Positions 1-64,000 of a stretch of 64,000 nt of DNA are shown here, piece after piece. Below the pieces are notes generated by a model. The model did not search any database. It worked only from the letters and a program-made list of their open reading frames with translations, and was not told the origin of the DNA. Source of the stretch: Paenibacillus durus ATCC 35681. GTDB lineage: Bacteria; Bacillota; Bacilli; Paenibacillales; Paenibacillaceae. Numbering within the stretch: position 1 is the first letter of the stretch; the number at the start of each line of letters is the position of its first letter. A program made the position numbers and the translations under genes. The stretch lies in assembly GCF_000993825.1 (NCBI RefSeq), contig NZ_CP011114.1:1984001-2048000 (forward strand), read 5' to 3'.

Positions 1-242
1 CAATTGCCAGCTTAGTGTTGTTAAATAATAACTTAAGTCTTGGCCGCTCAACGGATTGATCGGGGATATTGTTATGCAGAGTGGGGTTATTGTTGGAATT
101 GTTGCCGACCGTCTTTATGGGAGATAGAGGAATCCATTCCCTTCTTAACATCTCTGCTAAAGTTTGTATAACGTCAATCCCTTTGGGCAAATTTAAATAT
201 CCTCTACACTGTCTATTCGAATCATTCCGTCTATTTGAACAC
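1..242 (-). other. Unassigned open frame running off the left edge
   Basis: On the minus strand one frame stays open from the transposon end hairpin to base 1 and reads, in part, GIDVIQTLAEMLRREWIPLS. I do not recognise a family. It could be the tail of a gene that the neighbouring tnpB element landed in, or chance. The only evidence is the lack of stops over about 75 codons. Confidence 0.2.
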
Positions 243-243
243 T

Positions 244-451
244 CCCCCACTTAGCTAACACTTGAAGTGGGGGATTCTTGGGTAATCCCTTCTACTGAGG
301 GGAATTCATTTCGATATTTTCTCACGAAAAATCGTATACCAAGCGATCCCTGCGGTTCCCGCAGTTTTCCAAGGGAAAATCTGTACCGATCTTCCCGAGT
401 TTTAAGTTATTTGTCTTAACAACATATCTAAAGGAAAGGTGGGGTTGACGT
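244..451 (-). ncRNA. Candidate omega/reRNA guide RNA of TnpB
   Basis: In the TnpB family the guide RNA spans the 3' end of tnpB and the right-end hairpin, with the guide taken from flanking DNA. Here about 200 nt of non-coding sequence follow the tnpB stop and end in a strong stem-loop (244-274), as expected. Bases just below 244, read on the minus strand, would be the guide. This is inferred from family architecture; the RNA ends are not visible. Confidence 0.45.
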
Positions 452-1540
452 TTAAACAGCAAGGCTTTTGATGTTATGTGCTGCATTTTCATCTCGATCA
501 TGATGGGTATGGCACGATGGACATGTCCATTGCCGCACAGACAATTTCTTTACTTCAGGATGGATAGTGCCGCATACATGACACCTTTGGCTCGTTGGAG
601 CGAATGTGTCGGCAAACTTCACCGAGCGTCCATACCATTCCGCTTTATACGAAAGCTGACGGGCAAATTCACCCCAGGACGCATCGGCGATGGATTTGGC
701 CAGCCGGTGATTTTTGAGCATGTTCGCCACGCTCAGATTTTCGATACTGATCGTTTGGTTTTCACGAATCAGCTTCGTGGTGAGTTGATGCAAAACATCA
801 TGGCGGCTGCCCACGATCTTCTCATGGATTTGGGCAACCTTCTGTTTGGCTTTTTGCCAATTGGAGCCCCCTTTGTTACGACGGGCCATGCGGCGTTGCC
901 AAAATGCAAGTTTTTGTTCATATTTGCGAAACACTTTGGGATTGGCAACCCGCAACCCATCAGAGCAGACCGCTAATTCCTTGAGTCCAAGGTCAATGCC
1001 GATCTCCTTATCGGTCTGCGGCAGAGGATTCATTTCCACTTCGCAGAGGATGGATACAAAATATTTGCCTGCCGCATTTCGCCGCAGGGTAGCCGAAAGA
1101 ATGCGACCTTCACACGCTCTGGAGTTGGCAAAGCGAAGCCAGCCAAGCTTCGGAAGTTTAAGTCGGTTTCCGTTGATAGCAATGTTATCATTAGTGTATT
1201 TGGTGGTGTAGCTTTGCACAGGATGCTTGCGGCTTTTGAAACGTGGAGCCTGATTTTGTTTCTTGAAGAAACGTTCAAAGCTGTCTGCCACGTATCGCAC
1301 CGCCGATTGCAAAGCAATGCTATCTACCGATTTCAACCATTCAAATTGCTGTTTGAGTGCAGGAAGCTGTGTGGCACAGGTGTTATAGGACAACCCTTTG
1401 CCGGTTGCCGCATAGGTTTCGTTCCATTTGATTAAGAAATGATTGAAGACAAAGCGGCAACAGCCAAACATTTGATGGATGAGTTGCCGTTGTTCCGGAT
1501 TGGGATAGATGCGATATTTATAAGCTTTATGCACCAACAT
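452..1540 (-). CDS. tnpB: TnpB RNA-guided endonuclease / transposon accessory protein
   Basis: A 362-residue protein of normal TnpB length. The N-terminal KAYKYRIYPNPEQ helix-turn-helix segment is followed by the RuvC-like nuclease. Motif I is GIDLGLKELAV, motif II contains IENLSV and motif III is DRDENAAHN. A CxxC...CxxC zinc ribbon (CHVCG, CPSC) lies between II and III. All three acidic residues are present, so the nuclease looks intact. The start was chosen at the ATG with AAAGGAGG nine bases upstream. A longer in-frame start 15 codons earlier lacks such a site. No tnpA lies alongside. Confidence 0.9.
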   Translation of the reverse strand: MLVHKAYKYRIYPNPEQRQLIHQMFGCCRFVFNHFLIKWNETYAATGKGLSYNTCATQLPALKQQFEWLKSVDSIALQSAVRYVADSFERFFKKQNQAPRFKSRKHPVQSYTTKYTNDNIAINGNRLKLPKLGWLRFANSRACEGRILSATLRRNAAGKYFVSILCEVEMNPLPQTDKEIGIDLGLKELAVCSDGLRVANPKVFRKYEQKLAFWQRRMARRNKGGSNWQKAKQKVAQIHEKIVGSRHDVLHQLTTKLIRENQTISIENLSVANMLKNHRLAKSIADASWGEFARQLSYKAEWYGRSVKFADTFAPTSQRCHVCGTIHPEVKKLSVRQWTCPSCHTHHDRDENAAHNIKSLAV

Positions 1541-1670
1541 GCCACGGTGCCTCCTTTCGTGTAAGACATTTCTATTACAGCACATATGTTCGCTTTAGGG
1601 CGAAAAAACCGCCGATTCATCTCCTCCCTATAGAGGAAGGAGTCTTCTCGGCTTTTAAGATAAATGGGGA

Positions 1671-1697
1671 TGTCACAAAATCACCCCGTAACTCGTT
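1671..1697 (+). promoter_or_regulatory. ECF41-type promoter of the sigma factor gene
   Basis: TGTCACA (1671-1677), a 16-base spacer and CGTT (1694-1697) closely match the published ECF41 promoter pattern TGTCACA-N16-CGTC. It lies about 60 bases before the sigma gene start at 1760, consistent with autoregulation. An identical arrangement precedes the decarboxylase-like gene on the opposite strand (3985-3959). Confidence 0.65.
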
Positions 1698-1759
1698 TTA
1701 TTTTTAAGGCCTATTTTGCAATAGGTTTAATATATGGGGAACCGATCGGAAGTGAAGAC

Positions 1760-2620
1760 ATGGAGGAACTGTATCAGAAGTATAAAGGGCTGCTCTTTAA
1801 GCTCGCTTACCAACTAACAGGATCTGTTACGGACGCCGAAGATGTTGTACACGATGTTTTTCTGAAAATAGTCGATGTACCGCCGGAGAAGCTAGCAGAA
1901 CCTAAAGCCTATCTTTGTAAGATGGTAACGAATCGCTGTCGGGATTTGCAAAAATCGGCACGCAGGAAACGGGAGCAATATTATGGGGAATGGCTCCCAG
2001 AGCCCCTACATCGCATGAATGATGAAGCGATAGATGCGGTCGTCCGCGACGATCTGCTATCATATGCGTTGCTTGTTCTGCTTGAAAGGCTATCACCAAC
2101 GGAACGTGTCGTATTTGTGCTTCGAGAGGCGCTTGGCTTTGACTATCATGAAATTGCCGAACTGGTGGAGAAGAGTGAAGTGAACTGTCGTAAACTGTTC
2201 AGTCGGGCCAACGCGAAAATGGGGATTACATCTGAACAACTTGTTCATTCTGAGGGAGCTACCCCCGAGCTCGTCCATGGCTTCCTGAGCGCTCTGAAAC
2301 AGGGCAACCTCAATCAAATCTTATCCATCCTGGATCAAGAAGTTGTCCTTGTCTCCGATGGGGGAGGCAAAGTCTCGGCCGTTGTCGAACCCATCTATAC
2401 AAGAGAACTTGTTGCGGAGTTCCTGCTTGGTCCATTACGTCGAGCATCAACGATCGATGGAGTTCATATCGAGGTTATTCAGATGAATAGACAGCCTGCA
2501 TTTATTCTTCGATCTAGCGAAGGGATTCATACCGTCGGGATTGTTCATGTGGAGAACAATCAAATTCGCAACATTTATATTGTCAGAAACCCGGACAAGC
2601 TGATGCACGTTGGAAAATGA
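1760..2620 (+). CDS. ECF41-type RNA polymerase sigma factor with SnoaL-like C-terminal domain
   Basis: A 286-residue protein. Sigma region 2 is at about 1-70 (MEELYQKYKGLLFKLAYQL, DAEDVVHDVF), region 4 at about 105-160 (LSPTERVVFVLREALGFDYH, a helix-turn-helix), and a SnoaL-like domain follows at about 175-285. The C-terminal extension defines ECF41, whose members are controlled by that domain rather than by an anti-sigma factor. They usually sit beside a carboxymuconolactone decarboxylase, oxidoreductase or epimerase gene, as here. The ATG at 1760 was chosen because an earlier in-frame ATG lies upstream of the promoter and 1760 gives the family length. A strong terminator follows at once. 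Confidence 0.85.
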   Translation: MEELYQKYKGLLFKLAYQLTGSVTDAEDVVHDVFLKIVDVPPEKLAEPKAYLCKMVTNRCRDLQKSARRKREQYYGEWLPEPLHRMNDEAIDAVVRDDLLSYALLVLLERLSPTERVVFVLREALGFDYHEIAELVEKSEVNCRKLFSRANAKMGITSEQLVHSEGATPELVHGFLSALKQGNLNQILSILDQEVVLVSDGGGKVSAVVEPIYTRELVAEFLLGPLRRASTIDGVHIEVIQMNRQPAFILRSSEGIHTVGIVHVENNQIRNIYIVRNPDKLMHVGK

Positions 2621-2623
2621 AAC

Positions 2624-2667
2624 GAAGCACAAAGAACCTTCGCAGGGTTCTTTGTGCTTCTGTTTTT
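2624..2667 (+). terminator. Rho-independent terminator of the sigma gene
   Basis: The perfect 15-bp arms GAAGCACAAAGAACC and GGTTCTTTGTGCTTC surround a short loop and are followed by a T run. Confidence 0.9.
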
Positions 2668-2842
2668 AACAACGATGCTGGTAGAAATCAACCTTGCAAC
2701 TGGATGAGCCAATCATTGAACCGACGAATTTCATTGAGTCCCAACCGGTCCGATCATGCCACATCAACAATACCGTTTACCGGTGTCCCAACCGTCCGTT
2801 TGGCACTTAAATCCGCAATTCGCTTCTTTCATCGGGTTTATC

Positions 2843-3214
2843 TTATAAAGTCTGCTGCACGGAAGTCGGTGAGATCTCCAATACGCGGGTTAGAAACGGG
2901 AATTTTTCTTTCATCATAGCGTATTCCTCGCCCGTTTCAATAAACTTGGCTGTACCCTCAATTAGAAAACCGATACCCATCGCCCAGCGGCCCATAATTT
3001 CTTTGGAAGCGACGGTCAATTTGACATGGGGATTTCGCTCGATGTTGGCTTGGGTTCTCCTCATTCCGGCAGCCGGAATAAGCCAACGGCCATCCTCCAT
3101 AACCTGCACATAAGAATTCCATGTGTTGCTGATATGGCCTTCTCCCTCAGACCATGTCACGATGGACACGGGACCTTCGTTGGTAAGGGTTTCAAGCAGT
3201 TTTTCATTCTCCAC
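2843..3214 (-). CDS. Pyridoxamine 5'-phosphate oxidase-like FMN-binding protein
   Basis: A 123-residue single-domain split-barrel protein. The segments WNSYVQVMEDGRWLIPAAGM, NPHVKLTVASKE and GIGFLIEGTAKF match small PNPOx-like flavin or F420/haem-binding proteins. The substrate is unknown; members reduce small molecules or quinones. It lies 95 bases downstream of the decarboxylase-like gene on the same strand and is likely cotranscribed from the ECF41-type promoter, making it the probable oxidoreductase partner of this locus. The start ATG follows AGGAGG at a normal distance. Confidence 0.8.
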   Translation of the reverse strand: MENEKLLETLTNEGPVSIVTWSEGEGHISNTWNSYVQVMEDGRWLIPAAGMRRTQANIERNPHVKLTVASKEIMGRWAMGIGFLIEGTAKFIETGEEYAMMKEKFPFLTRVLEISPTSVQQTL

Positions 3215-3309
3215 GATTTGTTAACCTCCTGATTTTGGTAACTTAGACGGTTGCCAGAGTTACAATATTCTTAATAAGAAACGCACTGTTAATCTGCTCT
3301 TACAGTCGC

Positions 3310-3789
3310 TTAGCTCAGGCCAGCTTTAGTCAATCCAAATGCTGCGTCAGCAGAACCCGGTACGGTCTTGAAGGCGACGTTAATACGGTTCCAGGCATTA
3401 ATCGCCATGATCGAGAAGGTGAGATCTGAAATTTCTTTTTCGGATAATTGCCCGCGAACGCGGTCATAGATGTCATCAGGTACGCCTTGCTCCGGCAGCT
3501 TGGTCAGAATCTCGGTCCATGCCAGCGAAGCCCGCTCGCGTGGACTAAATAGCGTTGATTCGCGCCAAGTCGAGATGTGGTAAAGGCGCAGCTCGCTCTC
3601 GCCATGGATCTTGGCCTGCTTGACATGCATATCCAGGCAAAATCCACAACCATTCATTTGCGAAGCTCTGATGTGAACGAGATGGAGGATTTTCTCTTCA
3701 ATCGAACTCTCCTTCTCGGCATTGCTAAGTTCCATCATTTTTTTGAAAAATTCCGGTGATTGTTGCATGTAGTTTATACGTTGTGCCAT
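3310..3789 (-). CDS. Carboxymuconolactone decarboxylase / AhpD-like protein
   Basis: A 159-residue protein with the AhpD-like signature CGFCLDMHVKQAK: two cysteines separated by two residues, then a histidine three further on. That is the redox and proton-relay motif of alkylhydroperoxidase-like CMD proteins. It probably reduces peroxides or other electrophiles. It is the usual partner of ECF41 sigma factors, and an ECF41-type promoter lies upstream at 3985-3959, leaving a leader of about 160 bases. The start MAQRINYM was chosen for its GAGAGG upstream and family length; an upstream in-frame ATG would add an unusual isoleucine-rich stretch. Confidence 0.85.
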   Translation of the reverse strand: MAQRINYMQQSPEFFKKMMELSNAEKESSIEEKILHLVHIRASQMNGCGFCLDMHVKQAKIHGESELRLYHISTWRESTLFSPRERASLAWTEILTKLPEQGVPDDIYDRVRGQLSEKEISDLTFSIMAINAWNRINVAFKTVPGSADAAFGLTKAGLS

Positions 3790-3958
3790 AACTACTCTAC
3801 CTCTCTTTTCTACTTTAATGATTATTATTTCATAAACAATGAGGGTGGTACCAAACCGTACGTTATCGTACAATCGTCATACTGCCGAAGTTTAACTAGC
3901 CGTGCCTTTTCTTCTGGCTTTAAGCTTCACCCCCCATGTTAATCGCGATCGAAAATAT

Positions 3959-3985
3959 AACGATGATGCGACTCTTTTTGTGACA
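3959..3985 (-). promoter_or_regulatory. ECF41-type promoter of the decarboxylase-like operon
   Basis: On the minus strand TGTCACA (3985-3979), 16 bases, then CGTT (3962-3959). Motif, spacing and -10 are identical to the site before the sigma gene at 1671. The leader downstream also holds a GTACG-TTAT-CGTAC palindrome at 3858-3871 that could be a second control site. Confidence 0.65.
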
Positions 3986-4111
3986 CTCTCGACTTTGAGG
4001 CAGCGTAGCGTGATGCCTGTTCTATCAGTTTTGCATTTCATGCATATAACGATGCTGCTTATCAATCCGTGACATAAACGCAATCACAAGCGTACCGGTT
4101 TCGGATTTCTT

Positions 4112-4849
<738 letters not shown>

Positions 4850-4905
4850 GAGTTACTGCTCCTTTGCTTATAAATTGAGATACTTATATGGGAATGATGA
4901 AATTA

Positions 4906-4951
4906 AACGAACATCCGATATAAAATATATGTTGATTATATGACGTTCGTT
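4906..4951. promoter_or_regulatory. Candidate TetR operator between SDR and tetR
   Basis: Inverted arms AACGAAC (4906-4912) and GTTCGTT (4945-4951) flank an AT-rich core. A further ACGTTCG half-site lies at 5024-5030, just before the tetR ribosome binding site. The position suits a repressor controlling both divergent genes. The long gap between arms leaves the unit size uncertain. Confidence 0.45.
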
Positions 4952-5064
4952 GAATAATATTATAGATAGTAGCCCAGAATACTCAATGGTTAATTGATGC
5001 GTATTTGTTTGATATACAACAGTACGTTCGGAATTGTTGATAATCTTAAGGAGGTACGAATGCA

Positions 5065-5655
5065 ATGGAACATGCCGTAAAAATCGACCGCCGCATTCTC
5101 CGAACAAAACAATCCATTACGAAGTCCTTTTTGGAGCTGTTCTCGGAAAAAAATATTGAAGAAATTACGATTAACGATATCGCGGAGCGCGCCAATGTTA
5201 ACCGTGGAACCATTTATCTGCATTACATTGACAAATACGATCTCTTGGACAAATGCATTGAAGAGCGCATCAACGAATTAATTTCGCTGTGCAAGAGACG
5301 GGAAGTTGATGAAGTTAATCAAGAGCTACTACATGAGCCAAAACCGTTTTTTGATTATTTACAGGACCACTTCCCGTTCTTTTCTTCTATGTTCTCCAAT
5401 CAAAGGGTCTTTGTATTTCGGGACCGGCTACAGCATTTTATCTCCGTCAGTCTTATGGATAAAATGAATAAGCTGGGTAATAAGTCCGATGTTGAGAGTG
5501 AGCTAAACGCTCAATTCATGGCTTCTGCTTTTATCGGGATTGTGGAGTGGTGGATTCGTCATCAAATGCCGCATTCCACGGATTTTATGGCCGATCAGGT
5601 CAGGAAATTATTTGAAAAAAATCAGATATATCCAAATATCATGAAGCGTTCATGA
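5065..5655 (+). CDS. TetR/AcrR family transcriptional regulator
   Basis: A 196-residue protein. The N-terminal TetR helix-turn-helix is at about 10-60 (ITINDIAERANVNRGTIYLHYIDKYDLL). A C-terminal all-helical ligand domain follows with the WWIRHQMP segment typical of the YbiH/TetR_C subgroup in Bacillales. The start has AAGGAGGT upstream. It is divergent from the SDR gene and likely represses it and itself through the intergenic half-sites. The inducer is unknown. Confidence 0.88.
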   Translation: MEHAVKIDRRILRTKQSITKSFLELFSEKNIEEITINDIAERANVNRGTIYLHYIDKYDLLDKCIEERINELISLCKRREVDEVNQELLHEPKPFFDYLQDHFPFFSSMFSNQRVFVFRDRLQHFISVSLMDKMNKLGNKSDVESELNAQFMASAFIGIVEWWIRHQMPHSTDFMADQVRKLFEKNQIYPNIMKRS

Positions 5656-5986
5656 ACTTAGATAAAAACAGACCTTCAGAAGCCAGCGATAAGGAAATCG
5701 CCATTCCGAAGGTCTGCTGTTGTATTCGTAAACTTATCCCTGACAAAATCGGCAATAACAAAAGAGGAACCTTAGCAATCAAGATATTCATAACGAAATG
5801 ACTTTCTAGAATTCGGTTTAGTTCTTGCAGCAGACATGTTATTGGCGGGTGATAACTTTATTTCTACCCCCGCCCATCACACAGGCTGGGTTTACTGCAT
5901 TTTACGTGATTATTTTAAACAACTTTATTATCAGGTGACACTTAGGTGAACATTATCCATTCTTATCTTGATATCGGAGCGATCAA
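5656..5986. other. Intergenic region with a hairpin and no gene seen
   Basis: A nested hairpin (5669-5716, CAGACCTTC/GAAGGTCTG outside, GCGAT/ATCGC inside) follows tetR and may end its transcript, although no T run follows. The rest is AT-rich with a GGCGGG/CCCGCC pair near 5847-5875. No coding frame or clear promoter was seen. Confidence 0.5.
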
Positions 5987-8500
5987 ATGAGCACACTTCC
6001 AATTATGCAGATCATGCCTGAACTTAAAAATAGACTTGCGGGCTCCTCATCCGCCGTCCTTATCGCGGAACCGGGAGCGGGTAAGACAACGATGACGCCG
6101 CTCGCGCTGCTGGACGAGCCGTGGATGAAGGGCAAAACCATGCTTATGCTGGAACCCAGGCGGCTTGCCGCCCGAGCGGCGGCCGCCTATATGGCGTCCT
6201 GTCTCGGCGAGCAGGCAGGCCAAACCGTGGGCTACCGGATGCGTATGGACAGCAGGACGGGGCCGAACACACGCATAATCGTCGTAACCGAAGGCGTGCT
6301 GACCAGGGTGCTTCAGGACGACCCTTCGCTGGGCGATACCGGCCTTATCATCTTCGACGAATTCCACGAGCGCAGCCTGAATGCCGATCTGGGGCTTGCG
6401 CTCTCGCTGGAGACGCAGGCTGTACTCCGCGAGGACTTGAAGATCCTCGTGATGTCGGCAACGCTTGACGGAGTGAAGGTCTCCGGGCTGCTTGGCGGTG
6501 CTCCGGTTGTCCGGTGTCCCGGCAGAGTATTTCCGGTAGAAACCGTATACGCGCCTCCGGCGGCAGCAACCCCTCTTGAAAAGGCTGTGGCGAATGCGGC
6601 CCGGCGCGCGCTGGCCGAGCAGCCCGGCGATATCCTGCTGTTTCTCCCGGGCGCGAGAGAAATTCGACGGACGGAGTCGGAGCTAAGGTCCGGTGCGCTG
6701 CCCGGGAACGTGACGCTTCGTCCGCTCTACGGCCAGCTGCCGCAGGCCGAGCAGGACAGCGCCGTTGCGCCGGCTACGGAGGGCCAGCGGAAGGTCGTGC
6801 TGGCGACCTCCATCGCCGAGACAAGTCTGACGATCGAGGGAGTGCGGACCGTGATCGATTCCGGGCTGCGGCGGACGCAGCGGTTCTCGCCGAGAACGGG
6901 CATGCCGCGCCTGGAGACGCTGCCGATTTCCAAGGCATCGGCGGAGCAACGGCGCGGCCGGGCGGGACGGACGGCCCCCGGCGTCTGCTACCGGCTCTGG
7001 AGCCGGGAGGAGCATGACCGCCTGCCGGAATCGGACGCGCCGGAGATTCTGGAGGCCGATCTGGCCGGCCTCGCGCTGGAGCTGGCGCTGTGGGGCGTGC
7101 GCGATCCCGCCCAGCTGGCCTGGCTTGACGCGCCGCCCCCCGCGCCGTATACGCAGGCGACCGCGCTGCTGCGCCAGCTCGGCGCCCTGGACGCCGCCGG
7201 CGCCATTACCCCGCACGGCCGGCGGCTGGCCGCGCTGGGCGCGCACCCCCGCGCCGCGCATATGCTGCTGCGCGCGGCCGGGCTTGGCGCGGCGCCGCTC
7301 GCCTGCCGACTGGCGGCGCTGCTGCAGGAGCGGGACCCGCTGCGCGGTCCCGCCTCGGGCAGCTGCGACCTCACGCTGCGCGTGGAGGTGCTGCTGCGGT
7401 ACGAAGCCTCCGCCGGGCGCGATGCGGGCGGAGGCGATCCTGCGGCTCTGCGCGCTGCTGCGCGCGCGAGCCGGGGGCTGGAGGCGCAGCTGCGGACGGC
7501 GGCGCCAGACCTTTCCGTCGCCGCAGATCCGGCGGATGCTTCCCTCTGCGGCCTGCTGCTGTCGTTCGCCTATCCCGACCGAATCGGGCAGCGCAGAGGC
7601 GAGGGAGCTTTTCTGCTCTCCGGCGGACGCGGCGCGGCAATGGGGGAGAGCCAGCACCTTGCCCGCGAGCCTTATATCGTAGCCGTCTCCGTTGATGACA
7701 AGGGAACGCAGAGCCGTATTATGCTTGCGGCTGCAGTGGAAGAGAAGGATCTGCTGGAGCATCACGCGGATATCGTGACAGAGCGTTCCGAAGTATACTG
7801 GGATGACGAGAGCAAGAGCGTCAAATCCCGCCGCCGCACGATGCTCGGCGAACTCACGCTCAAGGAGTCCGGTCATGAGCGTCCTTCTCCGGAAGAAGCG
7901 GCGAGGGTTCTAATGCAGGTGATTTCCGGGGAGGGTCTAAGACTGCTTCCTTGGGACAAGGGAACTCTGCAGCTTAGGGAACGCTTGGCGTTTATGCACT
8001 GGCTCGACCCTTCCTGGCCGGATGTGTCCGATGAGGGTCTCTCGGGGAGCATGGAAGAGTGGCTGCTTCCCTTTCTAGATGGCTGCCGCAGTCTGCGTGA
8101 GGTCCAGCGTCTGCCACTGCGCGAGGCGCTTGAGAGCATGCTGGACTGGGAACGGAAACGGCGGCTGGATCAGGAGGCTCCAACGCATATCGCGGTTCCC
8201 AGTGGATCACGAATTGCCGTTGATTATAGTGATCCGGCCGCGCCGGTGCTGGCGGTGAAGCTGCAAGAGATGTTCGGGCAGCGGGAGACCCCGCGAATTG
8301 GAGCGGGAAGAGTACCCGTACTGCTTCATCTGCTGTCTCCCGCGCGGCGGCCGGTTCAGGTGACTGCCGATCTTGCGAGCTTTTGGGCCAGCACATATTT
8401 TGATGTCAAGAAAGATTTGAAGGGACGATATCCCAAACATTATTGGCCGGATGATCCGCTTCAAGCCGTACCGACCCATCGGACGCGGCCGATCCAATAA
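5987..8500 (+). CDS. hrpB: ATP-dependent RNA helicase-like protein HrpB (DExH box)
   Basis: An 837-residue DEAH-family helicase. Motif I is EPGAGKTT near residue 28, motif II DEFHERS near 124, motif III SATLD, motif V ETSLTIEG and motif VI QRRGRAGR. The helicase-associated region is followed by the HrpB C-terminal domain ending YPKHYWPDDPL, which separates HrpB from HrpA. In E. coli its role is poorly understood and no essential function is known. The middle part (about 7.0-7.5 kb) is much more GC-rich and alanine/arginine-rich than the flanks, which creates long antisense open frames. The start has GGAG upstream. Monocistronic. Confidence 0.93.
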   Translation: MSTLPIMQIMPELKNRLAGSSSAVLIAEPGAGKTTMTPLALLDEPWMKGKTMLMLEPRRLAARAAAAYMASCLGEQAGQTVGYRMRMDSRTGPNTRIIVVTEGVLTRVLQDDPSLGDTGLIIFDEFHERSLNADLGLALSLETQAVLREDLKILVMSATLDGVKVSGLLGGAPVVRCPGRVFPVETVYAPPAAATPLEKAVANAARRALAEQPGDILLFLPGAREIRRTESELRSGALPGNVTLRPLYGQLPQAEQDSAVAPATEGQRKVVLATSIAETSLTIEGVRTVIDSGLRRTQRFSPRTGMPRLETLPISKASAEQRRGRAGRTAPGVCYRLWSREEHDRLPESDAPEILEADLAGLALELALWGVRDPAQLAWLDAPPPAPYTQATALLRQLGALDAAGAITPHGRRLAALGAHPRAAHMLLRAAGLGAAPLACRLAALLQERDPLRGPASGSCDLTLRVEVLLRYEASAGRDAGGGDPAALRAAARASRGLEAQLRTAAPDLSVAADPADASLCGLLLSFAYPDRIGQRRGEGAFLLSGGRGAAMGESQHLAREPYIVAVSVDDKGTQSRIMLAAAVEEKDLLEHHADIVTERSEVYWDDESKSVKSRRRTMLGELTLKESGHERPSPEEAARVLMQVISGEGLRLLPWDKGTLQLRERLAFMHWLDPSWPDVSDEGLSGSMEEWLLPFLDGCRSLREVQRLPLREALESMLDWERKRRLDQEAPTHIAVPSGSRIAVDYSDPAAPVLAVKLQEMFGQRETPRIGAGRVPVLLHLLSPARRPVQVTADLASFWASTYFDVKKDLKGRYPKHYWPDDPLQAVPTHRTRPIQ

Positions 8501-8572
8501 ATTGTAGGAAAGCAACTGTTCTCCTGCCTTCATTTACGTCACCTTGAAGCTTTCCTCCCCCTCTTTTTCCAT

Positions 8573-8597
8573 GTTTGGAAAAGTGGAGGAAGGGCAA
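8573..8597 (+). promoter_or_regulatory. Candidate SigB promoter
   Basis: GTTTGG, 13 bases, then GGGCAA resembles the Bacillus SigB pattern GTTTAA-N12-14-GGGTAT. It lies about 40 bases before the general stress protein, the gene class expected. It overlaps a CTTTTTCC/GGAAAAG hairpin that may end hrpB transcription. Confidence 0.45.
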
Positions 8598-8635
8598 GAT
8601 AACTAACGTGCACCTAAGAATAAGGAGGGCTTCAA

Positions 8636-9136
8636 GTGACAAAGAGAATTGTTGGCACTTTCGATACGGGACCCGAGGCAACCAAGGCGATAAAAGAATT
8701 ACAAGCCAAAGGTATCCGTAATGATGATATTTCAGTGATTACACGGGATCGCGAAGATCTGCGGATGATTACGGAGGAGACGGATACAATGGCTCCGGAA
8801 GGAGTCGCTACAGGAGCGGCAACTGGCGGCGTAGCTGGAGGGATTGCCGGGCTGCTGGCTGGGATCGGCGCGCTGGCTATTCCTGGCATCGGCCCGATTA
8901 TCGCAGCAGGCCCGATTGCGGGGGCATTGACCGGCGCGGCAATAGGAGCGGGTGCAGGCGGCCTGGTCGGGGGACTTGTCGGCTTGGGCATACCCGAAGA
9001 GGAAGCGCGAGAATATGTGGGCTATGTTGAACAAGGCAAGATTCTGGTTCTTGTAGACGACGACGGACTCGATGCCCAAATAGCCAATATATTCCGAAAT
9101 AAGCCCTCGCTGAAGGCTACTCGGATTGATCGATGA
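8636..9136 (+). CDS. General stress protein 17M-like (YflT-type) protein with glycine-zipper segment
   Basis: A 166-residue protein. Residues 3-50 (KRIVGTFDTGPEATKAIKELQ) form the 17M/YflT-like domain seen in heat- or stress-induced Bacillales proteins. A glycine/alanine-rich hydrophobic stretch (about 58-118) with GxxxG repeats could insert in or associate with membranes, and the C-terminal YVEQGKILVLVDDD segment closes the alpha/beta domain. The GTG start follows AAGGAGG. A SigB-like promoter precedes it. Molecular function is unknown. Confidence 0.82.
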   Translation: MTKRIVGTFDTGPEATKAIKELQAKGIRNDDISVITRDREDLRMITEETDTMAPEGVATGAATGGVAGGIAGLLAGIGALAIPGIGPIIAAGPIAGALTGAAIGAGAGGLVGGLVGLGIPEEEAREYVGYVEQGKILVLVDDDGLDAQIANIFRNKPSLKATRIDR

Positions 9137-9219
9137 ATTCGGATACCGATCCGAAACTCTATAAATAGAACAAGCTATAAGGTTAGCGAATTTCCCAATC
9201 GTTTTGAATAAAAAAAGAG

Positions 9220-9264
9220 GCCGTAATTCCCAAAAAATGCAATCTGGGGAATGCGGCTTTTTTT
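9220..9264 (+). terminator. Rho-independent terminator
   Basis: GCCGTAATTCCC pairs with GGGGAATGCGGC around a short A-rich loop and is followed by seven T, ending the stress protein transcript. Confidence 0.85.
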
Positions 9265-9473
9265 GTGCGTGAAAAAAACAACTCATCCAAAAGTTAAGGC
9301 TCGATCAACTCGATCATACCGATTACCGACAACATTTCACCATATGAAAAATTCATAATAGATAAACACAACAACACTCCCCAGCTCATACCAGCTTAAT
9401 CATCAACATTACTCGTCCAGCAACAACCCCAATCTGAAAAAGTCCGGGGCAGTTCATCCAAAAGTCGTATTGT

Positions 9474-9490
9474 GAAATTTGATAAACAGT
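9474..9490. promoter_or_regulatory. Possible Ter-like site upstream of rtp
   Basis: On the minus strand these 17 bases read ACTGTTTATCAAATTTC. They resemble the core of Bacillus subtilis Ter sites (ACTATGTACCAAATGTTC as I recall it) with a few mismatches and one gap. In B. subtilis, Ter sites lie directly upstream of rtp. A 15-bp palindrome TATGAA-AAA-TTCATA at 9343-9357 is a second candidate. The region is AT-rich, so chance is a real possibility. Nothing else was seen between 9265 and 9531. Confidence 0.25.
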
Positions 9491-9531
9491 GATTATATAG
9501 AGATATCCAGAATGATCGGAGGAGGTCTTTC

Positions 9532-9891
9532 ATGGCTTTTATGATTGCCCAAAGGGCGTTTATCAAGCTGTATCTCATTACCATGGTCGAACAGCATCAC
9601 GGCTACGGCTATCAAATGCTCGAGGATTTGCGGAGAGATTTCAAAAGTCATGGCTATAATCCTCCGCAGAGCGAGATCTACCGCGCCCTCCACGAATTGG
9701 TACAGCAGGGCATTCTATACCGTACCAAACAGCTCAAGGGAAATGATCCCAAAGTTGATTTTCAGGAAATCGTTCTTTATCATTTCACGACGGACGGGGC
9801 CGAGAAAGCGAAGCTGTACAAGAAGCAGGTAAAGACCGATCTTGACCGGTGTCTGGGCATACTAAACAAAGCGGTAGCCGATAATTATTGA
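9532..9891 (+). CDS. rtp: Replication termination protein (Rtp) homologue
   Basis: A 119-residue winged-helix protein. It follows B. subtilis Rtp (122 residues) over nearly its whole length: QRAFIKLYLITM matches QRAFLKLYMITM, EIYRALHELVQQGIL matches EVYRSLHELLDDGIL, and AKLYKKQVKTDLDRC matches AKLYKKQLKVELDRC. Rtp dimers bind Ter sites and arrest replication forks in one direction. PadR-type regulators share the fold, but the C-terminal dimerisation helix match favours Rtp. The ATG follows GGAGGAGG. Presence of rtp suggests that the terminus region is close, as in B. subtilis. Confidence 0.82.
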   Translation: MAFMIAQRAFIKLYLITMVEQHHGYGYQMLEDLRRDFKSHGYNPPQSEIYRALHELVQQGILYRTKQLKGNDPKVDFQEIVLYHFTTDGAEKAKLYKKQVKTDLDRCLGILNKAVADNY

Positions 9892-9913
9892 AGCCCGGCA
9901 CGGGACGGTGATA

Positions 9914-9942
9914 TTTCCAGCCAGTTCCCGCCCTGATATAAT
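9914..9942 (+). promoter_or_regulatory. SigA-type promoter before the DivIVA-domain gene
   Basis: TTTCCA (9914-9919), a 17-base spacer and a perfect TATAAT (9937-9942), about 45 bases before the start codon. Confidence 0.6.
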
Positions 9943-9987
9943 AAGTAAAGCTAAAAGAGAACCCGTCAATGATGGAGGTAGTTTAAG

Positions 9988-10362
9988 ATGGATGAGCATA
10001 TGAAGCGAAGACTGGACAAACAGAGAAAGCTGTTCAGCCAGCTTGGGATTGCGCTTGATGCGTTAACCATTCATGAGAAAGAGTTCAGTATGAAATTACG
10101 CGGATACGATCCGGAGGAAGTAGATACTTTTTTGGACAGTGTCATTAAGGACTATGAACGGTTCTATGCAACCATCGCTGACTTAATGGACAAATGGCAG
10201 GAGCAGCAGATTACCCTGCGCGAAATGAAAGCGGAGAGTAAGCCGGCGCCGCCGCCCGTTATCCGGGGAATCGATCCGAAAGAGATCGAAGAGACGATTC
10301 TGAGGCTTGAAGCCGGTGTACGCCAGCTTAAGGAACGCGTTCAGCGCAGTGAGATCATATAG
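9988..10362 (+). CDS. DivIVA-domain protein (GpsB/DivIVA-like)
   Basis: A 124-residue protein with the DivIVA N-terminal membrane-curvature domain: LTIHEKEFSMKLRGYDPEEVDTFL at about 25-49, then a coiled-coil helix and a proline-rich linker (KPAPPPVIRGIDP) before a second predicted coiled coil (EIEETILRLEAGVRQLKER). This matches GpsB-like organisation, so a role at the septum or in cell-wall synthesis is likely. It is shorter than DivIVA. The start follows GGAGGT. The kinase gene follows closely. Confidence 0.82.
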   Translation: MDEHMKRRLDKQRKLFSQLGIALDALTIHEKEFSMKLRGYDPEEVDTFLDSVIKDYERFYATIADLMDKWQEQQITLREMKAESKPAPPPVIRGIDPKEIEETILRLEAGVRQLKERVQRSEII

Positions 10363-10425
10363 CCTCCGGACTTGAACAAAAATACGGCTCACACTGGTCA
10401 TCAGGACGGAGGGTATACTTTTTCA

Positions 10426-13110
10426 ATGAATAAAAATGTATTGAATTTCAAAATCCGTGGAAAAATCGCTCTTGGGTACATAATGATTTTACTGCTGCTC
10501 GGGCTTTTTCTGCTCATTGTGCAGGGACGGATTTCTGAGCTTGAGAAGGAAACCGTCATGCTGAGCGGTCATGATATGCAGGTGCATGAGCTTACTTTTC
10601 AAATTGAAAAAAATATTCTGGACATGGAGACCGGCCAGCGGGGCTATGCGCTTACAGGCAACGACTCTTATCTTGCCCCCTACTACGACGGTCTGGAGAA
10701 ATGGCAGGTTAATTACTCCGCTTTGAAGGGGCTCATTAAGGGCAGTACCTCTCAGGTTGAAAATCTGGAAAGTATCGGGAAGAATCTTGAAGCCTGGATC
10801 GTCAATGCGGGCCAATATGTGGTTGAACTCAAACAAGCGGGACGTGATGATGAGGTGACCGCATTTTTTCATGCCGATCCCGGCAAAGCGATTGCCGGAC
10901 AAATCCGCAGCGAGTTGCAGCATTTCCGTGAGTTTGAACAAGCCGGCACGGCGAAGCGGATCAGCGATCTCAAGTCACGCAACCACCAGCTGCTTATTAC
11001 CATGTATATTCTGTGGAGCCTGGTGGCGCTGGTTGCCATTGCCGCTTCCATCCTCATCACGGACAGTATCGTTAAGACACTGAAGAACGTAATTGACGCC
11101 ATCAACCATATAGCAGACGGAAACAGCAGGGCCAAGCGAATTGAGGTGAAGACGCAGGACGAGATTTCCGATCTTGCTGCAGCGACAAACCGTCTATTGG
11201 AGAACACAGAAAGAGAGCAGCGGTTCAGCGACCATCTAACCCAAATGTCGGTAAGGCTCCAGGAAAAAACGGACCCCGCCGCTTTATGCGACACCTTCCT
11301 GAGCAAGCTGGCGACAATCCTTGAGATCCAGTACGGCGCGGTGTACATTGCTCAAGACCACTATGGCGATTCTCTGCTGAGAATTAGTTCCTATGCGGGC
11401 GGGAACGAAGGTTTGAGCCCAGGCAAAGAAAAAATAAGGCTGGGTGAGGGCCTCGTTGGCCAATGCGCGCTTGATCAGAAAATTCTGAAGCTTGAAGAGC
11501 TGCCGGATGGTTATATTCATATCAGTTCCGGGCTCGGAAGAACCCCGCCCCGGCAGGCGGTGATTGCCCCTGTTGTGTTTGAGAACAGGACCGTCGCGGT
11601 GGTTGAGATCGCTTCACTCATGAGATGGGTGCCTGATCATTTCAAGCTGCTGGAACAGCTGCTCGACTCGTTCGCCGTATCGGTGAATTCGGTTATGACC
11701 CGGATGCATATTCAAAATCTCTATGCCGAAGCCCAGACAATGAATGAGGAGCTGCAGAACCAGTCTGAAGAGCTGCAATCCCAGACTCACGAACTGATCA
11801 ACGTGAACAGTAAGCTGGAATTCCAAAAGCTGGTTGCGGAGAATTCAGCTGAAGAACTGGAGAAAATGAACGAGGAGCTAGAGAGAAGCTCCCGCTACAA
11901 ATCCGAATTTTTGGCTAATATGTCGCATGAGCTGCGGACCCCGCTTAACAGCATGCTGCTGCTGTCGCAGATTCTGTCTGAGAACCACAGCAGCAACTTG
12001 ACAGAGGAACAGGTAGGCTATGCATCGGTCATTCATTCCTCCGGCAGTGATCTGCTGGCGATCATTAACGATATTTTGGATTTATCCAAGGTTGAGGCTG
12101 GAAAGATGCTTATTGAAACGAGCGCCGTCAATCTTACCGAGTTCCCGTCCTTGTTCGAAGGGTATTTCGGCAAGACGGCTGAGTCCAAAAATCTCGAGTT
12201 CAGCGTCGTTTTGCAAGCTGGAGCACCCGATATCTTCTATACAGATGAATTGCGTCTGCATCAAATCCTCCGCAATCTGCTGTCCAACGCCTTTAAATTT
12301 ACGGAAGAGGGCGGAGTAAAGCTCGAAATCTCCAAGCTCGACACCTTTGCTTCCAAAGGGTATGCTCCAGCGGGGCCGGTGCTGGCTTTTGCCGTCATCG
12401 ACAGCGGCATAGGAATATCTCCGGATAAACGTGATCTGATATTTGAAGCGTTCCAGCAGGCGGACGGCTCAACCGCGCGAAAATTCGGCGGAACGGGACT
12501 CGGACTGTCCATTTCCCAGCAGCTTTCGAAGCTCCTTGGCGGGCATCTTACACTCGAGAGCAAACCGCAAGAAGGCAGCATCTTCACACTGTATCTTCCT
12601 TATCTGGAAGAGGAAAGAGATCCGAAGGATTATATGCTCGATTCCGAGGCGGCGGCAGCGCTTGAACGCGAACCTGATGGCAGCGGCGGTGCTGAGGAGG
12701 CGCAGGTGGACGGGAAATACGGCCTGCTGGCGGGTAAAACAGTCCTTCTAGTCGATGATGACCCGCGAAATATCTATGCGCTGACACAGACGCTTGAGAA
12801 GTACAGCATGCATGTGGTGACGGCCCAGAACGGATTCGAATGCCTTCAGCGGGTCAGAGAGAATCCCGGGATCGACATCCTGCTTCTGGACATCATGATG
12901 CCGGTGTTGGATGGGTATGACACGTTATCCATTTTGCGTGAAGAACTGTTGAAGCACGACCTTCCGATTATTGCGGTATCGGCCAAGACGATGAAGGAAG
13001 ACCGGGAGAAATGCCTGGCTGCGGGGGCGACCGATTTTATCAAGAAACCCGTTCGTACCAAGGACCTTCTTAGGATTTTGTCCTATCATTTGAGCAGCAA
13101 AGCGGCTTAA
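10426..13110 (+). CDS. Hybrid sensor histidine kinase (CHASE3-HAMP-GAF-HisKA-HATPase-REC)
   Basis: An 894-residue membrane sensor. TM1 is at about 15-34 and an extracytoplasmic CHASE3-like domain follows (MQVHELTFQIEKNILDMETGQRGYALTGN). TM2 is at about 190-213, then HAMP, GAF (about 290-430), a coiled coil, HisKA with SHELRTPLNS, and HATPase with NAFKFTEEGG, DSGIGI and GGTGLGLSI. A C-terminal receiver has LLVDDDPRN, phosphoacceptor aspartate in LLLDIMMP and lysine in KKPVR. Such hybrids pass phosphate through an Hpt protein; none is adjacent. The ATG at 10426 follows GGAGGG; an earlier TTG would add 18 residues before the TM segment. The signal is unknown. Confidence 0.9.
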   Translation: MNKNVLNFKIRGKIALGYIMILLLLGLFLLIVQGRISELEKETVMLSGHDMQVHELTFQIEKNILDMETGQRGYALTGNDSYLAPYYDGLEKWQVNYSALKGLIKGSTSQVENLESIGKNLEAWIVNAGQYVVELKQAGRDDEVTAFFHADPGKAIAGQIRSELQHFREFEQAGTAKRISDLKSRNHQLLITMYILWSLVALVAIAASILITDSIVKTLKNVIDAINHIADGNSRAKRIEVKTQDEISDLAAATNRLLENTEREQRFSDHLTQMSVRLQEKTDPAALCDTFLSKLATILEIQYGAVYIAQDHYGDSLLRISSYAGGNEGLSPGKEKIRLGEGLVGQCALDQKILKLEELPDGYIHISSGLGRTPPRQAVIAPVVFENRTVAVVEIASLMRWVPDHFKLLEQLLDSFAVSVNSVMTRMHIQNLYAEAQTMNEELQNQSEELQSQTHELINVNSKLEFQKLVAENSAEELEKMNEELERSSRYKSEFLANMSHELRTPLNSMLLLSQILSENHSSNLTEEQVGYASVIHSSGSDLLAIINDILDLSKVEAGKMLIETSAVNLTEFPSLFEGYFGKTAESKNLEFSVVLQAGAPDIFYTDELRLHQILRNLLSNAFKFTEEGGVKLEISKLDTFASKGYAPAGPVLAFAVIDSGIGISPDKRDLIFEAFQQADGSTARKFGGTGLGLSISQQLSKLLGGHLTLESKPQEGSIFTLYLPYLEEERDPKDYMLDSEAAAALEREPDGSGGAEEAQVDGKYGLLAGKTVLLVDDDPRNIYALTQTLEKYSMHVVTAQNGFECLQRVRENPGIDILLLDIMMPVLDGYDTLSILREELLKHDLPIIAVSAKTMKEDREKCLAAGATDFIKKPVRTKDLLRILSYHLSSKAA

Positions 13111-13160
13111 TTGCCTAGATACGGGCGATCCGAAACCTAATGGTGGCGGACGCCTTTTTT

Positions 13161-13347
13161 CTATATTTTCAGGTCGTTTACTAATTCCGGGAACCAATCG
13201 GCGAGAGTTAAAAAAGAGAAGCCAGCCGCCTGCGCTTTCGTTGTGTCCATATACCATGACTGCGGGATGCCAAATGGTGACATATGCTCATCGGCCGTCT
13301 TTTCACGGGTCACAGCCTGCTTCCCCCAGCACTAAGATTTTCTTCAA
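13161..13347 (-). pseudogene. Internally deleted NAD-dependent epimerase/dehydratase remnant
   Basis: From a TTG with GAGGAG upstream the minus strand begins KKILVLGEAGC, resembling the beta-1/glycine-loop start of an epimerase/dehydratase. After a frame change only a C-terminal tail remains (MSPFGIPQSWYMDTTKAQAA... to a stop at 13161). About 60 codons are left of a gene normally near 300, so most of the interior was deleted. The family call rests on the N-terminal nucleotide-binding pattern and the character of the tail, so it is tentative. Confidence 0.45.
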
Positions 13348-13463
13348 TATCTCAACTCCTCGCCAAAACATAATTTCAGTGTACCATAAGGTGACCTGGA
13401 AAGACTTCCCTCCGTTTTTTCTGCTATAATTTAGGTTATGACAATACTGGGGAGGAAATTAAG

Positions 13464-13991
13464 ATGGCTGATCCGCATACTGCGCTGATTCTGATTGATG
13501 TACAGGAAGCGATGTTTTCATATCCGGGAATGAAGCTGTATGACGAAGAAGGTGTAATGGAACGGATCGTATCGCTGCTGGATCGGGCGCGCCGGAGCGG
13601 TACGACGGTGATTTATATTCAACATACCGAAGATGAAGAATACACCAAGGGAACGCCTACATGGCAGATCAGCTCCAAAGTGACTCCGCTGCCTGGGGAA
13701 AAGATCATCGAGAAGCCAACCTGGGATGCCTTTCACCTAACCTCACTTCAGGAAGAATTGCAGCAGCAGGGAATTACCCATCTGATTATCGCGGGCATGC
13801 AAAGCGAATTTTGTCTCGATTCGACATGCCGCCGGGCATTCAGCCTTGGATATTCCACTATTCTGGTGGAAGACGCCCATAGTACGTTTGATAATGGACG
13901 ACTCACTGGCGAAGAAATCGTACGTCATCATAACGGGATTCTCGGGGGACGGTTTGTAACCTTGAAACCTGCAAGCGAGGTCATCTTCTAA
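13464..13991 (+). CDS. Isochorismatase-family cysteine hydrolase
   Basis: A 175-residue protein of normal length. The catalytic triad is visible: Asp in LILIDVQEAMF, Lys in IIEKPTWDAF and Cys in GMQSEFCLDST. A cis-peptide-type turn precedes the cysteine. Members hydrolyse amide or ester bonds (nicotinamidase, N-carbamoyl amides, isochorismate); the substrate here is not determined. The ATG follows GGGGAGGAA. The VanW fragment begins one base after its stop. Confidence 0.9.
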   Translation: MADPHTALILIDVQEAMFSYPGMKLYDEEGVMERIVSLLDRARRSGTTVIYIQHTEDEEYTKGTPTWQISSKVTPLPGEKIIEKPTWDAFHLTSLQEELQQQGITHLIIAGMQSEFCLDSTCRRAFSLGYSTILVEDAHSTFDNGRLTGEEIVRHHNGILGGRFVTLKPASEVIF

Positions 13992-13992
13992 A

Positions 13993-14223
13993 ATGAGGAA
14001 GACCTATTCAGCTGTACGGCCCAAGCAGCGCTCCCGTTTGCGTCTTTTTGCGGGTAAACACTATTTTATCTGGAAAAGATATGTCAAATGGCTTACGGTG
14101 AAGGAAAAAGCGGCGAATACTTTCAAGCGGGATGCTCTGCCCTGCAAAGTGTTCGAGCACGCGACCCCGCTGCTGCGCAAGCTTCGGCAAGTGGATATGC
14201 GGCTCCGTATGCCCCTTTGTTGA
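13993..14223 (+). pseudogene. Truncated VanW-family protein
   Basis: A 76-codon frame. RSRLRLFAGKHYFIWKRYVKW and CKVFEHATPLLRKLRQVDMRL match the N-terminal part of VanW-family proteins, which continue for roughly 200 further residues. Here the frame ends just after the VDM motif and no continuation is seen in any frame before the next gene, so the 3' part has been deleted. VanW function is not well established. Confidence 0.55.
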
Positions 14224-14347
14224 AGGGTGATCCACAGGCTTAAACCGGAATCATTTTTTTAATAAAAAGCTGATTTTTTCCGCTGCATGCGTTAAATTAA
14301 CAGAAGTGCTCTACATCAATTTGACGCGTCGGAAAGGAAAACTCAAC

Positions 14348-15295
14348 ATGAATACCAAAAAACCGCCAATCCCCGTCTCGCTGCTCATGCTGATCGGGAT
14401 TGTAGCCATCTCATTTTCCGCCATTTTTATCAAATGGTCCCAAGCTCCGGCTTCCATTCAGGGAATGTACCGCTTGCTGTTCACTTCGCTCTTAATGTTC
14501 CCCTTTGTCCGTCCGTACAGTGGAACGATATCGGCCCTGCGCCTAAAGGACTGGCTGCTGCTGATAGCTTCCGGCTTCATGCTGGCTCTGCATTTTCTGC
14601 TATGGATGGGCTCGCTGGAGTATACCTCTGTCGCCAGTTCCACAATGATTATGGCGCTTGAGCCCGTATTCATTATGATTGGGTCCTATATTCTGTACAA
14701 GGAGCGCAGCGCGGTTTCCGCAATAGCCGGTCTTGGTGTAGCGATTATAGGCGTCGTCTTTATTGGCTGGGGCGACATTGGCTTGTCCTCGGACAGCCTA
14801 AAAGGCGACCTGCTCTCTATATTCGGAACGGTGGCGGTAGCCGCCCATCTGCTCATTGGCAAAAAGCTGGTAGCCCGGATGCCGTCTTACCTTTACAGCC
14901 TAATTGTGTTCATCAGCGCCGGAGCTGTGTTCGCTCTGTACAATTGGACTGCGGGCATCGCTTTTTTTGACTATCCGCCAAGAGAATGGGGCATTTTCGT
15001 ACTGCTCGCGATCGTACCGACTGTATTCGGCCATATCCTGTTCAACTGGCTGCTGCAGTATACATCCGCCACTACGGTGTCCATGAATATTCTTGGAGAA
15101 CCGGTAGGAGCCTGTATTCTGGCCTATTTGCTGCTCAGAGAGCGATTGTCCGGCCTTCAGTGGTCCGGCGGCCTGCTTGTGCTCGGCGGTCTCGCATGTT
15201 ATTTGTATATGGGCAGCCGGAAAGAGGCCCGGGAAGCAGAGCGGGGGAATAGACCTTCGCATGAGCTTGAGACATTGCCGGAAAGCGCTTCTTGA
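14348..15295 (+). CDS. EamA-family (DMT) transporter
   Basis: A 315-residue protein with about ten hydrophobic helices in two EamA repeats; LEYTSVASSTMIMALEPVFIMIG ends the first and ILGEPVGACILAYLLLRERLS the second. It is probably an inner-membrane exporter of metabolites or amino acids. It is clearly paralogous to the gene at 28823. The ATG at 14348 has GGAAAGGAAA upstream; an earlier in-frame ATG would add 14 polar residues. Monocistronic. Confidence 0.9.
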   Translation: MNTKKPPIPVSLLMLIGIVAISFSAIFIKWSQAPASIQGMYRLLFTSLLMFPFVRPYSGTISALRLKDWLLLIASGFMLALHFLLWMGSLEYTSVASSTMIMALEPVFIMIGSYILYKERSAVSAIAGLGVAIIGVVFIGWGDIGLSSDSLKGDLLSIFGTVAVAAHLLIGKKLVARMPSYLYSLIVFISAGAVFALYNWTAGIAFFDYPPREWGIFVLLAIVPTVFGHILFNWLLQYTSATTVSMNILGEPVGACILAYLLLRERLSGLQWSGGLLVLGGLACYLYMGSRKEAREAERGNRPSHELETLPESAS

Positions 15296-15356
15296 ACCGG
15301 CGGGAGTTCACCGGAACCCAACATAATGAGATTCGAAGCAAAGGAGCTTTTACTTG

Positions 15357-16193
15357 ATGTACGACAGTTACAAGGATGACAATAAATCTGAATCGGCGGT
15401 AACCTCCTCCGCCAGCGAAGAGCTGTGGAACGAGGATACATACAGCGCTTGGATAAGCCGGTTTGGAACGCCGGAGGAAGCCGCTACCAAGCTGCGGAAT
15501 AATCCTTCCGCCAAGCTTCAGCCGCTTCTTGCCTATTTCGGGGATGTAGGCGGCAAGAAAATGATGAACCTGATGGGCTCGAACGGAGTTAAGGCGGTGG
15601 CGCTCGGTCTGCTTGGTGCCGAGGTGTCGGTCGCCGACTTCTCGGAAGGCAATGGGCGTTATGCTTCCGAGCTGGCGGAAGCTGCGGGAGTTCGGCTGGA
15701 CTATATCGTCTCCGACGTGTTAAACCTGCCGGGAACTGTTCCGCGAGGAGCGTTTGATATTGTCTTTGCGGAGCTGGGAATCGTGCACTACTTTACCGAT
15801 CTCAAGCCATTTATGGACACGGCGTATTCACTGCTTGCTCCGGGAGGGCGGTTCATATTGCGGGATTTTCATCCCGTATCGACCAAGCTGATCTCTTCAA
15901 AGGGTTCCACGGCCAAAATCCGCAAGCATAAAGTAACGGGGGATTACTTCGATACGTCGCTTGAAGAGAAACAGGTATCCTATGCCAAATATTCGCCGGA
16001 AGGCGAAGAGAGCAGGGACGGTTCGGGTATCGTATTTTGGCGCAAATGGACGCTCGGCGAGATTGTGACTGCGGCCGCGGAAAGCGGCCTCTACATCCGC
16101 AAGCTGGTCGAAGAACCGAATCTATCCTCGGACGTATTCGATAAGGGCATTCCGAAGACATTTGTGCTGACGGCGGAGAAGCCGGAATTTTAA
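15357..16193 (+). CDS. Class I SAM-dependent methyltransferase
   Basis: A 278-residue protein. Residues about 65-100 form the SAM-binding region (MNLMGSNGVKAVALGLLGAEVSVADFSEGNGRYA), with an aspartate ending beta-2. FDIVFAELGIVHYFTDL is motif IV and LLAPGGRFILRDFHPVS the conserved post-motif. The first glycine loop is unusual (LMGSNG rather than GxGxG), but this occurs in related Bacillales proteins. Substrate unknown. Start at the ATG after AAAGGAGC. Confidence 0.85.
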   Translation: MYDSYKDDNKSESAVTSSASEELWNEDTYSAWISRFGTPEEAATKLRNNPSAKLQPLLAYFGDVGGKKMMNLMGSNGVKAVALGLLGAEVSVADFSEGNGRYASELAEAAGVRLDYIVSDVLNLPGTVPRGAFDIVFAELGIVHYFTDLKPFMDTAYSLLAPGGRFILRDFHPVSTKLISSKGSTAKIRKHKVTGDYFDTSLEEKQVSYAKYSPEGEESRDGSGIVFWRKWTLGEIVTAAAESGLYIRKLVEEPNLSSDVFDKGIPKTFVLTAEKPEF

Positions 16194-16226
16194 GCCGAAT
16201 AATCAAGCAGTTGCTCAAGGCAGAGG

Positions 16227-16256
16227 GCCGGGCTGTCATCAGCCTGGCGTTTTTTT
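16227..16256 (+). terminator. Rho-independent terminator
   Basis: GCCGGGCTG pairs with CAGCCTGGC around a four-base loop, followed by seven T. It lies between the converging methyltransferase and LysR genes. Confidence 0.88.
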
Positions 16257-16282
16257 GTTAAGGGGCATAAATAATGACGGGT

Positions 16283-17209
16283 TTAATGCTTTACTTTCGA
16301 TGACGAAAAAGCTCCATGCTGTACCCCCTTATGGGCCAAGCTGTCCGCAAAGGCCTGCTGAATCTCGGTTAGCGCATAATCCTTACGCCACGCCAGATAA
16401 AAGCCGCCTCGCTCCGGCAAGATTCCTGAGAGTGGACGATATCGCAAGCTCCCCGACTCGATCTCCGCCCCAATGCCGATTTTGGAAAAAACGGCGACCG
16501 CATTTCCTTGCAAAACCAATTGCTTAACGGCCTCTGGGCTATCTATTTCCATCCTATTCCACAAACGCACACCGTTCAACCCGGCCCAGCGGTCGGCGAA
16601 TTCGCGCATGCCGCTTCCCAGCGCATGCTGAATCCACGGCTGCCGGGAGATTTCATCCGGGTCGGGGGAATCCTTGCCATCTAATGGGTGTCCTGGAGCA
16701 AAGATTAGCACCGTCTCATCATCGGTAATCTTACTCATATATAATGATTCGTCCGCCTGCTCATAGCCATGCAGAACAGCAAGCTGGAGCTTGCGGCTCC
16801 TGAGCTGCTCGCGTAAGACGTCAGTTTGCGCCTCGGCGACCGTAATTTCGGTCTCAGGATGCTCTGCCGCTAAGCCGGACAAAGCTGCCGGGAGCAGATA
16901 CGCCGCCGAAATCGCCGATGCTCCGATAGCCAGCTTTAGCCTGGAGCGGGAGTCGGCCTGCTTTACCGTTCTTTCGGCTTCGGACGCCAGCGCAACAATT
17001 CGAACCGCATACTGGTGAAGGGCATGACCGGCTTCGGTCAGCAGCACCCGCCCGCTTCGGCTCTGGAACAGCGGGGTGCCGAGTTCATTCTCCAGCGATT
17101 TCATATGAAAAGAAATGGTGGGCTGCTTCAGGCCAAGCTCTGCGGCAACATCCGTCACTTTTTTATATTTTTCAATGAGAACTACAATCTGCAATTTTAT
17201 TATGTTCAT
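16283..17209 (-). CDS. LysR-family transcriptional regulator
   Basis: A 308-residue LTTR. The N-terminal winged HTH is at about 1-60 (VTDVAAELGLKQPTISFHMKSLENELG), followed by the linker helix and a periplasmic-binding-like effector domain (LKLAIGASAISAAYLLPAALS onward). The start follows GGAGGG, which sits in a GGAGGGAACTCCC palindrome. It is divergent from pstS, but there is no direct sign that it controls the pst genes; LTTRs often act on a neighbour. Effector unknown. Confidence 0.9.
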   Translation of the reverse strand: MNIIKLQIVVLIEKYKKVTDVAAELGLKQPTISFHMKSLENELGTPLFQSRSGRVLLTEAGHALHQYAVRIVALASEAERTVKQADSRSRLKLAIGASAISAAYLLPAALSGLAAEHPETEITVAEAQTDVLREQLRSRKLQLAVLHGYEQADESLYMSKITDDETVLIFAPGHPLDGKDSPDPDEISRQPWIQHALGSGMREFADRWAGLNGVRLWNRMEIDSPEAVKQLVLQGNAVAVFSKIGIGAEIESGSLRYRPLSGILPERGGFYLAWRKDYALTEIQQAFADSLAHKGVQHGAFSSSKVKH

Positions 17210-17415
17210 GGGAGTTCCCTCCGATATAACAATTGTATCATCTGCTTTCTCAATAATTATAGATGATTTCTATAGAGTTATACAAATTCTATTGTCTTTT
17301 TTATCGTTCATTTTACATAAGTAGGCGGTTTAACTAACGAAGGGATTTTACAATTAACATGTCAGGGCGAACGAGCCTAATTATTAACACAAACTGTAGG
17401 AGGAGACAAACAATA

Positions 17416-18366
17416 ATGCGCTCTAAAAAATCCTGGATCATGGCACTTGCTTTAACGAGTGTCCTTGCACTTTCGGCTTGCGGAAATAACGGGGGAAATA
17501 ACACAGCGGCTAACGAAGGAAATACGGGAGCCAGCAGCGCGCCTACAGAGACAAGCGGCGCAGAAGTCAGCGGTTCGATTCTTGCTTCCGGCTCCACGGC
17601 TCTTCAGCCTTTGGTGGAACAGGTAGCTGAGAAATTCATGGAAAAGAATGCCGGCGTAGATATTCAAGTACAAGGCGGCGGCAGCGGTACAGGTCTTACA
17701 CAGGTAGCTGAGAAACAAGTGGATATCGGCAACTCCGACGTATTCGCGGAAGAGAAGCTGAAAGACGCAGACGCAGAAAAGGCAAAAGCGCTCGTCGACC
17801 ATCAGGTGGCAGTTGTCGCGATTGCGGCCGTAAGCCATCCGGCTGCCGGAGTTGATACTCTGACTAAGCAGCAGCTGGTTGATATTTTTACCGGCAAAAT
17901 CACGAACTGGAAAGAAGTAGGCGGCGCGGATCAGAAGATCCAAATCATTAACCGTCCGGCAAGCTCCGGAACACGCGCTACATTTGAGAAATTTGCACTC
18001 GGCACGAAGACGGAAGATCTTCCGGGTTCCATCCAAGAGGATTCCTCGGGCACCGTTAAGAAAATAATCGGCGAAACGCCGGGAGCGATCGGGTACCTGG
18101 CCCTGTCCTACCTTGACGATTCGGTTAAAACCTTGAACTACGACGGCGTTGAACCTTCCGTGGACAACGTAGTTAGCGGAAAATATCCGGTCTGGGCTTA
18201 TGAGCATATGTACACGAACGGCGAACCGAATGCGACGGTCAAAGCTTTCCTGGACTACTTCCAGACTGATGAAGTTCAGAACGGCGATGTAACTGAGCTT
18301 GGCTACATCCCAGCCTCGAAGATGCAGGTTTCCCGCGATGTCGCCGGCAACGTAACGAACAAGTAA
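17416..18366 (+). CDS. pstS: Phosphate ABC transporter substrate-binding lipoprotein PstS
   Basis: A 316-residue lipoprotein. The signal peptide ends in LSACG with the lipidated Cys near residue 20, followed by an Asn/Thr-rich linker. GSILASGSTALQPLVEQVAEKF and QGGGSGTGLTQVAEKQVDIGNSD are the phosphate-binding PstS signatures. It delivers phosphate to PstCA. The ATG at 17416 follows TAGGAGGAGA. It is the first gene of pstSCAB; an internal terminator after pstS would raise PstS over the permease. Confidence 0.95.
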   Translation: MRSKKSWIMALALTSVLALSACGNNGGNNTAANEGNTGASSAPTETSGAEVSGSILASGSTALQPLVEQVAEKFMEKNAGVDIQVQGGGSGTGLTQVAEKQVDIGNSDVFAEEKLKDADAEKAKALVDHQVAVVAIAAVSHPAAGVDTLTKQQLVDIFTGKITNWKEVGGADQKIQIINRPASSGTRATFEKFALGTKTEDLPGSIQEDSSGTVKKIIGETPGAIGYLALSYLDDSVKTLNYDGVEPSVDNVVSGKYPVWAYEHMYTNGEPNATVKAFLDYFQTDEVQNGDVTELGYIPASKMQVSRDVAGNVTNK

Positions 18367-18400
18367 TTAGATAATTAAAGCAACAATTTTCATAGAATCG

Positions 18401-18427
18401 GAGGCGGAATTCTTCTGCCTCTCTTTT
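18401..18427 (+). terminator. Attenuating terminator between pstS and pstC
   Basis: GAGGCGGAA pairs with TTCTGCCTC (three-base loop) and is followed by TCTTTT. It probably lets only part of the transcripts continue into pstCAB. Confidence 0.6.
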
Positions 18428-18450
18428 CACTTTAATGAGAAGGGACATAA

Positions 18451-19377
18451 ATGCGAGTGCAGAACAACGAAACTATACGAGTGCAGAGCAGCAAATCGCG
18501 TGTTGAAAAACATCATATTGAGGACCTTATCGGACGTTCCTACATGTCCCTTTGTGTGCTTCTGTTAATTGTCTCTATAGTATCCATGGTGTATTTTGTG
18601 ACGTCTAGAGGGGTTTCAACATTTACAATCGATAAGGTAGGCTTTTCAGATTTCTTTTTCGGCACTACTTGGTCTCCTGAAGGGGATCACCCGTCTTTTG
18701 GAGCGCTGCCGTTTATCGCGGGGTCTTTTATTACTACTCTCTTGGCCGCCCTAATCGCTAGTCCATTAAGTATTTGCGCCGCGCTGTTCATGACTGAAAT
18801 TGTACCGGGATGGGGCAAAAAGCTGCTGCAGCCGGTGATTGAACTTCTCTCAGGTATTCCTTCCGTCGTATACGGCTTTGTGGGGCTCAGCGTTATCGTG
18901 CCGTTCCTGCGGAATGTCTTTCCTGGACAAGGCATCGGCGTTGCCGCCGGCGCGCTCGTACTGTCGGTCATGATCTTGCCAACGATTACCAGTGTGGCGG
19001 TGGATGCGCTGTCTGCGCTTCCGCGGAATCTGAAGGAATCCTCGTTTGCGCTTGGCGCAACCCGCTGGCAGACCATCGCCCGCGTTATAATTCCGACGAC
19101 GCTTCCCGCCATTATGACCGGCGTAGTGCTGGGCATGGCCCGCGCCTTCGGCGAAGCGCTTGCGGTCCAGATGGTTATCGGGAATGCTCCGTTCATTCCC
19201 ACATCATTATTTGAATCAGCGTCTACGCTGACCAGCGTCATAACGCTGGGAATGGGTAATACTACAATGGGTTCGCCGCACAATAATGCGCTGTGGAGTA
19301 TGGCGCTTGTTCTCATGCTGATGACGTTCCTATTCGTGTTCATTGTCCGCATGCTGGAAAAAAGGAGGTCGATCTGA
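18451..19377 (+). CDS. pstC: Phosphate ABC transporter permease PstC
   Basis: A 308-residue membrane protein with six helices and the BPD permease domain. ELLSGIPSVVYGFVGL and the EAA loop (ALGATRWQTIARVIIPTTLPAI) identify PstC, and AFGEALAVQMVIGN follows. It forms the channel with PstA. Its stop overlaps the pstA start by one base (TGATG), so translation is coupled. Confidence 0.95.
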   Translation: MRVQNNETIRVQSSKSRVEKHHIEDLIGRSYMSLCVLLLIVSIVSMVYFVTSRGVSTFTIDKVGFSDFFFGTTWSPEGDHPSFGALPFIAGSFITTLLAALIASPLSICAALFMTEIVPGWGKKLLQPVIELLSGIPSVVYGFVGLSVIVPFLRNVFPGQGIGVAAGALVLSVMILPTITSVAVDALSALPRNLKESSFALGATRWQTIARVIIPTTLPAIMTGVVLGMARAFGEALAVQMVIGNAPFIPTSLFESASTLTSVITLGMGNTTMGSPHNNALWSMALVLMLMTFLFVFIVRMLEKRRSI

Positions 19378-20273
19378 TGAAAGCGAAAACAGCCGACAAG
19401 ATCGCCACCTATGTAATTGTAACTTTGGCTCTGTTGATCGTCGCCGTTTTGGCCGGTCTGCTAGGATATATTTTATTTCGGGGAGTAAGCCACATTAGCT
19501 GGGATTTCCTCACATCGGCTCCGCGCAAAATACGCGTGGGCGGCGGTATAGGCCCGCAGCTCTTTAACTCGTTGTTCCTCCTGGTCCTCACGCTGCTGAT
19601 CACCGTGCCTTTGGGCATTGGAGCAGGTATTTATATGGCGGAGTATGCTCGTCCGGGCAGAATCACCGGCTTTATCCGCCTCGTTGTTGAGGTTCTGTCT
19701 TCCTTCCCGTCGATCGTTGTCGGTTTGTTTGGTCTGCTGCTGATCGTTAATATTTTTGGTCTCGGCTTCTCACTGGTTTCGGGGGCGCTAGCCCTTACCG
19801 TATTCAACCTCCCGCTGATGGTGCGGATTACCGAGCAGGCGTTCCGCAGTGTACCCTCTCAGCAGAAGGAAGCCGGGTTCGCGCTCGGGCTGTCTAAATG
19901 GAAAATCGTCACAACCGTACTGTTCCCTGTGGCTCTGCCCGCAATAATTACGGGAACGATCCTGTCCGCCGGCCGGGTATTCGGTGAAGCCGCTGCCCTG
20001 ATGTTCACGGCAGGGATGAGCAGCCCTCGTCTGGACTTCGGCAACTGGAATCCGCTAAGTCCGTCCTCGCCGCTGAATCCGTTCCGCCCGGCCGAGACGT
20101 TGGCTGTGCATATCTGGAAGATTAACAGCGAAGGGCTCGCACCCGATGCAGTGGAGATTGCCGCCGGAGCGTCGGCCGTTTTGGTTATCACGGTTCTGAT
20201 CTTTAATCTGGTCGCCCGCTATTTTGGCCGATTGATCTACCGGAAATTGACAGCATCGCGAAGAATGAATTAG
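19377..20273 (+). CDS. pstA: Phosphate ABC transporter permease PstA
   Basis: A 298-residue BPD permease. It has [15 protein letters not shown], the EAA loop ([22 protein letters not shown]) and [15 protein letters not shown] as in PstA. Start: the ATG overlapping the pstC stop, with AAAGGAGG upstream; a longer in-frame frame inside pstC is not used. Partner of PstC and PstB. Confidence 0.95.
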
Positions 20274-20290
20274 TCAGGAGGAGAAAAAAT

Positions 20291-21091
20291 ATGGAAGCGA
20301 CACTTACAGCACCACATATTTTGCAGACAGCGAAGACAGAAAGGGATTTCCGGACTGAAAATTTAAGTATATTTTACGGCACGTATGAAGCGGTAAAAGG
20401 CATCAGCCTGCCGTTTCCCGAGAAAACGGTAACGGCATTGATCGGTCCTTCCGGTTGCGGCAAATCGACCTTTTTGCGGTCGCTGAACCGGATGAATGAT
20501 GAGATTTCCGGATCGACCAGCAAAGGAAGCATCTGGATCGACGGAGTGGATATCAACGCTCCGGGCACGGATGTAATTAAGCTTAGACAAAAAATCGGCA
20601 TGGTTTGGCAGAAGCCGAATCCTTTCTATAAATCGATCTACGAAAATATTGCTTTTGGTCCGAAGTACCATGGCGTCAAGGGAAAGCGGGCGCTTGATGA
20701 AATCGTCGAAAGCAGTCTGCGCCGCGCCGCATTATGGGACGAAGTTAAGGACCGTCTGAAGGATTCCGCCTTGGCGCTCTCCGGCGGCCAGCAGCAGCGG
20801 CTCTGCATCGCGCGGGCGCTGTCGGTTAATCCGCAAATTTTGCTGCTTGACGAGCCTGCATCGGCGCTTGACCCGGTTTCTACCGGAAAGGTTGAAGAGC
20901 TCATTAAAGAATTGAAAGAGCAGCTGCGCATTGTTATTGTTACCCATAATATGCAGCAGGCGGCGCGGATTTCCGATTTTACGGCTTATTTTTATCTCGG
21001 CCAGGTGATTGAATACGGAATGACGGAAAAAGTATTTACAAATCCGGAAAATACGATGACTCAGGAATATATTATGGGCCGTTTCGGCTGA
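20291..21091 (+). CDS. pstB: Phosphate ABC transporter ATP-binding protein PstB
   Basis: A 266-residue ATPase. Walker A is GPSGCGKST at 52-60, the signature [15 protein letters not shown], Walker B ILLLDEP, and the H-loop [12 protein letters not shown]. The PstB hallmark [16 protein letters not shown] is present. It energises PstCA. It is the last gene of the operon; no phoU lies next to it. Confidence 0.96.
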
Positions 21092-21102
21092 TGCGACGAA
21101 GA

Positions 21103-21130
21103 ACACTGTCCGGGAGGGCGGTGTTTTTTT
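21103..21130 (+). terminator. Terminator of pstSCAB
   Basis: ACACTGTCC pairs with GGGCGGTGT (two G-T pairs), followed by a T run. Confidence 0.85.
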
Positions 21131-21150
21131 CTTTTACGTAGCGAGCCCCA

Positions 21151-21192
21151 CCGGAATTAACCCTTCCTAGAGGCGGTTGATTCCGGTTTTTT
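21151..21192 (+). terminator. Second tandem terminator
   Basis: CCGGAATTAACC pairs with GGTTGATTCCGG, followed by six T. With the hairpin just upstream it insulates the pst operon from the TetR-controlled unit. Confidence 0.85.
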
Positions 21193-21226
21193 ATGGAGAA
21201 AATTACGGAGCAGGGGGAAATAACAG

Positions 21227-21273
21227 TTGCTTAACTAATGGTATTAGTTTAAACTATGACTAATGACATTAGT
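21227..21273 (+). promoter_or_regulatory. Promoter with two TetR operators
   Basis: Two 15-bp palindromes of the form ACTAAT-NNN-ATTAGT lie at 21234-21248 and 21259-21273, 25 bases apart. They overlap a promoter TTGCTT (21227-21232), 17 bases, TAAACT (21250-21255). The first fills the spacer and the second lies just downstream of the -10, ideal for repression by the TetR protein encoded in the same operon. Confidence 0.75.
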
Positions 21274-21289
21274 TTTTGGAGGGGATCAA

Positions 21290-22048
21290 ATGAGAGTTAC
21301 GCGTAACGGCCAATTGCTTCAACTGACTTGGATGCCGCGTCTGTTCCCGGTAAACTGCTATATTGTAGAGGAAGAAAACGACCTGACCCTGATTGATGCA
21401 GGTATGCCCTTTAGTCTGGAAGGCATTCTCCGCACCGCCGAATCGCTTCGCAAGCCCCTCGCCCGGATCGTGCTTACCCATGCGCATGACGATCACGTCG
21501 GAGCTGTGGATGCTCTGAAGAAGCGGCTCCCGCAGGTGAGCCTGTATATATCAGAGAGGGATGCGGCGCTCTTGCGCGGCGACCGTTCGCTGCGGCCAGG
21601 CGAACCGGAAACGCCGATCCGCGGAGGGGTTCCCAAGAACGTAACCAGCATTCCCGATCATTTGATTAGCGATGGCGATGAGATCGGTTCGTTAACGGCG
21701 ATTTCCACACCCGGTCATACTCCGGGTTCTATGTCCTTCTTCGACCACAGGAATGGGGCCGTTATTGCGGGTGACGCACTGCAGACTTTCCGCAGCGTTG
21801 CTGTAGCCGGAGTGGTAGTACCGCTATTCCCTTTTCCGGCAATGGCAACGTGGAATAAAGAAGCCGCACTGGAGAGCGCTGTAAAAATTGAAAAGCTGAA
21901 CCCCTCGCTTCTGGCGGTGGGGCATGGTAATTTGCTTAAACACCCCGGTGAACGGCTGCGCTCCGCTATTGCCAAAGCTGAACAACAGATTTTATCAGAG
22001 AAACGGGGGCTGAATTATGTCGCCAAGAGTGGGCCTGGACCGCGATAA
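21290..22048 (+). CDS. MBL-fold metallo-hydrolase
   Basis: A 252-residue protein. The zinc-binding motif HAHDDHVG is near residue 65, with later ligands in GHTPGSMSF and GDAL and a final histidine in GHGNLL. This is a glyoxalase II-like or lactonase-like fold; the substrate is not determined. The ATG at 21290 follows GGAGGGG. Its 3' end overlaps the tetR gene by 32 bases in another frame, so the two are coupled and share the operator-controlled promoter. Confidence 0.9.
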   Translation: MRVTRNGQLLQLTWMPRLFPVNCYIVEEENDLTLIDAGMPFSLEGILRTAESLRKPLARIVLTHAHDDHVGAVDALKKRLPQVSLYISERDAALLRGDRSLRPGEPETPIRGGVPKNVTSIPDHLISDGDEIGSLTAISTPGHTPGSMSFFDHRNGAVIAGDALQTFRSVAVAGVVVPLFPFPAMATWNKEAALESAVKIEKLNPSLLAVGHGNLLKHPGERLRSAIAKAEQQILSEKRGLNYVAKSGPGPR

Positions 22049-22586
22049 AATTGTAATAGAGGCTGCGCAAATTGCCGACGAGCATGGAATGGAGGGGGTA
22101 ACACTTGCCGCACTTGCCGCCAAGCTGGGCGTTCGTCCCCCTTCACTGTATAATCATATTAACGGACAAGCGGAACTGCGTTCGCTGCTCGCGGGATACG
22201 GCTTGAAGCAGCTCTATGAGGTGATGTCATCAGCATCGCAGGGGTTAAGCGGCAGCGAAGCGGTGCTCGCGATGGGGAAGGGCTACGCCGAATTCGCCAA
22301 GCGGCATCCTGGATTATATGAAATGACTCTTGAAGCTCCGGATGCGGATAACGCCGAGCTTAACGAAGAAGGGGGACGCGCGCTGAAGCTGATTACAGGC
22401 GTACTTGCACCTTACAAGCTGAGTGAAGAAGGGGAACTGCATGCCGTAAGAGGACTTCGCAGTATTTTGCATGGCTTCGCATCACTGGAGCAAAAGGGAG
22501 GCTTCGGCATTCCGCTTGACGTAAGCGTCAGCCTGTCTGCCACCATTCATGCTTTTCTGGCGGGCATTGACCGCTTCAGAGAGTAA
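22017..22586 (+). CDS. TetR/AcrR regulator with WHG-type C-terminal domain
   Basis: A 189-residue protein. The HTH is at about 10-55 (IADEHGMEGVTLAALAAKLGVRPPSLYNHINGQAELR). The C-terminal part (ALKLITGVLAPYKL, LRSILHGFASLEQKGGFG) matches the WHG-domain TetR subgroup. It starts within the MBL gene. Likely autoregulator through the two ACTAAT-NNN-ATTAGT operators upstream of the MBL gene. Confidence 0.9.
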   Translation: MSPRVGLDRDKIVIEAAQIADEHGMEGVTLAALAAKLGVRPPSLYNHINGQAELRSLLAGYGLKQLYEVMSSASQGLSGSEAVLAMGKGYAEFAKRHPGLYEMTLEAPDADNAELNEEGGRALKLITGVLAPYKLSEEGELHAVRGLRSILHGFASLEQKGGFGIPLDVSVSLSATIHAFLAGIDRFRE

Positions 22587-22614
22587 ACGAAGATAGCATA
22601 AGGAGATGGAAATC

Positions 22615-23310
22615 ATGATCCATGAAGCAAAAGCGGCAGTACCTTTTACATTTGACGAAGCCGCTGAACTTATTGCAAACATCGGAATACTGCCGCTTGC
22701 GCCGCTTATTCCGGGGCATCCTTCGCTTAAGGAACTGACGAGAGAAGAAGATTGGCATACGGACACAGAGCTTGATCCATGGCAGTGGCGGGTTCGGTTT
22801 CCGGGAGAGGGCAAAGCAGCTTACGGCAAGTTCATGAAGAAAAAAGCGGTGCTTGTCGCCAGGGAATGGTTTCCCTATTTTGCCGTCTCCTTGGGAAGTT
22901 CCCTTTCGCTGAAAGAACGGTATGACCGCGGCTTGTCAGGCAGAGAAGCGCTAACGGTTCTGGAAATCATTAAGGCAAAAGAGGGCATTGAGACGCGTCA
23001 GCTTCGCTCCGAAGCGGACATGAAAGCCAAAGAGAAGAAGACCGCCTTTGACAATGCCTTAAACGAGCTGCAAGGCTCCGTGGATATCGTCATTTCCGTC
23101 GTTCGTCCGCGGCTTAATGCCGCTGGGGACCAAAACGGCTGGAACAGCACATCGTTTGAGACGGCCTTGCATTGGATGCGGGAGAGCGGAATGGAACCGT
23201 TCGCCGGGGACAAGGAAGAAGCCATGGCTTGGCTGAATGCCCGGATTGAATCGGTCTGGTCGCCGGAAGCGGCAGCATGGATTCAAAAATTATGGGCTAA
23301 AACAAAATAA
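22615..23310 (+). CDS. AlkZ-related / winged-helix protein of unknown function
   Basis: A 231-residue soluble protein. The segment DPWQWRVRFPGEGKAAYGKFMKKKAVLVAREWFPYF is strongly conserved in a Firmicute family that I associate, with moderate certainty, with the label AlkZ-related. Its middle part (LTVLEIIKAKEGIETRQLRSE) looks like a winged helix. No catalytic motif is obvious. The ATG at 22615 was chosen because AAGGAG lies nine bases before it; the ATG at 22606 is too close to that site. It follows the tetR gene by 28 bases and may belong to the same operon. Confidence 0.6.
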   Translation: MIHEAKAAVPFTFDEAAELIANIGILPLAPLIPGHPSLKELTREEDWHTDTELDPWQWRVRFPGEGKAAYGKFMKKKAVLVAREWFPYFAVSLGSSLSLKERYDRGLSGREALTVLEIIKAKEGIETRQLRSEADMKAKEKKTAFDNALNELQGSVDIVISVVRPRLNAAGDQNGWNSTSFETALHWMRESGMEPFAGDKEEAMAWLNARIESVWSPEAAAWIQKLWAKTK

Positions 23311-23391
23311 AACGGCTGATTCTCCGCTCCGCAAAGGAGGTCCGGGATTAGCCGTAAGCGGTTTCGAATTGTTTGGTGGAGAGAAGGACAG

Positions 23392-23571
23392 TCATTCGAA
23401 CATCGGGAGAATAAAAGCAACCAAAAAGTACAGGAAACCCAGGAACAGCATGACATAAGCGGTGTATTTGACCGCATTGGCGGCTTTAACGCGATTCTCG
23501 TAAATGGGCTTAGTATCCTGTTCATCGACGTCAACGTGTTCGACCTCACTTGAATGCGGATCTTTCATCAT
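23392..23571 (-). CDS. Small single-pass membrane protein
   Basis: A 59-residue frame starting MMKDPHSSEVEHVDVDEQ. An acidic N-terminal half and an amphipathic YENRVKAANAVKY segment lead to one hydrophobic helix (TAYVMLFLGFLYFLVAFILP). GGAGG lies eight bases before the ATG. No family is recognised; its shape resembles small Bacillales membrane proteins. Charge balance suggests a cytoplasmic N-terminus. Confidence 0.65.
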   Translation of the reverse strand: MMKDPHSSEVEHVDVDEQDTKPIYENRVKAANAVKYTAYVMLFLGFLYFLVAFILPMFE

Positions 23572-23713
23572 TGTAACCGCCTCCTTCGGATTATTATTTC
23601 CACAGCTCTATTGTGACATCTTTGTGAACTAAAATCAACAATTTTGTGTCTATATGTTGAACAAATTTTGAAATTTAGTTTCTGATTAGGTATGAAATAG
23701 GAGAGGGGGAGAG

Positions 23714-23950
23714 ATGAAGGATAAAATTCTTAACGCTTATGCAAGACTGGCCAAAGATTATGAGCGGCATGTAGATGCGTCGAGCGGACATAATGCTTGC
23801 TATGAGCGTCCGGCGATGATGAAACTGCTGCCCGGCGAAATGAACGGATGGACTATCCTAGATGCTGGCAGCCCGCTGGCTGGTACACAGCACAAATGAT
23901 CAGAAGAGGATCCCGGGTTACCTCACTTTTTGATCCTGCAGGCGCGCAAA
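23714..23950 (+). pseudogene. Frameshifted and truncated SAM-dependent methyltransferase
   Basis: The frame begins MKDKILNAYARLAKDYERHV and reaches methyltransferase motif I (TILDAG), then leaves frame. Inserting one base near 23872 restores AGWYTAQMIRRGSRVTSL, the expected continuation. After about 80 codons homology ends, so the gene is both frameshifted and truncated. GGAGAGG precedes the start. Confidence 0.6.
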
Positions 23951-23990
23951 TAGCCCGGTTCCTGCCCTCTTTGGAGGAGGAATCGGGCTA
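23951..23990. repeat. Hairpin after the methyltransferase remnant
   Basis: TAGCCCG and CGGGCTA arms with further internal pairing (TTCCT/AGGAA) form a stem-loop without a T run. From 23993 to 24279 I see no supported gene. A short minus-strand frame with AGGAGG near 24150 is too degenerate to call. Confidence 0.45.
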
Positions 23991-24279
23991 TGCCCATTTA
24001 TGAAGGCATCTAATCCTCGAGGCTGAGATCACAACACATAGTTCTACATTATTTCGGCCAAAATCCGGTTTGCTTCACCCGGATCTTCCGGAAGAGTAAT
24101 TGTTTCAGCTTTTTCAAAAAGCATACCAAAATCATCGTTTCGCACATAAATCCTCCTAAAGATACTTAATATTAACTTTGTTACTTACCAGGCTTAAAGC
24201 ATTTCCTGTTTGGAGATACCTTCTTCATATTCTTTAACACGTCGATATCTTCAAGCAATTTTCCCAGGTCGCCCATTTC

Positions 24280-27012
24280 TTAGCGTATGTTTTCCGCGTT
24301 TTGTTGGCGGTACCCCAAATCCGGTTCGGACGATGGGGCCTGAATCGTCCAGGCGTCAAAATCGTATTCGACGCTCTTTCCACCATGCCCAAGCGTCAAG
24401 ATCGGGCTCCCCACCTCCTGATGCATATACGGATTGTCGATCAGCGGCCAGGAGGTATAATCGACGGGTTCCCCGTTAACGCTCCGTTTGCCGTTAAAGG
24501 TTAAGCTTAACGTATCTCCGCCAAGCGACGTATAGACGACGGTAGGATTCGCGTCCTCCAACCCGGTAGCGTCAACCGAAGTGCCGGATTTGATTGCCTC
24601 CATGAAGCGGGCCAGCTCGCCTGCCCGGCGCTCATCCGCCGTCTTGCCGACATCCTCCGCTTGCGCGTAGTCCTTCGGATCGGCCGTCTCCACAATCACC
24701 GCATGTTTGAGACCATCGCTGCGAATGACGGGAACCACAAGCGGGCCGACGGTCTCTTCAAACCAGCTGTAAGGCTTGATGATTTTGACCCCCAGCAGCA
24801 CATTTCCTTCATGGGCAAAGATCCAGCCGCTCGAATCCTCCACGGTGTCAATAACGCCGGTCGGTAGCGGGCCCGTGATATAGGGCTTCAGATCGTTCGC
24901 CGGAATATTGGTGACGGCCAGTAGCGTCCCCTCATGCTGCAGCACCTGCTCGTAAGGTGTGGCCCCCGACTTCAGGGCGCCGTTCTTCGGATGCGAAACA
25001 TAGAACGTGCTAAAGGCGTTCTCCGATTGCCATCGGACGAACCAGCGGCGCATCTGATCCGACCAGCCCAGGCTGCCGTAGCCGTCGAACTGGCTCGCCA
25101 CGCCGTAACGTTCCGCGATATAGCTGGTTTTCCGGTAACCGTACGGCCAGTTCAGCTTGCTCGTAGGATACTGATCATGACTTTCAAGATTCGTGTAAGG
25201 GCCGTCACGGTCGGCCACCGCCGATTGAATGGGGTCCGGGATGCGGTAAGATGAAACCGCCGGAACTATGGAGTACATCCCTTCCGGATAATTTAATTCA
25301 TTTACCAAAAGACGGGGCTGCTCTTCTCCCCCAAAATACAGCCATCCCATGATCGTCCCGGCTGCTCCGAGTTTGGGACTCATCCCCATATAATCGCGAT
25401 TCGTGGAAGACACCCAGTACCCGTCTACCCACTCGGCAGCCGTATTGGCCAGCAGCCAGTCGAGCGCCATTTTGGCTTTTTGCTTCATTTGCGGATCGTC
25501 GGCCAAATCATGCAGCATCAGCAGGCATTCGACATAGAGCGCCCAATACGTGGTAGAGTCATATTCCTTCATGCCATACTTCACGAACCGCTCCAGCATC
25601 TCGCTGATGTCCCGTTCGGCGAACGCTTTCGTCGCCTGCGCCTTGCTCCATTCCGGCCACGTCTGCGCAACCAGGTAGCCGGCCGTTCGGAATTTGAGGA
25701 AGTGGTTCTCCGTGCTTCCATTATTGGAATAGTCGGCAGCCAGCATATTCGTCTTAACTTTTTCTCTAAGAGATTCGGGGTATAGGTGGCCGTATTTCAA
25801 ATAGGTGTCGATATTGGCCGTGTAGTAAAACATGGACGCGCCTGCGGGATTATTGTTAATGCTGGCGATGTAGTCCAATGCCGTTTCGACATCCACACCC
25901 AGCTCGAACCGCGCTTGCGCGTGATAAACGGCCTCCTTCACCCACAATGTCCGGTTAGTCTGTGTAGGTTCGCTTGACGCCAGAGTTTGCAGGATGTACT
26001 CCGCCCGTTCTTCAAAGTCCGTTCGCTCGGAGGCCGGCTTACGGACGGCAAAATAGGTCATCCTTGCATTGTTCTGGCTCTCCGTCTCCTGTACGTCTGC
26101 ACTGGCCTTGGCTTGCAGGGCATAGGTGCCTATAGAAGCCGTCCAGGAGGCCGTTCCAGTCACGGATACTGTCTCGCCTGGCTCCAGACTCCCTGTATAC
26201 ACCGCTTCGGTTACCGTCGTATCACTGACAGCCGGATTCAATGTGAAATCCATCCGAATGTTCGATTCCGCCAAGGTTCCCGTTCCGTCGTTGCGCACGA
26301 CCGCACTGAAAGTGACTTCATCCCCCGGCTTAGGCGCAGACGGAGACAGGTGAACCGAGGATACCGAAAGGTCAGGCAGCTCCGGCGGAACATGATTCGG
26401 ATCTTGGTAAACTTCCAGTTCTGTAAATTGAATGCCGTTCGGATTGGAGTTTGACGTCCCCGTAAATCGAACATACCGCAAGTCAGCGAAGGAGAATTCC
26501 AGCTCAACGCGGTGTTTCGGAGCTCTTTGGAACGAATACTTGGCTTCGGGAACGAGCGTTATGTACGTCTTGCCGTCCACGCTCCCTTCGACGGCAATCG
26601 ATTGCGTTCGCGCCGTCCAGTTCGGATCGAGGCTCATCGCTACGCCCGCGACAGGATAAACCGCTTCGAGATCGATCGTGATCGACGCCGGTTTTGCCGC
26701 CGATTCCCACTGTGTGGAAAGATCGCCGTCGTTCGCGTTGGCGGCGACCCGTCCGACGGAAGTAACCTCGGAGGTCGCGGTGATCGGCTTGCCATGGGCC
26801 AGTTCCTTGCCCAGCGTCACCAATGCAGCGGATGTCTCCGTTTGTGAATTCCATTGCTCCATGATGTCCGGTTCCGAGCCAATTACGCCTTTCTGATCAG
26901 AAACGCCGCCGTTTTTCGGCTCCACCGATTCCTCGGTTTTATTCGCGCTATCGGCAGCATTAAACAAAATCGCTATGACGAGCAGAATAGACCAGCATTT
27001 GCTCATTTTCAT
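24280..27012 (-). CDS. Large secreted multidomain protein: discoidin-like, CARDB, helical and beta-rich domains
   Basis: A 910-residue exported protein. The signal peptide is at about 1-23 (CWSILLVIAILFNAADSA). An F5/8 type C-like domain (about 70-205; NDGDLSTQWESAAKPASITIDL is typical) precedes a CARDB domain (about 210-320; SPSAPKPGDEVTFSAVVRNDG). A helical region at about 330-560 (including NGSTENHFLKFRTAGYLVAQ and YDSTTYWALYVECLLMLHDLA) resembles the alpha/alpha barrel of polysaccharide lyases, and a beta-rich C-terminus follows. I infer a polysaccharide-degrading enzyme but cannot name a CAZy family. The start was chosen six codons inside the longest frame because AGGAGG is itself encoded there. 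Confidence 0.7.
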   Translation of the reverse strand: MKMSKCWSILLVIAILFNAADSANKTEESVEPKNGGVSDQKGVIGSEPDIMEQWNSQTETSAALVTLGKELAHGKPITATSEVTSVGRVAANANDGDLSTQWESAAKPASITIDLEAVYPVAGVAMSLDPNWTARTQSIAVEGSVDGKTYITLVPEAKYSFQRAPKHRVELEFSFADLRYVRFTGTSNSNPNGIQFTELEVYQDPNHVPPELPDLSVSSVHLSPSAPKPGDEVTFSAVVRNDGTGTLAESNIRMDFTLNPAVSDTTVTEAVYTGSLEPGETVSVTGTASWTASIGTYALQAKASADVQETESQNNARMTYFAVRKPASERTDFEERAEYILQTLASSEPTQTNRTLWVKEAVYHAQARFELGVDVETALDYIASINNNPAGASMFYYTANIDTYLKYGHLYPESLREKVKTNMLAADYSNNGSTENHFLKFRTAGYLVAQTWPEWSKAQATKAFAERDISEMLERFVKYGMKEYDSTTYWALYVECLLMLHDLADDPQMKQKAKMALDWLLANTAAEWVDGYWVSSTNRDYMGMSPKLGAAGTIMGWLYFGGEEQPRLLVNELNYPEGMYSIVPAVSSYRIPDPIQSAVADRDGPYTNLESHDQYPTSKLNWPYGYRKTSYIAERYGVASQFDGYGSLGWSDQMRRWFVRWQSENAFSTFYVSHPKNGALKSGATPYEQVLQHEGTLLAVTNIPANDLKPYITGPLPTGVIDTVEDSSGWIFAHEGNVLLGVKIIKPYSWFEETVGPLVVPVIRSDGLKHAVIVETADPKDYAQAEDVGKTADERRAGELARFMEAIKSGTSVDATGLEDANPTVVYTSLGGDTLSLTFNGKRSVNGEPVDYTSWPLIDNPYMHQEVGSPILTLGHGGKSVEYDFDAWTIQAPSSEPDLGYRQQNAENIR

Positions 27013-27064
27013 ACTTCTCCTCCTCATCATCCTTAAGTGGCTGCTTCAGACGGAATGGCCGAGG

Positions 27065-27420
27065 CTACTTCGCCTGCAAAACACGGACGGCGACATAAGC
27101 GAGATCGGCGTTGTCAATGCGGCCATTTTTGTCCGCTTCCAGCTTGATCTTCGCGCCGTCCGCCGGCGGCTCATTCCCGCCCTGCGCTTTCACTAGCGTG
27201 AAAGCGTCCGAGGCGCCGGGATTTTTGTCGTCCGCCAAGCCGCGCGTCCATTGGATGAAATTGTCGCGGCCCATCTGATAGTCGGCGTCGTTAACAGCTA
27301 GCCGAGGACGGAGCCTTCCGTCAGCGTAAGGTGATGAATGATGCTTACCGGCAGCCCGATTTCGTAATAAGTTGTATTAGGGGTTCCGCCAACAAAACGC
27401 GGATTTCGTACGTTAAGAGT
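27065..27420 (-). pseudogene. Remnant of a secreted protein with a dockerin-like C-terminus
   Basis: The last 69 codons read as a C-terminal domain with a dockerin-type calcium loop, ADKNGRIDNADLAYVAVRVLQ. Upstream fragments appear in shifted frames with a stop between them (RFVGGTPNTTYYEIGLPVS). The gene is therefore broken and mostly deleted. It is cotandem with the secreted protein just downstream, so a two-gene extracellular polysaccharide locus may have existed. Confidence 0.5.
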
Positions 27421-27689
27421 TCGAAGCCAGTAAATTAGCGGACCTTCCGTACGCTTAGGAATGCAACCCAAAGTCAATTGTGTTGTGTGACGGTGTCATT
27501 TACAGACATTTTGATGCCTTAATGCAACACAATTTCTAACGTACGTTTTTCGCGTTCTGCTGACTCTACCTCTAATTGACCTCTAGTTAATTTATGTTTA
27601 TATTTGCAATAGTATGGATTACAAAATATGCTGATATATTACAACTTTGACACTTAATAACTAATGATTAAATCAATCGTCGTGTGAAG

Positions 27690-28102
27690 AGATTGGATTT
27701 GGAAGAGTACGAAGAAGTCTTTTTTTTGTCAGAAAATGTATTGCGGATCATATGTATGTTCTGGCCGATAACTTATATAAAATATAAGGTATAGTTACTT
27801 ATCTAAATCAATAGTCTACCAAAAATTAGGGCTTTATACTGAAGCAAGAGAGTATATAGAGAAGTTGCAAACCTGGATTGGTTTGTCGGTCTAGATCAGG
27901 AAGGCCAAGAAGAAGTTCAACGGTTTAAAAATTTTGCAAAAGCCAATTCCTACGCCATAGATTTACTGTCGGGTACCTTTATAGAAGAGGATGAAATTGA
28001 AGTATGAATTAGGGAAGTAGCCAATATCGTAGGTATGCCGGTTGTTTTCAGCATAGAAAACGTAGGTAGTACTCTGAATAAATATTCTTATACCGATATA
28101 TA
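27690..28102 (+). pseudogene. Degenerate HTH/TPR-type regulator remnant
   Basis: Coding-like pieces lie in different plus-strand frames: RLDLEEYEEVFFLSENVLR, YQKLGLYTEAREYIEKLQTW and DQEGQEEVQRFKNFAKANSY, then SYAIDLLSGTFIEEDEIEV to a stop. They resemble the tetratricopeptide C-terminal region of Rgg/PlcR-like XRE regulators. Several frameshifts and stops separate them, and the HTH is missing. The rest of 27421-28087 holds no supported gene. Confidence 0.45.
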
Positions 28103-28752
28103 AGAGGAAGTGGCTCTAGAGATCCGATAATGAATCAGATAATCATACGCGGTCATATTGATGGTTCGTTTGAAACTGCGATTGCACTCTGAAACACTTA
28201 GATGCGCGGCTGCAGCAATGGCTTGTAGTGTGATGGGATCAGTGTAATTTTGATGGATATAACTAACCATTAATTGCATTCGTTCTTGCTGCTCCTTGAT
28301 GGATTTCGAGGATTCCTCAATAGCAAGAGGAACGTTGGATATCATTATGAACCAAAGTTGTGTCGTTTTGACGGAGACTTCATATAAAAAGTAAGTAGCT
28401 TTTCGGGAAAATTAAACGTTACATAATAACTGTTAGGTGTTAATTGCTCCGCGATATGCAAGGCTCCCTTATTAATAAAGATAGCCTCCCCAGATTCCAT
28501 TACATGATCTATGCCATTAACCCGCATCCTAATTTTTCTATCTACAAACAATGTAAACTGAAGCTCATCATGCCAATGCAGATCATTAAAGCCTCTTCCT
28601 TTGGGGGTAACGTCTTGAGGCGTTATCGTATACATCGCGTATGGAAACGAAGCATCCGGGTAATGAATGTCTTCGTGCAAATGAGTTGTCACTAACTCAA
28701 CCTCCTTTTGACTAACGATATATCTATATAATTGAGAGATATTTTTACACAA
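28088..28752 (-). pseudogene. Broken AraC-family regulator with N-terminal cupin
   Basis: The first frame (28345-28752) encodes an AraC-type cupin domain (FNDLHWHDELQFTLFVDRKI, GEAIFINKGALHIAEQL) and stops after an aberrant tail. A second frame (28088-28345, TAATG overlap) carries only the first part of the AraC HTH (YTDPITLQAIAAAAHLSVSECNRSFK). The middle helical region and the second HTH half are missing. The gene is therefore non-functional or yields two fragments. It is divergent from the EamA gene, a common regulator/transporter arrangement, so the exporter may have lost its regulator. Confidence 0.7.
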
Positions 28753-28822
28753 ATCATTAAATCATGGTGCTATTATTATATTTCGTCAGCTGCACATCAA
28801 TTATTTATCTTGGAGGTTTAAC

Positions 28823-29734
28823 ATGAAATTCAATAAACCGTATATTTTGCTGTTCGTCAGCATATTAGCTGTTTCCATTTCGTCCATCATGATAAAAACT
28901 TCTACAACACCACCCTCGGTTGCCGGAATGTATAGACTATTTATAACTGTATTGATAATGATACCTTTTGTGCCTTGGAAGACGGTGCGATCCTTACAAA
29001 TGGGCCGTAAAGATTGGAGCATCGTTTTTATAGCTGGAGTATTTCTTGGATTACACTTTTTGTTTTGGATGGAATCCTTATTGTATACCTCGGTTGCCAG
29101 TTCTATGGTCATCCTGACCTTGCAACCTTTGTTTGTCATGATAGGCTCTTATTTTCTATTTAGAGAACGGGTTACGATCCTCTCGACACTCTGCATGATT
29201 GCAGCGGTTGTGGGATCAATGATTATAGCATGGGGTGACATTGGCGTTTCCAGAGAGGCTTTAATTGGAGATGGGCTGTCATTATTGGGGACCATTTCGA
29301 TGTCAGTCTACATGCTTGCAGGACAAAAAGTGAGTCATAAAATACCGGCTAATTTCTATAGTGTGATCGTATTTTTTCTTGGTGGGAGCGTCATGCTCGT
29401 TTACTCTTTGGTCAACCATTTCTCTCTAACCGATTATCGTCCTGCTGATTGGACATATTTCGTTTTGCTTGCCATCATACCAACGATTTTTGGGCATTTT
29501 CTTTTTAACCTTTTGTTAAAGTCCATCGGAGCGACAACGGTTTCTGTTGGCGTCATCGGGGAGCCAGTTCTCGCCATTATTCTGGCTTATCTATTATTGG
29601 GAGAATCTATTTCCGACTCTCAATTCCTGGGGGGCATGTTCACCATCGCGGGAATAGCCCTGTATTTCTGGGCAAAGTCGAGAGTTACAAAAAAGTTGGC
29701 TAAATTAGAAAAAAGCGTCTTGGACGTACATTAG
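28823..29734 (+). CDS. EamA-family (DMT) transporter, paralogue
   Basis: A 303-residue protein with about ten helices and two EamA repeats. It shares many blocks with the protein at 14348 (for example GLHFLFWMESLLYTSVASSM and ILAYLLLGESI), so the two are paralogues. It is more AT-rich than its paralogue, which suggests separate acquisition. The start follows TTGGAGG. Exported substrate unknown. Confidence 0.9.
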   Translation: MKFNKPYILLFVSILAVSISSIMIKTSTTPPSVAGMYRLFITVLIMIPFVPWKTVRSLQMGRKDWSIVFIAGVFLGLHFLFWMESLLYTSVASSMVILTLQPLFVMIGSYFLFRERVTILSTLCMIAAVVGSMIIAWGDIGVSREALIGDGLSLLGTISMSVYMLAGQKVSHKIPANFYSVIVFFLGGSVMLVYSLVNHFSLTDYRPADWTYFVLLAIIPTIFGHFLFNLLLKSIGATTVSVGVIGEPVLAIILAYLLLGESISDSQFLGGMFTIAGIALYFWAKSRVTKKLAKLEKSVLDVH

Positions 29735-29798
29735 CAGAAGAGGACTTGAACAGATGCAGCTAACAGGGCACATGTTTCAATAATCCTGCTAGCATAGA

Positions 29799-29831
29799 AA
29801 CGGCAGCCGATCGTTAAGAGCGGCTGCCGTT
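29799..29831. terminator. Strong hairpin downstream of EamA
   Basis: AACGGCAGCCG and CGGCTGCCGTT pair perfectly. No long T run follows, but the position after the gene suits a terminator. Confidence 0.6.
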
Positions 29832-29916
29832 ATGTCGTCACATATTGGAACTATTCTGCCCGTTCAATGCAGCGCGGGAGTCTAGTACTTTATTTTCATC
29901 AAACAACTGAACTATT

Positions 29917-31143
29917 TTACGCCCATCCGCCATTCCGGAAGATCGGCTCGGCCGTGCCGTCCTCCGTAATGCCGTCAATGTTCATCTCGGGTGAACCCAT
30001 CATGAAATCAACGTGAATGAGGCTCTGGTTCATCCCGCGCTCGGCGAGCTGCTCCTTCGAAAGAGCCGTGCCGCCCTCCAGGGTGAAGGCGTACGAGCCT
30101 CCGAGCGCCAGATGGCAGGAGGCATTCTCGTCGAACAAGGTCGTATAATATAGAATGCCGCTCTCCGAAATCGGGGAACGGTGGGGGACCAGCGCCACCT
30201 CGCCAAGCGACACCGCTCCTTCATCCATAGACAGGAGCGCATCCAGCTTATCCTTCCCGACCTCTGCGGTATAATCCGTCACCTTGCCGTCCTTAAAGGT
30301 CAGGGTAAAGCGGTCGATGATGTTTCCCGCATAGCTGAGCGGCTTGGTGCTGCTGACTGTGCCATTCGTCCCATCCCGGTGCGGAACCGAGAATACCTCC
30401 TCCGTCGGAATATTCGCCAGAAAAGGAACGCCTTTTGCGTTCACCGCACCCGCCTGGCACCAAATATGGCCCTCAGGCAGCTCGACGGTCAAGTCGGTGC
30501 CCGGTGCGGTGTAATGAAGTTTGCGGTACTTGCGCTCATTCAGTTTGTCGCAGCGGCGCTTCAGTCCGTCTAGGTGCAGCTGCCAGGCTTCAAGCGGGTT
30601 CTCCACATCCGCGCGGACCGCGCGGAAAATCGCGTCCCATAATAGATTAATCCGCTCTTCCTCCGGAGCATCCGGAAATACTTTCGCCGCCCAGGAGGCC
30701 GAAGGATAGGCGACACCGCTCCAGCTTGCATGATTGCTCATCAGCAGCTGACGGTAGCCTCCCATTGCTTCAGCAGACACCTGCTGATATGCCTTGATCC
30801 GCCCCGGGTCGACGCCCTTCAGCAGATCAGGATCCGTCGAAATAATGGTCAGGAAGCAAGCGTTGTTCTGTGCAAGATCCTCCATCTCATCCGCGAACCA
30901 TTTCGGAGGCTCCGAGAAGGATTCCTCAGGAGCCAGGTCGTAGCGCGTTCGCGTCACGACTTCATCCGAATAATTGACCTTGACCAGCTTGGCGCCCGCT
31001 TCATAGGCTTTGCGGACAACCAGGCGAACCAGTTCGGCTGATGCAATGTCCGCATTGATAACAAGCGTCTGTCCCGGCTGTATGTTGACGCCGACTTTTA
31101 CGGCAAGCAGCGCGTAATTCTCCAGCTTTTGCTTAAAATCCAA
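29917..31143 (-). CDS. M29-family metallo-aminopeptidase (AmpS/PepS-like)
   Basis: A 408-residue protein. It has the M29 signature residues in GHIWCQAGAVNAKGVPFLANIPTEEVF (acidic ligands), ALVPHRSPISESGILYYTTLFDENASCHLA and HVDFMMGS. It is a cytoplasmic two-metal exopeptidase that removes N-terminal residues. I chose a TTG start (codon 11 of the longest frame) with GAGGGGG eight bases upstream; this leaves a 17-base gap after the upstream paralogue instead of an overlap. It is a tandem duplicate of the next gene and is likely cotranscribed with it. Confidence 0.9.
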   Translation of the reverse strand: MDFKQKLENYALLAVKVGVNIQPGQTLVINADIASAELVRLVVRKAYEAGAKLVKVNYSDEVVTRTRYDLAPEESFSEPPKWFADEMEDLAQNNACFLTIISTDPDLLKGVDPGRIKAYQQVSAEAMGGYRQLLMSNHASWSGVAYPSASWAAKVFPDAPEEERINLLWDAIFRAVRADVENPLEAWQLHLDGLKRRCDKLNERKYRKLHYTAPGTDLTVELPEGHIWCQAGAVNAKGVPFLANIPTEEVFSVPHRDGTNGTVSSTKPLSYAGNIIDRFTLTFKDGKVTDYTAEVGKDKLDALLSMDEGAVSLGEVALVPHRSPISESGILYYTTLFDENASCHLALGGSYAFTLEGGTALSKEQLAERGMNQSLIHVDFMMGSPEMNIDGITEDGTAEPIFRNGGWA

Positions 31144-31160
31144 ATTCCGAACCCCCTCGA

Positions 31161-32393
31161 TTAAAACGCCCAATTCCCGTTTACAAATACCGGCTCTTCC
31201 GTTCCGTCATTTGTGATGCCGAATATATTCATCTCTGCAGAGCCGATCATAAAGTCGACATGAGTGACACTTGTATTGAGACCACGCTTTTCAAGCTGCT
31301 CTTGCGTCATGCTCTTGCCGCCTTCCAGACAGAACGCGTACGCGGTACCGATTGCGAGATGGTTCGAAGCATTTTCGTCAAACAAGGTGTTGTAGTAGAG
31401 AATATTCGATTCCGAAATAGGGGAATGATGGGGGACCAGCGCCACTTCGCCCAAATATCTGGCGCCTTCGTCCAAGTTGATCAAATGCTCCAGCGTTTCC
31501 TGTCCCTTCTCGGCCGAAACCGAGACAATCTTTCCGTTCTCGAAGGTGAGCGAGAAGCCGTCAATGATATTCCCGCCGTGGCTTAGCGGCTTCGTGCTGC
31601 GGACGGTCCCATTGACGCCGGTCTTCAGCGGTGCCGTGAATACTTCTTCTGTAGGCATGTTGGCGACGAAGGTGTGGCCGTTCTCGTTAATGCTATCCCC
31701 TTGCGCCCATATATGGCCTTCCGGCAGCTCGATGGTCAGGTCCGTACCCGGAGCGACATAATGAAGCTTCTTGTATTTCTTGGCATTCAGTACGGCCGCT
31801 TTCTCTTCCAGCGTGTCCAGATGCTCCTGCCAGGCTGCTACGGGGTCTTCACGGTCCAGACGCACGGTATGGAAAATCGCCTCCCACAGCTTGTTTACCC
31901 GTTCTTCGGCAGGTACGTCCGGAAACACTTTGTTGGCCCAGGCCTGGGAAGGAATGGCGACGATGCTCCAGCTTACTTTGTCCGACATGACAAATTCACG
32001 GTATTTGGACAGGGCGGCTCCGCGAGTCTTCTGATATTCGGCAATCCGCACCGGGTCGATCCCTTTCAGCGCATCCGGATCTTCGGCGATGACCGACAAT
32101 ACGGCCGCACCATTCTCGGCAAATTCGGTAATCTCACCGGCATACCAGGTCGGTGCTTTGGAGAAGACCTCCGGCGCGGCATGTTCGAATTGCAGACGGG
32201 TAATCCGTTCGTCGCTCCAGTTTACTTTGACTTGGCTGGCGCCTGCCTCGTACGCCTTGGCTGCAATCAGACGGACGAACTCCGCCGCGGTTATAGGCGC
32301 ATTTACGACCAATGCCTGCCCCGGCTGCACGTTTACGCCTATTTTCACGGCTAGGTCGGCGTATTTGGAGAGTTTTGCTTCAAAATCACTCAT
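31161..32393 (-). CDS. M29-family metallo-aminopeptidase (AmpS/PepS-like)
   Basis: A 410-residue protein, first of the tandem pair. It has the same M29 motifs (ELPEGHIWAQGDSINENGHT, VPHHSPISESNILYYNTLFD, HVDFMIGSAEMNI). The ATG at 32393 has GGAGG upstream; the longest frame starts eight codons earlier without one. The pair differ throughout, so the duplication is old rather than recent. Confidence 0.92.
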   Translation of the reverse strand: MSDFEAKLSKYADLAVKIGVNVQPGQALVVNAPITAAEFVRLIAAKAYEAGASQVKVNWSDERITRLQFEHAAPEVFSKAPTWYAGEITEFAENGAAVLSVIAEDPDALKGIDPVRIAEYQKTRGAALSKYREFVMSDKVSWSIVAIPSQAWANKVFPDVPAEERVNKLWEAIFHTVRLDREDPVAAWQEHLDTLEEKAAVLNAKKYKKLHYVAPGTDLTIELPEGHIWAQGDSINENGHTFVANMPTEEVFTAPLKTGVNGTVRSTKPLSHGGNIIDGFSLTFENGKIVSVSAEKGQETLEHLINLDEGARYLGEVALVPHHSPISESNILYYNTLFDENASNHLAIGTAYAFCLEGGKSMTQEQLEKRGLNTSVTHVDFMIGSAEMNIFGITNDGTEEPVFVNGNWAF

Positions 32394-32587
32394 AACATTT
32401 CCTCCATCAATTTCCAAATTAAACTTATAGAGTATTGTACTAAATTATTAACCGCCGGATGAAAAAAGTCAATTAGGGCTATAAAACGGGATTTGGGCGG
32501 GTTACAATGATATACTGAAAGAGGATTTCGAAACTCTCGCCAAGAACGGCTTGGGATTTCCCGAACGAATGAAAGGAAGGAAGCTGC

Positions 32588-32851
32588 ATGAGCGTAGTCG
32601 TTACGGAAGCGGCCATGCGCCGCGATGAGGAAGGAAATTATGTGGGAAGGACCGTATTCAACCTGGAGGGCCACGCGGCCCGCTATGAAATTACGTTCTT
32701 CAGCAAAAAGGGGAAGGAATGGGATTACAGTCTGAGCTTTGCGGACGAGTCCGGCAGCGAGGAGCAGTTCCTGGAGCTGGATGCTAGGCTGGAGGAAGAT
32801 GACGAGCTGTTCGATCAACTGCTGGATGCGGCTCTGGACGCGGAGGGTTAG
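32588..32851 (+). CDS. Small conserved acidic hypothetical protein
   Basis: An 87-residue protein: MSVVVTEAAMRRDEEGNYVG, then a beta-rich part (RYEITFFSKKGKEWDYSLSF), then a very acidic C-terminal helix (LDARLEEDDELFDQLLDAAL). No family name is recognised. It has good coding character and an AAAGGAAGG site before ATG. Divergent from the aminopeptidases. Confidence 0.7.
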   Translation: MSVVVTEAAMRRDEEGNYVGRTVFNLEGHAARYEITFFSKKGKEWDYSLSFADESGSEEQFLELDARLEEDDELFDQLLDAALDAEG

Positions 32852-32903
32852 GGGACATCGGAGAACAATAAGTGATCCTGTTAAATTAAGCGAGTAAGCA
32901 AAC

Positions 32904-32933
32904 AACAAAAAAACGGCGGTTCGCCCGCCGTCG
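32904..32933 (-). terminator. Terminator of ktrB-like gene
   Basis: Read on the minus strand, ACGGCGG and CCGCCGT arms are followed by a run of T. It sits directly after the potassium transporter stop codon. Confidence 0.85.
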
Positions 32934-32939
32934 TATTTA

Positions 32940-34286
32940 CTATCCGATCATAATATGTCCTTCGGGATGGCGGTACAGCTCCTTGCCTTTGGTCGGCCTA
33001 AGGGCATAAGCCAGTGTCAGCGGTCCGGTCCGTCCCATGAACATAAGAATAATGATGAGAATCTTCCCGAGGGTCGTAAGCTCCGTTGTCAGACCCATGG
33101 TAAGCCCAGACGTTCCAAACGCGGACACCGCCTCGAACATGACGGCAAGGAAATCGGCTTTCTCGGTAATGGACAGGAGCATCGTTGCGCTCACCACAAG
33201 GAGCAGGGAGAGCAGAGTCATGGTTATGGCCCGGTAGACGTTCTCTTTGGACAGACGATGGCGGAACAGAACAACATCCTCTTTGCCGCGAATACGCGAG
33301 TACACAGCGGCGATGAGCAGCGCGAATGTCGTCAGCTTGATCCCCCCGCCGGTTGAGCCCGGGGCCGCGCCGATAAACATCAACAGAATAATCAGGAATT
33401 GAGTGGATTCTCTAAGCTTATATATATCAATAGTCGTGACCCCACCGGAACGGGGAGTAAGAGCTTGCAACAAAGAAGCCATAACCTTTCCGCCCGGATG
33501 CAGCGGCTTCAGCGTATGATAGATCTCCAGCCAGAAAAATAATGAAGCTCCGGCAGCGATCAGAATAAGCGAGGTCGACAGAACCACTTTGGAGTGCAGG
33601 GTAAGCCGTCTCCGTCTGCGGAAATCAATTACGTCGGACAATACAATAAAGCCGATGCCGCCCAGAAAAATAAGCAGGATCGCCGTGATATTAACCACCG
33701 GATCTTCCACATACCGCGTCAATCCGCTGAACGGTCCATGCACATCGCCAAAGAGGTCGAAGCCGGCATTGTTAAAAATCGAAATGCTGTGGAATATCCC
33801 ATAGTATATGGCTTTGCCCGCCGGCATGTCCTTTAGAAACCTGAGCGCCAGCACGGACGCTCCGGCAAGCTGGATCACAAGAGAATAAATCAGAACCCGG
33901 CGGATGAGGAGCACGATACCCTGCATAGAGTTCTGATTCATCGACTCCTGCAGCAACAGCCGCTCTTTAAGCGATATCCGCCTATTGAGAACAAGCGTAA
34001 CCAGCGTCGCCATCGTTACGAAGCCAAGGCCCCCGAACTGAAACAGCACGAGCAGCACAACCTGGCCAAAGGTGGTAAGTCCCGTACCCGTGTCGATAAC
34101 GGCCAGCCCGGTCACGCATGTAGCGGAAGTAGCCATAAACAGCGCGTCGATCCAGGAGATACGGCCATTCGCCGATGAAATGGGAAGCGACAGCAGTACA
34201 GTGCCTGCGCCGATTAGCAGAATAAAGCCGAGTGCAAGAATTTTGGGCGGAGTCAGACGCAGCCCGCCATAGGATAAATTGGCCAT
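32940..34286 (-). CDS. KtrB/TrkH-family potassium uptake channel subunit
   Basis: A 448-residue membrane protein with four pore-loop repeats. The filter segments are TSATCVTGLAVIDTG, FNNAGFD, APGSTGGGIK and AFGTSGLTMG, as in TrkH/KtrB. It imports K+ (often with Na+) with a KtrA-type regulatory RCK subunit, which is not nearby. The ATG at 34286 follows GGGAGAATG; the longest frame starts 27 codons upstream without support. KtrB/KtrD discrimination is not possible here. Confidence 0.9.
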   Translation of the reverse strand: MANLSYGGLRLTPPKILALGFILLIGAGTVLLSLPISSANGRISWIDALFMATSATCVTGLAVIDTGTGLTTFGQVVLLVLFQFGGLGFVTMATLVTLVLNRRISLKERLLLQESMNQNSMQGIVLLIRRVLIYSLVIQLAGASVLALRFLKDMPAGKAIYYGIFHSISIFNNAGFDLFGDVHGPFSGLTRYVEDPVVNITAILLIFLGGIGFIVLSDVIDFRRRRRLTLHSKVVLSTSLILIAAGASLFFWLEIYHTLKPLHPGGKVMASLLQALTPRSGGVTTIDIYKLRESTQFLIILLMFIGAAPGSTGGGIKLTTFALLIAAVYSRIRGKEDVVLFRHRLSKENVYRAITMTLLSLLLVVSATMLLSITEKADFLAVMFEAVSAFGTSGLTMGLTTELTTLGKILIIILMFMGRTGPLTLAYALRPTKGKELYRHPEGHIMIG

Positions 34287-34445
34287 AAGACATTCTCCCG
34301 GTAACATTGTGGTGGTCCATGCATTGTGACAAATTATATCATAATATGATGAGGTTCCCCTAAGCAATCGGCAGGAAATGACATCAATATATCGAAAGTT
34401 ACTTTAGGAATATCCAATTCCCATCTTCCAAAGGGGGTAATGACG

Positions 34446-34799
34446 GTGAACAGTCCCATCCTGAACAAAATCGGTGCTGTTTTTGTCCCGGTCAGCGATA
34501 TTGAGAGATCAAAAGAATGGTATTGCCGTCTTCTAGGTTTGCCGCTTGATGATGAAATATTGTTCGGACATTTGTTCGTGATCCCGATGGATGGGCCTGC
34601 CATTGTGCTTGACAGTAAAATTTTTACGATGGAAAGTGTGCTGAATACGCCACTATTTCACCTGAATACCAACGATATAGACGCCGCTTATGACTTTGTG
34701 AAGCAGAGCGGAGCTGAGATACTGACCGATATTGAGCATGATCATTGGTTCAACTTCAGAGACCCGGACGGTAATGTGCTGATGATTTGCCGCAGCTAG
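34446..34799 (+). CDS. VOC-family (glyoxalase-like) protein
   Basis: A 117-residue protein with a beta-alpha-beta-beta-beta vicinal-oxygen-chelate fold: IGAVFVPVSDIERSKEWYCRLLGLPL opens it and WFNFRDPDGNVLMICRS closes it. Possible roles include glyoxalase, dioxygenase or antibiotic binding. The GTG at 34446 was chosen because AAGGGGG lies eight bases upstream, while the ATG at 34440 is only two bases from it. The next gene's ribosome site overlaps its stop. Confidence 0.85.
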   Translation: MNSPILNKIGAVFVPVSDIERSKEWYCRLLGLPLDDEILFGHLFVIPMDGPAIVLDSKIFTMESVLNTPLFHLNTNDIDAAYDFVKQSGAEILTDIEHDHWFNFRDPDGNVLMICRS

Positions 34800-34814
34800 G
34801 AGGTCTTTTTGTTA

Positions 34815-35258
34815 ATGGAAAAAAGCTTTATCATTAGGGAAGCCGTACCGAAGGACGCCCTCGGGGTTGAGACGCTGTACCGTCTGCTGCTTCCGGATCA
34901 TCCGGGTGTTGAAGTTCTGCCCGAGCGGTTAAACCAAATCGCAGCGAATCCGGATAGCTTCTTGTTCGTATGCGAGGAAGATAACCGGGTTATTGGTACC
35001 GTGCATCTGCATCTCTGTATGGATGCGCTCAGCGGCAACCGCCCTTTTGGTGTTATTGAAAGGGTGATTGTGTCGCCGGATATGCAGGGAAAGGGCTTCG
35101 GAGCGGCTTTAATGAGACATGCCGAGCAGACGGCAGTGGAACGCGGCGCGCTCAAAATCATGCTCTCCAGCGCTTCCCGAAGAGGGGAAGCTCATCTCTT
35201 TTACGCGGCGCTCGGCTATGATGGGGAAGGAAGCAAGCTTTTTAAGAAATATCTTTAA
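34815..35258 (+). CDS. GNAT-family N-acetyltransferase
   Basis: A 147-residue protein. It has the acetyl-CoA-binding motif VIVSPDMQGKGFGAALMRHAEQ, and HLFYAALGYDGEG near the end. Acceptor unknown. AGGAGGT overlapping the VOC stop precedes the ATG by ten bases, so it is translated in an operon with the VOC gene. Confidence 0.88.
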   Translation: MEKSFIIREAVPKDALGVETLYRLLLPDHPGVEVLPERLNQIAANPDSFLFVCEEDNRVIGTVHLHLCMDALSGNRPFGVIERVIVSPDMQGKGFGAALMRHAEQTAVERGALKIMLSSASRRGEAHLFYAALGYDGEGSKLFKKYL

Positions 35259-35292
35259 TAACAGATGATTGAACGATGGGAAGTGTACACGG

Positions 35293-35820
35293 GTGGAAGT
35301 GACTTTCAGGGAACTGGTTCCCGGCGATGCCGAGGAGCTTCTTCGTCTGCAGCACAGCCTGGATGAAGAAACAGCCTTTATGCTCTTGGAACCTGGGGAG
35401 CGGCAAACCGATGTGCAGCAGGTTCAGGACATGATCGAAGGATTTGTAAGGTCCAAGACATCCAACCTAATCGGAGCGGAGGTGGACGGACAGCTGGCGG
35501 GCTATGTTTTAGCCAGAGGTGGCAGCGTAAACCGCAACCGTCACAGCGCTTATCTTGTGATCGGACTGCTGAAGCGCTATCAAGGAATGGGTGTGGGCAG
35601 CGGACTGCTGCGGGAGCTTATTGCCTGGGCGGAAGAAAGCGGCCTCGTTCGGCTGGAGCTTACGGTAATGAAGCATAATGAGCGGGCCATTGCCTTGTAC
35701 ACCAAATGCGGCTTTACCGCAGAGGGGACCAAAGTTAAGTCGCTTAAAGTAGACGGCGCTTGGGTAGATGAACTCTATATGAGCAAAATTATCGGCTTCG
35801 CTGCACAGGAGAATACATAG
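35293..35820 (+). CDS. GNAT-family N-acetyltransferase (RimJ/RimL-like)
   Basis: A 175-residue protein. GLLKRYQGMGVGSGLLRELIAWAEESG is the acetyl-CoA motif, and LTVMKHNERAIALYTKCGFTAEG is the typical RimI/RimJ-like end. I prefer the GTG at 35293 (GGGAAG upstream); a TTG eight codons earlier is possible. Third gene of the VOC-GNAT-GNAT run. Confidence 0.88.
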   Translation: MEVTFRELVPGDAEELLRLQHSLDEETAFMLLEPGERQTDVQQVQDMIEGFVRSKTSNLIGAEVDGQLAGYVLARGGSVNRNRHSAYLVIGLLKRYQGMGVGSGLLRELIAWAEESGLVRLELTVMKHNERAIALYTKCGFTAEGTKVKSLKVDGAWVDELYMSKIIGFAAQENT

Positions 35821-35910
35821 GATAGGCGGCTCACCGGCAACCCGGGAGCAGATGGATTGGCTGACCGGACTATCTGATATCGGATGAAAGGACATGCGGG
35901 ACTAACAAAA

Positions 35911-35951
35911 AATGCGGCCCCCCTCTAAAGCGAGAACGGGCCGCATTTATC
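35911..35951. terminator. Bidirectional terminator
   Basis: AATGCGGCCC pairs with GGGCCGCATT, with an A run before and T-rich sequence after. It lies between the GNAT gene and the converging CNNM-type gene. Confidence 0.85.
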
Positions 35952-35979
35952 ATTGCCTGCTAGAACGCTGATCAGACTT

Positions 35980-37302
35980 TTACGTGAGAGATTCCTCCAT
36001 TGTCTCCTCGTGATTTGACCGAACCGCGATCTCCACCTTGCGGATACGGTGACGGTTCATTTCACGGACGATAAGCGTGGTGTCCCCCTCGGTGATTTCT
36101 TTGCCGACAGCAGGCTCTTCAAGATGGCTGTACAGCCATCCGCCGATCGTGGTCACTTCGTCATCGTCAAGATCGAGACCTGTCAGCTGACGCACCTCGG
36201 GAAGAGACACTTTGCCGTCTACTAAGTAATGGGATTCGCCGAGCTTTTCCACGTTTTTGCGTTCATCAGCGTCAAATTCATCCCGAATCTCGCCGACGAT
36301 CTCTTCCAGGATGTCCTCGATCGTAATCAGTCCGGAGGTTCCGCCGTATTCGTCAAGCAGGAGAGCGATATGAACTTGTTCCCTCTGCATGCGCGTCAAC
36401 AGCGTCTTAACAGGCGTAACCTCGGAAACGGTCATGACAGGTTGAATAAGATCTTTGAAATTGAAGCCGGGATTATTGTCATATTTGAGATACAACTGTT
36501 TCGTATTGATTATCCCGACAATGTTGTCCTTATTACCATCCGCCACCGGAAAACGGGTATACTGCTCTTTACGGATAATATCCAGATTCTCTTGAAGTGA
36601 GTTGTTGGTATAAAGGCAGACCATATCGGTACGCGGAACCATGATTTCACGGGCCAGCATTTCGTCAAAAGCGAAAATGCGGTTGACATAGCCGTATTCG
36701 GCTTTATTGATCTTGCCGCTCTCATAGCTCTCGGACAGAATCAGACGGATTTCTTCCTCCGAGTGCGCCTCTTCATGCTCGCTGGCCGGCTTCATCCCGA
36801 ACAGGCGAACGAGAAGATTGGCGGAACCGTTAAGCAGCCAGATGAAAGGAAACAGGATGCGATAGAACCAGATAATCGGTTTAGCGGTCAGCAGACTGAT
36901 TTCTTCGGCTTTGTTGATGGCTGCGGTCTTCGGTGCGAGTTCGCCCATAACGACATGCAGAAATGTCGCAATAAAGAAGGCAAGCACGAACGATAGGACA
37001 TGGCTAAATTCGCTGCCGATGCCGGCCCAGTGGAAGAACGGATAGAGCAGCTGTTCAAAAGCAGGCTCCGCTAGAGCACCAATCCCTAAGGCAGTAATGG
37101 TGATGCCAAGCTGGCAGGCGGACAGATATCCGTCCAGATTGGCGGCAACCTTTTGAACAGCAATCGCATTTTTACGTCCTTCCAGCACCATTTGGCTGAT
37201 CCGGCTTCCCCGCAGTCGCACAACTGCAAATTCCGTAGCTACAAAAAAAGCGGTAAAAACAATCAAAACGGCCACCAACGTCAGACTAAGTCCTATACCC
37301 AT
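35980..37302 (-). CDS. CNNM/HlyC-CorC-family transporter with CBS pair
   Basis: A 440-residue protein. An N-terminal DUF21/CNNM membrane domain (about 1-190; ACQLGITITALGIGALAEPAFEQL is conserved) is followed by two CBS domains (MVPRTDMVCLYTN, ALLLDEYGGTSGLITIEDILEEIVGEI) and a CorC/HlyC C-terminal domain. Members are linked to magnesium or cobalt efflux; hemolysin is a historical label. The ATG at 37302 follows AAAGGGATGG; 15 codons upstream lack TM character. Confidence 0.9.
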   Translation of the reverse strand: MGIGLSLTLVAVLIVFTAFFVATEFAVVRLRGSRISQMVLEGRKNAIAVQKVAANLDGYLSACQLGITITALGIGALAEPAFEQLLYPFFHWAGIGSEFSHVLSFVLAFFIATFLHVVMGELAPKTAAINKAEEISLLTAKPIIWFYRILFPFIWLLNGSANLLVRLFGMKPASEHEEAHSEEEIRLILSESYESGKINKAEYGYVNRIFAFDEMLAREIMVPRTDMVCLYTNNSLQENLDIIRKEQYTRFPVADGNKDNIVGIINTKQLYLKYDNNPGFNFKDLIQPVMTVSEVTPVKTLLTRMQREQVHIALLLDEYGGTSGLITIEDILEEIVGEIRDEFDADERKNVEKLGESHYLVDGKVSLPEVRQLTGLDLDDDEVTTIGGWLYSHLEEPAVGKEITEGDTTLIVREMNRHRIRKVEIAVRSNHEETMEESLT

Positions 37303-37446
37303 ATAATCGGTACCATCCCTTTCCTTCGTAAAATAGGTTATACTCAAATTATGAGTTCATATGAACTTATTGTACGAACTTTTCGGTTATATTTCAAATC
37401 TCCTGCATTAATTATAAAGTCCATGACTAAAGGAGGGCTGACGGCT

Positions 37447-38181
37447 ATGGAATCCTTTACATTAACCCGAGTGGAGATGTCCTCGCTGCTGCTTTCGATT
37501 ACCGGAACGTCCGGCCACACTCCGCTGCATATTTTGCAGGAAGCGTGGACAAAGCTTCATCAGCGAGAGATGAGGGAAGGGGCACCGCTTAACGCGTTTT
37601 TATCCACAAATATTCCTTCTATTTTGCAAAAAATAATCAAAGGCGGGAAGGCCAAAGGTCTGTCCCTTCAGGAAATTGCCGCGCTCGGAGCGCTAATTGA
37701 GTATTCCACAATTTCCATTACCACTATGCAAAATTGGGTAAAACGCGATTTCAAAGAATATCTGGGCGCGCCCCTTGAAGGGAAGAAATATTCGATCAAC
37801 CAGGCGGCCATGCTGTTCATGATTGACGATCTGAAATCTTCGCTCGACTTCCGGAGCATTAGCCAGCTCTTCCGCAAGCTGTTCCTGAAGCCGGAACGGG
37901 ACGATGACGATCTGCTTGAGCCTGTTCAATTGTATAGCGCTTATGCCTCACTGTTCGAAGAGAACAGAGACAGCGAAGAACATCAACAGGACAAGCCCTG
38001 GGGGGGCGAAAGATTAGCCCATGCGGCTGAAACGGCAGTAAAACGGCTGTCTCACCTGAACCGTCCTCAAAGAGAAACCGTACGAAACTCGCTATTAATC
38101 GCGGTGATCTCGGTTCAGGCCTGTTATTTTCAGACGCTTGCTAAGCAGTATTTCAATGCCTCTGTGTTTCTGGATTTCTAG
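37447..38181 (+). CDS. DUF1836-family protein
   Basis: A 244-residue protein. The DUF1836 helical region (MESFTLTRVEMSSLLLSITG, then IPSILQKIIKGGKAKGLSLQEIAALGALIEYSTISITTMQNWVKRD) contains a MerR/HTH-like segment, so DNA binding is possible. Function unknown. The ATG with AAAGGAGGG upstream was chosen; the longest frame would begin inside the divergent transporter gene. Confidence 0.8.
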   Translation: MESFTLTRVEMSSLLLSITGTSGHTPLHILQEAWTKLHQREMREGAPLNAFLSTNIPSILQKIIKGGKAKGLSLQEIAALGALIEYSTISITTMQNWVKRDFKEYLGAPLEGKKYSINQAAMLFMIDDLKSSLDFRSISQLFRKLFLKPERDDDDLLEPVQLYSAYASLFEENRDSEEHQQDKPWGGERLAHAAETAVKRLSHLNRPQRETVRNSLLIAVISVQACYFQTLAKQYFNASVFLDF

Positions 38182-38262
38182 TCTGCTATCAAATACGGGT
38201 TTCAATCGATACAGGGTAAGATTATATACAATTACGTAGATGGAACATGGGGGGACTATAAC

Positions 38263-39474
38263 GTGGAAGCAAATAGATTGCTAAAAAACCCGAAGCAGCG
38301 CAAGCTGCTCTTCAGCGCAGGCCTGAGCTGGATGTTCGACGCGATGGACGTCGGCATGATTTCTTTTGTCGTAGCGGCGCTTGCCAAGGAGTGGGGCCTT
38401 AAATCGGAACAAATCGGCCTGCTGACCAGCATCAACTCGCTCGGAATGGCTGCGGGTGCGGCGGCTGCGGGCATAATGGCTGACAGATTCGGACGGAAAA
38501 ATATTTTGCTCTGGACGCTGGTCATCTTCTCCGCAGCCACCGGGTTGTCGGCTCTGGCCGCAGGTTTTGCCATACTGTGCGTGCTGCGTTTCATTGCAGG
38601 CTTCGGACTTGGCGGCGAGCTTCCCGTCGCGTCCACGCTCGTATCCGAGAGCGTCGAGCCTAACGAGAGAGGCCGGGCGGTCGTTCTGCTCGAAAGCTTC
38701 TGGGCGCTGGGCTGGATTGCTTCCGCGCTGATCGCTTATTTCGTTATCCCCTCATACGGCTGGCGGCTTGCTCTTATTATCGGAGCGGTTCCGGTCCTGT
38801 ATGCCCTTTATCTCCGGCGGGCTATCGACGATTCTCCCCGGTTTGCAGGAATCCGCAAGGCGCCCGTTCCATTCAAGACGCGGTTCGCCTCGGTATGGTC
38901 GGCAGACTACCGCAAGTCAACCGTTATGCTTTGGATCCTGTGGTTTACGGTCGTCTTTTCTTATTATGGGATGTTTCTATGGCTGCCATCGGTGATGGTA
39001 CTGAAAGGCTTCAGCCTTGTCCGGAGCTTTGAATACACGCTGATCATGACGCTGGCGCAGCTTCCCGGTTATTTTACGGCCGCTTATTTCATTGAGAAGT
39101 TCGGGCGCAAATTTGTGCTTGTCGTCTACTTGTTCTTTACTGCTGTCAGCGCGGCCTGGTTCGGCTTCGCCTCATCCGAGGGGATGCTGATTGCAGCAGG
39201 GATCTGCCTGTCGTTCTTCAATCTGGGCGCGTGGGGCGGAATGTATGCCTATACACCGGAGTTGTACCCGACGGCTGTCCGCTCGACGGGAGTCGGAATG
39301 GCCGCGTCTTTTGGCCGGATCGGCGGCATTATCGCTCCGCTGCTAGTCGGTGTGCTTGTCGGGCAGTCCGTCGGCATTTCGTCCATTTTCCTGCTGTTCT
39401 TCGCCACGATTATCGTAGGCGCCATAGCCGTGCTGTTTCTGGGCAAGGAAACGAAGGGAATGGAGCTGATGTAG
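38263..39474 (+). CDS. Major facilitator superfamily transporter
   Basis: A 403-residue protein with about 12 helices. The loop 2-3 motif is AGIMADRFGRKNILLWTL, with GFGLGGELPVASTLVSESVEPNERGR (helix 4-5) and PELYPTAVRSTGVGMAASFGRIGG (helix 11 region). This is the sugar/organic-acid (SHS or niacin-type) branch. Substrate unknown. The GTG start has a GGGGGGA site. Its position before the broken hydrolase shows no functional link. Confidence 0.9.
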   Translation: MEANRLLKNPKQRKLLFSAGLSWMFDAMDVGMISFVVAALAKEWGLKSEQIGLLTSINSLGMAAGAAAAGIMADRFGRKNILLWTLVIFSAATGLSALAAGFAILCVLRFIAGFGLGGELPVASTLVSESVEPNERGRAVVLLESFWALGWIASALIAYFVIPSYGWRLALIIGAVPVLYALYLRRAIDDSPRFAGIRKAPVPFKTRFASVWSADYRKSTVMLWILWFTVVFSYYGMFLWLPSVMVLKGFSLVRSFEYTLIMTLAQLPGYFTAAYFIEKFGRKFVLVVYLFFTAVSAAWFGFASSEGMLIAAGICLSFFNLGAWGGMYAYTPELYPTAVRSTGVGMAASFGRIGGIIAPLLVGVLVGQSVGISSIFLLFFATIIVGAIAVLFLGKETKGMELM

Positions 39475-39495
39475 TTTATATCAGGGCAGCAAAAC

Positions 39496-40083
39496 CTATA
39501 TTTTTTTCAAAAATTCATTGAAATATCCATAAAACTCTTCTTTGTTTCCTAAATGCACATTGTGATCGGGATGCGACACTTCATGGGCGAGGCAATTCGG
39601 GATTAGAGATTGCATTTTGCCAAAATCCTCGTCGGAGATGGCATCATTGCCCTTTGCTCTGATTAACAACACCGGACACTTGATGCCCGGTAATAGATGG
39701 AACCAGCTAACATCATACGCAATACCGGCAGCCATAGCCTGAGAGCTGAACATCATCTGATATCCCTCTACCGTTTCGACTAAACTATTCATGAAATATT
39801 GATAGCTCAAATCCGAATCCATGGTTTGCCGAATAAAATCCTGGGCTTCAGTTAAGCTGGAAAATGGTAATGGCCAATCTTTGGTCAAAGGATCAGTGGT
39901 TGGGATTCTAATAGCTCAATCATGTCTTCAGCCATTTCTTCAGCCGTATATTTCGAAATAGGTTTACTGCTCAATCCGTGTCCCCTTTGATCCGGTGCGA
40001 TAATTCTGTATTGCTGCCCATAATGCTCAATAAAATCAACCCAGGTTTCCGCTCTGCCCCATCTTCCATGAAGGCATAGAATC
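39496..40083 (-). pseudogene. Broken alpha/beta hydrolase
   Basis: The N-terminal part reads SKILCLHGRWGRAETWVDFI and APDQRGHGLSSKP, typical alpha/beta-hydrolase strands, but its start is lost at the tnpB fragment. It stops at 39885. The second part (39496-39888) resumes in another frame with the C-terminal region, including the acid-loop segment and the catalytic histidine (HPDHNVHLG). The nucleophile elbow (GxSxG) between them is missing. Both an internal deletion and a 5' truncation are therefore present. Confidence 0.75.
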
Positions 40084-40338
40084 TTGCTGCATAGGTTTCG
40101 TTCCATTTGATTAAGAAATGATTGAAGACAAAACGGCAACAGCCAAACATTCGATGGATGAGTTGCCATTGTTCCGGGTTGGGATAGATGCGATATTTGT
40201 AAGCTTTATGCACCATCATGCCACAAAGCCTCCTTTCGTACAGGATAGTTTCATAATAGCACATATGTTCGCTTTAAGGCAAAAAAACCGCCGATTCATC
40301 TCCTCCCTATAGAGGAAGGAGTCTTCTCGGCTTTTTAG
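40084..40338 (-). mobile_element. Left-end fragment of the tnpB element
   Basis: These 255 bases are nearly identical to 1405-1659. They include the TnpB start (MMVHKAYKYRIYPNPEQ) through FNHFLIKWNETYAA, the ribosome binding site and the left-end hairpin. The flank is again TTTAT on the minus strand. The element's remaining 80% is absent and the fragment joins the hydrolase remnant, in frame over 97 codons. An in-frame AAGGAGG start means a short fusion peptide could be made. Confidence 0.85.
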
Positions 40339-40477
40339 ATAAAAGAGATCGATGCTCTTCAGCTTCGCAATGTTTCTGTGGATTTTTGTTTTTTTCATAT
40401 CCATCATTCCTCGATTGGTCTTAATTTTATTTCTGCTATTCATTATAATCCGAATAAATGTTCCCATGATAGGAAGC

Positions 40478-40501
40478 ATATCATATAATTCATGATATAA
40501 T
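40478..40501 (+). promoter_or_regulatory. Palindromic operator over a -10 element
   Basis: ATATCAT (40478-40484) and ATGATAT (40492-40498) form a perfect inverted repeat overlapping TATAAT at 40496-40501, just before the TerB operon. I see no good -35. The arrangement fits an activator- or repressor-controlled promoter. Confidence 0.5.
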
Positions 40502-40513
40502 GGGAGGAACTAA

Positions 40514-40567
40514 ATGGGCGGTTCTTGGACTGCCGGCAATGGAGCGGGATGGATCGATGAGCTATGA
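40514..40567 (+). CDS. Possible 17-codon leader peptide before terB gene
   Basis: ATG at 40514 has GGGAGG six bases upstream, the best ribosome site in the region. It encodes MGGSWTAGNGAGWIDEL before a TGA that overlaps the likely start of the TerB-domain gene (40557) by 11 bases. It could couple or attenuate translation of the operon. Alternatively a sequencing or natural frameshift separates it from the main gene. Confidence 0.3.
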   Translation: MGGSWTAGNGAGWIDEL

Positions 40568-42485
40568 CGACAAACCGCATTTCTCGGAGCTAATCTGGGA
40601 AGGCGATGAAAAAAATATGGCGGTGCCTTCGCGCGAAGACGTTCGGGCGGAAGAGGCGAAACGTTCAGCCAAGGCGGACAAGAACCGGAGCTTGGCGGAA
40701 AAAAGCCGGGGTCTGCCTGAGAGGCCCGAGCAGCTGAAGCTGTGGGATTTGGAGCTTCCCGGGCGCCGCGAAGAGAAGCGAAGCGGGCGTATTGGCGCGG
40801 CTGTGCCCCGAAGAGACGAGACTGTACATTCAAAAGAGGGCGATCCCCGGAAACAGGTACAGTCTTATGAGGATCGGTATCATACTGCATCGGCAATCGA
40901 ATCCCGAAAGGAGGAGTTCCCAGCTGGCTGGGAGATTTCTTCTCAGATAAATCGTTCCGTAACGGAACAGGCGACGCATCCATACGCCGGTCCGGGAAGG
41001 GATAACGAGTTAGCTTCCGTCTCCAGGCCGGCCACGACGGAAAGCCAATTCGTAGAGCGCGCAAGAGAGCTGGCCGATTACACCGAGGCATCGGCGGAAT
41101 TCGTCAAGTTCAAGAGCTATTGGCCAACTTACGGGCACATGACCGGTCCGCAGACGAAATGGTACTTTTATTGGCGGAATGAAGTCCGGCACGGCCGTTA
41201 TCCCGAAACCGATCTGTCTTATATTTTTCTGCATGTATATGAGCTGATCAATGGCGTCGGCTGGGATACGCCGCAGGACGGCCATGAACAGCTATCTGGG
41301 TTATGGGAAGCTTACCGGGGCACCTTCAAACGTCTGGATCACTATCTTGGCGGCTGGATTGCGGATTTCTCCTTTATCCACGAGTTGGATATTCCGCTGA
41401 GGGAAATTGTCGTCCGGGCCAAGGGGCTGGGCGGTGACCTCGCGGAGCTGGAGCTGGCGCGCTGCCTTACGTTCGCTCCGGAGCAGCTGACTTTGCCCGC
41501 GCTGTCCTTGATGTCGGACTATGACATAACCAAATCGAAGTTCTACACGGGTCCCGGAAGCCAAGCGCTGGAACGTTTTGTTCCGAAAGTAGTGGCCCTA
41601 ATTGACGCATATGTGAGGCGCAAGCACGGCACCTCGCTGCTTGAAATGTTCCCCCCGGACCCTCCGGTGACAAGGGAGCGCTACTTATTTCGCAGCGCCG
41701 TCTATGATATTTCCCTGTACGGCTATTCTGTTCTCGTACCTGTCGCCCGTGTCAGCAAATCGCCGCCGCTGCGCAGCCTGGTTACCCGGCTGTTCCGGCT
41801 TACGGAGAATAAGCTCCGCGCGCTGATGGACTTTCGGGGCCGCCTGAAGGGGATTTCTATTGATAAAGAAATCGAGGAACTTGTCGGCAAATTCCTTGAA
41901 CGGGAATTCCGCAACGCGCAGCTGGAAGAGAAAGGGCCGGACATTGTCATAGATCAGGACAGGCTGGAACAGCTGCGCAGCGACTCGGATGCCGTCCGTC
42001 AACTGCTGATGGTGGAAGAGCCTGCTGAGGAGAAGCCTTCCGTTGAACGGCCTGTGACGGACCTGTCAACTGTGGACGGACCTGTCGCATTGGGGCTATA
42101 TGAGCAGGACGGTGAAGAACAAGAATGGGAGCGGATAAGCGCCGTGCATTCTGCCGATGATGGGGCAAGGGTTCCGGAAAAGCAGGAGCCTGCCGAAGCG
42201 CTTGCACCGTTTGGCGGACCGCAGAATACGACCTCAGCAGCTGGAAACGAATGGGAATCATTGGCCGACGCGCTTAGTCCTTTGCAGCGTGAAGCTGTTC
42301 TGGCTCTCTCCGGACCGGAAGGTCCGGCTGCGCTGCACAGATTAGCCGCCGCCCACGCGGCGCTGCCTGACCTGCTGATTGACGAAATTAACGAAATCGC
42401 AATGGATTTGCTTGGCGACCTGCTAATCGACGGCGAAGAGCTCTCGCCCGAATATGCATCCATGCTGCACTTTTTTAAGAGGTGA
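40557..42485 (+). CDS. TerB-N / TerB-C domain protein
   Basis: A 642-residue protein. The first 150 residues are charged and probably disordered. The TerB-N domain runs at about 155-370, containing FVKFKSYWPTYGHMTGPQTKWYFYWR and YPETDLSYIFLHVYELING. A TerB-C-like helical C-terminus follows (LSPLQREAVLALSGPEGPAALHRLAA, then EEINEIAMDLLGDLLIDGE-like helices). These domains occur in predicted stress-response and DNA-processing cassettes. The gene is followed eight bases later by a BrxD-like ATPase and then a helicase. The start is uncertain: ATGs at 40500 and 40539 are alternatives with weaker sites. Confidence 0.8.
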   Translation: MSYDDKPHFSELIWEGDEKNMAVPSREDVRAEEAKRSAKADKNRSLAEKSRGLPERPEQLKLWDLELPGRREEKRSGRIGAAVPRRDETVHSKEGDPRKQVQSYEDRYHTASAIESRKEEFPAGWEISSQINRSVTEQATHPYAGPGRDNELASVSRPATTESQFVERARELADYTEASAEFVKFKSYWPTYGHMTGPQTKWYFYWRNEVRHGRYPETDLSYIFLHVYELINGVGWDTPQDGHEQLSGLWEAYRGTFKRLDHYLGGWIADFSFIHELDIPLREIVVRAKGLGGDLAELELARCLTFAPEQLTLPALSLMSDYDITKSKFYTGPGSQALERFVPKVVALIDAYVRRKHGTSLLEMFPPDPPVTRERYLFRSAVYDISLYGYSVLVPVARVSKSPPLRSLVTRLFRLTENKLRALMDFRGRLKGISIDKEIEELVGKFLEREFRNAQLEEKGPDIVIDQDRLEQLRSDSDAVRQLLMVEEPAEEKPSVERPVTDLSTVDGPVALGLYEQDGEEQEWERISAVHSADDGARVPEKQEPAEALAPFGGPQNTTSAAGNEWESLADALSPLQREAVLALSGPEGPAALHRLAAAHAALPDLLIDEINEIAMDLLGDLLIDGEELSPEYASMLHFFKR

Positions 42486-42493
42486 GACCTGAA

Positions 42494-43813
42494 ATGAACG
42501 AACTTAAAATCCCAAAAAGAATGACAACGGCGCTGGTCAATTCCCTTACGGCAGGCGTTGTGCCGCGAATCGGACTGGAGCATGTCGCCGTCGGCCGCCG
42601 CGCAGAGATCGAATCGATTCTGCGAGACCTTGACAACATTGCCGAGGGTGGAGCCGCATTCAAGCTCATTACGGGCAAATACGGCAGCGGCAAAAGCTTT
42701 CTGCTGCAAATGATCCGCAACTATGCGATGGACCGCGGCTTCGCGGTTGCCGACGCGGATCTGTCTCCCGAGCGCAGACTCGTCGGCACCAAGGGACAAG
42801 GACTGGCTACATATAAGGAGCTGATGAGCCACTTATCGACCCGTACCCGCCCGGACGGCGGAGCGCTGGAAGCCGTGCTCCAGAAATGGATTTCTTCTCT
42901 TCAGCAGAAGATTATGCAGGAACAGGGGATGGACCCTGGGAATCCGGCTTTTGCCGCCGAAGTCGAGAAAGAGATTTATGCCGTTGCATCGGCTATGCGC
43001 AGCCTTGTGCACGGCTTCGACTTCGCCAAGGTGCTGGCGGCTTACTGGAACGGCCACAAGCTCGGCGACGAAGACGTGAAACAGGAGGCGCTGCGCTGGC
43101 TTCGCGGCGAATTCGCCACACGCACGGAATCCCGCAAGGCGCTGGGCGTTGGCGTCATTATCGATGACGACAACTGGTACGACTATATGAAGCTGTGGGC
43201 GGAATTTTCCGCAGCCATTGGCTACAAAGGGCTGCTGCTGTTCATCGATGAAGGGGTCAACCTGTACAAGATCACGAACAGCGTATCCAGGCAGAGCAAT
43301 TATGAGAAGCTGCTCACCATGTTCAATGACACGATGCAGGGCAAGGCGGAGCATCTGGGGATATTTCTTGGCGGAACGCCGCAATTTGTCGAGGATCACC
43401 GCCGGGGGCTGTTCAGCTACGAGGCGCTGCGGTCCAGGCTTGTGGCCGGACGGTACGGAGCCGCCGCTCCGAGTAATTTCTCGGGGCCGATCATTCCGCT
43501 CGATATGCTGTCTTCCGAGGAGATTCTAGTATTGCTGCAACGACTCCGGGATATTCATGCGCTGCATTATGGCTATGCCCCTGGCTTAACCGACGATCAG
43601 CTTGTCCATTTTATGGAAGAAGCCTCGTCGAGGCTCGGAGCGGATGAGCTTCTGACGCCCCGCGAGCTCGTGCGCGATTTTATGGATCTGCTGCATACGC
43701 TGCACAGCAATCCGGAAGCCTCTTTTGCGAGCCTAGTCGGAGAACGGACCGGCAAATCCGATGAAGGCAAGGACCCATCGATGGATGACCTGCTGGCGGA
43801 GTTTGAGCTATGA
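42494..43813 (+). CDS. BrxD-like P-loop ATPase (BrxC/BrxD, DUF2791 family)
   Basis: A 439-residue ATPase. Opening GVVPRIGLEHVAVGRRAEIESIL and Walker A (GKYGSGKSFLLQM) match BrxD of BREX type 2/3 systems. Walker B is LLLFIDEGV; TRQSN-like sensor and arginine-finger regions follow. In BREX, BrxD is paired with the helicase BrxHI, and the same pairing exists here without PglX, PglZ or other BREX genes. AAGAGGTGA precedes the ATG. It overlaps the helicase start by four bases. Confidence 0.82.
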   Translation: MNELKIPKRMTTALVNSLTAGVVPRIGLEHVAVGRRAEIESILRDLDNIAEGGAAFKLITGKYGSGKSFLLQMIRNYAMDRGFAVADADLSPERRLVGTKGQGLATYKELMSHLSTRTRPDGGALEAVLQKWISSLQQKIMQEQGMDPGNPAFAAEVEKEIYAVASAMRSLVHGFDFAKVLAAYWNGHKLGDEDVKQEALRWLRGEFATRTESRKALGVGVIIDDDNWYDYMKLWAEFSAAIGYKGLLLFIDEGVNLYKITNSVSRQSNYEKLLTMFNDTMQGKAEHLGIFLGGTPQFVEDHRRGLFSYEALRSRLVAGRYGAAAPSNFSGPIIPLDMLSSEEILVLLQRLRDIHALHYGYAPGLTDDQLVHFMEEASSRLGADELLTPRELVRDFMDLLHTLHSNPEASFASLVGERTGKSDEGKDPSMDDLLAEFEL

Positions 43814-46005
43814 GCGATAACCCGTTTTACCGGCTTGCACCGTTTATTAAGGAGTTTATTTACAAAAACCGCTGGGAGACGCTCCGCGAAGCGCAGGTGG
43901 ATGCCTGCCGGGTGCTGCTGGAATCGCCGGATCATCTGCTGATTGCATCGGGAACCGCATCCGGCAAGACGGAGGCGGCATTTTTCCCTGCACTGACGGA
44001 GCTTTACGAGAAGCCCTCTTCTTCGGTAGGGATACTATACATTGCCCCGCTTAAGGCGCTGATCAACGACCAGTTTACCAGGCTGAACGACCTGCTGCTG
44101 GAGGGCGGTATTCCTGTCTGGCATTGGCATGGCGATGTGCCGCAGGCCGAGAAGACGAAGCTGATGAAGAACCCCTCCGGTGTGCTTCAGATAACCCCTG
44201 AGTCGCTGGAAGGCCTGCTGATGAACCGTCCAAATGCCATTCCGGCGCTGTTTGGCGATCTGCGCTTTGTCATTATTGACGAAGTGCATGCCTTTATGGG
44301 CGCGGACCGGGGAATCCAGGTGCTCAGCCTCCTGGCAAGGATCTCCCGTATGGCGGGCTGTTCGCCGCGCCGAATCGGGCTATCCGCTACGCTCAGCGAT
44401 TATGGCACCGCCACACACTGGCTTGCCGCAGGGACGCGGGAGCAGGTGCAGGTATCCGCGCCGCAGGGCGGGAGGAAGCTTCGGTTGAGTGTTGAGCATT
44501 TTTCTTTTCCCGATGCGAGGGACGAGAAGCAGTCCGAAGCGCTGGAGCTTGCCCGCAAGGCGTATTATGACTATATTTACGACCACACCCGGCTCAAAAA
44601 AGCGCTCGTCTTCACCAACAGCCGTACCGATGCGGAAACGGCGATCCTTGAAATGAGGCGCATCGCGGCGAAGCGCCAGGAGCCGGACGTGTTCCACGTC
44701 CACCACGGCAGCATTTCCGCGATGCTGCGGGAGGAGGCGGAAGCCGCGCTTCGCGAGGGCTCCGGTGCGGCGGTCGCCGCAGCGACGCTCACGCTGGAGC
44801 TGGGCATCGATCTTGGCCAGCTGGAGCGGGTCATGCAGCTCGGGGCGCCGTACAGCTGCTCCAGCTTCGTGCAGCGGCTGGGCCGCTCGGGTCGGCGGGG
44901 CGACGCCGCCGCGGAGATGATGTTCGTCACGCCGGAGGAAGAGGACGAGGAAGCGCAGCTGCCGGCGCGCATGCCCTGGACACTGCTCCGGGCAATCGCC
45001 GTTATCGAGCTGTATGTGCGGGAGAGATGGGTCGAGCCGCTGATGGTCCGGCAAATGCCGGTCGGGCTGCTGTACCACCAGACGATGAGCATCCTGAAGA
45101 GCATGGGTGAGGCAGAGCCGGAGGAGCTCCGCGATGCCGTTCTCTCACTGCCTTCTTTTAAAGGGTTCAGCGAAGAGGATTATGATGCCTTTATGGCTTA
45201 CCAGCTTGGAATGGGGCAGATTGAGCAAATGGACGAAGGCAGTCTGTTGATCGGGCTTGCCGGTGAGAAAATCGTCAACAATTTCCGCTTTCTGGCCGTC
45301 TTCAAGGACGATGAGGAGCATGTCGTATATAACGGAACAGAGGAAATCGGCTCGATTACAACTGTACCGCCGCCGGGTTACTGCTTCACGCTGGCTGGCA
45401 AGCTGTGGAAGGTGGAAGAGGTCGACAACCGCCACAAGGCGGTATATGTGAAGGCTTCGCGCGGCAAAGTCGATACGCTGTGGCTTGGCGCAGGCGGCGA
45501 TGTGCATACCCGGATTATGACCAAAATCCGGGACATTCTTGGCGATACGGCGCTGTACCCGTATCTCGCGCCGAGAGCGGCGGCCCGGCTCGAACGGGCA
45601 AGGCGGCTGGCGCGGGAGAGTGGGCTGCTTCAGCGCTCCGTGCTTCCGGCGGGCGGCGACTCGTTGTTCATTCTGCCCTGGGCGGGCAGCCGGACCTTCC
45701 GCACGCTGGAGCGGCTGCTGAAGCATCAGCTGACGCGTCCGTTGGGGCTGCGCTCGGTAGTGCCGATGGAGCCGTACTACATGGTCGTCGCCGGTAAAGC
45801 CGACGCTGACTGGCTGGAGGCTTCCATCATGGAAGCAAGCTCCGGCGGACTCGACCCGCTTGCGCTGCTGTCGCCGGGCGAAGCCCCATACCTCGGAAAA
45901 TACGACGAGTGGATTCCCCAGGATCTGCTGCGCAAAGCTTTTTCGGTGGACGGTCTGGATGTCCCGGGCTTCCATGAAATGGTTAAACGTTGGCGGATGG
46001 ACTAA
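43810..46005 (+). CDS. Lhr-like / BrxHI-like superfamily II helicase
   Basis: A 731-residue helicase. Motif I is IASGTASGKTEA, Ia APLKALIND, II DEVHAF, III LSATLS, and VI QRLGRSGRRGD; TLELGIDLG is motif V. The C-terminal portion (about 400-731) has a winged-helix-like and a beta-rich domain as in Lhr-related proteins. DNA or RNA-DNA unwinding in 3'-5' direction is typical of the family. ATGA overlap with the ATPase gene indicates translational coupling. A terminator follows. Confidence 0.88.
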   Translation: MSDNPFYRLAPFIKEFIYKNRWETLREAQVDACRVLLESPDHLLIASGTASGKTEAAFFPALTELYEKPSSSVGILYIAPLKALINDQFTRLNDLLLEGGIPVWHWHGDVPQAEKTKLMKNPSGVLQITPESLEGLLMNRPNAIPALFGDLRFVIIDEVHAFMGADRGIQVLSLLARISRMAGCSPRRIGLSATLSDYGTATHWLAAGTREQVQVSAPQGGRKLRLSVEHFSFPDARDEKQSEALELARKAYYDYIYDHTRLKKALVFTNSRTDAETAILEMRRIAAKRQEPDVFHVHHGSISAMLREEAEAALREGSGAAVAAATLTLELGIDLGQLERVMQLGAPYSCSSFVQRLGRSGRRGDAAAEMMFVTPEEEDEEAQLPARMPWTLLRAIAVIELYVRERWVEPLMVRQMPVGLLYHQTMSILKSMGEAEPEELRDAVLSLPSFKGFSEEDYDAFMAYQLGMGQIEQMDEGSLLIGLAGEKIVNNFRFLAVFKDDEEHVVYNGTEEIGSITTVPPPGYCFTLAGKLWKVEEVDNRHKAVYVKASRGKVDTLWLGAGGDVHTRIMTKIRDILGDTALYPYLAPRAAARLERARRLARESGLLQRSVLPAGGDSLFILPWAGSRTFRTLERLLKHQLTRPLGLRSVVPMEPYYMVVAGKADADWLEASIMEASSGGLDPLALLSPGEAPYLGKYDEWIPQDLLRKAFSVDGLDVPGFHEMVKRWRMD

Positions 46006-46030
46006 TCTCATTCCAAGAGCCATTACCAAA

Positions 46031-46070
46031 AAACTCCCGATCCGCTGGTATCAGCAGATCGGGAGTTTTT
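46031..46070 (+). terminator. Terminator of the TerB-ATPase-helicase operon
   Basis: AAACTCCCGATC pairs with GATCGGGAGTTT and is followed by TTTTT-like sequence. Together with the tail TAGGATCGTGTAATATA (46073-46089) it recurs near 54.9 kb in inverted orientation. Confidence 0.9.
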
Positions 46071-46131
46071 GCTAGGATCGTGTAATATACATGTCATTTG
46101 CAGCTTATTCCTTCTGCTCATATCCTCGCAC

Positions 46132-46235
46132 TCAACGTTCACCACTTTTGAGCACCCCGTGAATTTCCCCGTCTTCGAGTACAAGCTCCCGGCTCGTACA
46201 TGCTTCTGAAACCCTGACAAGCTCTATAGTTATCG
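46132..46235 (-). pseudogene. Possible C-terminal gene remnant
   Basis: On the minus strand RVSEACTSRELVLEDGEIHG continues to a stop at 46132. This looks like a decayed coding tail (perhaps an ATPase C-terminus), but the frame is closed upstream and no family is certain. An AGCTCT/AGAGCT hairpin follows at about 46224-46245. The rest of 46090-46415 shows no gene. Confidence 0.25.
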
Positions 46236-46415
46236 AGAGCTATAGGATCAAGTGAGATCAAAGGCCATTCTTTCCTGGTTATACGTAAAAAATGGGTTTT
46301 ACAAACTTTAACCCCGCCATGACACGGCTTTTGTAAACCCCCGCCATACTGAAAGATACGAAATCACGATTGGGGGAATAGGACGATGCCGCCACTTCAA
46401 CAGATTCTTCAATCC

Positions 46416-46433
46416 CTGTCGGGTACCCGACAG
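46416..46433. promoter_or_regulatory. Palindromic Crp/Fnr-type operator candidate
   Basis: CTGTCGGGTACCCGACAG is a perfect 18-bp palindrome about 110 bases before the Crp/Fnr regulator. Its GGGTACCC core recurs at 47213-47220 before the nucleoside hydrolase, suggesting one regulator acts at both. Confidence 0.5.
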
Positions 46434-46527
46434 AATCTCCATAAAGATTTATCTATACTGAATTCAGGTTCAGCAAGTGGACAATCCCGTCTGCGCTTTG
46501 TGTACAGGAGTGGAGGAGGGGACTGCC

Positions 46528-47208
46528 TTGCTTGACCTTCAAACCGCAGCCCTCGCTCACAATCAGGCGGACCCGAAAAGCTCCGGGGATTCGGTATATG
46601 CCCTGCACCAGAGGCACGGCACTTTGCGACATTTTCCGAAAGGCTCCTTTGTCTTTACCAAAGGTTCGGTGCCTGCCGGTTCTTATTTCATCGAATCCGG
46701 GCTTCTGAAAGTCTGCCAGTTCACAGATGAAGGCCGCGACGTGACTTTTTTCATACGCAGAACGGGAGATGCGTTCGGCTTGGCGGAAATTATATTGCAG
46801 CAAAATCATCCTTGCTACGCCCAATGCCTGCATGACAGCCAGATCTGGGTGCTTGATTCATCGATTATACGCGAACAGATTTTGACGAACCCGGAAGTCA
46901 CAAGAGATATTTTATATACGCTGACCCACAGGCTCATTCATCATCAAAGCACGGTCGAACTGCTGATCTCCAAACCTGTCGCTTGGCGTCTGGCCTGGCT
47001 GCTTCAGCAATTGGGAAACCCTTCTCCGTCCGGGGAAATCCAAGTCGAACTCGACCTGAATCATGAGGAAATCTCCAATATGATCGGCTGTACCCGGCAG
47101 ACCGTCTCGGAACTGCTGAGCAAGTGGAAGCAACAAGGTTTGATCCGTTACGACCGTAAGCAAATCCTTATTCAGAACCTCAAACCCATCATAGGTGACC
47201 CGTACTAA
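46528..47208 (+). CDS. Crp/Fnr-family transcriptional regulator
   Basis: A 226-residue protein. A cyclic-nucleotide-binding-like beta barrel is at about 25-130 (LRHFPKGSFVFTKGSVPAGSYFIESGLLKVCQ, GEAF-like GDAFGLAEII), followed by a dimer helix and a winged HTH (LDLNHEEISNMIGCTRQTVSELLSKWKQQGLI). The TTG start with GGAGGAGGGG upstream was chosen; a GTG 17 codons earlier adds a CxxC-like DNPVCALC but lacks a ribosome site. It is followed by a nucleoside hydrolase and ABC importer that it may control. Effector unknown; no Fe-S cysteine set typical of FNR is evident in this start. Confidence 0.88.
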   Translation: MLDLQTAALAHNQADPKSSGDSVYALHQRHGTLRHFPKGSFVFTKGSVPAGSYFIESGLLKVCQFTDEGRDVTFFIRRTGDAFGLAEIILQQNHPCYAQCLHDSQIWVLDSSIIREQILTNPEVTRDILYTLTHRLIHHQSTVELLISKPVAWRLAWLLQQLGNPSPSGEIQVELDLNHEEISNMIGCTRQTVSELLSKWKQQGLIRYDRKQILIQNLKPIIGDPY

Positions 47209-47212
47209 ATAG

Positions 47213-47220
47213 GGGTACCC
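47213..47220 (+). promoter_or_regulatory. Second GGGTACCC site
   Basis: GGGTACCC lies between the regulator stop and the nucleoside hydrolase, matching the core of the palindrome at 46416-46433. Confidence 0.4.
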
Positions 47221-47242
47221 TAGAGCAACCAGAGAGAAAGTA

Positions 47243-48148
47243 GTGGATTTATTGTCAAGAATTATTGTGGATACGGACATCGGAACAAACGCAGACGATG
47301 CTGTAGCCGTTGCACTGGCTTTAAAATCTCCGGAGATTCAAGTGGAAGGCATTACCACTGTCTACGGAAAGGTTCACACCCGCGCACGAATCGCTCAAGC
47401 CATCTTGCAACTGTGCGGGGTGAACCACGTGCCTGTATTTTTAGGTATACCGCTTCCTTTACTCAGAAACCGTCCCTTACTGCGGGCCGGAATCGAAGGA
47501 GGAGGCCTGCGGCTGAACGATGACTTGGAGCTTCCCAAGCGGCATGCCGTTGAATTTATCATCCAGACCATCCTGGAGAATCCGGGCGAAATCACGCTGG
47601 TCACGATTGGGCCACAAACCAATGTAGCGGCTGCCCTTATTCTTGAGCCCCGCATCGCCAAGCTGGTGAAGCGCATTGTCATGATGGGCGGTGTTACCCG
47701 GCTGGCATCTAACGGTGCCGAGCTGGAGCCGGTCGAGCACAATATCCAATGTGATCCGGAAGCCGCCTCAGTCGTGTTTGGCAGCGGCGCACCAATCCTG
47801 ATGCTCGGGCTCGATGTCACGCGGCAAGCGATCTTTTCAAGAGCCGAAGCCGACCAGATGGCGCAAAGCGGGACTCCGCTGGCCGCCTACCTGGTCCGGA
47901 TGATGCATACGTTCATGGATTATATGCAGAGAGACTTTTCCTACATGTGTGACCCATTGACGATTGCAACGCTGATTGATCCGACTTTGATTCGGGCCGT
48001 GCCTATGGAGGTCAGGGTCGAATATGATCACCGGGCGACTTCGGGACAAACGATTGCTGAGCTTAACCCGGCAAGCCACATCGAAGTGGCTTTGGAGCTC
48101 GATAAAGAACGCTTTTTTGAACTGATGTACCGACGGTTATTTTCTTGA
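47243..48148 (+). CDS. Nucleoside hydrolase (IunH-type)
   Basis: A 301-residue protein. The metal-binding N-terminus is DTDIGTNADDAVAV, with VTIGPQTNVAAAL and IVMMGG following, and CDPLTIATLIDP near the C-terminus supplies another calcium ligand. It cleaves ribonucleosides to base and ribose. It is 34 bases after the Crp/Fnr regulator and 72 before an ABC importer, suggesting nucleoside scavenging. The GTG start has only a weak AGAGAGAAAG site. Confidence 0.9.
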   Translation: MDLLSRIIVDTDIGTNADDAVAVALALKSPEIQVEGITTVYGKVHTRARIAQAILQLCGVNHVPVFLGIPLPLLRNRPLLRAGIEGGGLRLNDDLELPKRHAVEFIIQTILENPGEITLVTIGPQTNVAAALILEPRIAKLVKRIVMMGGVTRLASNGAELEPVEHNIQCDPEAASVVFGSGAPILMLGLDVTRQAIFSRAEADQMAQSGTPLAAYLVRMMHTFMDYMQRDFSYMCDPLTIATLIDPTLIRAVPMEVRVEYDHRATSGQTIAELNPASHIEVALELDKERFFELMYRRLFS

Positions 48149-48220
48149 AGGCAAGAAGGAAGAAGGCAAACTTTAGCTAAGTATAAAATTTTCCAATGAG
48201 AATGAGGTGGCGGTTTCATC

Positions 48221-49558
48221 ATGACAAAAACATCGACAAAAAAATTCGGTGCCTGGCTCACCCTGCTCCTTGTCACAACAACGCTTCTGGCAGGATGCGC
48301 CAAAGACAACACAGCTTCTACGCCTGAAACTTCGGAAGCGCCAAACACCTCCGCAGCAAACACATCGGCAACAGAAATTACGTTCGCCGCGTACTCCAAT
48401 TATGAGAAACCTCTGACGAAAGCCATTGAAGCGTTTGAGCAGCAGAACTCGAACATCAAAGTGAAACTTGACCTGGCTCCTTACGACCAGCTCATGGAGA
48501 CGATTGAAATCAAGCTCGGCGCCAAGTCCAAAGATGTAGATGCCTTGTTTGTCGATTCGCCGCTTGTGATGAATTATTCGGTCAAAGGCTATCTTGAGCC
48601 GCTGGACAACCTGATTGACGCGGATGCGAAAAAAGAATGGACGCCTTCCGCCGTCGAAACCGTCTCGTATCAAAACCAATTGATGGCCGCTCCGATGAAC
48701 AGCTCCAGCCAGGTGCTCTATTACAACAAAGATTTGTTCCAGCAACAAGGAATCCCTTTCCCTGCTGAAGACAAACGCATGACTTGGGAAGAGGTTGTCG
48801 CCTTGGCGAAAAAGCTGACCTCCGACAATGTCTACGGTTTCTCGTTCGAGCAAATCAGCAAAGCTTACCAAATGCTCGCTTTGTCCGACAGCCTGGGCGT
48901 TAAAATGATCAGCGACGACGGCTTGACCTCCACCGGGAATTCCAACTCTCCGGGAGCGGTGAAAGCTTTTCAATTCTATTCCGACCTGTTCAACAAAGAT
49001 AAAGTAAGTCCGAAGATCAAAAAAGAGGAATCGCTCGATTACTTCACCTCCGGCAAAGTGGCGATGTACCTGGCAACCAACCAGAACATGCCCAAAATCC
49101 GCGATTCGGGGGTTAACTTCGGCGTCACCCTGCATCCCTATTTCGCCGGACAGAAAATCGCCACGCCAACCGGGGCCTGGAACCTTGGCGTGTCCAAATA
49201 TTCGGACAAAAAAGAAGCGGCAGCCAAGCTGGTCGAGTTCCTGACGCTTGGCGAAGGCTCCAAAATTATTTTTGAAGAAGGCGGCACGCTGCCTCCGCAG
49301 CTTGATCTGCTGAACGCCATCGATTCTGATCCGAAATACGGAGAATTCCCGAACACGGTCATCCGGATCGCGGCCAAAGAATCGCGCGAAACCGCCGTTC
49401 CCCGTCCTAAGACGCCAGGTTATCTGGAATGGGAGTCGAATATGAATAAAGCTTTCGATGACATCAAAAATGGCGCCGACCCGCAAAAAGCACTCGATAA
49501 TGCCGTCTCCGTCATCGACAACCAGTTAAAGAAATACCAGGGTGTAGCCGCTAAGTAA
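48221..49558 (+). CDS. ABC transporter extracellular solute-binding lipoprotein
   Basis: A 445-residue lipoprotein. The signal peptide ends LLAGCAKD (lipid Cys near 25). It belongs to the family 1 sugar-binding cluster: ITFAAYSNYEKPLTKAIEAFEQQNSNIKVKLDL and PLDNLID opening, GFSFEQISKAYQMLAL centre. It delivers substrate to the two following permeases. No ATPase is encoded here, so a shared MsmX-type ATPase is likely. The neighbouring nucleoside hydrolase suggests nucleosides or pentoses as ligand. Confidence 0.9.
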   Translation: MTKTSTKKFGAWLTLLLVTTTLLAGCAKDNTASTPETSEAPNTSAANTSATEITFAAYSNYEKPLTKAIEAFEQQNSNIKVKLDLAPYDQLMETIEIKLGAKSKDVDALFVDSPLVMNYSVKGYLEPLDNLIDADAKKEWTPSAVETVSYQNQLMAAPMNSSSQVLYYNKDLFQQQGIPFPAEDKRMTWEEVVALAKKLTSDNVYGFSFEQISKAYQMLALSDSLGVKMISDDGLTSTGNSNSPGAVKAFQFYSDLFNKDKVSPKIKKEESLDYFTSGKVAMYLATNQNMPKIRDSGVNFGVTLHPYFAGQKIATPTGAWNLGVSKYSDKKEAAAKLVEFLTLGEGSKIIFEEGGTLPPQLDLLNAIDSDPKYGEFPNTVIRIAAKESRETAVPRPKTPGYLEWESNMNKAFDDIKNGADPQKALDNAVSVIDNQLKKYQGVAAK

Positions 49559-49686
49559 ACGCATGAAACCTATGAGGGGGAAGGGGTGGCCTTCTCCCTT
49601 CTTTCTTCTTGTGTTTGCCGACCTGGTACTGTTCCTGTTCTATCAAACCAATGGATGATCTGATCTCCAACTTAAAGGTGACCTTT

Positions 49687-50553
49687 ATGCGAAGTGAAAA
49701 AAACATAGGTACAATCCTGTTGTTTCTGTTCCCCGCCCTGGCGGGTCTGGTTCTATTTAAGCTGTATCCGATTCTAAGCGGATTTGTGCAAAGCTTGTAC
49801 ACCACAACGTTTATAACCGGCGGCCGCAGCTTCGTCGGATTGCAGAACTATATTTCTTTATTTACCGATCCGGTCTTCTGGAACTCCCTGAAAGTGACGC
49901 TGTTGTTCAACGTCATCATAAATCCTTTGCAAATCCTACTGGCCTTCTTCCTGGCGCTGCTCTTAAACGCCAAAATCAAAAGAATTGCCTGGTTCCGCAG
50001 CGTTCATTTCGTGCCTGTCGCGATTTCGGTTCCAACGGCCTGCATGTTGTGGAATATTATGCTCAGCCCGGAGCAGGGCGTGGTCAACTCCATTCTCGCT
50101 GCGCTTGGCCTGCCTCAGCAGCCTTTCCTTGGCAGCAGCTCCCAGGCCCTGGGCTCCATCATCGCCATCGCCTCCTGGAAAGGCGTAGGCTACTGGGCTT
50201 TGTTCCTGCTGGCCGGCCTGCAGGAAGTGCCGACTTCTCTGCTGGAGGCCTCCTCCCTGGACGGCGCCAGCCGCTGGAAGCAGATGATTCATATCGTATA
50301 CCCGATGTTGAAGCGCCCCTTGACGTTTGTGGTAGTGTCGGTCACAACCGCCAATTTTCTACTCTTCTCGCCGATGTACATCTTGACAAAAGGCGGACCG
50401 GAGAACAGTACGGATGTGCTGATGTTCGAAAGCTTCAACAACGCTTTTTTATACTCAGATTTAGGCCGATCTTCTTCCATTGTCGTCACTTTGCTGCTGA
50501 TCACGCTGACGATCGTCGCTTTTCAGTTCAGGTGGCTCAAGACTTCCCATTAG
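49687..50553 (+). CDS. ABC transporter permease (MalF/UgpA-like)
   Basis: A 288-residue protein with six helices. The EAA loop is EASSLDGASRWKQMIHIVYPMLKRPL and KLYPILSGFVQSLYTT opens the first periplasmic region. The ATG at 49687 follows AAAGGTGA; earlier in-frame ATGs lack this. It pairs with the next permease. Confidence 0.92.
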   Translation: MRSEKNIGTILLFLFPALAGLVLFKLYPILSGFVQSLYTTTFITGGRSFVGLQNYISLFTDPVFWNSLKVTLLFNVIINPLQILLAFFLALLLNAKIKRIAWFRSVHFVPVAISVPTACMLWNIMLSPEQGVVNSILAALGLPQQPFLGSSSQALGSIIAIASWKGVGYWALFLLAGLQEVPTSLLEASSLDGASRWKQMIHIVYPMLKRPLTFVVVSVTTANFLLFSPMYILTKGGPENSTDVLMFESFNNAFLYSDLGRSSSIVVTLLLITLTIVAFQFRWLKTSH

Positions 50554-50566
50554 AAAGGAAATGAAC

Positions 50567-51406
50567 GTGATTCGATTATTCCGCTCTTCCCTTCCGATTT
50601 ATGTCATTCACCTGGTCCTGGCGTTAATCGTACTGCTTCCGCTCGCTTTTGCGCTTGTGTCCTCGTTTCGGCCTTTGGATGAGATCTACAAATACATGTC
50701 GCCTGTCACTTGGAAAACGTTTTGGCCTACCCAGTTCACCCTTGAGGCTTACCGTTCGCTGTTTACGGAGAGAGGGTTCGGCCAGATTTTCCTGAACACC
50801 TTTTTTATAGGCATCACTACCGTCCTAGGGGGGCTGCTGCTCGGCTCCATGGCCGCCTTTGCTTTTGTTTATTTGGAATTCCGCGGCAAATCGGCGTTGT
50901 TTCTGCTGGTTCTGGTAACGTTTATGATTCCTTTTGAGGTCATTTCCATTCCGCTCTACAGCCTGGTAAACAAGCTGGGATGGATCGATTCCTATGCCGG
51001 TATCATTGTGCCTGGCGTGGTCAATGGCTTGGTCATTTTCCTGTTCCGGCAATTTTTCCTGGAGCTTCCTTATTCTCTCGTCGAGTCAGCGCGTATAGAT
51101 GGCGCTTCATGGCTCCGGGTATACGCCGGTATCGTCATGCCGATGTGCAAGCCGGTGACCGTCAGCGCGAGCTTGCTCATTTTCATTCAGCAGTGGGAGT
51201 CCTTTATGTGGCCGCTCATTGCCACCCGCTCCAAGCAATACAAAGTGATTCAAGTCGCATTAAGCGACTTCATCACGGAATACGGCACGTATTGGAACGA
51301 AATGTTCGCCGCAGCGATGTTGTCCGTGGTGATTCCGGTGATGCTCCTGATTCCGCTTCAGCGGTATTATGTGCAAGGAATCGCCAACACGGGAAGCAAG
51401 GAATAA
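50567..51406 (+). CDS. ABC transporter permease (MalG/UgpE-like)
   Basis: A 279-residue protein with six helices. The EAA loop is ESARIDGASWLRVYAGIVMPMCKP. I chose the GTG at 50567 (AAAGGA eight bases upstream); the ATG at 50561 is two bases from that site. It begins about 14 bases after the first permease stop. Second subunit of the importer. Confidence 0.9.
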   Translation: MIRLFRSSLPIYVIHLVLALIVLLPLAFALVSSFRPLDEIYKYMSPVTWKTFWPTQFTLEAYRSLFTERGFGQIFLNTFFIGITTVLGGLLLGSMAAFAFVYLEFRGKSALFLLVLVTFMIPFEVISIPLYSLVNKLGWIDSYAGIIVPGVVNGLVIFLFRQFFLELPYSLVESARIDGASWLRVYAGIVMPMCKPVTVSASLLIFIQQWESFMWPLIATRSKQYKVIQVALSDFITEYGTYWNEMFAAAMLSVVIPVMLLIPLQRYYVQGIANTGSKE

Positions 51407-51466
51407 AGACGCAGCAACGGAGCTGTCATATACTAGCGGCACGGCCACCTTCCTAAAAAAGTGAAG

Positions 51467-51508
51467 AAGCCAGCAAGTCTTTCGGTTATTGGAGACTCGC
51501 TGGCTTTT
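51467..51508 (+). terminator. Terminator after the ABC importer
   Basis: AAGCCAGCAAGTCT pairs with AGACTCGCTGGCTT, with one mismatch, followed by TTTT. Confidence 0.85.
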
Positions 51509-51726
51509 GCTGTTCTAATTAGGGTAATCGCTCTATCATCAAGGGACGGGTCAGGTTGGTTATGATTTTAGTTCAGCATCATTTGCAAACCAGCTAAAAT
51601 GCAGCTTTTTTCGAGCAAAAACGTGGTTTCTCAAAGAAAACCTGCAATGACGGCTAGGCCCCTTAAATCCGGAGTCATGCCCTACAATTAACAAGCGTTC
51701 GTAAAATAACTCTTTATTTCAAGATA

Positions 51727-52629
51727 TTACATGGCTTTATGAAATGTCGATGAGTCTTCCAGCGTTTTAACCCACTCTGAAAACTTCGCTGGAGGCATTA
51801 ATTTCAAGCTGCCATGCATCTTGCGGTTGTTGTAGAAGTCCATATATTGATCGAGGGCCTCATAGGCTTCGTCGAAGGTCATGAACTCTCTTTTGCTGAA
51901 CAGATCGCGTTCCAATAAGCTATGAAAGGATTCAATGTATGCATTCATATTCGGTGTCCGCGGCGGGATGCGTTCGTGAATCATGTCCAGGCTTTCACAG
52001 GTATCTCCAAATAACTTGCTGACGAATTGCGGCCCGTTGTCCGTTCGAATCACGGGCATAACTTCTCCGGATTGGAGACGACTCTGTAGCGCCCGCCATA
52101 GGGTTTGGACTGCATGTTTGGCCTCACATACGGGTCCTCTGTACTGCCGAACAACCATACGATCAAACACATCAATGATGCTAAGTACAAAAAAGAAACG
52201 TTCCTGACCGATGATATAGCCGTACTTGATGTCCATTTGCCACAACTGATTGGACCCGGTGACGACCCGGTTCTTGGGAAGCCGGCGTGGATGTGAGGGG
52301 AGGCGCTTACGGGATTGCTGAAGAATCCCTAGCTCTTTACACAAGCGATATCCTTTCTTCTTGTTCAGCTTTACGCTGTACCGGTTACGAATACATTGCG
52401 CAAGAAGTTTGTAGCCATAGACATGCTCTTCGCCTTCGAGGAGCTCAAGCAGCCATTCCTTGATTTGTTCGTCGCTGATTTTTTCTCCCGTAACCGTGAA
52501 GGAGTAACCCGGCACCGGACGTCCCATCTGGCCTTCTGGTGGGCGTTTTGTTGCCGGACGGGCAGCTCGTTTTTTACGATCATAGTACGTCGATTCAGAT
52601 AATCCAAGTATTCGCAGAACCCGTGCCAC
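51727..52629 (-). CDS. IS3-family transposase OrfB (DDE integrase)
   Basis: A 300-residue frame. The HTH_21 region (YGYKLLAQCIRNRYSVKLNKKKGYRL) is followed by the rve core with the DDE set: D in WQMDIKYG, D in RTDNGPQFV, E in AYIESFHSLL. All catalytic residues are present. No proper start precedes it. It is normally made as an OrfAB fusion by -1 slippage at A_AAA_AAG (52698-52692), giving EKPRLSEKFEVADLFIKRGE as the joining segment. Confidence 0.9.
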   Translation of the reverse strand: MARVLRILGLSESTYYDRKKRAARPATKRPPEGQMGRPVPGYSFTVTGEKISDEQIKEWLLELLEGEEHVYGYKLLAQCIRNRYSVKLNKKKGYRLCKELGILQQSRKRLPSHPRRLPKNRVVTGSNQLWQMDIKYGYIIGQERFFFVLSIIDVFDRMVVRQYRGPVCEAKHAVQTLWRALQSRLQSGEVMPVIRTDNGPQFVSKLFGDTCESLDMIHERIPPRTPNMNAYIESFHSLLERDLFSKREFMTFDEAYEALDQYMDFYNNRKMHGSLKLMPPAKFSEWVKTLEDSSTFHKAM

Positions 52630-52658
52630 TGGTTCCCCCCGCTTAATAAATAGGTCTG

Positions 52659-52988
52659 CTACTTCGAATTTTTCGGATAAGCGGGGTTTTTCTTTTTTAG
52701 CAGTTCTCGCAGAATCTCGAGCTCCAGTTCTTTTTCCCCGAGCACCTTCATGGCCTTTTCGTAGCGCTGTTCCACATCCTGCAGTCGCTGAAGTTCTTGC
52801 AGATGCTCATCTGCAACCGGAATATCTTCGGGTGGAATGGAGTCACGATGATCCCTAATCCACCCGCGTATGGTTTCTGGATGGATGTCATACATGCGGG
52901 ATAATACCCCCACCTTAACTCCGGCTAACGCTTCCTTAACAACTTTAAGCCGTGCTTCCTCTTTCAGCCTCTTTCCCATTCTCGTCAT
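52659..52988 (-). CDS. IS3-family transposase OrfA
   Basis: A 109-residue HTH protein: MGKRLKEEARLKVVKEALAG, then GVLSRMYDIHPETIRGWIRDH as the helix-turn-helix, then a C-terminal leucine-rich helix (QRYEKAMKVLGEKELELEIL) ending in the slippery lysine run. Start ATG as for IS3 group orfA. Confidence 0.88.
   Translation of the reverse strand: MTRMGKRLKEEARLKVVKEALAGVKVGVLSRMYDIHPETIRGWIRDHRDSIPPEDIPVADEHLQELQRLQDVEQRYEKAMKVLGEKELELEILRELLKKKNPAYPKNSK
52692..52698 (-). other. Programmed -1 frameshift slippery site
   Basis: The minus strand reads CTA-AAA-AAG, a classical A_AAA_AAG heptamer near the orfA end. A -1 shift joins OrfA to the open OrfB frame without a stop. Confidence 0.75.
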
Positions 52989-53358
52989 CTCTCCCTTGTC
53001 TCCAGTTTAAATTATTGGGTGGGAGGACTCCAGTTTAATTAGGGGGCCTAGGAGATGATACAGGGAATTGAGGCTGTGCTGACTGAATTGGAGGCGGAGC
53101 GGAGAAAAACCTGTATTTCCGTAGGCATGTTATACATCGCTATTCTTAGTCGACCAAAAGATGTACAATTTCAGGTTTTCTGCATTTTCCCCGCTTCCAT
53201 TCGGGTAGCCCCGCCCATCTACCTAAATCCCACCTGAAAAAACCAGCTAATACTTGTCAAGGATTTTGTATTGGTGATTTGCGTTCTTCTTGGTATACTA
53301 TTTTTAAAGCATGACAAAGAACCTTCATTGGCGTGAAGGTTATGGATAATTATGGGTA

Positions 53359-54537
53359 TTATGGTTGGAAGGGCTGCTTTTTACGGAGGATGGCGTATAC
53401 GTGATGGAGTAGCTTGTTGGCGCAGGCGATCACAACCACCTTGTAGGGCTTGCCCTCTTTTCTTTTTTTATCGTAATAGTCTCGGATTCTAGGATTGGTT
53501 CTTCCTCGAATCCCGCACTGTACGGCTAAATATAACGCTCGACGAAGTCTCTTGGAGCCACGTTTTGTAATTCGGGAGCTAGTCGCCGTAAATTTGCCGG
53601 AGCTGAATATTCCAGGGTCTAAACCTGCAAAAGCCACAAGTTGTTTTGCTTCTTTAAACTGCCGAGCATCACCGATCTCTGCGACAATTGCAGCTGCAAG
53701 CTTATCCCCGATTCCCGGTATACTCTTCACTAATTCGACCTCTGGAAGACACGTTGCCAGCTCATCCATCTGCTTTTCTAGTTCGCTCAGTTGGTCTGAA
53801 AAAGCAAGGACTAAGTTGACCATACCACGTAAAACGGAGGTTTGAGCACGACTCCTTGACTGTTCTTTCCAGTAAGATAATGCTTCTTTCATTTGCTCCA
53901 TCTTGGCTTCCGTCCACTTCTGAGAATGTGAACTCCTTGTACATTTTTGGATGACTGCATGAAGATTCTCGATTTGACCTTCCAGACAACAGGCCAATAC
54001 GTGTAAAGACGTCACGGAGAATAGATTGCGAAAGACCTTCTCGTATGTCGGAAACACCTGATCCAGCAAGGCCCTCATGTTTAACTTCGCTTGCACAAAC
54101 ATCCCCGTCACAAACTCATGTTGTCTGGTTACATGTTGGAGCTCCGTAAACCCCTCATCCCAAGTCCGATGCGGTGTAACATCTCCCCGGTAATACATTT
54201 CGGCTAAGTGCCATGCATCTGCAGCATCCGTCTTTACCTTGCGCAACTGTGTGCCTTTCGCTCGTTTTGCTTGTAACGGGTTGACAATGAAGTACGTCCA
54301 TCCGCTGCGCTCTAGATAGGCGACAAGTCCACGGTGGTAGTGGCCTGTCGCTTCAAGAATAACGACCGGGGGATGCATTGTCTTTGTCTGCAGCTCTGCT
54401 AGAATCTCCCCCAATTGCTCAAATCCGCCTTCCTCATGCGAGATGCTCATCGCTTTCCCGCAAGGCTCATTCCGTTTTAGAAATGCTTGTACCACACTGA
54501 ATCCCTTTGCTACATCCACTCCCACTACGGGTTCCAT
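53359..54537 (-). CDS. IS110-family transposase (DEDD recombinase)
   Basis: A 392-residue protein. The N-terminal DEDD/RuvC-like domain begins VVGVDVAKGFSVVQAFL and includes VILEATGHYHRGLVAYL and KTDAADAWHLAEM. The C-terminal Tnp domain has SIPGIGDKLAAAIVAEIGD, FAGLDPG and GSKRLRRALYLAV with the serine nucleophile region. The ATG at 54537 has AGGAGG upstream. It acts with a bridge RNA encoded at its own end. Confidence 0.93.
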   Translation of the reverse strand: MEPVVGVDVAKGFSVVQAFLKRNEPCGKAMSISHEEGGFEQLGEILAELQTKTMHPPVVILEATGHYHRGLVAYLERSGWTYFIVNPLQAKRAKGTQLRKVKTDAADAWHLAEMYYRGDVTPHRTWDEGFTELQHVTRQHEFVTGMFVQAKLNMRALLDQVFPTYEKVFRNLFSVTSLHVLACCLEGQIENLHAVIQKCTRSSHSQKWTEAKMEQMKEALSYWKEQSRSRAQTSVLRGMVNLVLAFSDQLSELEKQMDELATCLPEVELVKSIPGIGDKLAAAIVAEIGDARQFKEAKQLVAFAGLDPGIFSSGKFTATSSRITKRGSKRLRRALYLAVQCGIRGRTNPRIRDYYDKKRKEGKPYKVVVIACANKLLHHVYAILRKKQPFQP

Positions 54538-54544
54538 AACAACC

Positions 54545-54780
54545 TCCTGATTATTATTTACCGGCAATCCTACGATGGTTCCAACCCCATAGCTTCGCTT
54601 GTGATGCGGGGTCCATTGCCCCTACCAGCTCAAACATGGTCATTGGAGGCAGTAGGAGAACAGTTTTTTTGACGGGGTATGCTCCCCAAGGACATCCACG
54701 TTCTCCCGGCTACCGCCATCTTAAAACAACTACAAAAATAGGCCAACCAGAAGTTTCTGGCTGACCTAATAATACGAAAG
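54545..54780 (-). ncRNA. Candidate IS110 bridge RNA region
   Basis: The non-coding end upstream of the IS110 transposase, read on the minus strand, contains several stem-loops (GGTCAGCCAGAA/TTCTGGTTGGCC, GGGGAGCATACCCC, GGAGAACG...). IS110 subgroup elements encode the bridge RNA in this position. The target- and donor-binding loops cannot be assigned by eye. Confidence 0.35.
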
Positions 54781-54852
54781 GGCATCCCATTAGCCCTTCT
54801 ATGGCTTATGGGACATCCCCGTCTTTGCTATATCGTGGTTTGCACCAAGATA

Positions 54853-54910
54853 ATTACACGATCCTAGCAAAAACTCCCAATCTACTGGTAAATAGCAGAA
54901 GGGAGTTTTT
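54853..54910. repeat. Inverted copy of the 46-kb terminator and tail
   Basis: ATTACACGATCCTA (54853-54866), then a hairpin AAAAACTCCC/GGGAGTTTTT (54869-54910). On the minus strand this reads like 46031-46089: same hairpin arms, same tail order. The hairpin is also the likely terminator of the permease gene on the minus strand. A third copy of the tail lies at 56112-56128. Confidence 0.7.
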
Positions 54911-54944
54911 ACTTAAGGATTATTTATCTATAAATCCGAATCCG

Positions 54945-56018
54945 TTACAGTACGATCGCGCCTACAGCACCTCCGAGAATACCGGCTGCAACGACGGAGA
55001 AGAAGACAAACCATACAACCCGGCGCGGAAATGAGCGGTAAACCATAAGCAGCGACGGCAGGCTGATAGCCGGCAGTGTCACGAGCAGCGCTCCGGCAGC
55101 GCCCGTGCCGAATCCGAAGGAAAGAAAGGTTCCGATAATCGGAATTTCCGCAGCTGTCGGAATGACAAACAGTGTGCCGGCAATGGCGAAGACCAGAACG
55201 GCAAGAATGCCGCTGGCAATTCCGGTTCCAAGCGACGGGAACATCCATGCCCGCGCCGCTCCCAACAGCAGAACCGTAAGGATATAGGCCGGTACAACGG
55301 CCAGAAGCATTCTTCCGGCAGCAGCAGCCCAGCGGAGCAGCAGCGGGCCTTGCGGCGCGGGAGCTTCCATCGCAGGTTGGGCCAGCGTATCGGGAACCTC
55401 TGTATTCCCGGCGAATTTATTAGCCAAGTAGCTGATGCCAAACGTAAGAATCAGTCCAAATACGATTCGCATCAGGGTAAATTTCCAGGACAGTACAAAG
55501 GTCATGAAAATGAGCGTTGCCGGGTTCAAGACGGGATTGCCGATCCAAAACGCCAGCGCGGCGCCAACCGATACGTTTTTCTTGCGCAGGCCGACAGCTA
55601 TCGGTGCGGCGCAGCACGAGCACATCATGCCGGGCAGAGAAGCAAGTCCCGCGATCGCTGTGCTCTTGAAGTTAGCTTTTCCCAGAACCCGCAGCAGCCA
55701 CTGGGACGGGATCAGAACCTGTACAAGCGAACCGAGCAGAATACCGAGCACTGCGGCTTTCCATACGGATTTGAAATAGGCTGCGGCATAATCCAAAGCA
55801 GCTTGCAGCGAAGGTGCGGGAGCCACGGCTTCTTTGCCGGTCAAAATGGAAGACCCGATAGAATGCTCGGCAGCAGCCTTAAACGCCTTGTGATAGTAGG
55901 GCCACCATTTGACATAGGAGAGTCCGGCTACGGCAATGAGCAGAAAGATGACCGTAAATACGATGGCTTTATAGTCCTTTGGTTGATTGGAATACGTTGA
56001 GCTGTTTGTTACAGGTGA
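54945..56018 (-). CDS. ArsP-type permease (DUF318 family)
   Basis: A 357-residue membrane protein of eight or more helices. The family motif MMCSCCAAPIAVGL with adjacent cysteines and IGNPVLNPATLIFM are present; a similar cysteine region in ArsP binds organoarsenicals. Export of metalloid or metal compounds is likely, but the substrate is not determined. Start ATG at 56018 (GGGGGTTAATCG upstream). A further upstream ATG lies inside the promoter -10. Confidence 0.8.
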   Translation of the reverse strand, partial: SPVTNSSTYSNQPKDYKAIVFTVIFLLIAVAGLSYVKWWPYYHKAFKAAAEHSIGSSILTGKEAVAPAPSLQAALDYAAAYFKSVWKAAVLGILLGSLVQVLIPSQWLLRVLGKANFKSTAIAGLASLPGMMCSCCAAPIAVGLRKKNVSVGAALAFWIGNPVLNPATLIFMTFVLSWKFTLMRIVFGLILTFGISYLANKFAGNTEVPDTLAQPAMEAPAPQGPLLLRWAAAAGRMLLAVVPAYILTVLLLGAARAWMFPSLGTGIASGILAVLVFAIAGTLFVIPTAAEIPIIGTFLSFGFGTGAAGALLVTLPAISLPSLLMVYRSFPRRVVWFVFFSVVAAGILGGAVGAIVL

Positions 56019-56061
56019 CATAGCAGCGATTAACCCCCATACTTTTATTTCAAATTTCATA

Positions 56062-56089
56062 ATTATAGCATAATAAGGTCGTAAGGGAA
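56062..56089 (-). promoter_or_regulatory. Promoter of the ArsP-type permease
   Basis: On the minus strand TTCCCT (56089-56084), 16 bases, TATAAT (56067-56062). The -10 is perfect, the -35 weak. Confidence 0.45.
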
Positions 56090-56185
56090 GCACTATTTTG
56101 CGCAATGTTGTTAGGATCGTGTAATATAGGAGGTGCTATTGTTCTCCATTTCACGAATACTCAAATATAAGGAGTTGGCTCTTCA

Positions 56186-57235
56186 ATGTCTCTTGCCGAA
56201 CCTATTAAATTAACCTCGTTATCCTCTAAAGGAGGCTGCGGCTGCAAAATCGGTCCCGCCGATCTGATGCAGGTTCTCCGGAATTTGCCGAAATCGGTGC
56301 CAAATCCCGATCTGCTCGTCGGACTTGACACAAGCGATGATGCGGGAGTGTATCGTCTAAGCGATGAGCAGGCGCTGGTACAGACGGTCGATTTCTTTAC
56401 GCCGATTGTTGACGATCCGTATTCCTTCGGTCAAATCGCCGCCGCCAATGCGCTGAGCGATATTTACGCGATGGGCGGTAAGCCGCTGACCGTGCTTAAT
56501 ATCGTCGCATTTCCTATTTCCACACTGGATAAGAGCATTCTGGCCGATATTCTTCGCGGCGCTGCGGATAAGGTGAGCGAAGCGGGCGCTACGCTGGTCG
56601 GCGGCCATTCTATTGATGACAAGGAGCCGAAATTCGGCCTTGCCGTCACCGGACTAGTCCATCCAGACAAAGTGCGGACCAATGCCGCCGCGCGTCCGGG
56701 GGATAAGCTGGTCCTGACCAAGCCGATCGGGGTCGGCATCCTGACAACTTCGATTAAGAAAAACCAGCTGTCACCTGAAGAAACCGCACGTCTGACAGCG
56801 GTTATGTCCACACTGAACAAGACGGCAGCAGAGGTCATGAGCGCGTACGAAGTCCACGCCTGCACCGACGTAACGGGCTTCGGACTGCTCGGACATGCCT
56901 CGGAAATGGCCAAGGGAAGCGGCAGCGGACTCATCATCCGCAGGGAGGCCGTACCGGTGCTGCCGAGAGTCCGTGAGCTGGCGGAGCAGGGCTTCGTTCC
57001 AGGCGGAACCCGCAACAATTACGCCCATCTGGAAGGTACGATTATTTATCCAGAATCGCTGGATCAGATTGACCGCTATATTTTATGCGATGCCGTCACC
57101 TCTGGAGGGCTGCTGATCTCCGTTGCCGGGCATGATAGTGAAGCGTTGCTAAGCGATCTGGCAGCCGCGGGAGTTGAAGCCGCAATGATCGGGGAAGTTA
57201 CCGCCGAGCACCCTGGACAGATTACAGTCATATAA
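56186..57235 (+). CDS. selD: Selenide, water dikinase SelD
   Basis: A 349-residue protein. SSKGGCGCKIGPADL carries the catalytic Cys18 and Lys21 (the position is Sec or Cys across the family), and DDAGVYRL and TVDFFTPIVDDPYSFGQIAAANALSDIYAMGG are ATP-binding signatures. It makes selenophosphate from selenide and ATP. Cys rather than Sec is used, so it can be made without Sec insertion. It is followed by mnmH. AAGGAG precedes the ATG. Confidence 0.95.
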   Translation: MSLAEPIKLTSLSSKGGCGCKIGPADLMQVLRNLPKSVPNPDLLVGLDTSDDAGVYRLSDEQALVQTVDFFTPIVDDPYSFGQIAAANALSDIYAMGGKPLTVLNIVAFPISTLDKSILADILRGAADKVSEAGATLVGGHSIDDKEPKFGLAVTGLVHPDKVRTNAAARPGDKLVLTKPIGVGILTTSIKKNQLSPEETARLTAVMSTLNKTAAEVMSAYEVHACTDVTGFGLLGHASEMAKGSGSGLIIRREAVPVLPRVRELAEQGFVPGGTRNNYAHLEGTIIYPESLDQIDRYILCDAVTSGGLLISVAGHDSEALLSDLAAAGVEAAMIGEVTAEHPGQITVI

Positions 57236-57342
57236 AGGTCCGGTGCAAGCAATTTAAGCCGAGGGGCAGGAACAACAGAGCCGGATGCCCCTAAGCGGCT
57301 TTTGATCGCGTTTACAGCAGGACATAAGAAGGAGAGAGACTA

Positions 57343-58416
57343 TTGTTTCAGGATATTACACTCGAAGAGCTTCGGGCGCTGAAAGATCGCAAACAGATGA
57401 CGATCATTGACGTCCGTTCCCCTTCTGAATACAGAGACTCCACGATTCCGGGCAGCCTCAACATTCCGCTGTTCGACGATGCGGAAAGGGCGGAGGTCGG
57501 CACCCTGTACAAGCAGACGAGCGTTCAGGCGGCAAAGGACCGGGGGCTTGAGCTTGTCTCTGCCAAGCTGCCTGCTTTCATACGGCAATTCGCTGAAATC
57601 CCCGGGGACAAGACGGTATTTTGCTGGAGAGGCGGCATGCGGAGCCGGACGACGGCGACCCTGCTCTCCCTGATGGATATTCACGTCAATCGTCTGACCG
57701 GCGGCTACAAAGCGTACCGGAAATGGGTGATGGATTCGCTGGAGTTCTATGATTTCAAGCCGCATTCCTACATTATCCACGGGAACACCGGTACCGGAAA
57801 AACGGCGCTGCTGCATCGTCTTCAGCGTAACAGCTATCCTGTGATTGATTTGGAAGGCATCGCGGGACACCGGGGGTCGATTTTCGGACAGGTCGGTCTC
57901 CAGGCAAATAATCAAAAGACCTTTGACAGTCTGCTGCTGGAGAAGCTGATCACGCTGGAACATTCGCCGTATGTGCTGTTCGAGGCGGAGAGCATGCGGA
58001 TCGGCAAGGTAGTCATGCCGCAATTCATGAGCCGGCAGAAGGAGACGGGCACCCAACTGTGGATTGAAATGCCGCTTGAATCCAGGGTAGCGCAGATCAT
58101 GAAGGACTATCGCCCAAAAGAGCATCAGGAGGAGCTCCTGATGGCATTCCGTAGAATTAAATCTCGAATTCACGTGCCGATCGCGGCGGAGATTGAACGG
58201 AGTCTCGTAGCAGGAAACTTCGAGAACGCGGTCCTGTTGCTGTTGGAGCATTACTATGATCCGAAATACGATTATACATCCCTATTGTACGGCGAGTCCG
58301 AGAAGGTGACGTTCAAAGTCAACCATTTGGACGAAGCGGAAGCGGCGGTAACCGCTTGGCTTAGCGAACGGCACCTCGAGTCCTCAAGTCGGGGCAATTG
58401 GAAGGCGCAGGCGTGA
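57343..58416 (+). CDS. mnmH: tRNA 2-selenouridine synthase MnmH (SelU)
   Basis: A 357-residue protein. An N-terminal rhodanese domain has the catalytic Cys94 in FCWRGGMRSRT, followed by a P-loop domain with HGNTGTGKTALL. It replaces sulfur by selenium at the wobble 2-thiouridine of some tRNAs with selenophosphate from SelD. TTG start after AAGGAGAG. No selA, selB or selC lies in the window, so selenium use here appears dedicated to tRNA. Confidence 0.95.
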   Translation: MFQDITLEELRALKDRKQMTIIDVRSPSEYRDSTIPGSLNIPLFDDAERAEVGTLYKQTSVQAAKDRGLELVSAKLPAFIRQFAEIPGDKTVFCWRGGMRSRTTATLLSLMDIHVNRLTGGYKAYRKWVMDSLEFYDFKPHSYIIHGNTGTGKTALLHRLQRNSYPVIDLEGIAGHRGSIFGQVGLQANNQKTFDSLLLEKLITLEHSPYVLFEAESMRIGKVVMPQFMSRQKETGTQLWIEMPLESRVAQIMKDYRPKEHQEELLMAFRRIKSRIHVPIAAEIERSLVAGNFENAVLLLLEHYYDPKYDYTSLLYGESEKVTFKVNHLDEAEAAVTAWLSERHLESSSRGNWKAQA

Positions 58417-58480
58417 CCAGGGCTCGCCTTCACCGCGTTTGGCGTATGGCTGGCGCATACCTGGCCAATAAGGCGGCAGC

Positions 58481-59338
58481 TTAACGCATAAACCCGCTGC
58501 GGTATTCGCTTGGAGACTGCCCGCACCAGTTACGGAACTGCTTGGAAAAGTAGAGCGCGTCGTTAAAGCCGACGGACGATGATACTTCATCAATCGTCAA
58601 GACTCTGCTTTCCAGCAGTTCTTTTGCTTTGTCCATCCGGATCTTCATCAGATACTGCTTCGGGGACAGCCCGGTCCGTTCCTTGAAAGCTTTGGAGAAA
58701 TGGGCCCGGTGATACCCCAGAGAGGAAGCCATCTGGCTGATGCCGAGCTGCTGGTGGTACTGAAGCGACATCCAGCGTTTGGCCTGCTCAACCTGACGGT
58801 CGATCATCTCCGAATGCTGAGCGGCCGTGTCCCCCAAGTCTCTGCTCACAAGTCCTAGCCGATGGATCAGCAGCCTCAGCCAGCCCGATGCTTCCAGACT
58901 TTCCAGTTCGGGAAATGGCGATTGCTTGAAAGAATGCTTGATCCTCCGGTAGAAAGAATGAAGAGCCGAAGGGTCAGCACCTTTTAACACAGGCTTTTCC
59001 TGAGAAAATCCTGCTTGCTTTAGCAGCTGTGAAGCACCCTCTCCTTGGACCGCCGCCCACACATACTGCCAAGGCGTCTGCCGGTCCGATTCATAGCTGA
59101 ACAAGCTGCCCGGCATAATGAGAAACGTATCTCCTGCCTGACATGAAAATTTACGCCCTTCGCTTACAAATATCCCCTCACCCGAAAGCACGGTATGAAT
59201 TAAATAATAGTCATGGACGGATGGTCCGACCTTGTGACCTGGTTTGGGACTGCCTTCGCCGCTAAAAAGAACGATAAGCTCACCCTCATCAGGATGCAGG
59301 TTAATGCCGATTTCAAATTGATAATGATCGGGATTCAT
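58481..59338 (-). CDS. AraC-family transcriptional regulator
   Basis: A 285-residue protein. The N-terminal cupin (SGEGIFVSEGRKFSCQAGDTFLIMPGSLFSY) senses a sugar; the C-terminal AraC double HTH has LGISQMASSLGYHRAHFSKAFKERTGLSPKQYL and VSSSVGFNDALYFSKQFRNW. The ATG follows GGAGG; the longest frame starts 21 codons earlier. It is divergent from the GH4 gene and probably activates it. Confidence 0.9.
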   Translation of the reverse strand: MNPDHYQFEIGINLHPDEGELIVLFSGEGSPKPGHKVGPSVHDYYLIHTVLSGEGIFVSEGRKFSCQAGDTFLIMPGSLFSYESDRQTPWQYVWAAVQGEGASQLLKQAGFSQEKPVLKGADPSALHSFYRRIKHSFKQSPFPELESLEASGWLRLLIHRLGLVSRDLGDTAAQHSEMIDRQVEQAKRWMSLQYHQQLGISQMASSLGYHRAHFSKAFKERTGLSPKQYLMKIRMDKAKELLESRVLTIDEVSSSVGFNDALYFSKQFRNWCGQSPSEYRSGFMR

Positions 59339-59368
59339 AGGTTCCTCCAGAAATGAGAGATAGGTGTT

Positions 59369-59469
59369 TTTCACTATAACTTTACTATAAAGATACGACA
59401 AACCTCCATATGTTCCTTTTATTCCTCCATATAAATTTCATGGGTTGTGCTCTATAGTAAATAGTGAAA
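59369..59469. promoter_or_regulatory. AraC/GH4 divergent control region
   Basis: TTTCACTATA...TTTACTATA (59369-59389) recurs in inverted form as CTATAGTAAATAGTGAAA (59452-59469). The two sites face each other across the divergent promoters, suggesting binding sites for the AraC dimer. Confidence 0.5.
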
Positions 59470-59531
59470 AGAGGGACGGTATCAGCGAAAAAAGCTGCAT
59501 TATCTCCCCAACACAAGGAGGAATAGAGTCG

Positions 59532-60830
59532 ATGTCCAAAATTACATTTATCGGAGCAGGAAGCACAGTTTTTGCTAAAAATGTATTAGGAGACTGCATG
59601 GCTACACCGGCACTTCAAGGGTTTGAGCTGGCGCTGTACGATATTGATTCCCGCCGTCTGGCGGATTCCGAGAATATGCTGCTCAACTTAAAGCAAAGCG
59701 GCGGCAGCACCTGTGAAATCAAAGCCTATACCGACCGCAAAGAGGCGCTGCGCGGTGCCAAATACGTCATCAACGCGATTCAGGTGGGCGGTTACGACCC
59801 CTGCACCATCACCGACTTTGAAATTCCGAAAAAATACGGCCTGCGGCAGACAATTGCCGACACGGTCGGCATCGGCGGCATTTTCCGCAACCTGCGCACG
59901 ATACCCGTTATGCTCGATTTTGCCGCAGATATCCGTGAAGTGTGTCCGGACGCGTTCTTTATGAACTATACGAACCCGATGGCCGTGCTCACAAATGTGA
60001 TGAATACGTACGGCGGAGTGCGGACGGTCGGCCTGTGCCACAGCGTGCAAGTATGCGTGCCGCATCTGTTCGAGCATCTGGGTATCGATCAGGAAGGCGT
60101 GCAGGCGAAAATCGCCGGGATTAACCATATGGCCTGGCTGCTGGAGGTTACCAAGGACGGCAAGGACCTGTATCCGGAAATTAAAAGACGCGCCACCGAG
60201 AAGCAAAAGGAACCGCATAACGACATGGTCCGCTACGAGATTATGCAAAAATTCGGCTATTACAACACGGAATCGTCAGAGCATACGGCGGAGTATCACC
60301 CGTACTTCATCAAGCGGAACTATCCCGAGCTGATCGACCGCTTCCAAATTCCGCTGGACGAATATCCGCGCCGCTGTGTGGAGCAGATCGAACGTTGGGA
60401 GCATATGCGCGAGGAACTGGTGAACAACCGCAATCTGGAGCATGAGCGCTCGCATGAGTATGCATCGTATATCATCGAAGCCATAGAGACGAATGTTCCG
60501 TACAAAATCGGCGGCAACGTCATGAACACTGGCCTCATCACCAACCTGCCGAGGGAGGCTTGCGTGGAGGTGCCATGTCTGGTGGACCGCAGCGGAATCC
60601 AGCCGACCTTTATCGGAGATTTACCGCCGCAGCTTGCGGCGCTGAACCGCACGAACATTAATACTCAGCTTCTGACCATCGAAGCGGCAATCACGCGCAA
60701 GAAAGAACATATTTATCACGCGGCGATGCTCGACCCGCATACGGCAGCGGAGCTGTCCATGGATGACATCGTCAGTATGTGTGATGATCTAATTGCCGCT
60801 CATGGAGATTGGCTCCCGAACTATAATTGA
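59532..60830 (+). CDS. melA: GH4 alpha-galactosidase/alpha-glucosidase (NAD and metal dependent)
   Basis: A 432-residue protein. The NAD-binding loop FIGAGSTVFAKN opens it; metal ligands are in GLCHSVQ (Cys, His) and GINHMAWL (His), with NYTNPMAVLTNVM between them. This is the alpha-galactosidase/alpha-glucosidase branch of GH4, which uses NAD+, Mn2+ and a redox mechanism on alpha-glycosides. MelA is the closest name, but sugar specificity is not certain. ATG follows AAGGAGGA. No adjacent transporter is seen. Confidence 0.9.
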   Translation: MSKITFIGAGSTVFAKNVLGDCMATPALQGFELALYDIDSRRLADSENMLLNLKQSGGSTCEIKAYTDRKEALRGAKYVINAIQVGGYDPCTITDFEIPKKYGLRQTIADTVGIGGIFRNLRTIPVMLDFAADIREVCPDAFFMNYTNPMAVLTNVMNTYGGVRTVGLCHSVQVCVPHLFEHLGIDQEGVQAKIAGINHMAWLLEVTKDGKDLYPEIKRRATEKQKEPHNDMVRYEIMQKFGYYNTESSEHTAEYHPYFIKRNYPELIDRFQIPLDEYPRRCVEQIERWEHMREELVNNRNLEHERSHEYASYIIEAIETNVPYKIGGNVMNTGLITNLPREACVEVPCLVDRSGIQPTFIGDLPPQLAALNRTNINTQLLTIEAAITRKKEHIYHAAMLDPHTAAELSMDDIVSMCDDLIAAHGDWLPNYN

Positions 60831-60912
60831 TATTTTAAAGTAATGTCATAATGGACCATGCAACCCCATATCCCTAAAGCAGGTGATTTTTTCTGCAAAG
60901 GGGGGGATAGGC

Positions 60913-61728
60913 TTGGATGAATTCGTTGCCCGGTCATTGGATGAAATACGATTTTGGTCCAGGATTATGAAGGAGCATTCATTTTTTCTTGGGTTAGGAT
61001 TTAGAGCGGAGGATACTGGGCTTAAAAAAGAAGCAGACCGGTTTTATGCGATTTTTGAGGATATTGAGCGAAGATCCCACGAATTTCAGATCGACACAGA
61101 TCCGAGCATAATCAAAAATTTTAATACAGAAGTGGCTATAGCGGCGACTCATATTTGGGCTTTTAAAAGAATGGTGCTTGGCCTGATCCTGCAATGTAAA
61201 CTTCCCGGTCAGACAAACTTCCCTTTACTGGTGGATCATATTAGCCGGGAAGCCAATTATTTCAGAAACCGCTTAGAAGAACTCAATACAGGAAGACTCG
61301 AACCCTTACCCGATGCGATTATCGACGAAAATGTCTTTTTCTTAAAAATTATGGCCGACCATTCCAAATTCATTAGCCATTTGCTAGATCCGTCTGAACG
61401 GAATTTAGTCGAGCAAGCGCGGGAATTTAGTAATGATTTTGATATGCTGGTGTTCCAGGCGATTGATTTAAGCTCGATGCGCCCGCAATCTCAAACCGTA
61501 CCGCTGCTAAGTCAATTTGTTGATGAGAACAAGGTATCCGTTAAAGCATTGCGTGATTTCAAGAAAACCGCACGCGATTTAATCAATGAATGCCGGATAA
61601 AAAGCATTATTCATCCTCTATTGGCGGATCACGTATTTCGTGAAGCTGAGCGGTTCCTGTCCATTCTCGATATGTTCGATCAAGCCTTATCGGGGGCTAA
61701 AGTTAATAAGAGGGAAATTCTGCATTGA
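60913..61728 (+). CDS. DUF2935-family protein
   Basis: A 271-residue helical protein with two similar halves: SLDEIRFWSRIMKEHSFFL near the start and FFLKIMADHSKFISHLLDPSE near 150. The paired W/FL..MxxH patterns suggest a four-helix-bundle metal-binding fold, as in DUF2935 proteins. Function unknown. A TTG start with AAAGGGGGGG upstream was chosen; the longest frame starts ten codons earlier. Confidence 0.78.
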   Translation: MDEFVARSLDEIRFWSRIMKEHSFFLGLGFRAEDTGLKKEADRFYAIFEDIERRSHEFQIDTDPSIIKNFNTEVAIAATHIWAFKRMVLGLILQCKLPGQTNFPLLVDHISREANYFRNRLEELNTGRLEPLPDAIIDENVFFLKIMADHSKFISHLLDPSERNLVEQAREFSNDFDMLVFQAIDLSSMRPQSQTVPLLSQFVDENKVSVKALRDFKKTARDLINECRIKSIIHPLLADHVFREAERFLSILDMFDQALSGAKVNKREILH

Positions 61729-61756
61729 TCTTTTGAATCGAATCATAGAAGATAAA

Positions 61757-61787
61757 AGGCGCGCTGAAATCAGCTCGTCTTTTTTTG
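61757..61787 (+). terminator. Terminator after DUF2935 gene
   Basis: GCGCTG pairs with CAGCTCG-type sequence around a short loop (imperfect), followed by seven T. Confidence 0.55.
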
Positions 61788-61823
61788 TGCGGGAAATTGC
61801 CGGATTTGAATAGTCGCAAATAT

Positions 61824-61839
61824 TTTGCTCATAGGCAAA
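61824..61839 (+). promoter_or_regulatory. MntR-like box before the CDF exporter
   Basis: TTTGCTCATAGGCAAA is a near-palindromic 16-mer. It resembles MntR boxes (TTTGCC... form), and MntR activates mneP and mneS in B. subtilis. Lies about 85-135 bases before the gene. Confidence 0.45.
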
Positions 61840-61958
61840 TTTGTTTATTTGCATTTATTTATTAACCTTGATGAAAAAACGTTTCTCTAGACCCACTTAT
61901 ACCCAAACTGATACTATTAGCAGGTATGGAAATGAATTGGAAGGGGCTTTATTTTAGA

Positions 61959-62846
61959 ATGGATCAGCAAAGGTACGATAATTTGAAATTAGGTGAACGT
62001 GGAGCAATAGTTAGTATTATTGCTTACATCTTGTTATCCGCTTCAAAATTAATCATTGGTTATGCAGCTAACTCTGAAGCTTTGAAGGCGGATGGTCTGA
62101 ATAATGCGACGGATATTGTGGCCTCCATTGCCGTATTAATTGGTTTAAGATTAGCACGGAAACCGGCAGACGAAGATCATCCGTACGGACATTGGAAATC
62201 CGAAACCGTAGCCTCTTTAATGGCTTCTTTTATCATGATGGCTGTAGGGTTGCAGGTGCTTTACGGAGCTGTTGTTTCCATGTTTCATGGAAGGGAACAG
62301 TCTCCTGATCTCATTTCCGCATGGACAGGGATTTTCTGCGCGATCGTAATGTACTGTGTCTATCGATACAACAAAAAATTGGCGCTCAAAATAAACAGTC
62401 AAGCCGTAATGGCTGCGGCCAAAGATAATATATCTGATGCATTTGTGAGTATTGGAGCGGTTGTCGGGATCATTGGTTCCCAATTTAAATTGCCTTGGCT
62501 TGATCCGCTGACGGCTGTTGCGGTAGGATTCATTATTTGTAAAACGGCTTGGGAAATTTTTTGTGAAGCATCCCATTATTTAACAGACGGTTTTGATGAA
62601 AATATGATTCAATCATTCAAAGAAACCATATTGCAAGTAAACGGGGTGGAGGGAGTTAAAGAAATAAGAGCCAGAAATTACGGAAGCAATGCCGTTGTAG
62701 ACGTTGTATTGCTAGTCGGAGCAAAACTGAAGTTTCAAGAAGCTCATGAAGTCGCAACACGGGTTGAAGATGAATTAAAGCGCAACTCTGATGTGTATGA
62801 AGTTCATGTTCATTATGAGCCGGCAAAAATAGCGAAGGCAAAATGA
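61959..62846 (+). CDS. CDF-family divalent cation exporter, MneS/MneP-like
   Basis: A 295-residue protein with six TM helices: TADGLNNATDI-like DGLNN site (ALKADGLNNATDIVAS), HPYGHWKSET second site, and a cytoplasmic C-terminal domain. It closely resembles the B. subtilis Mn2+ exporter MneS (RYD..KLGERGAIVSI, DEDHPYGH, AAAKDNISDAFVSIG). Manganese efflux is likely. An MntR-like box precedes it. I used the ATG giving MDQQRYDNLK; an upstream ATG at 61926 would add 11 residues. Confidence 0.88.
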   Translation: MDQQRYDNLKLGERGAIVSIIAYILLSASKLIIGYAANSEALKADGLNNATDIVASIAVLIGLRLARKPADEDHPYGHWKSETVASLMASFIMMAVGLQVLYGAVVSMFHGREQSPDLISAWTGIFCAIVMYCVYRYNKKLALKINSQAVMAAAKDNISDAFVSIGAVVGIIGSQFKLPWLDPLTAVAVGFIICKTAWEIFCEASHYLTDGFDENMIQSFKETILQVNGVEGVKEIRARNYGSNAVVDVVLLVGAKLKFQEAHEVATRVEDELKRNSDVYEVHVHYEPAKIAKAK

Positions 62847-62882
62847 GCTCTACATAAAAATAGAGAAAGCCAGGGGATCGTC

Positions 62883-63701
62883 TTGAAAATAATGACGCTG
62901 AACGTCCACGCATGGATGGAAACGGACCAGCTTCGGAAAATAGAAGACTTGGCCGAGTTTATCAGGGAGCAGCAGTTTGATGTTATCGCTCTGCAGGAGG
63001 TCAATCAGTCGAAGGGAGAGGAAGCGTTATCCGCTGCGGCTTTGGACCGTTTTGTCCCGGCTGAACCGGAAACGGTAGTTAGGCAGGATAATTACGCTTA
63101 CGTTCTGCTGCAAAAGCTCGGTGTCCCTTATTATTGGACTTGGATACCGGTACATACGGGATTTGTTAAATACGACGAGGGTCTGGCGATCTTATCGCGT
63201 ACACCTATCACCACCGCTTTCAGTGAGTACGTGTCGGTTATAAGAGACTATGAGAATTACCGTACACGGAAGATTGTCGGCGTCAAAGCAGAGATTGGCG
63301 CGGAGGAATCCTGGTTTGTAAGCGGTCATTTCGGCTGGTGGAGTGATGAAGAAGAGCCTTTTCGAGGGCAATGGGACGCCGCGCAGACGAAGCTGGATAC
63401 ACTGAAAGAATTGCCGGTGTTTATCATGGGCGACTTCAACAATGTGGCGGAGATTCGGAACGAAGGCTACGATTATGTTATTGAAAAAGGCTGGCATGAT
63501 CTGTACGCTGCAGCGATCGTGAAAGATGACGGAGCCACAGTAACCAAGGCTATCAAAGGCTGGGACGATAATAAAAGTAAGCTGCGCATTGATTATATTT
63601 TCTCCAGCCGTGCGCTGCAGGCCAAGTTCTGCCATGTTGTTATGAACGGCATCCGGGGAGAGGTCGTCTCGGATCATTTTGGGGTAGCCGTGGAGTTGTA
63701 A
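62883..63701 (+). CDS. Endonuclease/exonuclease/phosphatase-family protein
   Basis: A 272-residue protein of the EEP fold: MTLNVHAW (Asn), IALQEVNQ (catalytic Glu), FIMGDFNNVAE (Asp-Phe-Asn), and SDHFGVAV (Asp-His). All four metal and acid/base motifs are present. Possible substrates include DNA, phospholipids or sugar phosphates. No signal peptide, so cytoplasmic. TTG start. Adjacent to the CDF exporter by 36 bases and possibly cotranscribed. Confidence 0.85.
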   Translation: MKIMTLNVHAWMETDQLRKIEDLAEFIREQQFDVIALQEVNQSKGEEALSAAALDRFVPAEPETVVRQDNYAYVLLQKLGVPYYWTWIPVHTGFVKYDEGLAILSRTPITTAFSEYVSVIRDYENYRTRKIVGVKAEIGAEESWFVSGHFGWWSDEEEPFRGQWDAAQTKLDTLKELPVFIMGDFNNVAEIRNEGYDYVIEKGWHDLYAAAIVKDDGATVTKAIKGWDDNKSKLRIDYIFSSRALQAKFCHVVMNGIRGEVVSDHFGVAVEL

Positions 63702-63728
63702 AGTATACATACTGCTCATTCCTCTTGT

Positions 63729-63755
63729 CCGGCGAATGTTCGCCGGGTAATTTTT
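63729..63755 (+). terminator. Terminator
   Basis: CCGGCGAA pairs with TTCGCCGG, followed by GTAATTTTT. The intron-like RNA begins about ten bases later. Confidence 0.85.
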
Positions 63756-63765
63756 GCGTGATCGC

Positions 63766-64000
63766 GTGCCCAGATAAGCACGCATCTTCTAGCCGGTGAA
63801 AGTCCGGTCACGGGAGGGACCAAGCCCCCGTGTAGCTAGGATACCTGCGTATGGCGAAATCTGTGCGTAGAAGCGTATCGACGAAAGTACTTGTCAGAGA
63901 CAAGGCGAGCAACATACCAGGCCGTAACATAAAGTGAATCCTGCCGCGTCGTCAAAAAGGCCTCGCAAGAGGGACAAGAGGAAGCCGAGTCTCGGATCAT
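63766..64000 (+). ncRNA. Group II intron, 5' portion (cut by window edge)
   Basis: The sequence begins GTGCC in a GCGTGC/GCACGC stem and continues with structured motifs typical of bacterial group II intron domain I: GCCGGTGAAAGTCCGG, the ACGGGAGGG...CCCCCGT stem, and CATAAAGTGAATCCTGCC. The intron-encoded protein and 3' end would be beyond 64000. It begins just after a terminator. The class is not certain. Confidence 0.65.

Follow-up and report, generated by a model that had tools for sequence, protein, structure and literature searches.

The three genes at 40557..46005 in the 64,000-nucleotide stretch of Paenibacillus durus ATCC 35681 DNA analyzed here (the window) are almost certainly Shango, a published three-gene anti-phage system composed of SngA, SngB, and SngC, and this operon belongs to the core genome of Paenibacillus, a genus of soil bacteria, while several sister genera also carry it commonly. 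All three components were present in the window, adjacent and in the A-B-C order. The first product matched PADLOC model PDLC03958 (SngA, 1.9e-111) and the Pfam domains TerB_N (4.8e-35) and TerB_C (3.6e-11), both above the gathering cut-off, in agreement with the TerB-N/TerB-C protein proposed in an initial annotation. The second matched PDLC03959 (SngB) at 1.2e-201 over residues 1 to 439, versus 5e-48 for BrxD; it also matched Pfam BrxC_BrxD (2e-162) and carried a Walker A motif, GKYGSGKS, at residue 61. The third matched PDLC03960 (SngC) at 2e-238 over residues 2 to 726 of 731, versus 3.1e-123 for BrxHI, and showed DEAD (1.4e-25) and Helicase_C (3.6e-15) domains, a sub-threshold Lhr winged-helix match, and the motifs DEVH (residue 157) and QRLGRSGR (residue 355). 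Its closest solved sequence was the ATP-dependent DNA helicase 5v9x (7.9e-30), which we take to be Lhr. The initial annotation was right to propose a stand-alone module of a TerB protein, a BrxD-like ATPase, and a BrxHI-like helicase that might act against phages or in repair; it missed that this trio already bears the name Shango and has a described anti-phage action.

The same searches bear on two other origins for the operon. The last two genes had been read as the BrxD/BrxHI pair of BREX systems, and they are indeed homologous to it, as a BREX remnant with an added TerB gene would require; however, the SngB and SngC models were ahead by about 500 and 380 bits, respectively, and the same TerB-containing trio turns up repeatedly in bacteria and also in an archaeon, so that we regard such a remnant as extremely improbable. 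The P. durus genome contains one PF10923 gene, and the BrxD model at 1e-90 matched none of 299 genomes of the class, its controls being unmatched as well, so that this negative carries little weight. A Ter-type metal or tellurite stress system, to which the TerB_N and TerB_C domains of SngA might point, is also very improbable, since the scanned neighbors encode no further Ter domain and the partners of SngA are DNA-type enzymes.

The genes all lie on the forward strand: sngA at 40557..42485 (642 amino acids [aa]; a TerB_N/TerB_C protein), sngB at 42494..43813 (439 aa; a BrxC/BrxD-type P-loop ATPase), and sngC at 43810..46005 (731 aa; an Lhr-like SF2 helicase). The open reading frames place 8 bases between the end of sngA and the ATG of sngB, and sngC starts four bases within sngB, which bears out the tight coupling originally described. 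A longer sngA, starting from an in-frame ATG at 40500, is possible, but the start at 40557 is preferred because the upstream frame meets a stop in two relatives (L027 and L054; read by eye from the sequences). The operon is preceded by a predicted sigma-70-like promoter, TTCCCA-17-TATAAT (40461..40489, forward strand), found by a consensus scan as a 10/12 consensus match only. It is followed by the single terminator expected from the initial annotation, an intrinsic one with a long stem and a T run (46029..46070, forward strand; fold, -28.8 kcal/mol; z, -7.98 versus shuffles, none of 200 being equally stable). This terminator was missing from the consensus scan output, probably owing to a mismatch within the stem.

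The long disordered N terminus ascribed to SngA was recovered in part: residues 73 to 150 had a pLDDT below 50, whereas residues 26 to 49 were predicted to form a helix. A second low-confidence segment (pLDDT below 50) covers residues 492 to 563. Within the otherwise variable N terminus, the alignment revealed a short F-x-E motif (40581..40589, forward strand) whose F9 and E11 were invariant across 53 SngA sequences. The TerB_N region (residues 152 to 488; 41010..42020, forward strand) was modeled by AlphaFold2 as all-helical plus a beta hairpin, with a mean pLDDT of 89.7, and its comparison with PDB folds gave no convincing match. The TerB_C region spans residues 564 to 642 (42246..42482, forward strand).

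We then determined how widely the operon is carried. SngA was matched in all 100 Paenibacillus genomes and SngC in 98, both misses being fragmented or incomplete assemblies. In all 98 genomes having both, the two genes lay on the same contig and strand, no more than 4 kb apart (linkage read by eye). As a comparator, a single Hachiman HamB model (E ≤ 1e-80) matched 2 of the 100 genomes. A search for the three-gene order across genomes, as the initial annotation had proposed, recovered A-B-C in 40/40 fetched loci of the genus and in 18/20 of the family, and 76 of 80 named loci had all three genes on a single strand. Tight coupling can be dispensed with, since about 15 kb separates SngA from SngB in two genomes of a sister genus. 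SngA was broken in a few assemblies (three pieces in G061, two in G043, and internal stops within the match in G041), and frames of one or more sng genes were interrupted at four loci (L217, L249, L252, and L254). At the level of the family, 8 of its 19 genera had SngA, and at that of the class, 14 of 145 had SngB (at 1e-60); genomes lacking SngB exist in two groups outside the genus (g7 and g18), so the operon is not universal there.

Descent of the operon was largely vertical. Distances between sng sequences tracked those of rpoB (r = 0.83 to 0.86; 0 of 2,000 permutations), and the sng tree shared 15 of 27 splits with the rpoB tree, compared with at most 2 after label shuffling; three well-supported conflicts between the trees point to some transfer between genera. 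In eight pairs, dN/dS was 0.033 to 0.055 for SngB and 0.012 to 0.056 for SngC, both of which are under strong purifying selection by this measure, and 0.157 to 0.261 for SngA. At 24 of 40 genus loci the operon had the same genes upstream, the context within subclades was conserved and of a non-defense kind, the scanned neighbors were metabolic, and no complete defense system was recognized among the flanking proteins scanned. Universal conservation in a fixed housekeeping context, with no effect on phage or DNA damage, had been named beforehand as an argument against a defense role. Such conservation holds for one half of the picture, the genus, with its core status and conserved subclade contexts, while elsewhere the operon has a patchy distribution and is frequently carried by conjugative plasmids.

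Upstream of sngA, a LexA (SOS)-like box, CGAATAAATGTTCC (40451..40464, forward strand), scored 16.4 with a position weight matrix trained on the lexA and recA boxes of relatives. It overlaps the -35 element of the predicted promoter, shares 12 of 14 letters with the recA box of the clade, CGAATGTATGTTCG, and is the sole match in the window at up to two mismatches (chance expectation, 0.7). Boxes scoring at least 12 were present upstream of SngA at 21 of 58 loci; the corresponding counts were 18 of 1,160 for shuffles and 14 of 631 for other genes. A second set, overlapping the first in species, gave 32 of 75 named loci versus 6 of 668 random windows. SOS control of sngABC is therefore likely in the lineage of the window, as judged from these regulatory sequences, and is not universal. 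On a tree of 56 loci the state of the box changed at least 13 times, indicating that the SOS link was repeatedly gained or lost, and with no box scoring 12 at 37 of the 58 loci, retention of the operon in general cannot be put down to SOS control.

Outside Paenibacillus, Shango behaves as a mobile system. In the tree, the Paenibacillus lineage was separate from the Shango of other Bacilli, which is patchy and whose SngC is 31 to 37% identical to its own, and from that of Gram-negative plasmids. The A-B-C order also occurred on annotated plasmids of Klebsiella, Salmonella, Sphingobium, Halocatena, and Paracoccus; 694 plasmid records contained SngC relatives, and 548 of these plasmids were conjugative; and sngBC of the Klebsiella plasmid was matched in 771 of 5,426 Escherichia coli genomes (469 with at least 80% coverage). 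A copy of the Paenibacillus clade, branching at its edge or within it, resides on a Paenibacillus peoriae plasmid, and the Shango type of the clade can thus move. In one study, the operon of Pseudomonas aeruginosa PA14 protected PAO1 against phage, the effect being modest and not seen with all phages, and E. coli is also cited as protected (PMC10250203). Our literature search found no phage or DNA-damage phenotype for Shango of the Paenibacillus clade and, in the portions of the papers available, no described Shango mechanism.

These observations could mean that a plain anti-phage Shango happened to reach fixation in the genus and serves there as innate immunity, with no repair role; the LexA box would then do no more than switch the genes on when a prophage is induced or a phage replicates. 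The matches of all three proteins to Shango models, the protection by homologous operons, and the mobility of Shango, P. peoriae plasmid included, favor this. Presence in 100/100 genomes, largely vertical descent, the absence of a complete defense system among the scanned flanks, and slow evolution of SngB and SngC are unusual for defense, and we consider it possible but rather unlikely. A housekeeping operon for repair or replication conflicts, devoid of anti-phage activity in the clade, with mobile Shango as a co-opted branch or the reverse, would agree with the core, constrained, largely vertical, and partly SOS-linked state of the operon, with its separate position in the tree, and with the Lhr-type enzymes and YprA among the closest solved helicases. 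Against it speak the relative on the P. peoriae plasmid and the restriction to 8/19 family and 14/145 class genera, which argues against a general repair system; we think it improbable.

The best explanation, to which we give an even chance, is a divergent resident, damage-inducible Shango whose action on abnormal DNA is one of remodeling, with no recognized nuclease. LexA would repress sngABC in the lineage of the window; DNA damage, or a phage genome yielding single-stranded DNA, would activate RecA, and cleavage of LexA would then allow expression. SngA may serve as a scaffold whose TerB_N core and possibly winged-helix-like C terminus join partners and DNA, its flexible N terminus docking a partner through the F-x-E motif. 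Judging from the protein families, SngC would be loaded or licensed by SngB, at the cost of ATP, where DNA is abnormal, for instance on replication and repair intermediates that are branched, stalled, or single-stranded. Since no nuclease domain is reported in SngABC, the effect is probably unwinding or remodeling, which would stop phage DNA from replicating and may also assist in removing damaged intermediates from the chromosome. One machine for both genome integrity and phage defense would explain retention throughout the lineage, and core carriage together with the apparent damage switch suggests that the operon may guard DNA generally, beyond viruses. Tentatively, Shango could even be at root a DNA-damage-response machine, a core and often LexA-controlled genome-maintenance operon in Paenibacillus; where mobile elements carry it elsewhere, this same ability to recognize abnormal replicating DNA would be what acts against phages. 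A core, slow-evolving, partly damage-boxed lineage offers a direct handle on Shango: the system may be triggered by DNA that is damaged or branched, and deletion mutants could be assayed with no phage involved. Automatic counts of defense systems in Paenibacillus may also log this core operon as acquired defense.

Compared with known systems, the operon has the three genes, order, and domains of Shango, with PADLOC Shango models best for all three proteins, as they likewise are for the Klebsiella plasmid operon. It differs from Shango elsewhere in forming a separate lineage, in being core rather than patchy, in the lack of a visible defense island, and in the LexA box of part of the clade. BrxD and BrxHI of BREX are a homologous ATPase and helicase, but score far below SngB and SngC, and we know of no BREX counterpart of SngA. 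Lhr and YprA (MrfA), among the closest solved relatives of SngC, belong to helicases with a part in damage repair; unlike them, SngC shares an operon with SngA and SngB. Hachiman HamAB resembles the proposed system as a helicase-based defense that senses genome integrity (PMC12278908), but HamB lies near Ski2 helicases and has a partner nuclease, HamA, while no nuclease was recognized in SngABC. In the SF2 tree of the same publication, SngC groups with BrxHI, DruE, and DpdJ (PMC12278908).

The three open reading frames sngA (40557-42485), sngB (42494-43813), and sngC (43810-46005), all on the plus strand, encode proteins of 642, 439, and 731 amino acids, and the window sequence agrees with the initial annotation, which had described an 8-base gap, a 4-base overlap, and a terminator. 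SngA carries TerB_N and TerB_C domains, SngB a BrxC_BrxD domain, and SngC DEAD and Helicase_C domains. The best PADLOC-DB models were those of SngA (1.9e-111), SngB (1.2e-201), and SngC (2e-238), with BREX models ranking second (BrxD, 5e-48, for SngB; BrxHI, 3.1e-123, for SngC). Judged by sequence, the operon is thus Shango, a published three-gene anti-phage system. It lies in a single-contig genome of 5.58 Mb. The closest named SngB proteins are those of Paenibacillus zanthoxyli (98%), P. forsythiae (96%), and P. sinensis (87%), and the closest named SngA is from P. durus (86%), which places the window in a Paenibacillus of this species group.

Shango is core in the genus Paenibacillus. SngA was found in 100/100 genomes (E<=0.001), including broken copies in G061 (three pieces), G043 (two pieces), and G041 (stop codons within the match), and SngC in 98/100 (E<=1e-150), the exceptions being G021, assembled in 900 contigs, and G089, 71% complete. 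Each genome has one gene when pieces are counted together. By eye, SngA and SngC lay on the same contig and strand less than 4 kb apart in 98/98 genomes, and SngB stood between them in all 40 fetched genus loci. As a comparator, Hachiman HamB was detected in 2 of the same 100 genomes (one model, E<=1e-80). At the family level SngA occurred in 90/197 genomes and 8/19 genera, and SngB occurred in 100/246 genomes and 9/46 genera at the order level, where the sister genera g7 and g18 include genomes without it, and in 53/398 genomes and 14/145 genera at the class level (1e-60). Ten of the SngB-positive genera in the class search lie outside the family; seven of them gave a single match, and g117, g131, and g146 gave four, three, and two.

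Descent of the operon within the genus is largely vertical. Across 30 genomes the mean identity was 0.942 for rpoB, 0.787 for SngB, 0.794 for SngC, and 0.462 for SngA, and the Sng distances correlated with those of rpoB (r, 0.826 to 0.857; reached by 0/2000 permutations). The SngB+SngC and rpoB trees had 15/27 splits in common, against at most 2 after label shuffling, and disagreed in the remaining 12. Three conflicts were well supported on both sides, each including a genome of another genus; in this two-tree comparison none fell within the window's group. Inspected by eye, 24/40 genus loci shared one block of genes before sngA, including genes for a CNNM protein and an MFS transporter that are also present in the window, while six more had the MFS gene plus an insert, and the last ten had other contexts, mostly common to some of them. 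No complete defence system was found among 101 flanking representatives at 1e-20. The dN/dS values in eight pairs were 0.033 to 0.055 for SngB, 0.012 to 0.056 for SngC, and 0.157 to 0.261 for SngA, compared with 0 to 0.095 for the MFS and 0 to 0.114 (seven pairs) for the CNNM neighbour, so SngB and SngC are about as constrained as these neighbours and SngA is looser.

Directly upstream of sngA, on the minus strand, lie an alpha/beta hydrolase piece (39885-40169), an adjoining ORF without a Pfam match (39496-39888), and an overlapping fragment with an IS605 OrfB N-terminal domain (39971-40264); the stretch 39496-40264 looks like a decayed gene with a transposon remnant. Elsewhere in the window, an HrpB-type helicase gene (5987-8500) spans a region of 67% GC (6001-8000; 41 to 61% in the other 2-kb stretches), and a Group II intron domain match (RF02003) lies at the window's end (63790-63932).

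Outside the genus, DNA of the Klebsiella plasmid sngBC genes matched 771/5426 E. coli genomes (469 at >=80% coverage), and SngC relatives occurred in 694 plasmid records, 548 of them conjugative, with Klebsiella and Salmonella predominating. The counts across genera, E. coli genomes, and plasmids show that Shango is mobile and unevenly distributed outside Paenibacillus but core within it. In P. peoriae, a relative of P. polymyxa, a core-lineage Shango is carried by a plasmid of 213 kb; about 5 kb downstream of it lies a gene for a cytosine methyltransferase.

In the SngC tree, which like that of SngB lacks an outside root and must be read with caution where long branches meet, the Paenibacillaceae core copies (support, 83, by themselves) grouped with the P. 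peoriae plasmid copy (99), and this group was joined by two genomes of family f55, each of 2 Mb, in a larger one (100). Two further groups stood apart: Shango of other Bacilli (13 rows; 99), to which second-type copies of genus g6 and family f6 belong, and that of Gram-negative and archaeal plasmids (5 rows; 99). The SngB tree, with the same caveats, placed the P. peoriae copy inside the core copies (78). PADLOC called Shango for all three proteins of the Klebsiella and P. peoriae operons and for SngA and SngB of loci L259, L263, and L261; the archaeal, Sphingobium, Paracoccus, and Salmonella operons are known from annotation as a TerB N-terminal protein, an ATP-binding protein, and a helicase. 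At the f55 loci L261 and L262, SngB (51 to 53% identical to the window's) and SngC (44 to 46%) are closest to the Paenibacillus lineage from outside it, and LexA-like boxes lie upstream. One genome, G172, carries both a core-type (L069) and an other-Bacilli-type (L259) Shango. In sister genus g6, about 15 kb separates SngA from SngB-SngC (L257 and L258), all three being kept; in L257, the intervening stretch contains sugar-transport, LacI-type, and amylase genes. In Saccharibacillus (L238, L240, and L242-L247) SngA is enlarged to 1228 to 1554 aa and SngB to 530 to 687 aa (but 493 aa in L247, where the contig ends), with SngC, where present, still near 730 aa.

The window's lineage has a LexA-type box. 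The scoring matrix was built from the promoters of lexA and recA in 30 relatives (28 and 27 usable), with 14 distinct boxes picked by likeness to a B. subtilis consensus; the recA box was CGAATGTATGTTCG in 26/27 relatives. The window's box, CGAATAAATGTTCC (40451-40464; score, 16.4), overlaps the predicted -35 element. From -300 to +100 of SngA, a score of >=12 was reached in 21/58 loci (60 fetched plus the window, minus three without clustered SngA), compared with 18/1160 approximately dinucleotide-preserving shuffles and 14/631 other genes of the same loci; the other 37 loci had no box scoring 12. Among named loci, whose species overlap with that set, 32/75 reached 12, compared with 6/668 random windows. 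The box letters vary between subclades, with at least 13 state changes on a tree of 56 loci, so the box is not one inherited accident. Four of 14 non-core loci (L261 to L264) scored above 12 within the 1100 bases preceding the SngA match, a count without a length-matched control and only suggestive of LexA boxes there. A LexA-like site also precedes an AAA_23/SMC-like gene (G000:C1:3010279), a candidate SOS gene, and one Paenibacillus recA (G071:C1:3338858-3342807) is found as two parts separated by about 3 kb, perhaps split by an intron, intein, or insertion.

We infer that LexA regulates the operon and that the Sng proteins form a complex, act on abnormal DNA, and function both in phage defence and in maintaining genome integrity. 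We found no anti-phage test in the Paenibacillus Shango clade, and an anti-phage role of the core type is extrapolated from distant relatives. Shango of PA14 is described in PMC10250203 as three genes for a TerB-like protein, an ATPase, and a DEAD/DEAH helicase, giving PAO1 modest, 10- to 100-fold protection against many phages but not all; the same source reports Shango in E. coli islands, and PMC11096173 likewise places it in E. coli genomic islands. PMC12278908 groups SngC with BrxHI, DruE, and DpdJ as antiphage helicases of an SF2 clade that is potentially distinct.
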